This document shows, piece by piece, positions 1-36,697 of a DNA stretch of 36,697 bases; position 1 is the first letter of the stretch; every line of letters starts with the position of its first letter. Position numbers and translations under genes: made by a program. Under the pieces are notes generated by a model. That model worked only from the letters and a program-made list of their open reading frames with translations. It did not search any database and was not told the origin of the DNA. This DNA is from a virus. The DNA lies in IMG/VR virus record IMGVR_UViG_3300046777_002606, positions 1 through 36,697 of that record; one strand, 5' to 3'.

Positions 1-1410
1 CCTTGCACCTACTCCAGATCCGACAATTTGTATCGGGCCATATTTTCTACCACCAGAAAACTTACCATTTTCTTTTATGGTTTCTTTTTCCGGAACAGTA
101 ACATCAAATATAGCATTACCTGCAAACACACCGGATCCAGTTTTTCCCTTTCTTTTAAATATAACTTTACCACCATCAGACGGAATAATAACCTCTCTTG
201 CAGCAAGTCCAGCAAAATTAGGATTATCATCAACATCCATAACAAAATTTATTTCACCAGATCCAGTTCCATCAACTTGCAGATAGAAATTTGATCCCTC
301 TTTAATAAACTTTGCTTTTATATTGGAAGGTGTAGTTGTAGATGTAGATGTATCTGTAGCAGTAGGTTTTTCAATGGCGGGAGCATTTAAAAGATCGACT
401 TTAAGAATATGATTTCCTTCAGAAATTGTTTTCTGCAAAGGAGATGGATTATCCTTAAATCCTTTTAGGTTACCAACCAAACTACCATCAACAAAAACCT
501 GTGCAGTATCATCACATACCCCTCTAAAAATATATTCTCCACTAACAGGAAAATTCAACTCCCATTCCATAGAGAATATTTTTCCTGCTTCACTGCTTCC
601 AATTAAATCAGACGGTTTAATCGGAGAAACTGCATAAGTATTCATAAACTCTCCCCATTGGGAGAAAGTTACTGGTACAGTATCTTGTGTGGCATAAGAT
701 TTTTCAATAGTATAAACTCTATCTGGTTGTGTTTCTCTTGTTGTCCAAAAAGGATTTTTAAGTGCTCTCTGAAATATTTCTATTTCTCTTTGAATTGGAT
801 CAGCACCAACTCTTGTATATACTTGAGGTTCCCAAGGTCCCAATTCTTCTCCGTTAGGACCAAACCTTTTACCGTATCCAACATCAGTATCTTTACACAG
901 TTGATACTCTTCAAAATCTTCCTCACCCTCAAAAACTTCTATTTCATCAGCAGTTTCCCCAAGAACAGCAGTTAAAACGGCACCGTTACCAATCTGACAA
1001 TAATCCTTTGCTGCAACAATTGGTGGATATTGATATCCATATCCACCAGTAATAAGATCGACAGCAAGCAAAGATCCATCTCTACCAATTATAGGATTTC
1101 CAGCAGCGCCAATTCCACCACCACCAAAAAATTGAATTATTGGTGGACCACACTCTCGATATTCTTGAATGCCTGCACACTCTCCTTCGGATGCAATTAA
1201 GTCATTTGGCGTAAGAAGATTGACCTCATTAATACTCAAATAACGAATATTATTATCTCCATCCCTAAAAACAAAAGTTGTTCCAGGATTGTTCTTTGCA
1301 TATTCATTTGCTTCACAAACAGATACACCATTAACAAAACCAAGAGTTGGATCAATGTATCCAACCTTAATATCATCTTTAGTAGGTGCAGCAAACAAAT
1401 TAAAAGACAT
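1..1410 (-). CDS. PA14-like virion structural protein, C-terminus cut by window edge
   Basis: A 470-codon open frame runs leftward from the ATG at 1410 off the window edge, so the C-terminus is missing. The start has a purine-rich ribosome site (GGGAGAT) just upstream. The first half has Gly-rich stretches (FFGGGGIGAAGNP) and a run of aromatic residues. The middle (about residues 270-310) reads SGEYIFRGVCDDTAQVFVDG, which resembles a PA14 or carbohydrate-binding beta-sandwich. A Thr/Ser-rich linker near residue 350 is followed by another beta-rich, Gly-rich part. It lies directly downstream of gp5 in the tail-hub operon and has its own late promoter at 1440-1447. It is probably a baseplate-associated or fibre-like structural protein; the exact role is inferred from position and the PA14-like segment only. 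Confidence 0.72.
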   Translation of the reverse strand, partial: MSFNLFAAPTKDDIKVGYIDPTLGFVNGVSVCEANEYAKNNPGTTFVFRDGDNNIRYLSINEVNLLTPNDLIASEGECAGIQEYRECGPPIIQFFGGGGIGAAGNPIIGRDGSLLAVDLITGGYGYQYPPIVAAKDYCQIGNGAVLTAVLGETADEIEVFEGEEDFEEYQLCKDTDVGYGKRFGPNGEELGPWEPQVYTRVGADPIQREIEIFQRALKNPFWTTRETQPDRVYTIEKSYATQDTVPVTFSQWGEFMNTYAVSPIKPSDLIGSSEAGKIFSMEWELNFPVSGEYIFRGVCDDTAQVFVDGSLVGNLKGFKDNPSPLQKTISEGNHILKVDLLNAPAIEKPTATDTSTSTTTPSNIKAKFIKEGSNFYLQVDGTGSGEINFVMDVDDNPNFAGLAAREVIIPSDGGKVIFKRKGKTGSGVFAGNAIFDVTVPEKETIKENGKFSGGRKYGPIQIVGSGVGAR

Positions 1411-1439
1411 ATCTCCCTATTTCATTATTTCATTATTGA

Positions 1440-1447
1440 TATTTATC
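1440..1447 (-). promoter_or_regulatory. T4-type late promoter (GATAAATA)
   Basis: GATAAATA on the minus strand lies 30 bases upstream of the ATG at 1410, in the short gap after gp5. It fits the T4-type late -10 box as seen in cyanophages (NATAAATA). Initiation about six bases downstream would give a short leader for the PA14-like gene. Confidence 0.55.
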
Positions 1448-1457
1448 CTATTTGGCA

Positions 1458-3254
1458 TCAAAATTGTATTCCACCAATTGAACTACCAGGTGTTCCCAGT
1501 CGCGGTTGACCTGTTCTAGGATTGATATTAAGATCAGGTTCATTTTGACTTGGTTGAGCAAATGGTGTTTCAGTAACTTGAGGTGCTACTGGAGTTCCTT
1601 GAGATGCTCTATCAACTTCTGCTGGTCTTGGTTGCTGTGGTTCTTCAGCAGCACCAGAACCATTTTGGAGGGTGTAGTAATCAGATGCTGCACAATTTGG
1701 TTTTAAGTCACATCCAAAAATATTAATCTTGATATTTTCAAAGTTTAATGCAGCGGTTAAACTTCCACTAATTCCACCAATCAAATCTTTTATACTCCCA
1801 ATAATATCACTTACATTTCCCAATTCTTTTTGAATGTCACTTAAAAATTTATTTACATTATCAAGAATACTATCAATTCCAGTTGTCATTTCGCTCATAT
1901 TTAATGCAATTACATCTCCCGTTAACTGCTCGACAGAACAAATTGGGGTAACTGGAGTTTGTAAAATCATAGTTCCATCCGGTCTTCTTTTCTCTGGAGG
2001 TAATTGTCTTTTGAGTGCTTTGTCTAAGAGACCTTGAATTAAAGCGCAAAGATTATTCGTGATTTTATTATACAAACAAGTAATTAATTCAGTAATAGTT
2101 TCTTTAATATCAAAATATCTATTTCTCAGATTTGGTGGTAAGAGTTCCACTGTAGGAGAGAGACCTTTGTTTACTTGCTTTAAAACATACTCCATAATCT
2201 TGTTGAATATCACTTTCATATATTTCGCAATAATACAAGCAAAATTAGCAATAAGAGATTGAATTTCTCCAATCTTATTTGAAACCGCATCCACATAACT
2301 TTGAGCAGCATTTAGAACTTTATCAATATCCTTAGTCAAATTTTCAAGTTCAATCTGAATTGCTTTGAGTGCAGATTTAACACTCTCACAAGGAGAGAGT
2401 AAAACAGTCTTCCTTTGGTAATAATCGTTTCTTACAACATCTGCCTTTGATTGTTCATGTACAGCATCTACATTTTCTTTTGTTGCTCCAGGTTGTGATG
2501 GAGATGTTGGAGAGTTTGCTGCCTCACATCGTGCTTTGATGCCGGCAGAAACTGCCTTTTTGACAAATTCATCAAAGGCAGCACCCGTTAAATTTCGTGC
2601 GGTTGCTTCAGCAGATGCACTCCTAAGATCCCTAAGTTGAAAAGAATTTGCTTTTCCATAAGGAAGTCCATACTTGTCTAATTGAGTTCCTGGAGGTATC
2701 GGCGCACATTCTTCAGATTGTTCTTTAGATTTTGGCTTATTAATTACAAGTCCTTCATCAGGAACTTTAATATTTGGATCTTTATTTCCATCTGCGGGAG
2801 TTGCGTGGCCACTTACAGCGAGACTTCCTGGTTGAGTATTTGTTACTCTACTATCTCCCGTTTTTGTTGCAAGAGGAGTTTGTGCATTATTGCCAAGAAC
2901 ACCCATAATAACGGGCACTTGTTGCTCTTGACCATCAAGAAAAAATCCAAAAACAATCATGCCTTGACGAAGGTTAGCAGTTGCTCCTGCATTTGCTTGT
3001 CCGCCGCCTCCAGTCACAGGATACATTATCTGTGCCCAAGGAAGTTGCTCCGATGGAATTTCAGTCTCTCCTTGATCGTGAAGACCTATAATTCTAACTT
3101 TATATCTTCTACCCCATCCAGGAATTTGATCTTTACTCTCAAATTTTCCCGGCAATATATTATCTCGCCAAGTTGAATCACTAGCGATTTGTCCTATCCA
3201 CCAATTAAAATGTGCTCCAAGAAAACCTGGATTAAATAGAGATCCACCTTCCAT
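1458..3254 (-). CDS. 5: Baseplate central hub protein gp5 (OB-fold form, no lysozyme domain)
   Basis: 598 residues. The N-terminal 130 residues contain the gp5 OB-fold pattern: YKVRIIGLHD near residue 60, LPWAQIMYPVTGGGG, then RQGMIVFGFFLDG and VPVIMGVLG. In T4, gp5 sits under the gp27 trimer and forms the membrane-piercing needle of the hub. Here there is no T4-type lysozyme domain after the OB fold. The rest is a long helical, coiled-coil-rich region (about residues 280-500) and a Pro/Gln-rich tail ending GGIQF, with no obvious gp5 beta-helix repeats. It is preceded by a 72-residue gene and a gp27-like gene in one operon. The hub role follows from the OB domain and synteny; loss of lysozyme suggests the lytic activity resides elsewhere, perhaps in the gene at 4846-7917. 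Confidence 0.85.
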   Translation of the reverse strand: MEGGSLFNPGFLGAHFNWWIGQIASDSTWRDNILPGKFESKDQIPGWGRRYKVRIIGLHDQGETEIPSEQLPWAQIMYPVTGGGGQANAGATANLRQGMIVFGFFLDGQEQQVPVIMGVLGNNAQTPLATKTGDSRVTNTQPGSLAVSGHATPADGNKDPNIKVPDEGLVINKPKSKEQSEECAPIPPGTQLDKYGLPYGKANSFQLRDLRSASAEATARNLTGAAFDEFVKKAVSAGIKARCEAANSPTSPSQPGATKENVDAVHEQSKADVVRNDYYQRKTVLLSPCESVKSALKAIQIELENLTKDIDKVLNAAQSYVDAVSNKIGEIQSLIANFACIIAKYMKVIFNKIMEYVLKQVNKGLSPTVELLPPNLRNRYFDIKETITELITCLYNKITNNLCALIQGLLDKALKRQLPPEKRRPDGTMILQTPVTPICSVEQLTGDVIALNMSEMTTGIDSILDNVNKFLSDIQKELGNVSDIIGSIKDLIGGISGSLTAALNFENIKINIFGCDLKPNCAASDYYTLQNGSGAAEEPQQPRPAEVDRASQGTPVAPQVTETPFAQPSQNEPDLNINPRTGQPRLGTPGSSIGGIQF

Positions 3255-3260
3255 TACTTA

Positions 3261-3479
3261 TCAATCATCATAAACTCTACATTCAAGTGCATCTGGATGT
3301 CCATCACAATAAAGTTCTAGTGGTGTTGGATCATGATCATCATCTGGGTGATTTACTTGGTATTGTTCTAAATTTCCTAGCTCATCTGCTAAATGACGAC
3401 GACGCTGACCGCTGGTGTTGGGGTTATCCAATTCATCACGATCATCATTAATATGTTGTTGAAGAGTTCTGTCCGTCAT
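3261..3479 (-). CDS. Small acidic protein between gp27-like and gp5
   Basis: 72 residues, very rich in Asp, Glu and His (for example DDDHDPT and the DALECRVYDD end), with no membrane segment. The start overlaps the stop of the upstream gp27-like gene in an ATGA arrangement, and the stop lies seven bases before gp5, so all three are probably translated together. Its fixed place between two hub genes suggests a small hub component or assembly factor, but no family is recognised. It is well supported as a gene by the overlap. Confidence 0.65.
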   Translation of the reverse strand: MTDRTLQQHINDDRDELDNPNTSGQRRRHLADELGNLEQYQVNHPDDDHDPTPLELYCDGHPDALECRVYDD

Positions 3480-4822
3480 AATGGTATCTTGCCGGAGGTG
3501 TGATTTCCAATTCTACCAAAAGAATCTCTAACTAAATTCAATTTGGTGTAAGTTTCCTTTGGAGAAATATAGTGGCATAAATCTGCTATAATATATAGAC
3601 CACCATATTCCTTATTAATTTCCTCATCCGCAACAGAGAGTTGTTTGGCATCACAGTAAACAACATCTCCAGCGTGTAAAGAAAAATCTCCAGGTATAGT
3701 AATTGTACTTTTCATAGAAAACAATTGATTATATCTCATGATAGATTGATTCAAGATATTCTTGTACTCAAAATTTTCTTCCTTGGATTTTGTTATTTGC
3801 TGTTCTGTATTACCCGAAGGAAGAGTTCCTTTATCAAGAAGATAATAAGTAGTTCTTGAGAAATCTTTATTGGCACCAGTTCTATTAAATTCTGGATTTA
3901 ATACCGGAAGATCTTTTCCCGATTTTTTAATACCACCTTTCTTTTCTATTTCTTTTGCGTTTGGAACAACCACTTCATAATAGAAAGTGAACGGGTCAAA
4001 TAATACTGTTCGTGTTGAATATGCTCCCATCTTAAGTTTTTCTTGAACATCAACCCGATTGTCCTTTGAATATTCAAGAGCTTTGACATCATAACCAGAT
4101 GGTATGTTATCACCTCTAGAATCTGGAGTCTGGTTAAAAACTATAGATTTTTTCTTCTCCTGACTTGATAAAGAATCAATTGACTTAAACTTAAATCCTT
4201 CAGAAGTCTCAAAGAAAAAATAACCAGCAGTATTACCTTTTGCTTTTTCAAAATTAGGAACTGATTTTTTTGATAACCAATTCATTGCATAATATGGTTT
4301 TCTATTATTACCTACAAAATTATAGTTATTTGAGGTTTCTTCAATATCTATTTTTTTCTTTGTCGCAAGATAATTCGATGCCGTTAGAATTTTTTTAATA
4401 TGATCAGATATTTTTCCATCAAATCTTTCATTAAGTCTAATCTTTTCATTTAAAATAAACTCTTTGGACACGAGTTCCAATTGAACCATCGACTTAGTTG
4501 TATCATCACTCAAAGGAGTAACTTTATTTACATACATTGTCAAATTCAATTCGGTTTCATTATTATCTTTAAATTTTACTGCGACTTTCTCTTGCCCAAC
4601 TATTGGTAATCCCTCAAGAGCAGTTTTATTATCAATGGCGTTTCCCGAATCGGCAAATGTGTAAGTTATTCTTACTGTGTCTTGAAGAATACTTTCATAA
4701 TACATTAAACGAACAGCACCATTTACAACACTCACAGTTTTTCCTTGACTTTTATTTGATACTATATCAAATTTTTCTATGTAAGATGGTTGTGCGCTTT
4801 TGGTTGTTATTAAATTTGCCAT
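3476..4822 (-). CDS. gp27-like baseplate hub protein
   Basis: 448 residues. The N-terminal part (residues 15-115: FDIVSNKSQGKTVSV, LMYYESILQDTVRI, LEGLPIVGQEKVAVKF, LNLTMYVNKVTPLSDD) has the repeated beta-strand pattern of the phage tail hub fold represented by T4 gp27. The central region may attach to the tube, and the C-terminal part (GDFSLHAGDVVYCDA, GGLYIIADLCHYIS, YTKLNLVRDSFG) is the typical hub ending. Its position next to gp5 is where a gp27 partner is expected. T4 gp27 is of similar size (about 390 residues). Direct sequence identity to T4 gp27 is low, so the call rests on fold pattern and context. The ATG at 4822 follows an AGAGG ribosome site. Confidence 0.7.
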   Translation of the reverse strand: MANLITTKSAQPSYIEKFDIVSNKSQGKTVSVVNGAVRLMYYESILQDTVRITYTFADSGNAIDNKTALEGLPIVGQEKVAVKFKDNNETELNLTMYVNKVTPLSDDTTKSMVQLELVSKEFILNEKIRLNERFDGKISDHIKKILTASNYLATKKKIDIEETSNNYNFVGNNRKPYYAMNWLSKKSVPNFEKAKGNTAGYFFFETSEGFKFKSIDSLSSQEKKKSIVFNQTPDSRGDNIPSGYDVKALEYSKDNRVDVQEKLKMGAYSTRTVLFDPFTFYYEVVVPNAKEIEKKGGIKKSGKDLPVLNPEFNRTGANKDFSRTTYYLLDKGTLPSGNTEQQITKSKEENFEYKNILNQSIMRYNQLFSMKSTITIPGDFSLHAGDVVYCDAKQLSVADEEINKEYGGLYIIADLCHYISPKETYTKLNLVRDSFGRIGNHTSGKIPL

Positions 4823-4845
4823 TTCTTATTACCTCTTATTTCTAT

Positions 4846-7800
4846 TTACCCACCTTGATATAATGTCGAGAATGGATCAGATTCCTCCCTACTGCTACCA
4901 ATATATGTAACTCCACCGTAAGTTTCATTAGTTTCATAACTACTTCCATTAATTTGGGATGGCATTGTAACAACAATTGTTTCTTGTGCCTCTGTTTCAT
5001 AAGAAGCATATCCAGAAATTAATTTAAGTTTTTCAATAATTGATGGTGCTTTTGCAACCAATTGTGACTTATTTTCAATATCAATTATTTCTTTAGTTAG
5101 ATCATAACCAAAAAGATTTACAGAATCTTTATCAATGACTTTAAACATTTCACCTTTATGGAGACTTAAGATAAATCCATCTCTGGGTGATATTCCAAAA
5201 GATTTTCCACCAAAATAATAAGAATCCGGTGCCTTATTTGATAAAACTGTTCCTTCCTGTTTTGCTAGTTTACCATCAAGAGTATATCTACCATGACCAA
5301 CAAAAGCATTTACACCAACGATATCTGCTTTCATTCCATATCCACCAGGTTCAAATCTATGATTTTTTATTTGTAATGGAAATGGAACTTTATTTCCTTG
5401 ACCATAAGCACCACCGACTTGGATATCAATTTCTGTTTTTCTATGAGCAGATTGTCCTCTAGCAATAATTTTTCTAATCTGTTCATCTGTGGCATTTGAA
5501 GGAACAAATTCTTCAGATCTTCCAATAAAAACAGATTTTTTACCAAGAAAATGTTTAATTACATTGAAAGCGGCAGCAGCAGGTCCAGAAGGATCTCCTG
5601 GTTTTGTTGTTCCAACATGAAAATGTACTCCATCAGATGCTCCAGAATTACCTTGAATAAAGTTACTTGCGCCAAATTTTACATTTCCAACAATTCCCGC
5701 ATTAACTTGTGCTGCACTCAATTTACCTGCTTTAAACATACCAATAGTTGCGCCACGAGGTTCAAATCCAAATGCGTGTCCAAGTCTTCTAACTTCGGTT
5801 TCATCTGCAAGATGATTTTCTGCATTTTCAAATGCGTATGATCTAAAGCTATCTCTAGGTCCCACAAATTGCCTAGCAGATTGTTGTTTTGATTTATCTA
5901 AAATCGCAGCTGCAACTGTTTCTAATTGTGCTTGAGTTTTACCTTGAGATTTTGCAAATTTTATTGCATCTTCTTTTGTTTTGATTGCTGCCCACGCTGA
6001 TGGAGATGCATAATCACTAACTGGTTGAAATTGTCCTGGATCAAGAATAGATTTTCTAATACTGTTATTAACTTTCCAAGGATCTCCTGGCATCGCAACT
6101 CTATTATAAATTGCCTGAGCAACATCAGCAGCACCTTGGGGATCTGAATTTTCAAACATTGCTGCAGTAGCAAGTAACCAAAAATCTGGACTATCACTAG
6201 AGACTTGAACTCCACCTCCAGCTCCCATATCTCCTGGACTAGGTGCGGTTTCTTCCCCACCAACTTTTTTAAGTTTTAAATTTTCTTGAATTTCTCTTAA
6301 AGTTTTTTGTGCATTAGTTTCTGTTGCTTCTTTGAAAGACTTTGCAACCCAATCACTAATATCACCACCTTGGGAAATTGCATCAAGTGCTTTAGGATCA
6401 ACTAATCCACCTTCAACAAATGCAGCAGCAAGACCACCTTTTAATTTTCCATCATCTATTCCTTTCGCAACCAACATATTAATACCAAGTCCAACATTCG
6501 TATAATCCTGTTGGGTTGGTTTTTGTCCCAAAAGAATCTTGGAAGTAATTGCAAGTATTGGTCCAAAGTAATCACTCTCCCCAAGATTTTGTCCAGCCTT
6601 TTGAATTACTTTGAAAGGATTCATAACATCACTTGCCTTTTGTGCCATCTTGAATGGATTTGGAAATAATCCAAATAACTTTTGCTCACCACCAACATCA
6701 GCACCAGGAGAAGTTGCCTTCACATCACCTGGTTTTTTTGGTGTAATTTTTACTCTTCTTTTATATTTGCCCTTTGTCGAACGAGAAACTGTTCTTTTTA
6801 CTTTACCGGCAGACTTTCCTCCTCTTGTTATTCCACCTTCAGCTAGACCAGTAACGATTGAAGGTCCCGACATATATGGACTTCTTTTTTTAATTTGGTT
6901 ATCAGTTACTCCAGGTTTTCCACTAAATGCTCTCCCAACACTCTTATCAAACTCTTTCCCACCCATAAATTCACGAGCAACATCAAGTGCTAAAAATACC
7001 CAACCAGCAATAGGAATTGCAGAACCAAAGGAGAGTAATCCACCAACATAATCACCCTCACGGATTCTCATTATACCTTCAACAATTGCAAGACCAGCAC
7101 CTAAAAATGGAATTGCCTTAAGTGCTTTCGAACCTACTTTCGCAGTTAATTTTGCCGCACCCTTTCCACCAACACGAGCAGCAGCTCTTGTTGCCACCCT
7201 ACCAGCACCCCGTCTACCAACAGTTCCTGCTACCTTTTCTGCACCTCTCTTAGTACCTCTATCTCTTAAACGACTCATTCCAAAATCAGCACCTGCCATC
7301 CCAACAATGATGGCAAGATTCATAAATTTTTCAAATTCATTTGTGAGTTTATCAAAGTTCTTTAATGCATCATCACCAAATGTTTTACCTATTAAGTTGC
7401 GACTAAAATCAACTGCTTTATATCCCCAATCAATAAACGTTACCAATCCATTTAAAAGTTTTCCACCAAGTCCAAGAACCAAATCAGTTGCTTTCCCCAA
7501 AAACTTTACGATAGGAATTATTTTTGGCAAATGTTCAACCAATCTAACTGCAAAATATCCAAGAATAACATTACCAATAAAATTTTTTATCCAATCCAAA
7601 AATCCCATTCTAGGAAGACTTGGCATTTTTATTTTACCAGTTTCTGCCTTTGGTTTTGTTTCTAACTTTTCTTCTATCTTTTCTCTTCTCTTGGAACTAT
7701 CTTGCTTTTTAGACTCATTCAGTTTTTTCTTTTCTGCGGCAAGAGTTCCTTTTAAGATACTATCAATCTCAATTACTTTTACTTTAATAATTCCAATATT

Positions 7801-7917
7801 CTTTACCGCATTTTCACTCAAAATTACAGAAGAGGAAGCTTTAATAACAGTCTTATTAACCTTCGCTAATGCTCCTCCCTTTGAGGAAGGTAAAAATTTT
7901 TGAGTGTTGATTGCCAT
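4846..7917 (-). CDS. Large tail protein with SleB-like and M23-like lytic motifs
   Basis: 1023 residues. The N-terminal 110 residues are Lys-rich and helical. Long hydrophobic helices follow (about 115-215, then an Ala/Gly-rich 260-320), like phage tape-measure proteins. A Gly/Lys-rich linker leads to about residues 575-640. These resemble the SleB/Hydrolase_2 cell-wall hydrolases: a Glu in AAMFENSD, then VAQAIYNRV and DPGQFQPVSD. Further on, HFHVG near 766, HRKTEID near 826 and VGHGRY near 876 look like the metal-binding pieces of an M23 peptidase in an unusual order. The C-terminal 130 residues are unassigned. The gene directly follows the tape-measure-like gene and precedes the hub genes, so the protein probably lies in the tail lumen or tip and helps local peptidoglycan opening. 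The enzyme roles are inferred from motifs. Confidence 0.65.
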   Translation of the reverse strand: MAINTQKFLPSSKGGALAKVNKTVIKASSSVILSENAVKNIGIIKVKVIEIDSILKGTLAAEKKKLNESKKQDSSKRREKIEEKLETKPKAETGKIKMPSLPRMGFLDWIKNFIGNVILGYFAVRLVEHLPKIIPIVKFLGKATDLVLGLGGKLLNGLVTFIDWGYKAVDFSRNLIGKTFGDDALKNFDKLTNEFEKFMNLAIIVGMAGADFGMSRLRDRGTKRGAEKVAGTVGRRGAGRVATRAAARVGGKGAAKLTAKVGSKALKAIPFLGAGLAIVEGIMRIREGDYVGGLLSFGSAIPIAGWVFLALDVAREFMGGKEFDKSVGRAFSGKPGVTDNQIKKRSPYMSGPSIVTGLAEGGITRGGKSAGKVKRTVSRSTKGKYKRRVKITPKKPGDVKATSPGADVGGEQKLFGLFPNPFKMAQKASDVMNPFKVIQKAGQNLGESDYFGPILAITSKILLGQKPTQQDYTNVGLGINMLVAKGIDDGKLKGGLAAAFVEGGLVDPKALDAISQGGDISDWVAKSFKEATETNAQKTLREIQENLKLKKVGGEETAPSPGDMGAGGGVQVSSDSPDFWLLATAAMFENSDPQGAADVAQAIYNRVAMPGDPWKVNNSIRKSILDPGQFQPVSDYASPSAWAAIKTKEDAIKFAKSQGKTQAQLETVAAAILDKSKQQSARQFVGPRDSFRSYAFENAENHLADETEVRRLGHAFGFEPRGATIGMFKAGKLSAAQVNAGIVGNVKFGASNFIQGNSGASDGVHFHVGTTKPGDPSGPAAAAFNVIKHFLGKKSVFIGRSEEFVPSNATDEQIRKIIARGQSAHRKTEIDIQVGGAYGQGNKVPFPLQIKNHRFEPGGYGMKADIVGVNAFVGHGRYTLDGKLAKQEGTVLSNKAPDSYYFGGKSFGISPRDGFILSLHKGEMFKVIDKDSVNLFGYDLTKEIIDIENKSQLVAKAPSIIEKLKLISGYASYETEAQETIVVTMPSQINGSSYETNETYGGVTYIGSSREESDPFSTLYQGG

Positions 7918-7922
7918 TTATC

Positions 7923-10505
7923 TTACCTCATCATCCCCAGCGTTTCTATTTTTGACCTCATCCCCTTTGTAGAAGCACTAAAACTTGGTGGTCTTGAAGT
8001 GGATGGTTTGCTACCACTTCCTCTTCTACCATTCATTCCACCTCCAGCAACTACAACTTTTGGTTTTGGTTTTACTGGAGGATTTACTGGTTTTCTTCTA
8101 TTCAATTCTGCTTGCCTTTTTGCAATAGTTGCTTGAGTTGCCCCTCTTGCTTTTAATGACGCAATAGATCCTCTTGCTGCTTCGTCATATTTCTTTCTCG
8201 CATTTTCAGCATCAATATCTTTATATGCTCCAGGATTTATCATTCTTCCGAGTGCTTCAAGTGGATTGCTTGTTCCCGTTCCTGCTTGAGGACCTCTCAC
8301 ATAAACTAACTTACCACCTCTCATTGCCTTATATCCAACAAAAGGTCTTCCCCTATCGTCACTCATAATTTGCGTTTTGGGTGCATCTTTAAAGGACTGA
8401 TCTTTTAATCCATAACCGCCCATAATTTTTCCACCTTTCAATCCAGCAAGTCTTCTTTTATTTGCTTCTTGTTGTAAGAATTGTAGTCTTTCAGTTTCTA
8501 CCCCCCCATCCATAAATTGTCCCATAGGACCAGATTGCAATTTCTGTACTCTTTTTGTCTGTTCTTCAATTTGTTTTTTTAATTCAGCATTAGAAAGATT
8601 TCCAAAACCAATTCCCATTTTGTCATATAAATCTCCCACAGCAGCCTGAACTTGAGGTTTAAATATTTCAGCCAAACCCAATAGAACACTACCGACAATA
8701 CCACCTCTTCCACCACGACCACCAGGTACATTCATATTAGTTCTTATTTGCTGTATCTCTGGAACTGAAAGACCAGCAGTTACTCCACTTCTAACAAGTC
8801 CTCCACCAGTATAAGGAACAATAGCACGACTTGCTGGTATTGGTTGTCTTACGTTTTGTGCTGCTTTGGAAAAATAATCTGCAGGAAGATTACTAAATTG
8901 ACCTCTTAAATTTGATTTTGGTTTGTTTAATCTTGGCAGATTTTCGGCATATCTTGGAGCAGTTTTTGCATCCATATCAAACTTCTTCGCCAAGTCATCA
9001 AGTCCTGCAGCTGCTCTAGAACTTTGAGTAAATGATTGTGGATTATTAACTGCTTTTACTTTATCTGCTACAGATTGGCGAATAGCATCAAGAGCATCAT
9101 CAGCACCGTGATGTCCCTGAAATATTCTTTCGTAAATATTTTCTCCACCGACCATTTTTGCAAAATCAGGTACTCCATTTAATTTTTTAAACGCTTTAAA
9201 TAAATCCTCCTCTGTTCCAAATTGCCTAAAAACACGCGCAGCACGTCTAAGAGTATCAACATCAGGATTTGCTCCATAACTAGAAGCAAGAGGTATATCA
9301 CCAATCATACCGCCACCTTGAGCATAAACACTTTCATTCTTAAAGGTGGGTTTATTAGTTCCGCCACCAGCAGCATTCATTGCCTCAAAAGTTTCAACTC
9401 CATATTTACGAACAGCACCTGCAGAAATAACAAATTCACCATCACTCAACCAAGCAGGAATTTTATCTACTCCTTTTTCTCCAGTTACAAGTCCACTAAA
9501 GTAATTTCTAAAACCACCAAGCATACCAGAAAGATTAAATCCACCACCAGAAAATCTTGGAACACTTATAGACCCACCACCAGCACGTTGTTCAACTTTC
9601 TGCTCCTCACCACTAAATGCTCTCTGCGCTAATTGAGTTGCTGCATATCCTCCTACAGCAACTGCAGCAGCAGTCCTTGGATTACTTTTAGCAAATCTTA
9701 AAAGAGCAGGTATTGCTTTTGCAAGTTTTGCAATTCCAGATAAAGCAATTTTTGTTAAGACTCTAACACTCTTTCCAAACTTTGTTCCAAATAAAATAAA
9801 TCCACCAAGAAGTGCTGGTCCCCAATCACCCAAGAACCTAATAATAGATTTTACTTTATCAGCATTCTCTGGATTACCTAACCACTCAACGAGTTTATAT
9901 ACTATTCTTCCAAGTATGACAGTCGTGAAAAATTGAAGTATTCTATCGAGTAAAGATTTAACAGGTGCTATTATTTTCTCTGCTGTTTTCTTTAATCCTT
10001 CAAATCTTTTTTCAAGTTTACTTTCAGCAAGACCTCTCTTTTCTTGCTCCGCTTTTCTTTTACTATAAGCAGATGCATCATCATCTATTTTCTTTTGTGT
10101 AGTAAGTGTATCTGCAACTGAAGACATATGCTTAACAATTGCAGAAATATTTTCCTCTATTCCTCCACCAACTTTTTGGGTAACTCCAGCATACTTTTGA
10201 AGTGTCCCGGATGGAGATCTTACAAGAGCGTTTCCACGAGGTCCATTTATCCCACCACCAACTGTTGGTAATAGACCTTTTTTCGAAGAGACAATTGACG
10301 ATTTTGCTGCTTTTGTACTTACAATTTTATCAACAAACTTTTCAAAACTTATCTTATTTTTTCTTTTAGAAAATCCTTCTTTTAATTCTTCTTTAGATAA
10401 TTTTTGCCCACCAACAGTATTCTCCGTGAGGAGTTCATTTAGGTAATATTCATACCTATTCTTACCAAAAAAACTAGAAGCACTTATTGCTTTAGAAGTG
10501 GGCAT
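7923..10505 (-). CDS. Tape-measure-like tail protein
   Basis: 860 residues. An N-terminal Ser/Lys-rich part is followed by a charged coiled coil (about 140-170), hydrophobic helices (about 180-290: ILQFFTTVILGRIV, WGPALLGGFILFG, ALSGIAKLAKAIPAL) and the motif KIPAWLSDGEFVISAG near residue 350. That motif is characteristic of C-terminal segments of many phage tape-measure and tail structural proteins. The remainder is Gly- and Arg-rich with low complexity. It starts 14 bases inside a 62-residue reading frame that, together with gp26, has the layout of a G/GT-type tape-measure chaperone pair, which supports the call. The role would be setting tail length and being ejected with the DNA. The neighbouring 1023-residue protein is an alternative tape measure, or the two may share the task. 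Confidence 0.65.
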   Translation of the reverse strand: MPTSKAISASSFFGKNRYEYYLNELLTENTVGGQKLSKEELKEGFSKRKNKISFEKFVDKIVSTKAAKSSIVSSKKGLLPTVGGGINGPRGNALVRSPSGTLQKYAGVTQKVGGGIEENISAIVKHMSSVADTLTTQKKIDDDASAYSKRKAEQEKRGLAESKLEKRFEGLKKTAEKIIAPVKSLLDRILQFFTTVILGRIVYKLVEWLGNPENADKVKSIIRFLGDWGPALLGGFILFGTKFGKSVRVLTKIALSGIAKLAKAIPALLRFAKSNPRTAAAVAVGGYAATQLAQRAFSGEEQKVEQRAGGGSISVPRFSGGGFNLSGMLGGFRNYFSGLVTGEKGVDKIPAWLSDGEFVISAGAVRKYGVETFEAMNAAGGGTNKPTFKNESVYAQGGGMIGDIPLASSYGANPDVDTLRRAARVFRQFGTEEDLFKAFKKLNGVPDFAKMVGGENIYERIFQGHHGADDALDAIRQSVADKVKAVNNPQSFTQSSRAAAGLDDLAKKFDMDAKTAPRYAENLPRLNKPKSNLRGQFSNLPADYFSKAAQNVRQPIPASRAIVPYTGGGLVRSGVTAGLSVPEIQQIRTNMNVPGGRGGRGGIVGSVLLGLAEIFKPQVQAAVGDLYDKMGIGFGNLSNAELKKQIEEQTKRVQKLQSGPMGQFMDGGVETERLQFLQQEANKRRLAGLKGGKIMGGYGLKDQSFKDAPKTQIMSDDRGRPFVGYKAMRGGKLVYVRGPQAGTGTSNPLEALGRMINPGAYKDIDAENARKKYDEAARGSIASLKARGATQATIAKRQAELNRRKPVNPPVKPKPKVVVAGGGMNGRRGSGSKPSTSRPPSFSASTKGMRSKIETLGMMR

Positions 10506-10680
10506 TGTTGATTTGCTGTTTTTGTTTTAACTCTTCTTCCTCAAGATGTTGTTGTAATAATGCAACATAGATATCCCTCTCCCAAGGAATCATATTTTCA
10601 ATCTCCCATAGTGAATATTTATGGTACTGCATTAGAGAAAAATTAAGTTTGAAGTAATTTTCCAGATCCATATGGATCAT
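10492..10680 (-). CDS. 62-residue frame, probable -1 frameshift extension of gp26 (GT-like)
   Basis: 62 residues with a WEIENMIPWERDIYV motif and a C-terminal Glu/Lys/Gln helix (LQQHLEEEELKQKQQ). This His/Trp-rich WERE-type pattern followed by a charged helix is typical of the second frame of tail-assembly chaperones encoded just before tape-measure genes. The first ATG is two bases after the gp26 stop, but the frame is also open upstream, in the -1 frame relative to gp26, across a T TTT TTC heptamer (10689-10695). A frameshift there would give a gp26 fusion of about 303 residues. The 3' end overlaps the tape-measure-like gene by 14 bases. It may be made alone, as a fusion, or both. Confidence 0.72.
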   Translation of the reverse strand: MIHMDLENYFKLNFSLMQYHKYSLWEIENMIPWERDIYVALLQQHLEEEELKQKQQINNAHF

Positions 10681-10682
10681 AC

Positions 10683-11402
10683 TTATACGAAAAAACTTGC
10701 TAACCCTTCTAAAACAACTTCACTTTCAATTTCAGTTACTGGATTTTTCACTTTAATTTTGTGAGAAAGTTTTGGCATCGTTTCAAAAAACTTTTCAATA
10801 TCTTTAAATTGAGAAGAATTCATTGATTCCAAAAAGTCAGACATCTCTTTTTTAGTTACGTCTGCAGAGGTCCAAACTTCTTCTTCAGTAAAAATTTTAT
10901 CAATACAAGATGCAATCAATTCAAAAGATTTGTCCATTGCATTCTTGTCACCAAAATCAAAATTATTCTTAATAAATTGGTCTAATGATGGATACTTCAT
11001 TTCCATCATAATAGAATTATCAAGTTTAATTCTGTTCGTATGCTTTTTATCTTTTTGAACTTGAATGTCATCCAGATTAATTTTTACAGGAACTTGCGTC
11101 TCACCATCATCGGGACAAATAATATTGACTTCAAGTTCTTCACCAACAGACTTACCGCGAATATTTAAAAACAAATATTCAATATCAAAAGTAGGAAGAG
11201 ACTCTACTTTAATATTTTTCGTAAGAATACAGTTCGTGATAACCGTTTTAATTGCTGTTGTAATTTGCTTTGTATCTTCGCTCTCTAAAGCAATTACAAG
11301 CAACTTTTCTTCTTTGACCAAAAATGGTCTATATTGAATTGTGTCTCCAGTTGAAGGCAATTCAAGTTCATAAGTTGGTGTAGAAATCTTAGGTAAAGGC
11401 AT
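10683..11402 (-). CDS. 26: Baseplate hub assembly protein gp26
   Basis: 239 residues matching the T4 baseplate gp26/gp51 type: an N-terminal PTYELELPSTGDTIQYRPFLVKEEK, present here as TYELELPSTGD and YRPFLVKEEKLL, then DIEYLFLNIRGKSVGE and an ICPDDGE loop before MKYPSLDQFIKNN. T4 gp26 is about 208 residues and acts in assembly of the central hub. The gene sits immediately upstream of the 62-residue frame and the tape-measure-like gene, the place of gpG-type chaperones in other tailed phages. That suggests gp26 works as the chaperone of the tape measure. A late-promoter variant CTAAATAA lies 27 bases upstream. The last sense codons contain the slippery T TTT TTC. Confidence 0.8.
   Translation of the reverse strand: MPLPKISTPTYELELPSTGDTIQYRPFLVKEEKLLVIALESEDTKQITTAIKTVITNCILTKNIKVESLPTFDIEYLFLNIRGKSVGEELEVNIICPDDGETQVPVKINLDDIQVQKDKKHTNRIKLDNSIMMEMKYPSLDQFIKNNFDFGDKNAMDKSFELIASCIDKIFTEEEVWTSADVTKKEMSDFLESMNSSQFKDIEKFFETMPKLSHKIKVKNPVTEIESEVVLEGLASFFV
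10689..10695 (-). promoter_or_regulatory. Predicted -1 ribosomal frameshift site at the end of gp26
   Basis: In the gp26 frame the last codons read AGT TTT TTC GTA TAA. The heptamer T TTT TTC fits the X XXY YYZ slippery pattern with the correct phase. After a -1 slip the frame continues CGT ATA AGT ATG without a stop into the 62-residue frame. No strong downstream stimulator was identified by eye. The arrangement matches the conserved frameshift of tail chaperone genes upstream of tape-measure genes. Confidence 0.6.
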
Positions 11403-11428
11403 AATATCCTATAGAACTTCAGGTGTGA

Positions 11429-11436
11429 TTATTTAG
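11429..11436 (-). promoter_or_regulatory. Late-promoter variant CTAAATAA upstream of gp26
   Basis: CTAAATAA on the minus strand is 27 bases from the gp26 ATG. The same octamer recurs at similar distances before nrdC (23261-23268) and the HNH gene (27232-27239), and CTAAATAC precedes the exported protein at 27912. It differs from the T4 box TATAAATA at the first two bases. Confidence 0.45.
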
Positions 11437-11480
11437 CGTAGATGGACAGAAGAAAAAGTGCCATGCACAATAATCTAAGA

Positions 11481-11495
11481 GGGTCATTGAGACCC
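11481..11495 (-). terminator. Weak hairpin after gp54
   Basis: GGGTC ATTGA GACCC forms a five-base stem just past the gp54 stop, next to a run of eight C bases on the plus strand. There is no T tract on the minus strand after the stem, so it could be a weak terminator, an mRNA-stabilising end, or chance. Confidence 0.25.
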
Positions 11496-11503
11496 CCCCC
11501 TTT

Positions 11504-12391
11504 TTATGCCAAAATATTTGCCCCCACAGTTCCAGGTGCTCCTCTACCAAGTTGATCTCTAACTCCAAGTAGATCTAATGCTGAATTTCCACCATTCAAG
11601 ACATCATTTCCAACATACGTTTTGTTAGTAAGAGTTTTATATGACTCAGTATTAAAATTTGATTGTTCTAGTGGATTATTCAAAGATGACTGTGGTTTCT
11701 CTTCATTCTTGCTAGGAGCAGAACCATTAAGATCTTCGATGTAATATCTTGAATAAGTAAAGGAAACTGTGCATTTTAACAAAGAAGAAGAGTCATAAGA
11801 TATTGGCATAGAGTTTATGCTAATTGGATATGCTTTTAAAAAAGTATATGTTAGTCTAGATTGATAATCTCTTTCAAACTTTACAATAGAAAATTTTGTT
11901 TGATATTCTTCTGGATACCTAACACTATAAAAAAAGTTTGGATATGCCAATCCAACAGGACCTTCATCTCCACCACCACTAATACTTTCACTCATAATAT
12001 ACTTAATCCAAGTTTCAAAAAATTTAATTACTGTATATTTTGTGTCAACATAGAAAGTCAGATCAATTCTATCATCATAAAGTCTACGGTATGCATGTCT
12101 TTCAGTTACACCTGTATAATCATTATTAATTTCAAGTGTCGCTAAACTTGATCCTGGCAAAGTTGCTTCACTGCAAGCAAGTTGCAAATTACTCTGTTCG
12201 GAAGAGAAATCTACACCATTTTTTGCCATTGTTTTATTTAAATCACCGGCATTACCACCAGGAATTGAAAGGTATAACTCATAATGAGAAGTTAATGCCG
12301 GGTTAAGCAAAGAACTTTTTATTTGAGATAAGCTTTTTGCTGTTGGACTTGGAACTGGTGGTTTTGGAATTGGTGGCTTTGGGACTGCCAT
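11504..12391 (-). CDS. 54: Baseplate-tail tube initiator gp54
   Basis: 295 residues. After a Pro/Lys-rich N-terminus (KPPIPKPPVPSP) comes a tail-tube-like core: LACSEATLPGSSLATLEI, the DYTGVTERHAYRRLYDD loop, then DLTFYVDTKYTVIKFFE and the beta strands FSIVKFERDY and LKCTVSFTYSRYYIED. This pattern is shared by T4 gp19 and the tube-initiation proteins. In T4, gp54 (about 320 residues) binds the finished baseplate with gp48 and nucleates the gp19 tube. gp4, gp48 and gp53 lie just across a 42-base divergent gap, which supports the assignment. The C-terminal 75 residues (Asn/Ser-rich, ending GTVGANILA) are probably extended. A tail tube protein is the alternative, but its length and context favour gp54. 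Confidence 0.72.
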   Translation of the reverse strand: MAVPKPPIPKPPVPSPTAKSLSQIKSSLLNPALTSHYELYLSIPGGNAGDLNKTMAKNGVDFSSEQSNLQLACSEATLPGSSLATLEINNDYTGVTERHAYRRLYDDRIDLTFYVDTKYTVIKFFETWIKYIMSESISGGGDEGPVGLAYPNFFYSVRYPEEYQTKFSIVKFERDYQSRLTYTFLKAYPISINSMPISYDSSSLLKCTVSFTYSRYYIEDLNGSAPSKNEEKPQSSLNNPLEQSNFNTESYKTLTNKTYVGNDVLNGGNSALDLLGVRDQLGRGAPGTVGANILA

Positions 12392-12392
12392 T

Positions 12393-12400
12393 TATAAATA
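12393..12400 (+). promoter_or_regulatory. Perfect T4-type late promoter TATAAATA for gp4-gp53
   Basis: TATAAATA on the plus strand lies 34 bases before the gp4 ATG, in the 42-base gap between the divergent gp54 and gp4 genes. Spacing is right for a late start around 12406. It partly overlaps the first bases upstream of gp54 on the other strand. Confidence 0.75.
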
Positions 12401-12433
12401 CTTTTTGACCGTATATATTATGTAGTAAGGATA

Positions 12434-12877
12434 ATGGCAGAAAGTATCAAGAGTAAATACAAACCATCATATCCTCAAAAGTACATCGGTGACCCTAACA
12501 ATATTATATGCAGAAGTAGTTGGGAACGTAAATTTTGCCACTGGTGTGACTTGAATGAAAATATTATTGCTTGGGGAAGTGAAGAGATTCGAATCAAATA
12601 TTATGATCCTGTAAAACAAAAAGTAAGAAATTATTTTCCAGATTTTATTATTAAGGTTAGAGAACAATCCGGTGATATTAAAAAATATATTATTGAAATA
12701 AAACCAAAAAAAGAAACAGTTGCACCAAAACCAAGGTCAAGAACAACTAAATCTTATCTTCACGAAGTCTATACCTATGCAACCAATCAAGCAAAGTGGA
12801 AAGCTGCACAGGAATTCTGCGAGGATAATATGATTGGGTTTAAGATTATCACCGAACAAGAATTAGGTATCAAGTAA
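12434..12877 (+). CDS. 4: Head completion protein gp4
   Basis: 147 residues matching the T4 gp4 (formerly gp50/gp4) head-completion family. It shows the nuclease-like PD-(D/E)XK core: E31 in SSWERKF, PD at residues 69-70 (YFPDFII), and E88-I-K90 in IIEIKPKK. The fold is related to TnsA-type endonucleases. In T4, gp4 acts on filled heads before tail joining, and mutants make heads with immature necks. The length is close to T4 gp4 (about 150 residues). It is the first gene after the late promoter at 12393, and its stop shares a base with the next start (TAATG at 12877). All core acidic residues and the Lys are present, so a real nuclease activity is possible. Confidence 0.85.
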   Translation: MAESIKSKYKPSYPQKYIGDPNNIICRSSWERKFCHWCDLNENIIAWGSEEIRIKYYDPVKQKVRNYFPDFIIKVREQSGDIKKYIIEIKPKKETVAPKPRSRTTKSYLHEVYTYATNQAKWKAAQEFCEDNMIGFKIITEQELGIK

Positions 12878-13263
12878 TGGCAGAAGGTTTCGGTCAGTAT
12901 TCTAGCATTCCCCCAAGAATGAGGGAGTTGAAAAAGAGAATTGATGCTGCCAATACATATGATCCAGAAGACTTAATGTTAATTATTATGGATGTATTGA
13001 AACAGGAAGTATTATATCCAGAACCAGGAAAGTTTTATACCTTTGTTTATTCTCCAAAGACACCGGACATTGAATATGATCAGCACCCATTGATTGCTTG
13101 CACATCATTAGAACGATGGGGATTTAAAGGTATCAATTTTCATTGGAGAGAAGGAAGGCAATATACTTGGGAAGAAGTTTTAGGCAAACTTCACGTTGTA
13201 AAGTATGAAGAACTTGATGAAATGCTTTCTATACCTTATGCAAAATTCCGTCTAAATAAATAA
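12877..13263 (+). CDS. Conserved-type unknown protein between gp4 and gp48
   Basis: 128 residues starting on the last base of the gp4 stop codon. The N-terminal third is helical (MRELKKRIDAANTYD, LMLIIMDVLKQEV). The middle has an aromatic-rich block, PGKFYTFVYSPKT followed by DQHPLIAC and GFKGINFHW, a pattern that recalls small phage proteins with a PG-YxF-Y...hPL motif. The end is helical (YEELDEMLSIPYAKFRL). No function is recognised. It is co-transcribed with head-completion and baseplate genes, so a structural or assembly role is inferred. The last codons overlap a CTAAATAA motif that may help drive gp48. Confidence 0.6.
   Translation: MAEGFGQYSSIPPRMRELKKRIDAANTYDPEDLMLIIMDVLKQEVLYPEPGKFYTFVYSPKTPDIEYDQHPLIACTSLERWGFKGINFHWREGRQYTWEEVLGKLHVVKYEELDEMLSIPYAKFRLNK
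13252..13259 (+). promoter_or_regulatory. CTAAATAA motif at the end of the 128-residue gene
   Basis: The octamer CTAAATAA occurs in the last codons before gp48, but it is 82 bases from the gp48 ATG, farther than the other copies. It is listed as a possible late promoter only because the same octamer recurs upstream of other genes. Confidence 0.25.
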
Positions 13264-13340
13264 AAACCTCTCTCATAAATGTCTCATACTCTACAAAAAA
13301 TTGAGATGATTACTCCTATTGTAAATTGGAGGGAGTTTTG

Positions 13341-14810
13341 ATGCCTCAACTTACTGGGAATACAAACGAAGCATTTTCTGGTCCAAGTGAAATAACAATA
13401 GAAGGCCTTAAATATGATGTTAGAACAAGAGTAGTATATGAAAATAGTGGTAGAACTGGAACAATAGACACAGAAAAACCAATACAGTATGAATTTCAAT
13501 ATAAAGAAAAACCAAGCATAGGAAGAATAGAAAACATTTTGCCCGGAGAAGGTTGGATACCTTTAGCAACAAGATCAAATGATAAATCGAAAAACAATGG
13601 TTGGGTGTTTACTCAAGCAGCAGGACCCGGATTTAAAAAAGCACTAATTGAAAAAGGTCCCAATACTCTCACAACATCTATGGATAGTGCAGCACAAAAT
13701 GCATTAGCAAAAGATGCAAATGTTCCTGTTGCCAGAGCTCAACAAGCACTAGGAGCTGCGCCAAATAAAGCACTACCAACAGTCGCTGCAAATCAAAATC
13801 CTAATGCGGCAGCTGGTGGACCAAATCAAGCACAAGCAGAAACGCAAGAAGGTTCCAATGAAGGGGACCCAGAATTAGCTAAAAAAAGATTTAAAGATTT
13901 AAATGATCAATTAAAGAATGAAAAAGGAGGATCAAGATTTAATTTTCCCGGAGGAAACGGATCTAAACCTTTAAGGTATCCAGAAAACTTACAAATAGAA
14001 CATCAAGATGTAATTAAATTTACTATGCTAGAATATGTACCAAAAAAATTTACCAGTACAGATAATGAAGGAATAGGTGGTTTTGAAAAGAAAAGAAAAT
14101 CAACAGATACAAGAATAAATGGAACCGTTTTTCTACCCATACCTGGAGGAATTTCTGATACTAATGCCGTGAATTGGGGAAGTGATTCTATGGATCCAGC
14201 ACAAGCAGCTATGGCAAACATCGCTTTACAAGGAATTATGGGTGGAGGTGAAGCAATGTCCGAAACTGCAATGAATACAATAACTGCACTTGGCAAAAAT
14301 GCAAAAGATGCTCAAGTAGCGATTGCAGCTGGATTTGCCCAAAATGCAACAGGAACAACACAGTTGCTTTCAAGAACCACTGGTTCTGTATTAAATCCAA
14401 ATATGGATTTAATATTTACGGGACCAACACTAAGACCATTTACATTTACCTTCAAATTATCCGCAAGAGGCACTGCAGATAGAGAACAAATTCGTCAGAT
14501 TATAAGATTCTTTAAACAAGGAATGGCGGTTCAAAGAACACAATCGCAACTTTTCCTCAAAGCACCCCACACATTCAAAATACAATATCTACATAAAAAC
14601 AAAGATCATAAATATATTAACAAAATTAAAGAATGTGCTTTACAGTCATTCACTGTAAATTACACTCCTGAAGGAAATTATATGACATTCGCTGATGGAT
14701 TAATGACTTCTTATGAAATCACAATGCAATTCCAAGAACTAGAACCAATCTTTAATGATGATTATGGAAACATTGATGGAAAATCTATCGATACGGAAAT
14801 AGGTTACTAA
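13341..14810 (+). CDS. 48: Baseplate tail-tube cap protein gp48
   Basis: 489 residues from the ATG at 13341, chosen because a GGAGGG ribosome site sits seven bases upstream; a TTG 15 bases earlier is in frame but overlaps that site. The C-terminal 170 residues carry the gp48 pattern: DLIFTGPTLRPFTFTF, REQIRQIIRFFKQGMA, FLKAPHTFKIQYLH, and the ending ALQSFTVNYTPEGNY followed by SYEITMQFQELEPIF. In T4, gp48 (about 364 residues) caps the baseplate hub, binds gp54 and links tape measure to tube. This protein is longer because of an Ala/Asn/Gln-rich insertion (about residues 110-180) that looks disordered. It is co-transcribed with gp53, whose start is one base past its stop. Confidence 0.83.
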   Translation: MPQLTGNTNEAFSGPSEITIEGLKYDVRTRVVYENSGRTGTIDTEKPIQYEFQYKEKPSIGRIENILPGEGWIPLATRSNDKSKNNGWVFTQAAGPGFKKALIEKGPNTLTTSMDSAAQNALAKDANVPVARAQQALGAAPNKALPTVAANQNPNAAAGGPNQAQAETQEGSNEGDPELAKKRFKDLNDQLKNEKGGSRFNFPGGNGSKPLRYPENLQIEHQDVIKFTMLEYVPKKFTSTDNEGIGGFEKKRKSTDTRINGTVFLPIPGGISDTNAVNWGSDSMDPAQAAMANIALQGIMGGGEAMSETAMNTITALGKNAKDAQVAIAAGFAQNATGTTQLLSRTTGSVLNPNMDLIFTGPTLRPFTFTFKLSARGTADREQIRQIIRFFKQGMAVQRTQSQLFLKAPHTFKIQYLHKNKDHKYINKIKECALQSFTVNYTPEGNYMTFADGLMTSYEITMQFQELEPIFNDDYGNIDGKSIDTEIGY

Positions 14811-14811
14811 A

Positions 14812-15504
14812 ATGACAAATCAATACTTTAGAAAATTACCATCTTTTGAATATGTCAGCAGACTTCCTGATGCTAAAATTAGTGACTACATTGAAGTAAA
14901 AAATTTCTTTAAAAAAGGAACTCTTCGTCCTGATATTTTTCAAAATACTACTTTCTTTGAAAGATATAAAATCATTGGAGATAATCGCCCAGATAATGTT
15001 GCTTATGAAATTTATGGGGATCCAACCTTAGATTGGGTAATTCTTCTTTCAAATAATATTGTCAATATACAAACAGAGTGGCCTTTGACACAAGTGTCTT
15101 TTGATACTTACTTAAGAGAAAAGTATGGAGTTGGTTTAAACACAGAAGAAGAAATTTATACAAAAATTTATGATGTTCATCATCATGAAACTATAGAAAT
15201 TAAAAATAGTCAGGGAGTAACAATCGTTCCTGCAGGTCTTCAAGTTCCTTCAACTTATTCAATTAGTTATTACGATCCTTTTGTAGGGTCGCAAGTAAAC
15301 ACAGGAAACATTACAGTTCCTGTCACTAATTATGAATATGAAGAAAAAATTGAAAATGAAAAAAGAAATATTTACGTTCTCAAACCAAGATACTTAAATA
15401 TCGTTCTTGATGATATGGAAGAAATGATGACATATAAAGAAGGTGCTACTCAATATGTGAGTAGCACCTTGAAGAGAGCTGATAATATCAGACTTTATTC
15501 TTAA
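14812..15504 (+). CDS. 53: Baseplate wedge protein gp53
   Basis: 230 residues. The diagnostic segment RPDNVAYEIYGDPTLDWVILLSNN, seen here as RPDNVAYEIYGDP then WVILLSNNI, corresponds to the T4 gp53 motif around its RPEELANAIYGNP. In T4 (196 residues), gp53 joins the wedges to the hub as the last wedge protein added. An N-terminal LPSFEYVSRLPDAKIS and a C-terminal YVLKPRYLNIVLDDMEEMM also fit the family. The gene ends at 15504, directly abutting the end of gp32 on the other strand. A perfect 12-base inverted repeat lies in its last codons (15440-15470). Confidence 0.87.
   Translation: MTNQYFRKLPSFEYVSRLPDAKISDYIEVKNFFKKGTLRPDIFQNTTFFERYKIIGDNRPDNVAYEIYGDPTLDWVILLSNNIVNIQTEWPLTQVSFDTYLREKYGVGLNTEEEIYTKIYDVHHHETIEIKNSQGVTIVPAGLQVPSTYSISYYDPFVGSQVNTGNITVPVTNYEYEEKIENEKRNIYVLKPRYLNIVLDDMEEMMTYKEGATQYVSSTLKRADNIRLYS
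15440..15470. repeat. Perfect 12-base inverted repeat at the gp53/gp32 convergence
   Basis: AAGGTGCTACTC and its exact complement GAGTAGCACCTT are separated by seven bases, inside the last codons of gp53 and about 35 bases from the point where gp53 and gp32 meet tail to tail. There is no T tract, so it is not a standard terminator. It may stop or protect opposing transcripts. Confidence 0.55.
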
Positions 15505-16452
15505 TCAATCCTCTGCCAATTTCTGGAAATATGACAGGGCATCATCCTCATCTTCATCAACAGAGCTGATTGTTGGAAGTGAAGGAGACTTAGAACGAGC
15601 ATAAGACTGTTCCAGTTCTTCTACAACACGCTCTTGAACTGTAGGAGTTTGTGTAAACTCTTCAAGTTCATCCTCTTGTTCAACCACTGCACGGGAACGG
15701 GAAGGAGAGGAGTTCTTAAGACCAAGAACCATATTCATGCGACGCTCAAGTTCTTCATAGGACTTGAACTGGTCGGGAGCAGTGATTGCAGTCAAAGAAT
15801 ACTCTTTCTTCCAGAGGGCTTCCAGAGCATCGTCATCATCCAGTAGTGGTTCAACAGAACCAAATTCGGACTTATCGTAGTTCCAATACCCATCTTTCTT
15901 TACGATTTTGAGTTTGAAATTAGCACCCTGCCAGAAGTCAAAGGGATTAATAGGAGTTTCATCCTCAAACTCAGGTTGCATTGCTTCCATGATCTTATCA
16001 AAGATCTTCTTGCCATACTTAAACAAGAATACTTTACCTTCGTTCTGAGGATTTACGGGATCTTTTACAACGTAGATATTACTATAGTAGGATAGTTTAC
16101 GCTTCTGTTTGCGAACAGTTTCTTTGTTTGTTTCAGAACCACTGTTCCAAAGTTCACGATTATATTCGCCCAGTGGATCTTTCTGACCAATAGTAGTCAG
16201 GGAGTTTTCAATGTACCAACCACCAGGACCTTGGAAAGCGTGAGAATACATTTTTGCCCAGGGAAGTTCTTCACCTTCAGGAGCAGGAAGGAAACGGATA
16301 ACTGCGAAACCGTTACCAGTTTTATCCATTTCGGGTTTCCAGAGACGCTCATCAGCACCACCAGAAGTTGTACTCATCTTCTCTACTTCTTTAACCAATT
16401 TCGCTGTGAGCGAACCAAGAGAAGACTGCTTTTTGAGATCGTTAAAAGACAT
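15505..16452 (-). CDS. 32: Single-stranded DNA-binding protein gp32
   Basis: 315 residues from the ATG at 16452, preceded by GAGG; in-frame upstream codons are inside the promoter. The N-terminal basic cooperativity region (FNDLKKQSSLGSLTAKL), the OB core (GFAVIRFLPAPEGEELPWAKMYSHAFQGPGGWYIENS, read in parts) and an acidic C-terminal tail (SVDEDEDDALSYF) match T4 gp32. gp32 coats single-stranded DNA during replication, recombination and repair and binds partner proteins through its acidic tail. Oddly, the whole protein contains no cysteine: the zinc-binding segment of T4 gp32 is replaced by QKDPLGEYNREL. A sigma70-type promoter at 16499-16527 and order gp32-gp59-gp33 as in T4 support the call. 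Confidence 0.9.
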   Translation of the reverse strand: MSFNDLKKQSSLGSLTAKLVKEVEKMSTTSGGADERLWKPEMDKTGNGFAVIRFLPAPEGEELPWAKMYSHAFQGPGGWYIENSLTTIGQKDPLGEYNRELWNSGSETNKETVRKQKRKLSYYSNIYVVKDPVNPQNEGKVFLFKYGKKIFDKIMEAMQPEFEDETPINPFDFWQGANFKLKIVKKDGYWNYDKSEFGSVEPLLDDDDALEALWKKEYSLTAITAPDQFKSYEELERRMNMVLGLKNSSPSRSRAVVEQEDELEEFTQTPTVQERVVEELEQSYARSKSPSLPTISSVDEDEDDALSYFQKLAED

Positions 16453-16498
16453 TAGATTACCTCGTATTTGTACGGATTTGGCTTTTGTGTACTTCGTT

Positions 16499-16527
16499 AT
16501 TCTACAGGTCGGAACCTGTCTTGTCAA
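16499..16527 (-). promoter_or_regulatory. Sigma70-type promoter for gp32 with a dyad spacer
   Basis: TTGACA (plus 16522-16527), a 17-base spacer, and TAGAAT (16499-16504). The spacer and first base of the -10 contain the dyad ACAGGT TCCG ACCTGT. The promoter lies in the last codons of the DUF1825-like gene and would give a leader of about 40 bases. Confidence 0.72.
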
Positions 16528-16846
16528 TCTGCTGCTTCATCACATCAAGCATTTTTGACATATTGTTAAGAATGATATTCATATCGGTGCCAGGGGGCAT
16601 ACCCATCATAATAGCAGAACTGATTATGCGTTCCTTCATTTCTTTTGCTTCAGGATCATCAGACAAACTCATTCTCGTATAAAGAACTTTTTGTTTATCC
16701 AATAAAGTTTCTAGAACTTCAACATGTTCAAGTTTTTCTTCCTTACTCATTGTAGGAAACTTGAAGACATTTTGATAGATTTGTTCTTGAAGTTCTGCGA
16801 TTTCCGTCATTTCTGCGCGGACTACTTCGGAACTAAAGAAACTCAT
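16502..16846 (-). CDS. DUF1825-like small helical protein
   Basis: 114 residues, nearly all helical, starting MSFFSSEVVRAEM with heptad-like segments (IAELQEQIYQNVF, EKLEHVEVLETLLDKQKVLYTRM) and ending NMSKMLDVMKQQIDK. The SFF(D/S)SE(V/I)V start and general layout resemble the cyanobacterial DUF1825 family, small proteins of unknown function found in hosts. If right, this is a host-derived or shared regulator placed inside the gp32-gp59-gp33 replication block. Its start overlaps the gp59 stop by four bases, so it is translated with gp59. The gp32 promoter lies in its last codons. The family call is from memory and moderate. Confidence 0.6.
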   Translation of the reverse strand: MSFFSSEVVRAEMTEIAELQEQIYQNVFKFPTMSKEEKLEHVEVLETLLDKQKVLYTRMSLSDDPEAKEMKERIISSAIMMGMPPGTDMNIILNNMSKMLDVMKQQIDKTGSDL

Positions 16847-17439
16847 TGACCCTCCAAAATAATTTCTTTCAAAATTTTACGAAAACGAAATACATCAATA
16901 TTTAGAAACGGATTATATTTTTTAATCCGACGACTGACGGTTTGCCACACCGGGTCTTGAAGTTTCTTATCAAAGTTCTTTGAATATGCAAAGATCTTAT
17001 CAAAAAGAACCATTGTTTCCAATGATACTTTACCACTTAAAAACTTTTTAAGTAAAACAGGATGTCCCTTTGAACACTTGAAAACATCCTCAAATTTATT
17101 GTCTTGAAATAAAGATTGACTTTCTTCCTTAAAAACATAAGAAAGTGACTGAACTTTCTTTTGCCAAGATTGATATCTTTCTTCGCCTTCTTTCATCATT
17201 TCACCAATCCAAAGTGTTTCTGGATCGGGGCAAGAAACAAAATTAGCAACAAAAAATTCTACAACTTCTTGATCTGTTTTCTGCCTTGAAATCTTTTCAA
17301 ACCAGAAACGATCCTTACGTTTGTAGAAAGACTGAACTGTTGCTCTACTTTTACCACAGTACTTATGATAGTCATAACTATCTTTTGTAAAGTGATTTTT
17401 TAAAGCAAGGTATTCTCGATAAGCATCGAATGGCATCAT
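16843..17439 (-). CDS. 59: Helicase loader gp59
   Basis: 198 residues (or one fewer if the second Met is used). The start MMPFDAYREYLALKNHFTKDSYDYHKY is typical of T4 gp59, here with YREYLALKNHF and SYDYHKYCGKS. The C-terminal part (FLSGKVSLETMVLFDKI, FRFRKILKEIIL) is helical, as in T4 gp59 (217 residues). gp59 loads the gp41 helicase onto gp32-coated forks and coordinates with the polymerase. It lies between gp33 and gp32, the same order as T4. There is no clear ribosome site upstream; a 55-base gap separates it from gp33. Confidence 0.87.
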   Translation of the reverse strand: MMPFDAYREYLALKNHFTKDSYDYHKYCGKSRATVQSFYKRKDRFWFEKISRQKTDQEVVEFFVANFVSCPDPETLWIGEMMKEGEERYQSWQKKVQSLSYVFKEESQSLFQDNKFEDVFKCSKGHPVLLKKFLSGKVSLETMVLFDKIFAYSKNFDKKLQDPVWQTVSRRIKKYNPFLNIDVFRFRKILKEIILEGQ

Positions 17440-17494
17440 TCAAAAAAGTAATATAAGGATTTTTTTGCCGGAACTTTTTTCACCCATAAATGGA

Positions 17495-17752
17495 TTAAAA
17501 AATCAATTTTGCTTTGGAAGTTTTCTTAAGGAAATTTAGTTCCATCGCCTCATATTTGATTTTTTCTTTCAGCGGTTTTGAAATAAGTTTTGGAACGGAT
17601 TCCAAATCAATATTATTGTGTTCACAGAAGTAGATAATCGCATCAATATAATTCATCTCAACATTAACTTGCACAAGATTCTCAATCTCTTGAGCAAAAC
17701 GTGATGGACAAAAGAACTTATTTTCTAATGCTTTCTCTAATTCATTCTCCAT
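17495..17752 (-). CDS. 33: Late transcription coactivator gp33
   Basis: 85 residues from the ATG at 17752, which has AGG six bases upstream and overlaps the exonuclease stop by 11 bases; a Met 24 bases earlier lacks a ribosome site. The core MNYIDAIIYFCEHNNIDLESVPKLI and LKEKIKYEAMELNFL (given in parts as NYIDAIIYFCEHNNI and KYEAMELNFL) fits gp33. That protein bridges RNA polymerase to the sliding clamp during T4 late transcription. The C-terminal KAKLIF is a plausible hydrophobic clamp-binding tail. The position next to gp59 is as in T4, and the late promoters in this window need gp33 together with the sigma factor gp55, which is not in the window. Confidence 0.8.
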   Translation of the reverse strand: MENELEKALENKFFCPSRFAQEIENLVQVNVEMNYIDAIIYFCEHNNIDLESVPKLISKPLKEKIKYEAMELNFLKKTSKAKLIF

Positions 17753-18422
17753 CTGACCTAGTATTGTGATGTACAAATTCTTTGATATAACGAACTAATA
17801 ATTTAATATAATCCCCTTTGTTTCTTTTGTCAAATACTTTAACCTCACCACCAGGAGTCACCATGAGTGTGATGAGTTTTTTAACAACTTGACCAGTGAG
17901 TTCATAATAGGCAGCTGCATAAAATGTTTCTTGGACAAAATAGTTTTCGATCCATTCTTCCGGTTTAATTTTGTCTGAAGTTTTGAAGTCAATAACTGCT
18001 AACTCTCCTTCATACTCGGCAATACAATCAACTCGTCCAGCCAATCCAAGATATTCTGAGTAAAGAGTTCTTTCAATTGCATGAATATTATTTATCTTAT
18101 CAAGATAAGGTTTAGCATGATGAAACATGTGCTTTGTCAGGAGTTGATAATCATCCCAGTTTAATTCTTTGTTCTCAAGATAATCCTGACAAACCTGGTG
18201 AAAATCAGTTCCTCTTGCTGTTGCCCTTTTCGTAATACGATTTGCTTCTTCAAGACCAACACGCTCACGCCATTTCACAAAAATTTGACGGTTGTAAAAT
18301 GAAGTAACCGAAGTAATTGAAGGCACCCACTGACCATCGGGAAGATTGTACAGACGGATGCCATTTGTTTCTTTCTTTTCTAGTTCAAGTTCACCTAAAA
18401 AATTACAATGATTAAACGTCAT
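17742..18422 (-). CDS. PD-(D/E)XK exonuclease (RecB/MGME1-like)
   Basis: 226 residues. The nuclease core is clear: LAGRVDCIAEYEGELAVIDFKTSDK, in parts GLAGRVDCIA with the catalytic Asp and VIDFKTS with D-x-K. There is an upstream helix with ARGTDFHQVCQDYL carrying the conserved His, and a downstream QETFYAAAYYELTG with the Gln-x3-Tyr of RecB-type nucleases. Such proteins resemble the mitochondrial genome maintenance exonuclease group and probably process DNA ends in recombination or replication. The start overlaps the phoH stop by four bases and the end overlaps gp33 by 11, so it is in the phoH-gp59 operon. Confidence 0.8.
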   Translation of the reverse strand: MTFNHCNFLGELELEKKETNGIRLYNLPDGQWVPSITSVTSFYNRQIFVKWRERVGLEEANRITKRATARGTDFHQVCQDYLENKELNWDDYQLLTKHMFHHAKPYLDKINNIHAIERTLYSEYLGLAGRVDCIAEYEGELAVIDFKTSDKIKPEEWIENYFVQETFYAAAYYELTGQVVKKLITLMVTPGGEVKVFDKRNKGDYIKLLVRYIKEFVHHNTRSDGE

Positions 18423-19174
18423 ACACCAACTTCCATTTTTGCAAGAATATACTCTTTAACTAGACCAGAACGAACAATATCATCAACACCAAATTCAATG
18501 ATATCAATTGAAGGCATGATCCGAAGAACCTTCATAAAATCAACAATCCCATTCTTTTCATTTGTTTTAATGAGGTCAGATTGAGTTGCATCACCACAGA
18601 ACATAATTTTTGAATTCTCACCAACACGAGTAATGATACTATCAAGTTCGTGATAGTTCAGGTTTTGAAATTCATCCACAATAATGATTGCATTGTCCAG
18701 AGTAGTTCCACGAATAAAAGAAGTACTCCAAAAACTAATTGTTCCTTGGGTTTTGAGGTTTCCATAGAGCATTTCAAAAGATGCATCATCTGGCATTTGG
18801 AACATATACTTTACCATGTTCTTATATGGGATTTGGTAAAGTGAAGATTTATCCTCGTGGTCACCAGGTAAGAATCCAATTTCACGAGTAGCGACAAGAG
18901 ACCTTACAATATAGATTTTTTCAAAAGGACTTCTCTCATCTAAAACATCTTGAAGTGCATTGTAGAGAGTAATAAAGGTTTTACCTGTACCCGCACAACC
19001 ATAAGCAACGATGTTTTGGTTTTTTTCATATGATTGATATAAAAGTTTTTGATTATCTGTAAGAGGTTCAATATCTCTCATCAAATCAAGACCAATTGGT
19101 TTCTTGCGTTTCATTTGTTTCGCAGTCATTCCTACACCAATCGGTTGGTCATCTACTCTTTTTCTTCTTGCCAT
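18419..19174 (-). CDS. phoH: PhoH-like P-loop ATPase
   Basis: 251 residues. The P-loop GCAGTGKT is at residues 59-66 and the Walker B IIIVDEFQN at about 163-171, with the PhoH landmark KTQGTISFWSTSFIRG upstream and SKIMFCGDATQSD downstream. PhoH proteins are RNA- or nucleic-acid-linked ATPases related to superfamily 1 helicase cores. phoH is very common in marine cyanophages and named after the phosphate-starvation gene of E. coli, but its function in phages is unsettled. The N-terminus is basic (MARRKR, MKRKK). It is first in a run with the exonuclease and gp33, pointing to a nucleic-acid role rather than phosphate uptake. Confidence 0.9.
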   Translation of the reverse strand: MARRKRVDDQPIGVGMTAKQMKRKKPIGLDLMRDIEPLTDNQKLLYQSYEKNQNIVAYGCAGTGKTFITLYNALQDVLDERSPFEKIYIVRSLVATREIGFLPGDHEDKSSLYQIPYKNMVKYMFQMPDDASFEMLYGNLKTQGTISFWSTSFIRGTTLDNAIIIVDEFQNLNYHELDSIITRVGENSKIMFCGDATQSDLIKTNEKNGIVDFMKVLRIMPSIDIIEFGVDDIVRSGLVKEYILAKMEVGV

Positions 19175-19185
19175 ATAAAGTTATG

Positions 19186-19434
19186 TTAAATGGGTTTTAC
19201 TTTTGAACCTGGAGCCTTTGATGCTGCACGAAGAACATCATTCCATCCTGGATGAGATTTTTTAAGTCTATCATAGACTTCTCCAACCTCTCCAGATGAA
19301 GGACATGTTGATGGATCAGACCAATCTCTATCCCATTCTGGATTATCTTTCTTCCACTGATCCCAATCATGAACACTCATAGAGACTTCTTTTTGTTCAC
19401 CAGTGGTTTTATTATAAACCGGATATGTTGCCAA
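19186..19434 (-). CDS. Small unknown protein upstream of phoH
   Basis: 82 residues: MATYPVYNKTTGE, then SVHDWDQWKKDNPEW, DWSDPSTCPSSGEVGEVYDRLKK and HPGWNDVL, ending SKAPGSKVKPI. It is Trp- and Asp-rich with a single Cys. The TYPVYN start and the SxHDW segment distantly recall FmdB-type zinc ribbons without their cysteines, but that is weak. It lies 11 bases upstream of phoH in the same direction and is probably co-transcribed. No function assigned. Confidence 0.6.
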   Translation of the reverse strand: MATYPVYNKTTGEQKEVSMSVHDWDQWKKDNPEWDRDWSDPSTCPSSGEVGEVYDRLKKSHPGWNDVLRAASKAPGSKVKPI

Positions 19435-19463
19435 TGTTACACCTCCATAGTATGTAAGGATAT

Positions 19464-20156
19464 TTATTCAATAGTAATAGAAGGTGCATCTACACAGTCA
19501 GAACACAAATCACTACGAACCCAACCAAGTGCCTCAGATACTGCAGGAAACTGACAGGTAAAGATACAACGAACAAGTTCTGCAATTTCCATGTGTTCCT
19601 TTTGTGTGCCATGTGCAGAACGAAGATCAATATAATGAATCCATGACCTTACAGAACCGGTCATATAAAGGCGTGTAGGCGTCGCCAGGGGCAGTACAAA
19701 CCTTGCACACTCCTTTGCCACTCCTTTCTCTAGGAGGCGGTTGTAGAGGCGTAGACCCTGCTCAAAATGAACGCGAATGTCTTCGGTCAAAGTCAGTTTC
19801 AGATAATCGGGAATATCATCAATACTGTTCTGACGGTTCTTAGTATCTTGCCTACGAAGTTCAGGAAGAGGAATAGTTTTGTTTAGAAGATTAGTGTCAG
19901 CATATCGTTGCGAAAATTCTTGATATGTAAATGATCTATGTCGGAGAATTTGAGCTGCTAGTCCACGAGTAGTGTTAATCTCAACTGTCATACTTGCTTG
20001 CTCAAAGATACTCCAGTGTTGATGTTGAATACAATACTTAAGTAGACCAGAAAACTTTTCATTGTCCTGATTAGAAGGATTACTTACGCGAGCACAATAC
20101 GCCATATGCTTCTCTGCATCTGGTGTAACACTAATGAGTTTTACTTCTGGTTTCAT
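19464..20156 (-). CDS. thyX: Flavin-dependent thymidylate synthase ThyX
   Basis: 230 residues from the Met at 20156; in-frame Met codons up to 20198 overlap the preceding gene and add residues absent from this family. The ThyX signature RHRSFTYQEFSQRY (RHRx7SxRY type) occupies residues 72-85 and contacts FAD and dUMP. Other features are the GLLKYCIQHQHWSIFEQ segment and the C-terminal SVRSWIHYIDLR. The enzyme makes dTMP from dUMP with methylenetetrahydrofolate and NADPH, feeding phage DNA synthesis. It starts 13 bases after the stop of a 60-residue gene under the promoter at 20375-20403. The length is normal for ThyX. Confidence 0.92.
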   Translation of the reverse strand: MKPEVKLISVTPDAEKHMAYCARVSNPSNQDNEKFSGLLKYCIQHQHWSIFEQASMTVEINTTRGLAAQILRHRSFTYQEFSQRYADTNLLNKTIPLPELRRQDTKNRQNSIDDIPDYLKLTLTEDIRVHFEQGLRLYNRLLEKGVAKECARFVLPLATPTRLYMTGSVRSWIHYIDLRSAHGTQKEHMEIAELVRCIFTCQFPAVSEALGWVRSDLCSDCVDAPSITIE

Positions 20157-20169
20157 GAACTCGAATTCT

Positions 20170-20352
20170 TCAGTTAGCATATTCGTCGTCATCGTCATAA
20201 AATACTTCGTCGTAATCGTTTAGATAATGTGCAATTTCTTCATATTGTGGTTCTGGTCTATAAGAATCCACATCAGAATTAATTTCTGACTTAAGGCATT
20301 CTACCAGGGACTCAAGGTTTTTAACTATTAACTTAATCTTTTCTCTGTCCAT
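20170..20352 (-). CDS. Small acidic protein upstream of thyX
   Basis: 60 residues from the ATG at 20352, which has a GAGG ribosome site about ten bases upstream; an in-frame upstream Met would lie inside the promoter. An N-terminal helix (MDREKIKLIVKNLESLVECLKSEI, in parts) is followed by a strongly acidic C-terminus (YDEVFYDDDDEYAN). It is the first gene after the promoter that overlaps the terminator at 20390-20413 and is followed by thyX. No family recognised. Confidence 0.6.
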   Translation of the reverse strand: MDREKIKLIVKNLESLVECLKSEINSDVDSYRPEPQYEEIAHYLNDYDEVFYDDDDEYAN

Positions 20353-20374
20353 TTTTATCAACCTCGACAAAGGT

Positions 20375-20403
20375 ATTATAGACAAAAAAAAGAGGGGAGT
20401 CAA
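20375..20403 (-). promoter_or_regulatory. Sigma70 promoter whose -35 lies in a terminator loop
   Basis: TTGACT (20398-20403), a 17-base spacer, and a perfect TATAAT (20375-20380). The -35 hexamer is within the loop and arm of the terminator at 20390-20413, and the T tract is in the spacer. It would drive the 60-residue gene and thyX. This is the overlapping early promoter/terminator type called PeTot in T4-type phages. Confidence 0.78.
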
Positions 20404-20413
20404 GTCCCCTCTT
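20390..20413 (-). terminator. Rho-independent terminator of the riboswitch operon
   Basis: On the minus strand AAGAGGGGA, a six-base loop and TCCCCTCTT form a nine-base stem followed by seven T bases. It lies just past the 32-residue gene, ending the transcript that begins at the riboswitch. Confidence 0.85.
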
Positions 20414-20416
20414 AGA

Positions 20417-20515
20417 TCACTTTGCTGCTACCAAAGTAGCAAGAGATGCTTTATGCCGCCTCTCTTCTTTTTGCTTCTGCTCTTTAATGAGTTGAAGTGC
20501 ATTAAGTTTTTTCAT
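20417..20515 (-). CDS. 32-residue basic peptide downstream of the DUF4278-like gene
   Basis: A short gene reading MKKLNALQLIKEQKQ followed by a Lys/Glu/Arg helix and ending SLATLVAAK. The ATG overlaps the stop of the preceding 45-residue gene (ATGA), and GGAGGGG lies seven bases upstream, an excellent ribosome site. It ends four bases before the terminator stem. It is a probable amphipathic helix; function unknown. Overlap, ribosome site and placement between riboswitch and terminator make it a likely real gene. Confidence 0.68.
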   Translation of the reverse strand: MKKLNALQLIKEQKQKEERRHKASLATLVAAK

Positions 20516-20649
20516 TTGTGCCCCTCCTTTACAAACTTAACACCACGATAGGTTTCATTGTATTGTTGGGGTTGCTGCATCATCTGCTGTTGATACTCAA
20601 GACGCTTTTGGGTATCATATTCGATGCCACGATATACAACTTTAGACAT
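20512..20649 (-). CDS. DUF4278-like 45-residue protein under a glutamine riboswitch
   Basis: 45 residues starting MSKVVYRGIEYDTQ and ending NETYRGVKFVKEGHK, with a Gln/Met-rich middle. Two YRGxx(Y/F) motifs at either end are the hallmark of the small DUF4278 proteins of cyanobacteria, the family that includes PirA, a PII-binding regulator of arginine synthesis. AAGGAG lies nine bases upstream of the ATG. The gene follows a predicted glutamine riboswitch with no other gene between. By inference it could tune the host's nitrogen or PII network during infection. The sequence shows only the YRG pair and the context; binding to PII is not shown. Confidence 0.72.
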   Translation of the reverse strand: MSKVVYRGIEYDTQKRLEYQQQMMQQPQQYNETYRGVKFVKEGHK

Positions 20650-20679
20650 TAGGGTTCTCCTTAGTTTTTAGGTTAAAGA

Positions 20680-20767
20680 GCGTTCCTTCAGTCGGCGTTT
20701 GCGTCGGTTTCCCGATGAACGTTCCGTTCCGCGTCGGCTTACTTCCGTCTGTTTCCAGATGAACGTA
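20680..20767 (-). ncRNA. Glutamine riboswitch (glnA / Downstream-peptide type)
   Basis: On the minus strand the RNA begins near 20767 with ACGTTCATC, a small GAAA-loop hairpin (CTG/CAG), then ACGGAAGTAAG. It ends with TGAAGGAACGC, which can pair with the first ACGTTC. These three blocks match what I recall of the conserved core of glnA and Downstream-peptide RNAs, which bind glutamine. A second CGTTCATC with a GAAA hairpin lies inside (about 20700-20725) but lacks the GGAAGTA block, so it may be a partial duplicate or a variable arm. The element starts about six bases after a TATAAT box and precedes two tiny genes. Confidence 0.8.
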
Positions 20768-20772
20768 AGGTC

Positions 20773-20801
20773 ATTATAGACCTGTTAGTATAGTTATGCA
20801 A
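20773..20801 (-). promoter_or_regulatory. Promoter of the riboswitch transcript
   Basis: A perfect TATAAT (20773-20778) with a 17-base spacer to a poor -35, TTGCAT (20796-20801). Transcription would begin at about 20766, right at the first base of the aptamer. Confidence 0.6.
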
Positions 20802-20819
20802 AAACTTATGTAACTTTTG

Positions 20820-21146
20820 TTACCGTTCAATATAACTTAATGTGTGATTAGTAGCAAAGAGTTGATGGATAATCATATCACACCCAATCTTTGGGTTACA
20901 ATCACCACAAGTATAAACATCTACTGCTGCCTTACCTTCTTCAGGCCAAGTATGAATACTAATATGACTCTCAGACAACAAGCAAAGAACAGTTACTCCT
21001 TGAGGTTCGAACTTTTTTGAAATAGTTTGAACCACAGTTGCACCGCTTGCTATTGCTGCACACTCTAATAAGTCTATAAGACAACGCTCGTCATCCAAAA
21101 GGACAAACGAGCATCCATACAAGTTAAGTAGATAATGCTTTCCCAT
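20820..21146 (-). CDS. speD: S-adenosylmethionine decarboxylase SpeD
   Basis: 108 residues. The self-processing site ESHISIHTWPE is present: Glu59-Ser60, where Ser60 would become the pyruvoyl group, and His65. The catalytic Cys80 in DVYTCG follows. This is the prokaryotic class 1B type, similar in length to cyanobacterial and Thermotoga forms. The enzyme makes decarboxylated SAM for spermidine synthesis, and speD is a frequent cyanophage auxiliary gene. It is the last gene of a run of small genes from 22460, two bases after the 70-residue gene, and is followed by the riboswitch promoter. No clear terminator was seen between them. Confidence 0.92.
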   Translation of the reverse strand: MGKHYLLNLYGCSFVLLDDERCLIDLLECAAIASGATVVQTISKKFEPQGVTVLCLLSESHISIHTWPEEGKAAVDVYTCGDCNPKIGCDMIIHQLFATNHTLSYIER

Positions 21147-21147
21147 T

Positions 21148-21360
21148 TTACAGTGGATTTTCCTCCGCTTCCTTTACCAATGAACTCACGATCTCTTCTG
21201 TGCCGTCCATTGTTTTAATAGCGAACAGAGATGACTTTTGATATTTTTTAATTTTTTTATATTGTTTTAGTACTATGTCTATATTATCCAAATCAATTGT
21301 AATTTTTGCATCTTTACCAACTCGGTTTTCGTTGGGAGATCCACCAAATCCTGCACTCAT
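21148..21360 (-). CDS. Small unknown protein upstream of speD
   Basis: 70 residues, starting MSAGFGGSPNENRVG, with a central beta strand KITIDLDNIDIVL, a Lys/Tyr-rich helix (QYKKIKKYQK) and an acidic end. Its start overlaps the preceding stop by four bases (ATGA) and its end is one base from speD, so it belongs to that operon. The order and overlaps support a real gene. No family or function is recognised. Confidence 0.6.
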   Translation of the reverse strand: MSAGFGGSPNENRVGKDAKITIDLDNIDIVLKQYKKIKKYQKSSLFAIKTMDGTEEIVSSLVKEAEENPL

Positions 21361-21665
21361 TTTCTTTTCTTTTTCTCAGGTTGTTTATATCCCCAAAGTT
21401 TGGGGTTTACTCTTCCATATCCAAAATCAATTCGTTGAACAGAACCTGGACCATATTTGTCATAGTACATATCAAAAAGATTTACTCTTTTTGCGGCACG
21501 ACAAAGATCAATGTATTGCTCTTCATCGATGTTATACCAAATCAAATAAGCATCATTTGGGAATGATGAATCTTTTGCAACATCTACTGTTGTTTTTTCA
21601 AGAAGAATTTCACACCCATATTCATGTGGCAGAACACGATTGACTTTAGTTTTATTTTCTGCCAT
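21357..21665 (-). CDS. Conserved-type unknown protein
   Basis: 102 residues from the ATG at 21665, where AGGAG lies about 11 bases upstream; an in-frame Met 45 bases earlier overlaps the previous gene. The body is ordered: EYGCEILLEKTTVD, NDAYLIWYNIDEEQYIDLC, FDMYYDKYGPG and FGYGRVNPKLWGY, with a Lys-rich tail (EKKKRK). Aromatic residues and Gly are dense in the second half. It sits in a string of short early-type genes between the DUF6433-like gene and speD. No function recognised. Confidence 0.65.
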   Translation of the reverse strand: MAENKTKVNRVLPHEYGCEILLEKTTVDVAKDSSFPNDAYLIWYNIDEEQYIDLCRAAKRVNLFDMYYDKYGPGSVQRIDFGYGRVNPKLWGYKQPEKKKRK

Positions 21666-21691
21666 TTTCTTTTCTTCTCCTACGATCACTG

Positions 21692-22264
21692 TCATGAACG
21701 ACCTCCCCACTGAATATCAGGGTAAGCTTCTTTCACATTTTCGTGAGTTATTTTATATTTAGTTTCAAGTTTTTTGTCCTTTGTCAAAACAATTACTTCA
21801 GCTTCTTTTGGATGAAGACCTTGCAAAAGATTAATAAACATCATTTCTCTGCGAATAGAAGAGAGACTATTGTTTCCGCCCTGAACGTAATGATAAAGGT
21901 TTTGATATTCTTTTCGAAGAGAAGTTCTTCCTCTTCCCTGAAGGTCTTGAACCGTTGCATTCTCCCCGCCCATTGCTTCCCTAGAGAGATTTTCAGAAAG
22001 AGTTCCTGAGTAAACATTCTGATCTTTTAAATCTCCATAAGGAACTTCACCTTCAGGAAGAAGTGAAATTATACTTTCGTCAAAGTTCCAAATAAAAATA
22101 GTTTTTAGTGCATCATTTTCGTAAGTTTTTAGAACTTCTACTTTCTTTGCATTACTTCTTTGTTTTGATGCAAGTTCTAAAATCTCAAATACAAATGGAT
22201 TTGTAGGAAGAGTTTCGATAGGTTTTTCAGTCGTCGTCTTCTTCGTCTTCGTCGTCGTAGCCAT
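21692..22264 (-). CDS. DUF6433-like cyanophage/T4-like protein
   Basis: 190 residues from the ATG at 22264 (an earlier in-frame Met adds five residues). After a Thr/Lys-rich start come NPFVFEILELASKQRS, KVEVLKTYENDALKTIFIWNF, and SLLPEGEVPY, then a Gly/Asn segment and a helical REMMFINLLQGLHPKEAEV. The NPFVFEIL to LPEGEVPY block is a family widespread in T4-like phages, recalled as DUF6433. It has no known activity; the ALKTIFxWNFDxxI segment recalls proteins that handle clamp or polymerase contacts, but that is speculation. The start is nested within the 3' end of the upstream membrane gene by 38 bases. Confidence 0.68.
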   Translation of the reverse strand: MATTTKTKKTTTEKPIETLPTNPFVFEILELASKQRSNAKKVEVLKTYENDALKTIFIWNFDESIISLLPEGEVPYGDLKDQNVYSGTLSENLSREAMGGENATVQDLQGRGRTSLRKEYQNLYHYVQGGNNSLSSIRREMMFINLLQGLHPKEAEVIVLTKDKKLETKYKITHENVKEAYPDIQWGGRS

Positions 22265-22460
22265 AATAGTCATTCTCAAATCGTACAGATACTATTTCGT
22301 CAGGTATTACCTGCCCATTTTCGTCAAAAAACTCTGGATGCAAATATGGTGGTTTTGATTCCAACAAATGTCTGTAGGTTAACCATCCAATTATACCTCC
22401 TACCATAAAAAAGAGCAATGTGAACATCGTAACGAATGTTATTACATATGCTGTTTCCAT
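22227..22460 (-). CDS. Small single-span membrane protein
   Basis: 77 residues. A transmembrane helix covers about residues 4-28 (YVITFVTMFTLLFFMVGGIIGW, in part), followed by TYRHLLESKPPYLHPEFFDENGQ and an extremely acidic end (YDDEDEEDDD). N-terminus out and acidic tail in the cytoplasm is the likely topology. It is the first gene after 22479 in its small cluster and overlaps the DUF6433-like gene by 38 bases. Function unknown; a host-membrane modifier is possible. The ribosome site GAGAAAGAAAATG is present. Confidence 0.62.
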   Translation of the reverse strand: METAYVITFVTMFTLLFFMVGGIIGWLTYRHLLESKPPYLHPEFFDENGQVIPDEIVSVRFENDYYGYDDEDEEDDD

Positions 22461-22478
22461 TTTCTTTCTCCAGAGAGT

Positions 22479-22685
22479 TTATTTTTTCCTAATATCAAAA
22501 TGAAATTCTATAAAGAAATGAAACTCTCTACGGAAGAGAGAAATCATTTTACCAAACTTCACTTGAAAAGTCTTTGGTGTTGATGATTTTCTCCTCCTAT
22601 TCCGTAGTAATAATTCAACACCTCTATTAATTTGAGGTTCTGATTTATTTAGTTTGCTTTTTTCTCCTTCCTGGTCTCTTGTCAT
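22479..22685 (-). CDS. Small basic unknown protein
   Basis: 68 residues from the ATG at 22685, chosen for GGAG about ten bases upstream; it overlaps the end of the gene before by 41 bases. It starts MTRDQEGEKSKLNKSE, has an Arg/Lys-rich centre (LLLRNRRRKSS) and an aromatic end (VKFGKMISLFRREFHFFIEFHFDIRKK, in part). The alternating aromatic residues suggest a beta hairpin. No family is recognised. The overlap weakens confidence a little, but the ribosome site and codon quality are good. Confidence 0.5.
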   Translation of the reverse strand: MTRDQEGEKSKLNKSEPQINRGVELLLRNRRRKSSTPKTFQVKFGKMISLFRREFHFFIEFHFDIRKK

Positions 22686-23004
22686 GATTATATCTCCAGG
22701 CATCTTCAAGAATACCATAAAGGTAATTTCTTATTTTTCTTGCTTGTGGTTTTGGAATGTGTCCATATCCTTCACGAAGTTGTTTGTGAATCTCATCCGA
22801 TCCACCCTCAAGATAATCATCCAAATCCATTACAAGATTACTAATTTCGTTTGCAGTACAACTTTCAATAAACTGTTCTACTTCAACTTTTTTAGTTCCA
22901 CGAACTTTTAAATAATCATAAAACTTCAAAACAAATTGACCATTAAAGGCATAGTCAATTGCTTTTTCTACATCGCTATAAACTTCGTGAAGATTATTAT
23001 TCAT
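22645..23004 (-). CDS. Helical unknown protein coupled to glutaredoxin
   Basis: 119 residues from the ATG at 23004, which shares its A with the glutaredoxin stop (TAATG); a longer in-frame start exists but overlaps nrdC. The protein is helical: LHEVYSDVEKAIDYAFNGQF, KVEVEQFIESCTANEI, LVMDLDDYLEGG, and a conserved-looking PKPQARKIRNYLYGILED, ending in a basic RPGRRKKQTK tail. Basic tail and helices could mean nucleic-acid contact, but no family is recognised. The tight coupling suggests co-expression with glutaredoxin. Confidence 0.62.
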   Translation of the reverse strand: MNNNLHEVYSDVEKAIDYAFNGQFVLKFYDYLKVRGTKKVEVEQFIESCTANEISNLVMDLDDYLEGGSDEIHKQLREGYGHIPKPQARKIRNYLYGILEDAWRYNHDKRPGRRKKQTK

Positions 23005-23240
23005 TAAACTAAATTTTGCTCCTTTAGATATTGAACAGTATCTGTACAACCACCAATGTGCTGGTCATTTACAATCACTTGAGGAAAGGTAGAACCTTCT
23101 CCAAATTCTGCATAGAATTCTTCGCGGGTAAAATCATTATTTAATTTATAGACTACATGTTGTAGTTGTGCTAACTCTAGCACCTGCTGAACTTTTGTGC
23201 AATATGGACAACCTTCTTTTGAATAAACTGTGAACTTCAT
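23004..23240 (-). CDS. nrdC: Glutaredoxin
   Basis: 78 residues. The active site CPYC (Cys11 and Cys14), the cis-Pro in STFPQVIVND and the GG(C/Y)TD motif near residue 63 give a standard glutaredoxin fold. In T4-like phages it reduces phage ribonucleotide reductase, supporting dNTP supply, consistent with thyX nearby. The length is typical of phage and bacterial Grx. It follows a 94-residue gene by 20 bases and carries a CTAAATAA motif at 23261-23268, about 21 bases upstream of its ATG. That motif suggests late expression in addition to read-through. Confidence 0.9.
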   Translation of the reverse strand: MKFTVYSKEGCPYCTKVQQVLELAQLQHVVYKLNNDFTREEFYAEFGEGSTFPQVIVNDQHIGGCTDTVQYLKEQNLV

Positions 23241-23260
23241 AATTGTTATAAAACTGAAAG

Positions 23261-23268
23261 TTATTTAG
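23261..23268 (-). promoter_or_regulatory. Late-promoter variant CTAAATAA upstream of glutaredoxin
   Basis: The octamer covers the final codons and stop of the 94-residue gene (GCT AAA TAA) and lies 21 bases from the nrdC ATG. It is the same sequence and spacing as the copy before gp26. Confidence 0.42.
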
Positions 23269-23545
23269 CGTTAAATGGAATTCCCTGTCCTTCAGGTAAC
23301 CACACTTGCTGCTGAAGTTCCACTGGAGGAAGTTCTTCTTTTGCTGCGGGTAATCCTTGTTGTCCAGGAAGTTGTTTATCTGTTGTTGATGTTACTGTGA
23401 TGACTTGATCCAGAATAAACTTTTGCTTGCGATAAGTTCTTTTATCTTTATCAAATCCAACTAACATCAAAGCATCTTTTTCATCACCACAATGAGCAAT
23501 TACTCTACCAGTGGTTCTATTTGTCACCACCCAATAATCATACAT
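23261..23545 (-). CDS. Unknown protein upstream of glutaredoxin
   Basis: 94 residues. An N-terminal YDYWVVTNRTTGRVIAHCG and DALMLVGFDKDKRTYRKQ suggest a small alpha/beta fold, followed by a Gln/Pro-rich C-terminal half (LPGQQGLPAAKEELPPVE). It overlaps the preceding 39-residue gene by eight bases. The VVTNRTTGRVIAHCGDxxDA segment is likely a conserved cyanophage motif, but I cannot name it. It lies in the same operon as nrdC. Confidence 0.6.
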   Translation of the reverse strand: MYDYWVVTNRTTGRVIAHCGDEKDALMLVGFDKDKRTYRKQKFILDQVITVTSTTDKQLPGQQGLPAAKEELPPVELQQQVWLPEGQGIPFNAK

Positions 23546-23657
23546 TCTTTTCTTGCACTTTTGATTGATTATAAGTCTTTACTGGTGGTCTGTAAAGGTT
23601 TGGCCAAGTATCACGTATCATCTCCGCAAGTTTATGCGGTGTAGTAGAAGTAATCAT
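23538..23657 (-). CDS. 39-residue protein, first gene after the psbD terminator
   Basis: A short frame reading MITSTTPHKLAEMIRD, then TWPNLYRPPVKTYN and ending KVQEKNV. It overlaps the start of the 94-residue gene by eight bases, the usual coupling here, and begins about 12-20 bases after a TATAAT box at 23676-23681. The ribosome site is weak (AAGACC). The helical first half and the Pro-rich NLYRPP look like protein rather than random sequence. Function unknown. Confidence 0.5.
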   Translation of the reverse strand: MITSTTPHKLAEMIRDTWPNLYRPPVKTYNQSKVQEKNV

Positions 23658-23675
23658 AGGTCTTGCATAATGGAC

Positions 23676-23681
23676 ATTATA
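23676..23681 (-). promoter_or_regulatory. Possible sigma70 -10 box before the 39-residue gene
   Basis: A perfect TATAAT lies 19 bases upstream of the ATG at 23657 and downstream of the psbD terminator. No good -35 is found at 16-18 bases, so it may need an activator or be fortuitous. Confidence 0.4.
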
Positions 23682-23734
23682 AACATAAAAATTCCAAAGA
23701 GTTGAAAAAGAATGAGAATAAGAAGCATAAAAAA

Positions 23735-23753
23735 AGGAGTTCGGAGAACTCCT
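23735..23753 (-). terminator. Terminator of psbD
   Basis: On the minus strand AGGAGTTC TCC GAACTCCT forms a perfect eight-base stem with a three-base loop, followed by six to seven T bases. It lies about 50 bases past the psbD stop. Confidence 0.85.
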
Positions 23754-23800
23754 CTTATTTATTTTTAGAGAGCGTTGTAAATCCCTTTATTTTTTAACCA

Positions 23801-24862
23801 TTAAAGAGCATTACCCCTTGGTAGAACTTCATCAGGTAGGGTCAGGTTCATATGTGGTTGATCTATACTAAACATCCATTCACGAATGCCATTGTTAAGC
23901 AATATGTTCTTCGTATAGAAAGTTTCGTACTCACTGTCGTAAGCAGCACGAATCTCCTGACTCACAAAATCATAAGCACGCAGGTTAAGTGCAAGACCAA
24001 TAATCCCAATAGAAGAAGTCCACAAACCCATAACAGGTACAAATAACATTAGAAAATGTAGAAACCTCTTATTAGAAAAAGCAATTCCAAAGATTTGAGA
24101 CCAAAAACGGTTCGCAGTTACCATTGAATAAGTTTCCTCCTCTTGAGTTGGTTCAAATCCTTTAAATGTATTTGCTTGGTCTCCATCTTCATAAAGTGTA
24201 TTCTCCACAGTAGCACCGTGAATAGCACAAAGCAAAGCACCGCCAAGAATACCTGCCACACCCATCATATGAAAAGGGTTGAGTGTCCAGTTATGAAATC
24301 CTTGCAGGAAGAGCAGGAATCTGAAGATTGCTGCGACTCCAAATGATGGTGCGAAGAACCAACTGGACTGACCCAGAGGATACATCAGGAACACGCTGAC
24401 GAACACAGCGATAGGACCAGAAAATGCGATTGCGTTATAAGGTCTGATGCCTACCAGACGAGCAATCTCAAACTGACGAAGCATAAATCCAATCAGAGCG
24501 AAAGATCCGTGGAGCGCCACAAAAGTCCAGAGTCCCCCAAGTTGGCACCACCTGACGAAATCCCCCTGAGACTCAGGACCCCAAAGTAGAAGAAGAGAAT
24601 GACCCATAGCGTCAGCAGGGCTGCTGACTGCCGCTGTGAGAAAATTGCAGCCTTCAAGATAAGAAGACGCCAACCCGTGGGTATACCATCCTGTGACAAA
24701 CGAAGTGCCAGTAAGCCAGCCACCAAGCGCAAGATAAGCAGTGGGAAAAAGTAATAGTCCAGACCAACCCACAAATACAAAGCGATCTCGTTTAAGCCAG
24801 TCATCCAGGACATCGAACCATCCTCGTTGTTGAATAGGTTGTGAAAGTGTAGAAGAAGTCAT
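23801..24862 (-). CDS. psbD: Photosystem II D2 protein
   Basis: 353 residues, full length for D2 (about 352). It matches throughout: [22 protein letters not shown] at the N-terminus (in part), [39 protein letters not shown] with the chlorophyll/iron His residues, and the ending [11 protein letters not shown]2 pairs with D1 as the photosystem II core in the thylakoid membrane. Phage copies keep photosystem II working while host D1/D2 turn over. It starts with AGGAGGT five bases before the ATG and has a sigma70-type promoter at 24888-24916. It is separated from psbA by an endonuclease gene. No intron or frameshift. Confidence 0.97.
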
Positions 24863-24887
24863 AACCTCCTATGTATTTCTCATATTT

Positions 24888-24916
24888 AGTTTACATTAGT
24901 TTACAATAGGAGTCAA
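24888..24916 (-). promoter_or_regulatory. Sigma70-type promoter of psbD
   Basis: TTGACT (24911-24916), a 17-base spacer and TAAACT (24888-24893, four of six consensus bases). The -35 overlaps the stop codon of the endonuclease gene. A GTAAACTAAT repeat occurs within it. Confidence 0.5.
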
Positions 24917-25356
24917 TAGGTGTTAGTGCTCAAATACTCAATCATCTTTTGAAGAGTGCTGATATTGTCTCCTACTTCTCCCAAAGCAATATTGCAACTC
25001 TTACATAAAAGTCCTCTAACTTCACCAGTATTATGTGAATGATCCACCATAAACTTCCCGTGCTTTCCACCTGGTTCGGTAGTTCCACAAGTTTTACAAC
25101 GATGCCCCTGTTCTACAAGCATCTGGTTATATTCATTGAGTGTTATACCATATAGTCGCTTTAAGTCATTATTTTTGGTTCTTTCTGGATTATCTTGATG
25201 TCGTTTCCTAACTCTTAAAATATCACACGACTTACACTTTGATTTGCGACTGTTTGGAGAATAGTTGCCTCCCCTCAAATAAAACTCATTAATATTTTTT
25301 TCTACTTTACAGGTAGTGCAAACTTTTGTCCCCGTTGTTTGTATAGGTCTAGGCAT
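24913..25356 (-). CDS. Endonuclease VII-like (HNH-type) nuclease between psbA and psbD
   Basis: 147 residues. There are two zinc-type CxxC pairs (CTTCK, CKSCD) in the N-terminal part and a second set (CKTCG, CKSCN) framing the catalytic VDHSHNTGEVRGLLC. That segment matches the recombination endonuclease VII family (T4 gp49), which shares the His-Me finger of HNH nucleases. Its placement between psbA and psbD and the free-standing form suggest a homing endonuclease comparable to F-CphI of cyanophage S-PM2, which targets psbA. A late-promoter box lies at 25379-25386 right after the psbA terminator. A Holliday-junction resolvase role is the alternative, but the location favours homing. Confidence 0.82.
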   Translation of the reverse strand: MPRPIQTTGTKVCTTCKVEKNINEFYLRGGNYSPNSRKSKCKSCDILRVRKRHQDNPERTKNNDLKRLYGITLNEYNQMLVEQGHRCKTCGTTEPGGKHGKFMVDHSHNTGEVRGLLCKSCNIALGEVGDNISTLQKMIEYLSTNTY

Positions 25357-25378
25357 TCGTGTATCTTTCGTGCATTAT

Positions 25379-25386
25379 TATTTATA
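25379..25386 (-). promoter_or_regulatory. Late promoter TATAAATA directly after the psbA terminator
   Basis: TATAAATA on the minus strand starts within the T tract of the terminator at 25391-25407 and lies 22 bases from the endonuclease ATG at 25356. It would start transcription only late in infection. Confidence 0.65.
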
Positions 25387-25390
25387 AAAA

Positions 25391-25407
25391 AGGACCCTTT
25401 CGGGTCC
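25391..25407 (-). terminator. Terminator of psbA
   Basis: On the minus strand GGACCC GAAA GGGTCC with a GAAA tetraloop is followed by six T bases. It lies about 30 bases past the psbA stop. Confidence 0.85.
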
Positions 25408-25437
25408 CCTTTATTATACCATATATTTGGTTTTATA

Positions 25438-26517
25438 TCAACCGATGGTTGGGGCAGTCAGAGCAACAGGGGTGTTGCTTGCGGCAGCCAGGTCCAACGG
25501 AAAGTTGTGGGCGTTTCTCTCATGCATCACTTCCATACCGAGACCAGCACGATTGAGGACATCTGCCCAAGTATTAACCACACGACCCTGACTATCCAGA
25601 ATGCTCTGGTTAAAATTCAGACCGTTGAGATTAAAAGCCATCGTGGAAACACCCAGAGCGGTGAACCAGATGCCTACAACGGGCCAGGCAGCGAGGAAGA
25701 AGTGCAGCGAACGGGAGTTATTGAAGGAGGCATATTGGAAAATAAGGCGTCCGAAATAACCGTGAGCAGCAACGATGTTATAAGTCTCTTCTTCTTGTCC
25801 GAACTTGTAACCATAGTTCTGTGACTCGTTCTCAGTGGTTTCACGAACCAGTGAGGAAGTAACCAGAGAACCGTGCATAGCACTGAACAGAGAACCACCG
25901 AACACACCAGCAACTCCAAGCATATGGAAGGGGTGCATCAGGATGTTGTGCTCTGCCTGGAACACAAGCATGTAGTTGAACGTACCAGAGATACCCAGAG
26001 GCATCGCATCAGAGAAAGAACCTTGACCGAAAGGATAGACCAGGAATACAGCAGATGCAGCAGCAACAGGTGCCGAGTATGCAACACAGATCCAAGGACG
26101 CATACCAAGACGGTATGAAAGTTCCCACTCACGACCCATATAAGCGTAGATACCGACGAGGAAGTGGAAGACAACGAGTTGGAAAGGACCACCGTTGTAG
26201 AGCCACTCATCTAGGGAAGCAGCTTCCCAGATGGGATAAAAGTGCAGTCCGATTGCGTTGGACGAAGGAATAACAGCACCTGAAATGATGTTGTTTCCGT
26301 ACATGAGTGAACCAGCAACGGGTTCACGGATACCATCAATGTCCACAGGGGGAGCACCGATGAATGCAATGATGAAGCAAGTCGTAGCAGCAAGTAAGCA
26401 AGGCACCATCAATACACCAAACCAACCCACATAGAGGCGGTTGTCTGTGCTAGTAATCCAGTTACAAAACTGTTCCCAAGTATTTGATTGTCGTTGTTGT
26501 GAAATTGTAGCAGTCAT
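25438..26517 (-). CDS. psbA: Photosystem II D1 protein
   Basis: 359 residues from the ATG at 26517, matching the usual D1 start ([17 protein letters not shown]). An in-frame ATG 87 bases earlier is inside the structured leader and not used. Residue 130 is Glu (GREWELSY), as in the high-light D1 form. The manganese-cluster ligands of the C-terminus, [13 protein letters not shown], are intact, and the ending [10 protein letters not shown] is a normal processed tail. D1 binds the reaction-centre cofactors of photosystem II and is the fastest-turnover protein in strong light. The gene has no intron. It is flanked by two nuclease genes and has a sigma70 promoter (26700-26728), a 175-base leader and a terminator. 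Confidence 0.97.
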
Positions 26518-26568
26518 TTTTTTAAGAGAGTTAGATAAAAGTTCGGGGGACGAACCATTAGTATTATT

Positions 26569-26652
26569 CCCCACAGCACCCTCCACTGTGGGTATGAGAG
26601 ACATCTTTTACTTGCCTAGTCTCGGTGAGGAGTTTCGTCCCTTTTCGGCAAG
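26569..26652 (-). ncRNA. Structured psbA leader RNA (pseudoknot-like, copy A)
   Basis: Minus-strand RNA in the psbA 5' leader: stem CTTGCC/GGCAAG enclosing ACCGAGAC, then GTCTCTCATA, whose GTCTC can pair with GAGAC inside the first stem's loop. A hairpin CCCACAG/CTGTGGG with loop TGGAGGGTG follows, then GGAA. The same sequence blocks with changed stems occur at 27719-27788. Compensating stem differences argue for RNA structure. It may belong to the PhotoRC group of psbA-associated RNAs, but I cannot confirm the class. An 8-base stem GTTAAGAA/TTCTTAAC lies just upstream. Confidence 0.68.
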
Positions 26653-26699
26653 AACTTGTGTTAAGAACCTGTTACATTTCTTAACTCGTTGTTGTATTT

Positions 26700-26728
26700 A
26701 TCATAACATCATCCTCTGGGGAAGTCAA
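26700..26728 (-). promoter_or_regulatory. psbA promoter (sigma70 overlapped by a late motif)
   Basis: TTGACT (26723-26728), a 17-base spacer and TATGAT (26700-26705). The -10 continues into TATGATAAATA, so a late-type GATAAATA overlaps the sigma70 box. The same dual box is at 27839-27867. The -35 overlaps the HNH stop codon. Confidence 0.68.
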
Positions 26729-27210
26729 GAGGTGTATTGATTAACTCCTCTTATGTTTCCACCTCTTTGCTCACACCCCTTTTTAGGTCCAGGTTTGATG
26801 TGAAGTTCATATCCAAACTTTGAGCACTCACGAATAGCCCTTTTAACTTGATGTTCTTTTAGTTTAAGTAAATCAGCAACTTCTTTTCTTGATAATCCAG
26901 ATTGACGATATTTTAATATTGATAGTTCTTGCTGTGTTGGTTCAGTTTTCTTTGGTGGTTTTCCTCTTTTTTCAGTTGAGTTTCCTTTACTCTTCTTTGC
27001 CCAGTTGATTGCTTGTTTATCGTGAATAAGTTTATGAGTTGCTGGATGATAAACATAAAGATGCTCTGGAATATTTCTACCACCTTCACATCTTGGTGGG
27101 TTGTGGTGAATATCAATATCTTTCATCTGCTCATCAGTAAGTCCATAATGTTCTTGGGCAACCTTACGATAGTTATGTTTATCAGTAGAAAGAACAATAG
27201 CAGAGTACAT
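26725..27210 (-). CDS. HNH homing-type endonuclease upstream of psbA
   Basis: 161 residues. The HNH core is DIHHNPPRCEGGRNIPEHLYV then HPATHKLIH (given in parts: IHHNPPRCEGG and ATHKLIHDK). A helix-turn-helix tail follows, in LSRKEVADLLKLKEHQVKRAI, and a basic Gly-rich end (GPKKGCEQRGG). Free-standing HNH genes of this type are common homing endonucleases in T4-like phages. The ribosome site GGAG (27218-27221) lies inside a 14-base stem with a late promoter in its loop, as known for T4 I-TevI. Thus only late transcripts would be translated. It sits directly upstream of psbA, and with the endonuclease at 24913 brackets that gene. Confidence 0.8.
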   Translation of the reverse strand: MYSAIVLSTDKHNYRKVAQEHYGLTDEQMKDIDIHHNPPRCEGGRNIPEHLYVYHPATHKLIHDKQAINWAKKSKGNSTEKRGKPPKKTEPTQQELSILKYRQSGLSRKEVADLLKLKEHQVKRAIRECSKFGYELHIKPGPKKGCEQRGGNIRGVNQYTS

Positions 27211-27215
27211 AAAAA

Positions 27216-27253
27216 AACTCCAAACCTACTATTATTTAGGTAGGTTTGGAGTT
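27216..27253 (-). promoter_or_regulatory. Hairpin hiding the HNH ribosome site, with a late promoter in the loop
   Basis: On the minus strand AACTCCAAACCTAC is complementary to GTAGGTTTGGAGTT, a perfect 14-base stem. The 10-base loop is CTAAATAATA, containing the late octamer CTAAATAA. The 3' arm holds GGAG and is followed by seven T bases and the ATG. Long transcripts fold and hide the ribosome site (and may terminate); a late transcript starting in the 3' arm cannot fold. Confidence 0.75.
27232..27239 (-). promoter_or_regulatory. Late-promoter variant CTAAATAA in the hairpin loop
   Basis: Located 22 bases upstream of the HNH ATG, the same distance as the copies before gp26 and nrdC. It is inside the loop of the 27216-27253 stem. 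Confidence 0.5.
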
Positions 27254-27285
27254 ATAATGAAGTTTATGTTAGTATTTTGTAACAA

Positions 27286-27666
27286 TCAACCAATAATACT
27301 ATCTCTCCACTCTTCACTCATATTCACCATAATAGCCTCTGCTGCTTCTGGTGTTTCAGCATATCCTTCATCAAGAAGATGTGAGAAGATGATGTCGTAA
27401 AGGTCTGCCTGTTCGGTTCTATGTGAAAGAGACATTCTATCTAAATGTTTCGTTACATCTCGAATTCCTTTTGCCCGTTTATTTATTTTTTTATTATTTC
27501 TTTTAGAAAAAATATTACCTTGCGGTGCAAGAATTCTTTTTTTAGCAAGTTCTTTTGCTCTTTCTAGTGCTTTTGGAGTTTGTCCGTAAGAACCTTCTGC
27601 TTCATCAAGTTCCTGATAAACTTCCATATATGCTTCTTGAAGACTACGAAAATCTTGTGCGTCCAT
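27286..27666 (-). CDS. Unknown protein with two promoters and a psbA-type leader
   Basis: 126 residues. It starts MDAQDFRSLQEAYMEVYQELDE, is Lys/Arg-rich in the middle (FSKRNNKKINKRAKG), and ends with LLDEGYAETPEAAEAIM and MSEEWRDSI. The acidic AYMEVYQELDE start and the LDEGYA...AEAIM...MSEEW tail are recurring ends of cyanophage proteins of unknown role, often near structural genes. Position and the late promoter suggest a virion or morphogenesis factor. An early promoter (27839-27867) with a psbA-like leader and a late promoter (27686-27693) both feed it. The terminator-like hairpin at 27216-27253 follows it. Confidence 0.65.
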   Translation of the reverse strand: MDAQDFRSLQEAYMEVYQELDEAEGSYGQTPKALERAKELAKKRILAPQGNIFSKRNNKKINKRAKGIRDVTKHLDRMSLSHRTEQADLYDIIFSHLLDEGYAETPEAAEAIMVNMSEEWRDSIIG

Positions 27667-27685
27667 CTTACAAATACTTTTTAGT

Positions 27686-27693
27686 TATTTATA
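27686..27693 (-). promoter_or_regulatory. Late promoter TATAAATA of the 126-residue gene
   Basis: TATAAATA on the minus strand is 19 bases before the ATG at 27666. It lies downstream of the structured leader, so late transcripts would lack that RNA element. Confidence 0.68.
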
Positions 27694-27718
27694 TCAGGGA
27701 AATGGTGGAGTTACTATG

Positions 27719-27788
27719 TTCCCCGCACCCTCAGCGGGGATATGAGAGACGTTTTTATACTCCCTGGAGGTCTCGGTTTACGGGGAGT
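27719..27788 (-). ncRNA. Structured leader RNA, copy B (psbA-leader homologue)
   Basis: Stem ACTCCC/GGGAGT encloses ACCGAGAC, and a downstream GTCTCTCATA can pair back to GAGAC. A hairpin CCCCGC/GCGGGG with loop TGAGGGTG follows, then GAA. The unpaired blocks match copy A (26569-26652) while both stems differ but remain paired. Length differs by five bases in the hairpin, so a shared coding frame does not explain it. Confidence 0.66.
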
Positions 27789-27838
27789 TTAACAGTGTTA
27801 CAGAATGTTTAAGTTTCGTAACATTTGTTTACCTATTT

Positions 27839-27867
27839 ATCATAGCACGCCCCTACCACCCCGTCAA
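27839..27867 (-). promoter_or_regulatory. Promoter of leader copy B (sigma70 overlapped by late motif)
   Basis: TTGACG (27862-27867), a 17-base spacer and TATGAT (27839-27844), continuing as TATGATAAATA like the psbA promoter. Leader length to the gene at 27666 is about 165 bases. Confidence 0.65.
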
Positions 27868-27877
27868 GCCCTTTTTG

Positions 27878-27885
27878 CTAAATAC
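27878..27885 (+). promoter_or_regulatory. Late-promoter variant CTAAATAC upstream of the exported-protein operon
   Basis: CTAAATAC on the plus strand lies 27 bases before the ATG at 27912, like the minus-strand CTAAATAA copies. It overlaps the divergent promoter region of leader B. Confidence 0.4.
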
Positions 27886-27911
27886 TTTTAGTGTTCACAC
27901 AATACAAGAAA

Positions 27912-28376
27912 ATGAAAAGACTTCTATTAGCCTTTTCGTTATTCTTCGCAATCCCAGTTAATGCTGCTGAAATTACATCTAAAATAACTGATTCCGTTCA
28001 ATTGAAAGTTGATGGTGCTGCAGTTCAATCGACTCGAATCGGTGCTTCATATTCCGTATCAGGAACAAATATTCAATCTACATCTTTTGGTGGAGTAGGT
28101 GGTGCTGGAACTTATGACATTAATACAGCAGGTCAAGCATTTACTTTCTCTGAAAGTTTTAATGCTGCTGACACTCCTGTAACCTCACAAACTCGTTCTA
28201 ATCAAGGAACAATTGATTCACCAAATCTCTATGGAGATACTATAACTCAAGTTGGTGGTGAAAAAGGAACTCTTGCAGGTACTCTTTCCCCAACTAGCGT
28301 TCCTACTGTTACTGCTGGTGGTGCTGGTACAACTGCTACAGGTCAACGTAGTATCGAATTAAGCGTATTCAAATGA
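27912..28376 (+). CDS. Exported protein, paralogue of the next gene
   Basis: 154 residues from the ATG at 27912; an in-frame GTG seven codons earlier is less likely since the signal peptide begins MKRLLLAFSLFFAI and is cut after VNA-A. The mature part is Ser/Thr/Gly-rich and beta-like: YSVSGTNIQS, YDINTAGQAFTFSESF, and an end RSIELSVFK. The next gene shares YTVTGTNI, QGAPFQFSETY and SISVFTQ in the same order, so the two are tandem paralogues. Export implies action in the periplasm or on the virion surface after lysis; function unknown. The gene overlaps its paralogue by four bases (ATGA). Confidence 0.7.
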   Translation: MKRLLLAFSLFFAIPVNAAEITSKITDSVQLKVDGAAVQSTRIGASYSVSGTNIQSTSFGGVGGAGTYDINTAGQAFTFSESFNAADTPVTSQTRSNQGTIDSPNLYGDTITQVGGEKGTLAGTLSPTSVPTVTAGGAGTTATGQRSIELSVFK

Positions 28377-28738
28377 GACATTTAACTCCCGCTTTGCTTT
28401 TAGCAGCGGGAGTCATTTGTACTCCCGTTTATGCTGAGAGTGTTGTGCCTAATTTTACTAGAGGTACAATTAACGCAACAACAGAATCAACAACAAAAGT
28501 CATAGAAACAATTCGTCAAGTTGAATATACAACTGGCGAATCTTATACTGTAACTGGTACAAACATTAATATTCCTGGCGTCCCGCAGAGGGGTACTGGT
28601 TATTCTATCATGACTCAAGGTGCCCCATTTCAATTTAGTGAGACTTATCTTGGACCTGGAGTGGCAAAAGAAACATGGATAGATCGCACCACAGAAACCC
28701 AATCAACCACTACATCAATCTCTGTCTTTACGCAATAA
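28373..28738 (+). CDS. Exported protein, tandem paralogue
   Basis: 121 residues with a clear signal peptide (MRHLTPALLLAAGVI, cut after VYA). The mature part holds the same motif order as the preceding protein: YTVTGTNINIPG, SIMTQGAPFQFSETY, ending TTSISVFTQ. It lacks the Gly/Thr-rich insert of its neighbour. The start overlaps the stop of the first paralogue by four bases. The motif set suggests a beta fold that may polymerise or bind a surface. No family recognised. Confidence 0.7.
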   Translation: MRHLTPALLLAAGVICTPVYAESVVPNFTRGTINATTESTTKVIETIRQVEYTTGESYTVTGTNINIPGVPQRGTGYSIMTQGAPFQFSETYLGPGVAKETWIDRTTETQSTTTSISVFTQ

Positions 28739-29262
28739 TTTCAACAGGGACTGCATTTGCTCAAAGTACTCCTGCCCCTAGTAACACAAATATTGCTGGA
28801 CCAAGTGCAAGTGCTACTGGAAATGTAACCAATCAGGCAGTTCAAGTTCTTCAAGGACCATATGCACTCAATACTTATGGTGGTGGAGTAAGTTGCCAAG
28901 GTGCAACTTTTTCACTATCACCATTTTTGATGAGCAGTCAAAACAATAGCGATGACCCAGAAACCTTTGCATCACGCAATGGAAATTGGGGTATTTCTGC
29001 AGGACTTAATATTCCATTAGATAATCACCTATTGAACTTATGTAAAAGAAGAGCAGAAACTGAAATTGCTAGGCAGCAAGCAGAGACTGATAAAGCAAGA
29101 TTGGACTTTGAACTTGTAAGATTATTGAAGTGTGGTGAAGCACATAAAAATGGAATAATGTTTCATCCGGACAGTCCTTACTATAAAGTTTGTGCAGATG
29201 TTGTAGTGAAATACCCAAAAGTTGAGGATGCAGTGAATGGAACCAATACAAATAATAGATAA
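28675..29262 (+). CDS. Exported protein with coiled-coil C-terminus
   Basis: 195 residues if the ATG at 28675 is used, overlapping the preceding gene by 64 bases. A hydrophobic segment (INLCLYAIISTGTAFA) ends in a signal-peptidase-like AFA-Q at about residue 29, so an N-terminal signal is present even if the exact start is uncertain. The mature part begins with Ser/Pro/Asn-rich sequence and has a Cys near SCQGATFSL. It includes GNWGISAGLNIPLDN, resembling outer-membrane beta segments, then a coiled coil (RRAETEIARQQAETDKARLDFELV) given in part, and two more Cys. The layout resembles a periplasmic protein. Overlaps the next gene by 26 bases. Confidence 0.6.
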   Translation: MDRSHHRNPINHYINLCLYAIISTGTAFAQSTPAPSNTNIAGPSASATGNVTNQAVQVLQGPYALNTYGGGVSCQGATFSLSPFLMSSQNNSDDPETFASRNGNWGISAGLNIPLDNHLLNLCKRRAETEIARQQAETDKARLDFELVRLLKCGEAHKNGIMFHPDSPYYKVCADVVVKYPKVEDAVNGTNTNNR

Positions 29263-30127
29263 TCCAAATCTAAGACCCATAATCGGAAATAATCCGATTA
29301 ATGTACCAAATGCAAATGTTAATAGAATATCCGGTCCATCTGTAATTTCAACCATAGATAGACCAACTGTTCGTGGTGTAGAAGCACCTATTGTTCGTGG
29401 ATTGGAAGTTCCTATTATTGATGTTCCAAATACTGCAATTAAATATCCAGTAATTAATTTACCAACTCAAAAAGAGTTTAATGGTGCGGTAAAAGGAGAA
29501 CGTGAAAAACAAACACCTCAAGAACAAGAAGAAAAAACAAGGGGATTGCCAGATAGCAAACCACCAGAACTTCCTCCTGCAGTTCAACAAATAACTCAAC
29601 AATCTCCCGTTTCCGCACCTACACCAGTTGCAGAAGTTCCAGCAGATACACCTCAACCCACTTTTTCTGTTTATGGTGTCAATATTAATTTACCTGACCC
29701 TTCTCTTGTTGCTACGGCTGGTGCTGTCGCAGTAGTTACCACAGCGGCAACAATGGTATCATCGGCAGTTCTTAATGCATTAAAAAATGCTGCAGAACCT
29801 ATTATCAAAGAAGCAACAAAAAACAAGTTTAAAATTAAAATCAAACAAGTTAAACCCGTGCTTCATTATGTAATGGCAGAAGCAGGTCATATTGATATCT
29901 TTGAATATTCATCTGAAGGTACACGACTTGTAGCACAAACTGATAACGTTGAACAATATATTCGAGACGAAATTGAAAAGAATGTTTTATATGAAATTGA
30001 AAATAAAGTGATTATTGATGAACCAGTAAAAGATAGATTTACAAAAGAGGGACAGGAAAGATTTAAATCTCTCTATGCCCCTCCTAAGAAAATTGCTAAA
30101 AAATTATCTGCTCGTTTATCAATTTAA
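29237..30127 (+). CDS. Pro-rich membrane-anchored unknown protein
   Basis: 296 residues. The N-terminal half is rich in Pro, Ile and Asn with short repeats (TVRGVEAPIVRGLEVPI). A Glu/Gln/Pro-rich linker follows, then an Ala-rich hydrophobic segment (residues about 158-183: VATAGAVAVVTTAATMVSSAV) that fits one membrane helix. A basic amphipathic stretch (KNKFKIKIKQVKP) and a charged domain follow (HIDIFEYSSEGTRLV, YIRDEIEKNVLYEIENKV). It starts inside the coiled-coil gene and ends the plus-strand operon of exported proteins. A role in bridging envelope layers is conceivable, but no family is recognised. Its end overlaps an opposite-strand gene by 32 bases. Confidence 0.65.
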   Translation: MEPIQIIDNPNLRPIIGNNPINVPNANVNRISGPSVISTIDRPTVRGVEAPIVRGLEVPIIDVPNTAIKYPVINLPTQKEFNGAVKGEREKQTPQEQEEKTRGLPDSKPPELPPAVQQITQQSPVSAPTPVAEVPADTPQPTFSVYGVNINLPDPSLVATAGAVAVVTTAATMVSSAVLNALKNAAEPIIKEATKNKFKIKIKQVKPVLHYVMAEAGHIDIFEYSSEGTRLVAQTDNVEQYIRDEIEKNVLYEIENKVIIDEPVKDRFTKEGQERFKSLYAPPKKIAKKLSARLSI

Positions 30128-30278
30128 ATTTTTTCCTTCCTCTTTTTGCAGGTCTCCTAACAAAACGAAAAACTTCTGGCGGTTGTCGGTTGGGAATAGG
30201 TCTTCTGTTTTCAAGCATTATTCCATCATTAGTTAACAACCTCAAAACTATTAACAATTCAAGAATTACGAGTTTCAT
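30096..30278 (-). CDS. Possible small basic protein, convergent with the exported operon
   Basis: 60 residues starting MKLVILELLIVLRLL, a hydrophobic N-terminus, then Arg/Pro-rich sequence (NRRPIPNRQPP, RRPAKRGRKKF). The start overlaps the upstream 71-residue gene by 20 bases, and the end overlaps the plus-strand gene by 32 bases. The hydrophobic/basic split could be a short membrane-anchored protein or a signal-like peptide. Support is moderate: frame coupling and composition only. Confidence 0.42.
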   Translation of the reverse strand: MKLVILELLIVLRLLTNDGIMLENRRPIPNRQPPEVFRFVRRPAKRGRKKFKLINEQIIF

Positions 30279-30474
30279 TATTCTTTTTTAGTTTAAAAGC
30301 AGCATCTCCTAAGAATGAACCAACTGCAAGCACAAGTACTTTTGCATATGCATCTCTACTTGTGCTTTCGAGTTCTACTTGACCTTCTGTTCTAATCGCA
30401 ACAGATTCCACAGCAGAAATCATAAGTGCTGCCCAGATAATAATGAACAATCTAACAATATTAAAATAAATCAT
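30259..30474 (-). CDS. Small two-span membrane protein
   Basis: 71 residues with hydrophobic segments at about 4-23 (FNIVRLFIIIWAALMIS, in part) and 42-60 (YAKVLVLAVGSFLGDAAF), joined by a polar loop, and a Lys/Asn-rich tail. The start overlaps the nuclease stop by four bases (ATGA). Its size and topology fit a holin or a membrane-remodelling protein, but a stronger holin candidate lies at 32386-32703. Function not assigned. Confidence 0.6.
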   Translation of the reverse strand: MIYFNIVRLFIIIWAALMISAVESVAIRTEGQVELESTSRDAYAKVLVLAVGSFLGDAAFKLKKNNETRNS

Positions 30475-30905
30475 TTCTGTCTTCTCTCCAATAATAAAGC
30501 AAAATCTTTCTTTTTGGTTCCACCATCATATTCCCAAGCATATCCTTCATCAATCATTTGCTGATTAACAGATTTCTTTTTATTCACTGCGGATACTTCA
30601 TTATCCCCAATAAACAAATGTCCCAGAATTCTTCCGTATTTCTCAGTAGAATCTGGGAGTTCTGTTTTAACAATAACGTCAGTTTGTCCTTCTAACTTTT
30701 TCTTGAGCCATTCTTTAACTTCAAGACCAAGTTTTTTCTCATTGACATCAGTTGTTCTGCTCTCTGGGGTATCGACACCAGCAAGACGAATTCGCTTAGT
30801 AAGGGAGATATCAAAACCCAAGTCAATAGCAGCATCAATAGTGTCACCATCTACAACCTTAAGAACTGACTTAATTCTATAAATGTAAGGATCTTTGTCT
30901 GACAT
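30471..30905 (-). CDS. Staphylococcal-type thermonuclease (SNase)
   Basis: 144 residues with the SNase fold markers: VDGDTI with Asp21, RIRLAGVDTPES with Arg40, Asp45 and Glu48, and EKYGRILGHLF with Arg92. These correspond to the catalytic Arg35, Asp40, Glu43 and Arg87 of the staphylococcal enzyme, so it should be an active calcium-dependent nuclease. No signal peptide is seen, so it would act in the cytoplasm. Its role may be host DNA breakdown or RNA decay. It starts on the base after the stop of the preceding gene and overlaps the next by four bases. Confidence 0.85.
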   Translation of the reverse strand: MSDKDPYIYRIKSVLKVVDGDTIDAAIDLGFDISLTKRIRLAGVDTPESRTTDVNEKKLGLEVKEWLKKKLEGQTDVIVKTELPDSTEKYGRILGHLFIGDNEVSAVNKKKSVNQQMIDEGYAWEYDGGTKKKDFALLLERRQK

Positions 30906-31117
30906 TAGAAAGGAAACTTAATACTCCCAGTATTTAGTTTAGGAATAGGTAGTTTCTCAAATGCTTTATTAACTTGGTTCTCCACAACCTTACCAACGAA
31001 CTGTTCTGGATTGTTGAGAATTGCTTCTGCTTTTTTATAAGTTACATAAGCACCATAACAAAGTGCTCCACTAATGAGAAGACTTGTTGTTGATAGAATG
31101 AGTGCTAAATTTTTCAT
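30905..31117 (-). CDS. Small N-terminally anchored membrane protein
   Basis: 70 residues. A hydrophobic N-terminus (MKNLALILSTTSLLISGALCYGAYV, in part) could be a membrane anchor or uncleaved signal. A basic/amphipathic segment (KKAEAILNNPEQFVGKVV) and the ending LPIPKLNTGSIKFPF follow. It shares a base of stop/start overlap with the nuclease gene and is itself overlapped by the 50-residue gene. The FPF end and the periplasmic-looking body suggest an envelope protein. No family recognised. Confidence 0.55.
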   Translation of the reverse strand: MKNLALILSTTSLLISGALCYGAYVTYKKAEAILNNPEQFVGKVVENQVNKAFEKLPIPKLNTGSIKFPF

Positions 31118-31223
31118 CTTTCATTTCCTCGTGTGCTAATTTTAATATGTAGTAAATTACATATGCGGTAAAGATAAGACCGCATCCTAATATTGTAACA
31201 ACTCCCCAGGGAAATTGGTCCAT
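31071..31223 (-). CDS. 50-residue single-span membrane peptide
   Basis: Begins MDQFPWGVVTILGCGLIF and continues TAYVIYYILKLAHEEM, a single membrane helix, followed by a polar tail (KDEKFSTHSINNKSSH). The ATG shares bases with the stop of the peptidase gene (TGATG) and GGTAAG is upstream. It overlaps the 70-residue gene by 47 bases. Coupling and a clean membrane helix make it credible; overlapping ends and short length reduce confidence. Confidence 0.5.
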   Translation of the reverse strand: MDQFPWGVVTILGCGLIFTAYVIYYILKLAHEEMKDEKFSTHSINNKSSH

Positions 31224-31969
31224 CAATACTTACCTTCAGTACAATACTCTACTTTCTTATTTGGATAATAAGGATACTTACCCTCTTGAGGTTTCATCCA
31301 TCCACATCCAATCAACCAATCCATAGTTAAAGGAGTTGGTCTAATTTGATCCCACAGTGGTCCCTTAGCACACATCTCCAACTTATCGGCAGTTACATTA
31401 GATTGTTCTTCTGCCCAATTTGCATCTGCTTCCCAAGGAATAGCACGACTTTGCATCATCGATTCATAAGTTAATCGTGTCTGCTTCATTACCCAAGCAG
31501 GAATCTCAGAATCCTGATGAACCTGTGCCATAAAGGACGTTTGTAGTCCGCCACCCATACAATCTTGAACAACGTGCCATCCTTCATGTCTCATAGTTCC
31601 CAAAAATTCTCTAGGATCTTTAAGAAGAGTTTCATTTACAAAGAAACGATTGTAGTTTGGTTTGTATAAACCTACTGTTCTTGGGGTAAAGTATCTCTCA
31701 GGTGCAACATAAACAGGGACATTTACACCGTCAAGAGCAGTAATAATTCTTTTTAATTCTTCTCTGAATGGATCAAAGTCTGGATCCTTTAGTAGTTCAG
31801 AATCTACTGATAGTTTTTCTATTCCTTCAGTACATTCTAGGAGTATCATACAACCCATTGCCTCTGCACTATAAGGTCTTACTGTTGGTTGTTTTGGTTC
31901 CAATGATGACGCCATAGCAGGAAATGCTAAAGATAAAACTAAACCAACTGAGGTGAATAACTTTTTCAT
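31223..31969 (-). CDS. Secreted zinc-metallopeptidase-like protein
   Basis: 248 residues from the ATG at 31969, which overlaps the 66-residue gene stop by four bases. A signal peptide (MKKLFTSVGLVLSLAFPAMA) ends in AMA-S. The zinc motif HEGWH (His128-Glu129-x-x-His132, HExxH type) is followed by IPWEADAN with Glu180 as a likely third ligand. It has several cysteines (40, 46, 137 and near the C-terminus), which suits an oxidising periplasm. Phage-encoded secreted zincins are unusual; a role in degrading periplasmic or competing proteins, or in virion processing, is possible. Catalysis is inferred from the motif alone. Confidence 0.65.
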   Translation of the reverse strand: MKKLFTSVGLVLSLAFPAMASSLEPKQPTVRPYSAEAMGCMILLECTEGIEKLSVDSELLKDPDFDPFREELKRIITALDGVNVPVYVAPERYFTPRTVGLYKPNYNRFFVNETLLKDPREFLGTMRHEGWHVVQDCMGGGLQTSFMAQVHQDSEIPAWVMKQTRLTYESMMQSRAIPWEADANWAEEQSNVTADKLEMCAKGPLWDQIRPTPLTMDWLIGCGWMKPQEGKYPYYPNKKVEYCTEGKY

Positions 31970-32166
31970 TCGTTCCACCAACCTTCTTCTTTGTGTATCC
32001 AGACTTTCAAATCTTTCACATACTTTCTCAATATCTGGGCCTGTTCTTCATGCCAAAAATCACCCGTCTCAATATAAAGACGGGTGTGGTTGTCTATGGC
32101 TTGGAGTATTTTATGGATGGGAGCATTCCAACACTCCCTTTTTGGAGTGTTCCATTCTCTTGGCAC
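31966..32166 (-). CDS. Small Trp-rich protein upstream of the peptidase
   Basis: 66 residues from a GTG at 32166 (no ATG is in frame upstream). It is rich in Trp and charged residues: PIHKILQAIDNHTRLYIE, GDFWHEEQAQILRKYVKDLKVWIHKEE, ending WWNE, given in part. The stop overlaps the peptidase ATG by four bases. The first codons contain an eight-base hairpin (AACACTCC/GGAGTGTT) that may affect translation. The promoter at 32190-32217 precedes it. Function unknown. Confidence 0.58.
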   Translation of the reverse strand: MPREWNTPKRECWNAPIHKILQAIDNHTRLYIETGDFWHEEQAQILRKYVKDLKVWIHKEEGWWNE

Positions 32167-32189
32167 GGTATTACTAGCGAATGAACCTC

Positions 32190-32217
32190 ATTATATCTAA
32201 AATAATCAACCTGACAA
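32190..32217 (-). promoter_or_regulatory. Sigma70-type promoter of the 66-residue/peptidase run
   Basis: TTGTCA (32212-32217), a 16-base spacer, and a perfect TATAAT (32190-32195). A near-perfect dyad CCTGGCAATTGTCAGG overlaps the -35 and may be an operator. The start would be about 17 bases before the GTG at 32166. Confidence 0.62.
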
Positions 32218-32269
32218 TTGCCAGGACTAATCTCAACATACCCAACTACCATAAAAGCAATAAAATCTA

Positions 32270-32389
32270 TCACTTTTTCTTACCACCATTCTTTGCCTTT
32301 TTAGCATTTGCATTACCAGAATTCTGCTTTTTATTATTAGCAGAACCTGCACTACCTTTTTTACCTTTGTTTGCTGATTTTGCCATCAT
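32270..32389 (-). CDS. 39-residue Lys/Asn/Gly-rich basic protein
   Basis: A frame reading MMAKSANKGKKGSAGSANNK followed by more Lys, Asn, Gly and Ala and ending GGKKK. No hydrophobic core is present. The ATG overlaps the holin-like gene's stop (ATGA), with a second Met at 32386. It is likely disordered and could bind DNA or RNA or an acidic surface. Placed after lysozyme and holin, it may be a minor packaging or lysis-timing protein; no family recognised. Confidence 0.5.
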   Translation of the reverse strand: MMAKSANKGKKGSAGSANNKKQNSGNANAKKAKNGGKKK

Positions 32390-32703
32390 GCTCCACTTGT
32401 GCGGGGTTGTACTTGACCTTCTAAAACTTCAACTCTTTCTTCAAGACTTGGTTCAGTAGTTGTGGCAACTTCTGGTGCTACAGGTTCTGGAGTAGGTTCT
32501 ACTACCACTTCTCTACGTGGTTCTTCTTTCTTTTCGTCATCATCTCCACCTTTCTTCATAGTATTAATACCAAATGTGGCAGCAGATGCTGTGAAGACAG
32601 TTGCAATAAATGTTGGGTCCATTTTAGCAAGAGCCCCAGCATAACTAGCAGTGAGAAGTGCGGCAGACCAACCCAAAATGGCGATACGAATAACAGTACT
32701 CAT
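32386..32703 (-). CDS. Holin-like two-span membrane protein
   Basis: 105 residues from the ATG at 32703, chosen for AAGGAAAA eight bases upstream. Two hydrophobic helices (STVIRIAILGWSAALLTASYAG and TFIATVFTASAATFGI, in part) are joined by a short turn. A charged, Pro/Glu-rich tail follows (KKGGDDDEKKEEPRREV), ending TSGA. Two spans and a charged C-terminus are typical of class II holins. It lies immediately downstream of the GH24 lysozyme in the same direction, and 18 bases from its stop, a standard lysis-cassette arrangement. A non-lysis membrane protein cannot be excluded. Confidence 0.68.
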   Translation of the reverse strand: MSTVIRIAILGWSAALLTASYAGALAKMDPTFIATVFTASAATFGINTMKKGGDDDEKKEEPRREVVVEPTPEPVAPEVATTTEPSLEERVEVLEGQVQPRTSGA

Positions 32704-32751
32704 ACACTTTTCCTTTTTGTTTGGTGTTTCCATTTGTTCCTTAGTTTGAGG

Positions 32752-33423
32752 TTAACCTTTTTTCCAAGCTTCACCTTCTGCTTTTCTTCTACGAGCAAGA
32801 CCTGCTTCTACATTTGAACCAGGATTTCTGTAGAGGTAAAGCGCATCGGGAACTAGATCCCACTCTTTATTCTTCAGGCGTTTAGTAATAGTATTAAAGT
32901 TATCACCACCGTAAAAACCGGCACCAAGATTATAAGCAAAGCTGAGCAGAGCGCCTCTTTTTCCATCAGACATTTCACTCCAATGAGGGATTTTACGCAA
33001 GGCAGGAAGGAATTCATTCTTGCATTGTTCGATAAGAAGTTGGTCTGCTTCTTGTTGGGTTAAAGTATCACCAAGTTTAAAGTGCGACCCGTCCTTCTTA
33101 CGAGTAGAACCCCAACCAATAGTGATTGGGAGACCGCCAGTAAGGGGGTCGGGATATGCTTTAAGATGACATCCTTCAAACTCTTTAATGAGTTTAAGAC
33201 CCATCATTGGAACATCATCACCACCTGTTACAGGAGCTGCAGCAGCGGGTGCAGATGCTGGTGCAGCACTAGTCTTTTTTCCACGATAAATCTCCGCCCA
33301 ATCAATATTATCTTCTAGATATTTGACTGGGAGGTTATCTTCCAACCACTGTACTGCTTTAACATGATTGGGGTTCTTCTCGTCATAAAACTTGAAGAAG
33401 TTATGTAGATCGATTCTTGCCAT
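32752..33423 (-). CDS. GH24 lysozyme with an N-terminal module shared with the next lysin
   Basis: 223 residues. An N-terminal module (residues 5-47: LHNFFKFYDEKNPNH, VQWLEDNLP, ending DWAEIYR) is shared with the C39-like protein. An Ala/Pro linker (50-66) leads to a phage lysozyme domain: KEFEGCHLKAY with Glu83, PDPLTGG with Asp92, and TIGWGST with Thr101. These form the Glu-Asp-Thr catalytic triad of the P22/P21-type (GH24) enzymes, which cut the glycan strands. The overall length is longer than T4 lysozyme because of the added module. GGAG upstream supports the ATG. It should be an endolysin; the module may bind cell wall or direct it to a partner. Confidence 0.87.
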   Translation of the reverse strand: MARIDLHNFFKFYDEKNPNHVKAVQWLEDNLPVKYLEDNIDWAEIYRGKKTSAAPASAPAAAAPVTGGDDVPMMGLKLIKEFEGCHLKAYPDPLTGGLPITIGWGSTRKKDGSHFKLGDTLTQQEADQLLIEQCKNEFLPALRKIPHWSEMSDGKRGALLSFAYNLGAGFYGGDNFNTITKRLKNKEWDLVPDALYLYRNPGSNVEAGLARRRKAEGEAWKKG

Positions 33424-33547
33424 TGTTGTCTCCGAAATACCGTTGATAAAGTTCGTTTGCTTCTAAATGCTTACCACTATTTGTAAGATCTTTAATTACC
33501 TTAAGCATTTTTGCTTTAAATCTAGTCGAAGATTCTGCCCCATCCAT
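33401..33547 (-). CDS. 48-residue protein between the two lysins
   Basis: From the ATG at 33547, with a near-perfect AGGAGGT ribosome site five bases upstream inside the C39 gene's 3' end. It reads MDGAESSTRFKAKML, then KVIKDLTNSGKHLEANELY and QRYFGDNNGKNRST: a helical peptide with a polar end. It overlaps the C39 stop by 26 bases and the lysozyme start by 23 bases. The strong ribosome site makes it likely real. A role in regulating or chaperoning the lysins is speculative. Confidence 0.58.
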   Translation of the reverse strand: MDGAESSTRFKAKMLKVIKDLTNSGKHLEANELYQRYFGDNNGKNRST

Positions 33548-34193
33548 CGTTACCTCCTGGGCACCAACGATGCTTAAGAACTGCTTTGGTGTAAATGGTC
33601 TTCTTACCATTTGTAACTGGACCAGTATAGTTATCATTTAATGAACCATATGGATCATTTACATAATAACCTTTGCCATCTGGTGTCTTACCGATTACAA
33701 CACACATGTGCCCACCAGTAGGTGCAGAAAGAGAACCCCTATGGAGAATACCAATAACGACAGGTTTCCCAGCGTCAAGACTTTTATCAATATCAGCGAA
33801 AGAAAGATTGTAACTAAAGTGTGACTTAATTCCATAACCTGCCAGAACTTTTGTCTGTACGGCATGGTCAGTCGTATCACCAATTGCAAATACTTTCTTG
33901 ACATATTCATCATCACCTTTGATGCTTCCTGGCTTGAGGAATGCAAGACACATAGCACACGATGAAGAGTTGCAAGTTCTATGTGCATCTCTATAGTTAT
34001 CTACTTGATTGAAATATGGAACTGCAAGAACTTCTGGTGTAGGGGGTTTAGTTCTGAAAATTCCAATCCAATCTGTTTCTGAATCGTCAAGGAATTGAGC
34101 AGGTAGGTTATCCTCTAACCATTGTACTGCTGCCACATGGTTTGCATTACTATCATCATAAAATTTAAAAAAGTTATGAAGATCTAGGGTCAT
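33522..34193 (-). CDS. C39-like cysteine peptidase/lysin sharing the lysozyme's N-terminal module
   Basis: 223 residues. Residues 4-47 (LHNFFKFYDDSNANH, VQWLEDNLP, TDWIGIFR) are clearly related to the lysozyme module. The catalytic part resembles the papain-like C39 family: Cys74 in TCNSSSCAM, HMCVVIG with the histidine, and VNDPYG with the Asp. Such peptidases can cut peptide bonds, for example cross-links in peptidoglycan. With a glycan-cutting GH24 enzyme beside it, this looks like a two-enzyme lysis system. A late promoter lies at 34218-34225 behind the peroxiredoxin terminator. The substrate is inferred, not shown. Confidence 0.75.
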   Translation of the reverse strand: MTLDLHNFFKFYDDSNANHVAAVQWLEDNLPAQFLDDSETDWIGIFRTKPPTPEVLAVPYFNQVDNYRDAHRTCNSSSCAMCLAFLKPGSIKGDDEYVKKVFAIGDTTDHAVQTKVLAGYGIKSHFSYNLSFADIDKSLDAGKPVVIGILHRGSLSAPTGGHMCVVIGKTPDGKGYYVNDPYGSLNDNYTGPVTNGKKTIYTKAVLKHRWCPGGNDGWGRIFD

Positions 34194-34217
34194 TGGATAT
34201 TACTTAAACACTGAAGA

Positions 34218-34225
34218 TATTTATA
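34218..34225 (-). promoter_or_regulatory. Late promoter TATAAATA directly after the peroxiredoxin terminator
   Basis: TATAAATA begins in the T tract of the terminator at 34231-34248 and lies 25 bases before the C39 ATG at 34193. It repeats the arrangement at 25379-25407. Confidence 0.7.
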
Positions 34226-34230
34226 AAAAA

Positions 34231-34248
34231 AGCGCCCTTTCGGACGCT
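34231..34248 (-). terminator. Terminator of the hli-peroxiredoxin operon
   Basis: On the minus strand AGCGTCC GAAA GGGCGCT forms a seven-base stem (one G-T pair) with a GAAA loop, followed by seven T bases. It is about ten bases past the peroxiredoxin stop. Confidence 0.83.
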
Positions 34249-34257
34249 TGATTATTT

Positions 34258-34785
34258 TCATGCAGTAACAGTTTCTCGAACTGTAGATTTTACATATTCA
34301 AGAATGTTTTCTGGAGTAGTCGCCTCATAAGGGTCGGTGGCGGCATTGTCCCGTTGCCCCTCCTCAACGAATAGTTTCTCGATGATTCCGTTATCCACGA
34401 CTGCAGCATAACGCCAAGAGCGACTACCGAAACCAAGGTTAGACTTAGTGACGAGCATACCCATAGAACGTGTGAAATATGCATTACCGTCCGGAATAAG
34501 TTTTACATTCTTAATGTTCTGGTCTTGTGCCCAGGCATTCATCACAAACCCATCATTAACAGAGATGCAGTAAATAGCGTCGATGCCACTACCAATAAAG
34601 TCGTCGTATTTCTCTTCGAATCCAGGTAACTGATAGGCACTGCAAGTAGGAGTGAAAGCACCAGGCAGGCTAAAAATGACCACACGCTTTCCATCGAAAA
34701 GTTCTGCAGATGTACGAGTTACAAACTCACCATTCTCACGAAATACGAATTCAACCTGAGGAATTTGATATTGTTCCTTACGCAT
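34258..34785 (-). CDS. Peroxiredoxin (type II / Prx5 family)
   Basis: 175 residues from the ATG at 34785, which has GGAGG six bases upstream; a longer in-frame start runs through hli and is not used. The active-site loop PGAFTPTCSAYQ carries the peroxidatic Cys48, and LPGFEEKYDDF and GSRSWRYAAVVDNGIIEKLFVE fit the type II family. It reduces hydrogen and organic peroxides with thiol donors; the operon's ferredoxin could supply electrons indirectly through host thioredoxin or glutaredoxin. Likely a defence against oxidative stress from photosynthesis during infection. Last gene of an early operon. Confidence 0.88.
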   Translation of the reverse strand: MRKEQYQIPQVEFVFRENGEFVTRTSAELFDGKRVVIFSLPGAFTPTCSAYQLPGFEEKYDDFIGSGIDAIYCISVNDGFVMNAWAQDQNIKNVKLIPDGNAYFTRSMGMLVTKSNLGFGSRSWRYAAVVDNGIIEKLFVEEGQRDNAATDPYEATTPENILEYVKSTVRETVTA

Positions 34786-34796
34786 CTTAACCTCCA

Positions 34797-34916
34797 TCAA
34801 AACACGCCGGGAATGATCTGACCCGTAGCAAGATAAGAACCGACAGCAGCAACGAAGCCAATCATTGCAGCCCATCCATTAATACGTTCTGCCTTTTCAG
34901 TAAAAATTTTGTTCAT
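34797..34916 (-). CDS. hli: High-light-inducible protein (short form)
   Basis: 39 residues from the ATG at 34916 with GGAG upstream. It reads [15 protein letters not shown], then AAMIGFVAAVGSYLATGQ and ends IPGVF. The ERINGWAAMIGF motif is the chlorophyll-binding helix signature of Hli/Scp proteins; the C-terminal hydrophobic segment is short. Its stop is followed 11 bases later by the peroxiredoxin start. It should help dissipate light energy or protect newly made photosystem II, similar to host Hli. It overlaps the preceding gene by four bases (ATGA). Confidence 0.85.
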   Translation of the reverse strand: MNKIFTEKAERINGWAAMIGFVAAVGSYLATGQIIPGVF

Positions 34917-35191
34917 TGTTTTTCTCCTTGATAAGAGTGTTTTTGTTTGAGTTCAGGATTTGGTTGTGAAGGAACAATTGGGTTCCTTGACTTGTTTTTA
35001 ATTACGATGAAAGCATCGTTTTGGTAGGATACAGTTCCAAATGGTTTTGCCCATTTTGGATTTGCATTTGGACTGGTAGCAGTTCCTGTTACTGCTACAC
35101 CACCAATCTCAACAGAGATTTCGTCGTTAGCATCCCATCCAAGTTTTTCAAGGGCAATTGCAAATTGCCCCAGCATACCTCCAGTACTCAC
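34913..35191 (-). CDS. Unknown protein between ferredoxin and hli
   Basis: 92 residues using a GTG at 35191 that overlaps the ferredoxin stop by four bases (GTGA); an ATG five codons later lacks a proper spacing to a ribosome site. It contains [31 protein letters not shown] and [13 protein letters not shown], then a polar C-terminus ([12 protein letters not shown]). The alternating hydrophobic pattern suggests a small beta-rich fold. Its place between ferredoxin and hli in a coupled operon points to a photosynthetic accessory role, but no family is recognised. Confidence 0.6.
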
Positions 35192-35481
35192 AGATTTTCT
35201 TCCTGCTCAGTGAGGATTACACAATCACTTGTGGGATATGCTACACAAGTAAGCACCCAACCTTCTGCTTGTTGGTCATCATCAAGGAACGATTGTTCTT
35301 CGTTATCTACAGTACCACTGATCAACTTGCCAGCACAAGCGGAGCAAGCACCTGCCTTACAAGATGAAGGGAGGTCAACACCTGCCTCTTCTGCTGCTTC
35401 AAGGATGTATTGATCATCAGCACATTGAATGGTAGTTTCAGTGCCATCGGGAGATTGAAGAGTAACATTAAAAGTGGTCAT
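35188..35481 (-). CDS. petF: Plant-type [2Fe-2S] ferredoxin
   Basis: 97 residues. The cluster ligands are Cys41, Cys46, Cys49 and Cys79 (CKAGACSAC and LTCVAY), with the typical SFLDDDQ loop between. This is the photosynthetic electron carrier type that takes electrons from photosystem I to NADP reductase and other acceptors, including bilin reductases. The length is normal for PetF. Its ATG shares a base with the stop of the 28-residue gene (TAATG), and its stop overlaps the next start (GTGA). Phage ferredoxin may support pigment synthesis or redox supply in infection. Confidence 0.93.
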
Positions 35482-35567
35482 TAGTAAGTCTCACAAATTT
35501 TTTCTACAGACGCTGCCAGTAAAACAAAAAAGGCAACTGAAGTAATTGTAAAGATAGTTGAAGTCAT
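35481..35567 (-). CDS. 28-residue single-span membrane peptide before ferredoxin
   Basis: A frame reading [17 protein letters not shown] followed by [11 protein letters not shown]. It is one membrane helix of about 20 residues with a short charged tail, much like the small subunits of photosystems and the cytochrome b6f complex, though no specific match is recognised. Its stop shares a base with the ferredoxin start. It lies 13 bases after the hli stop with no separate promoter, so it is translated from the early operon. Function unknown. Confidence 0.6.
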
Positions 35568-35580
35568 TGTCAATCAATTG

Positions 35581-35790
35581 TCAGAAGATGCCGAAGAAGA
35601 AGTTGCCAGTGAAAGCATAAGAAACAACACCAGCAACAAAACCGACCATTGCCCAGCGTCCATTCATTTTCTCCGCTTTTTCTGCATAGGGTTCGATACC
35701 ATAACGTTCAAGGTCTTCCTTGGTCATGTACATCGCGGGTTCTTTGGCAAACATATTCATTTGCCCAAACTCGTTTTTTGTTACAGTCAT
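35581..35790 (-). CDS. hli: High-light-inducible protein
   Basis: 69 residues. The C-terminal half carries the Hli signature: YAEKAEKMNGRWAMVGFVAGVV, in parts, followed by SYAFTGNFFFGIF. The N-terminal half (KEPAMYMTKEDLERYG) is a phage-type extension. One chlorophyll-binding helix is expected, anchored in the thylakoid. It is the first gene after the promoter at 35819-35847, so it is an early gene. Likely keeps photosystem II active by protecting or storing chlorophyll. Confidence 0.9.
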   Translation of the reverse strand: MTVTKNEFGQMNMFAKEPAMYMTKEDLERYGIEPYAEKAEKMNGRWAMVGFVAGVVSYAFTGNFFFGIF

Positions 35791-35818
35791 TTTTCGTTTT
35801 ATTACGAATTGTTACACA

Positions 35819-35847
35819 ATTATATAGGAAAAATAAAGGGGTGTCAA
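35819..35847 (-). promoter_or_regulatory. Sigma70 promoter with the -35 in the porin terminator loop
   Basis: A perfect TTGACA (35842-35847) and TATAAT (35819-35824) separated by 17 bases. The -35 overlaps the loop and arm of the terminator at 35837-35855. It drives hli, the 28-residue peptide, ferredoxin, the 92-residue gene, the second hli and peroxiredoxin. Confidence 0.87.
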
Positions 35848-35855
35848 GCACCCCT
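35837..35855 (-). terminator. Terminator of the porin gene
   Basis: On the minus strand AGGGGTG CTTGA CACCCCT forms a seven-base stem with a five-base loop, followed by TTTATTTTT. It lies about 33 bases past the porin stop and overlaps the next promoter. Confidence 0.75.
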
Positions 35856-35887
35856 GGTAGTCATTTATACCTAATTTTGTTAGGAGA

Positions 35888-36697
35888 TCAGAACTTAAAT
35901 GTGGTTTGAACCAGGGCACCGAAGGTATCAAGACCACCTTGACCCGTAGGATTGCTTAGATAGAACACTGCAGGAGTTACAGCAATGTTATCAGTAACTT
36001 GCACTTTGTAATATGCTTCAAGAGCATAGTTACCATCTTCACCATCTTCACCATTCTGTTCGGTTACGAAGGTAGGTTGACCCACTGCAAATCCAAGAGC
36101 ATTACCCTTAGCAAGCACATTGTTCCAAACCAGACCAGTGTACCAGGATTGTGACTTGGTATCACCAGCAGAAGCATAAGTAGAGTTATTATAACCCCAA
36201 CCAGCAGAGATCGAAGGAGCCCAACCAGTAGTGGAAGGTTGCCAGTAACCAGCAAGAGAGAATGCGTTGGTATTACCACCTGTTGCACTGTTAGGAAGCG
36301 CAGAGGTCAGAGTAGGAGTACCTTGAATGCTCACACCATTGTTGGAATAGGTATAAGCACCAGTCAGGTTCCAGTTCTTACCAGTGTATGCAAGTTGAGC
36401 AGTGGTAGAAGCAGCAGAGTTACCATTGAACATACCTCCTTCTGCACTGTTACCCACATCAGCATCACCAGCAACATAGGAACCACCAAGAGTCCACTTA
36501 CCTTGCTTGATAGAAGCACCGAAACCACCACCAAGGACTTTGGTATAGGTTCCAGGAGCACCAGCAAACTGGAAGATGTTCAAAATTGCATCTGCATTAT
36601 AGACAGAAGGCCATACAGGCAGAATATCATCCTGACGGATACGAGGACCAGCAGCAACAGTTACTTTGCTGCCGACAGGAAACTTGTAATACAGGCG
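35888..36697 (-). CDS. Cyanobacterial-type outer-membrane porin, N-terminus beyond the window
   Basis: An open frame runs from the right edge to the stop at 35888; 269 residues are visible and the N-terminus (signal peptide, SLH-type domain if any) lies outside. The visible part is a beta barrel: alternating hydrophobic strands such as GGFGASIKQGKWTLGGSYV, TAQLAYTGKNWNLTGAYTYS, SISAGWGYNN (in parts), a Gly/Asn/Ser-rich loop set, and a terminal Phe (ALVQTTFKF), the outer-membrane assembly signal. It resembles cyanobacterial OprB/iron-uptake-type porins. A phage copy may alter nutrient uptake or block superinfection. Composition is more host-like than its neighbours, suggesting acquisition from a host. 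Its terminator lies at 35837. Confidence 0.8.
   Translation of the reverse strand, partial: RLYYKFPVGSKVTVAAGPRIRQDDILPVWPSVYNADAILNIFQFAGAPGTYTKVLGGGFGASIKQGKWTLGGSYVAGDADVGNSAEGGMFNGNSAASTTAQLAYTGKNWNLTGAYTYSNNGVSIQGTPTLTSALPNSATGGNTNAFSLAGYWQPSTTGWAPSISAGWGYNNSTYASAGDTKSQSWYTGLVWNNVLAKGNALGFAVGQPTFVTEQNGEDGEDGNYALEAYYKVQVTDNIAVTPAVFYLSNPTGQGGLDTFGALVQTTFKF

Follow-up and report, generated by a model that had tools for sequence, protein, structure and literature searches.

A segment of about 40 bases in marine cyanophages appears to serve one gene group as its stop signal and the next as its start signal. We identified it upstream of thyX in the window that we analysed, the whole 36,697-nucleotide stretch of DNA, which is a cyanophage fragment carrying psbA, psbD, speD, thyX, phoH and hli. 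We read the segment as a bifunctional operon boundary, in which a predicted terminator and the following promoter are written in shared bases and would move together as an exchangeable module, and we put the probability of this reading at about 0.85. Such double use of a sequence is unusually dense, a promoter box here forming the loop of a putative terminator, and in many marine phages paired changes maintain the arrangement.

Read on the minus strand, the cassette is AAGAGGGGA CTTGAC TCCCCTCTT TTTTTT GTC TATAAT, and its two predicted signals interlock throughout (Table 1). The arms form a stem of 9 bp, five bases of the -35 box make up most of the loop, and the sixth, a T, opens the 3' arm, where it is paired with A20405. 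By RNA folding, the hairpin alone reaches -14.1 kcal/mol, and a 68-nt transcript end at this site has a folding z of -3.1, while the overlapping promoter, TTGACT-17-TATAAT, agrees with the consensus at 11/12 positions. A preliminary description of this DNA had claimed that the -35 box sits in the loop and arm of the terminator, that the T tract is the spacer before a perfect -10 box 17 bases away, and that the two signals use common bases; our coordinates agree with all three claims to the base. It had further proposed that the cassette divides a riboswitch operon from the thyX operon, with which the gene order on the minus strand is in accord: a glutamine riboswitch aptamer is followed by the 45-aa and 32-aa ORFs, the cassette, the phrog_878 ORF and thyX. 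Short charged ORFs resembling the 32-aa one stand before the cassette in many relatives, and the cassette lies between variable small genes and a conserved thyX-phoH-exonuclease block.

Table 1. Features at the two fused cassettes of the window and in their surroundings.
Feature	Position	Strand	Basis or remark
Fused terminator/promoter cassette of the thyX operon	20375..20413	-	Sequence reading, detector
Terminator 5' arm, AAGAGGGGA	20405..20413 (20413-20405)	-	
Terminator loop, CTTGAC	20399..20404	-	Contains the first five -35 bases
Terminator 3' arm, TCCCCTCTT	20390..20398	-	
T tract, TTTTTT	20384..20389	-	Sequence; within the promoter spacer; RNA 3' end predicted here
-35 box, TTGACT	20398..20403	-	TTGAC followed by T, A or G in related loci
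-10 box, TATAAT	20375..20380	-	17-base spacer; conserved in relatives
Predicted transcription start, G	20368	-	7 bases past TATAAT; from spacing only
Glutamine riboswitch aptamer, RF01739	20677..20767	-	Covariance model, 42.7 bits against a gathering score of 35
45-aa ORF of the riboswitch operon	20512..20649	-	
32-aa ORF, last gene of the upstream operon	20417..20515	-	
60-aa ORF, first gene served by the cassette	20170..20352	-	phrog_878
thyX, flavin-dependent thymidylate synthase	19464..20198	-	Thy1, 6.9e-47
Second fused cassette, AGGGGTG CTTGA CACCCCT, TTATTTTT	35819..35855	-	Detector; TTGACA-17-TATAAT (12/12)
hli, high-light-inducible protein, served by the second cassette	35581..35790	-	phrog_178, 1.3e-32

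In the mechanism that we propose, RNA polymerase arriving from the riboswitch operon would transcribe the inverted repeat, and the RNA would then fold and bring transcription to a stop in the T tract, at a point that would fall between the -35 and -10 boxes of the next promoter. A sigma-70 type holoenzyme would bind the same duplex DNA as a near-consensus promoter and, presumably with early timing, start the thyX operon about 12 bases past the position at which the -10 box begins. Because the new transcript would begin downstream of the hairpin, it would escape the terminator and continue into thyX. Folding of single strands is not expected to affect the promoter in duplex DNA, and a strong promoter and a terminator placed on the same bases could interfere with one another.

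The detector used to search for fused sites accepted only stems of 6 bp or more, 4 or more of them GC pairs, that came with a T tract and overlapped a promoter scoring at least 10/12. It returned two sites in the window, at 20413 and 35855, both with the -35 box in the loop, and no such site in 60 dinucleotide shuffles of the window on both strands, a control which, like the E-values given here, tests sequence and not function. Such detectors are simple and demand perfect stems, so that they undercount sites that have a single mismatch (L035 is one) or a different -35 sequence; the loosest setting used, a promoter score of 9/12, lets in a few weak matches.

The second site stands before hli, and BLAST similarity to Cyanophage S-RIM44 begins at its first terminator base. 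Directly upstream of it, at 36583-35888 on the minus strand, this cyanophage contig encodes the C-terminal part of an OprB-family porin (PF04966, 1.2e-08) in a frame that is open to the end of the window. Beyond the window, the exact 22-mer core of the thyX cassette is present in 88 IMG/VR stretches, mostly before a phrog_878 ORF and, in some loci (L097, L116 and L120), before unrelated genes. We also scanned IMG/VR for TTGAC, T6 and TATAAT at the right spacing without requiring a stem, which gave 98 distinct usable sites among the matches listed, preceding the thyX leader ORF, hli, a clamp-loader homologue and unknown families. Among these listed matches, a stem of at least 6 bp was present at 56 of the 98 sites, as compared with a mean of 2.0 (maximum 6) after shuffling of the upstream bases and of 10.3 (maximum 17) after swapping of the arms; together with the shuffles of the window, these controls rule out a chance origin of the fused site. 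Neither the exact core nor the relaxed pattern had a match in 84,980 bacterial and archaeal genomes, and we rejected an origin of the cassette in a host. In one IMG/VR locus, L121, the core is followed, in place of a -10 box, by a late-promoter-like TATAAATA and a 432-aa gene, possibly as the result of an exchange inside the T tract.

The corresponding cassette of T4-type phages is named PeSL, for promoter-early stem-loop, in the literature (Arbiol 2010; Comeau 2014; both cited in PMC4503421). The preliminary description had equated the thyX cassette with a T4-type element that it called PeTot, a name with no relevant match in the literature searched: a search for it returned mostly papers on potato (section Petota) and no phage cassette, and the T4-genomes paper did not contain it. 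We examined PeSL anatomy by scanning the genomes of RB49, T4 and KVP40 directly. RB49 is reportedly among the phages of the first PeSL paper, and PeSL work is said to describe recombination between copies as well as mini-circles. The thyX cassette could be an ordinary PeSL of the RB49 or T4 kind, with the same anatomy. Like the PeSLs of RB49 and phi1, it combines a strong, near-consensus sigma-70-like promoter, conserved in relatives, with a stem-loop that qualifies as a terminator at the level of sequence (stem, T tract, folding energy and paired change); it likewise occurs in several copies per genome (two in the 36.7-kb window and a few per whole cyanophage genome), at module boundaries where genes are gained, lost or swapped. 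Among the papers searched, we found none describing a -35 box in a terminator loop in cyanophages, and an overlapping form may already be described in the PeSL papers. In RB49, however, the promoter follows some 13-32 bases past the stem and has no hairpin base in common with it, whereas the cyanophage element has its -35 box in the loop and its T tract in the spacer. The counts follow the same division, with 13 terminator-then-promoter pairs within 40 bases and 0 sites with the -35 box in the loop in RB49, one such tandem pair and 0 -35-in-loop sites in T4, and no TTGAC in a terminator loop in T4, RB49 or KVP40. S-SM2 has 0 tandem pairs and 4 -35-in-loop sites, G002 has 1 and 3, and G004 has 0 tandem pairs and a thyX site that is clearly of the -35-in-loop form; Syn1, P-SSM2 and Bellamy are similar, each of them, like two long contigs, having a few -35-in-loop sites and no more than one tandem pair, and in Syn9 the detector accepted no -35-in-loop site. 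Whole cyanophage genomes carry only a few -35-in-loop sites, fewer than the tandem pairs of RB49, which, with their absence from Syn9, speaks against the boundary reading. On the anatomy, we regard identity with an ordinary PeSL as unlikely, and since the element works like a PeSL but lacks the side-by-side order of stem-loop and promoter seen in RB49, it is best called a PeSL variant; the equation with the T4-type cassette holds for the working parts and fails for the anatomy. RB49 also has one strong site (3192, minus strand) with the -10 box in the terminator loop.

KVP40 has an overlap in yet another register. Seven similar copies on the plus strand of its genome (NC_005083, L380-L392; 21147, 59699, 85859, 97800, 100194, 121377 and 150227) consist of AAAGGGTTGACNNNNGTCARCCCTTT and then C.TGTATTAT, or of closely similar sequences. 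As in the cyanophages, hairpin and -35 box overlap, but here the -35 box lies in the 5' arm, so that TTGAC itself is base-paired, and the spacer is 18. The side-by-side form of RB49, the arm-overlapping form of KVP40 and the loop-overlapping form of cyanophages suggest repeated solutions to one problem. A more far-reaching proposal has two parts: the -35-in-loop fusion would be a mobile regulatory element in its own right, confined to phages and carried by marine cyanophages and some other viruses, and the stopped polymerase would influence the next initiation. We consider this proposal rather improbable.

Evidence for exchange comes from what lies on either side of the cassette. Different genes are found upstream of one and the same cassette among relatives, and when the 98 sites among the matches listed were compared in 4753 pairs, 2155 were alike downstream only and 88 upstream only, a contrast to which a faster change of the short genes upstream could have contributed. 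How many distinct families stand upstream can be counted only loosely, since many of the short ORFs there are similar to one another and 78 of the 98 listed sites are merged by single-linkage clustering. In four loci (L050, L012, L045 and L120), an extra gene lies exactly between two copies of the cassette. The insert of L050 is a gene of 134-152 aa with no match in Pfam or PHROG, and those of the other three loci are genes of 161-165 aa (phrog_18622 in L012), which may go back to one common event. Between the occupied L050 and the empty L137, the left and right flanks are 88% and 90% identical, and the window itself is an empty relative of L050 (flanks 89/80%), while the insert matches empty relatives at about 54%, the level of unrelated sequence in this alignment. 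L045, L120 and L012 likewise match their empty relatives in the flanks and not in the insert, and the two cassette copies of L045 are 97.5% identical over 40 bases. These comparisons support the view that the cassette marks sites of gene insertion, deletion and replacement. The preliminary description had suggested a search for the same cassette at other loci and had held it to be a mobile unit that separates operons; its presence elsewhere is borne out by the hli site, the 22-mer and the scan sites, and the mobile role gains support from the change of upstream genes at the cassette and from the four occupied loci with empty relatives. Recombination between cassette copies, by a probably homologous route, would replace or insert whole genes, and since one 40-bp cassette would provide both an operon end and an operon start, neither neighbour would be harmed. 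Modular shuffling thereby becomes testable, through direct comparison of a site that is occupied in one relative and empty in another. The arrangement resembles the 'morons' of lambdoid phages (treated in PMC1524935), where a gene comes with a promoter and a terminator of its own, in that an inserted gene brings start and stop signals with it and lies between conserved neighbours; it differs in that promoter and terminator are here one element and the insert lies between two copies.

The same comparisons bear on a possible regulatory coupling, in which polymerase released in the spacer would re-use or block the promoter and thyX output would follow the traffic on the riboswitch operon. In favour of coupling, the predicted termination point falls within the promoter, and conservation of the arrangement is strong, but the upstream operon differs between relatives while the cassette stays, which makes dependence on one particular operon unlikely, and we give coupling only a slim chance.

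Returning to the bifunctional boundary, the sharing of bases was followed through 80 thyX loci that were collected by protein and not by cassette. A promoter of at least 10/12 is present in 65 of the 68 related loci with enough upstream sequence, and in the window, and a stem of at least 7 bp surrounds the -35 box in 47 of 54 distinct cores, nearly all of them in registers 2-6. When 5' arms were swapped among cores, such a stem was present in 26.7 of 54 on average and in 33 at most (500 trials); the purine-rich character of all 5' arms accounts for this high level. Arm sequences and their register relative to TTGAC vary (for example GGGGA-CTTGAC-TCCCC, GAGTG-CTTGA-CACTC and GGTTC-TTGAC-GAACC) while the -35 box, T tract and -10 box stay in place, almost always with 17 bases between the boxes, and the base at the last -35 position (T, A or G) changes along with its partner in the arm. 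These patterns are best explained by selection that holds the promoter geometry and leaves the hairpin free to change by paired substitutions. They also leave very little room for the segment being a promoter alone, with a chance inverted repeat and transcription reading from the riboswitch operon into thyX: a few relatives such as L064 do have promoter and T tract without a matching 5' arm, but elsewhere the arms change in pairs and in many registers, the T tract follows directly after the stem, and the hairpin is very stable and absent from shuffled sequence.

The converse reading, in which the segment is a terminator only, with a TTGAC loop retained for the sake of the RNA (a stable loop, or a protein that binds it) and an incidental TATAAT, draws on the fact that no loop class is commoner in thyX loci than the one containing TTGAC and that L121 keeps the cassette before a late-type element that is not a -10 box, but we rejected it as scarcely credible on the co-occurrence counts, a -10 box at 16-18 bases accompanying TTGAC loops in 55/56 terminators of thyX loci and 8/11 in seven whole cyanophage genomes or contigs, against 26/152 for other loops in those genomes under a looser test, and because T4, RB49 and KVP40 terminators do without a TTGAC loop and the spacing is almost always 17. 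Across 1.5 Mb of collected loci, part of which was collected via the cassette core itself, the -35 box lies in the loop at 113 of 116 distinct overlapping sites. The combination of TTGAC loop, T-tract spacer and TATAAT offers a structural handle on operon and module boundaries in cyanophage contigs, for which transcript maps are rare.

Other geometries also occur. In L073, a terminator upstream of thyX has the -10 box in its loop. Where the thyX operon begins in S-SM2 (L171, 46477) and Bellamy (202309), and at a similar site in P-SSM2 (190738), a promoter-like -10 box abuts the terminator 5' arm and the terminator ends near the ATG, so that a start would fall inside the hairpin. In the window, a TTGACA-17-TAGAAT promoter before presumed gene 32 (16527-16499, minus strand) holds in its spacer a perfect inverted repeat, ACAGGT-TCCG-ACCTGT, without a T tract. 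After psbA (25441-25380, minus strand), TTGATA-17-TATAAT is directly followed by the terminator GGGACCCGAAAGGGTCCTTTTTT and then by a late-promoter-like TATAAATA.
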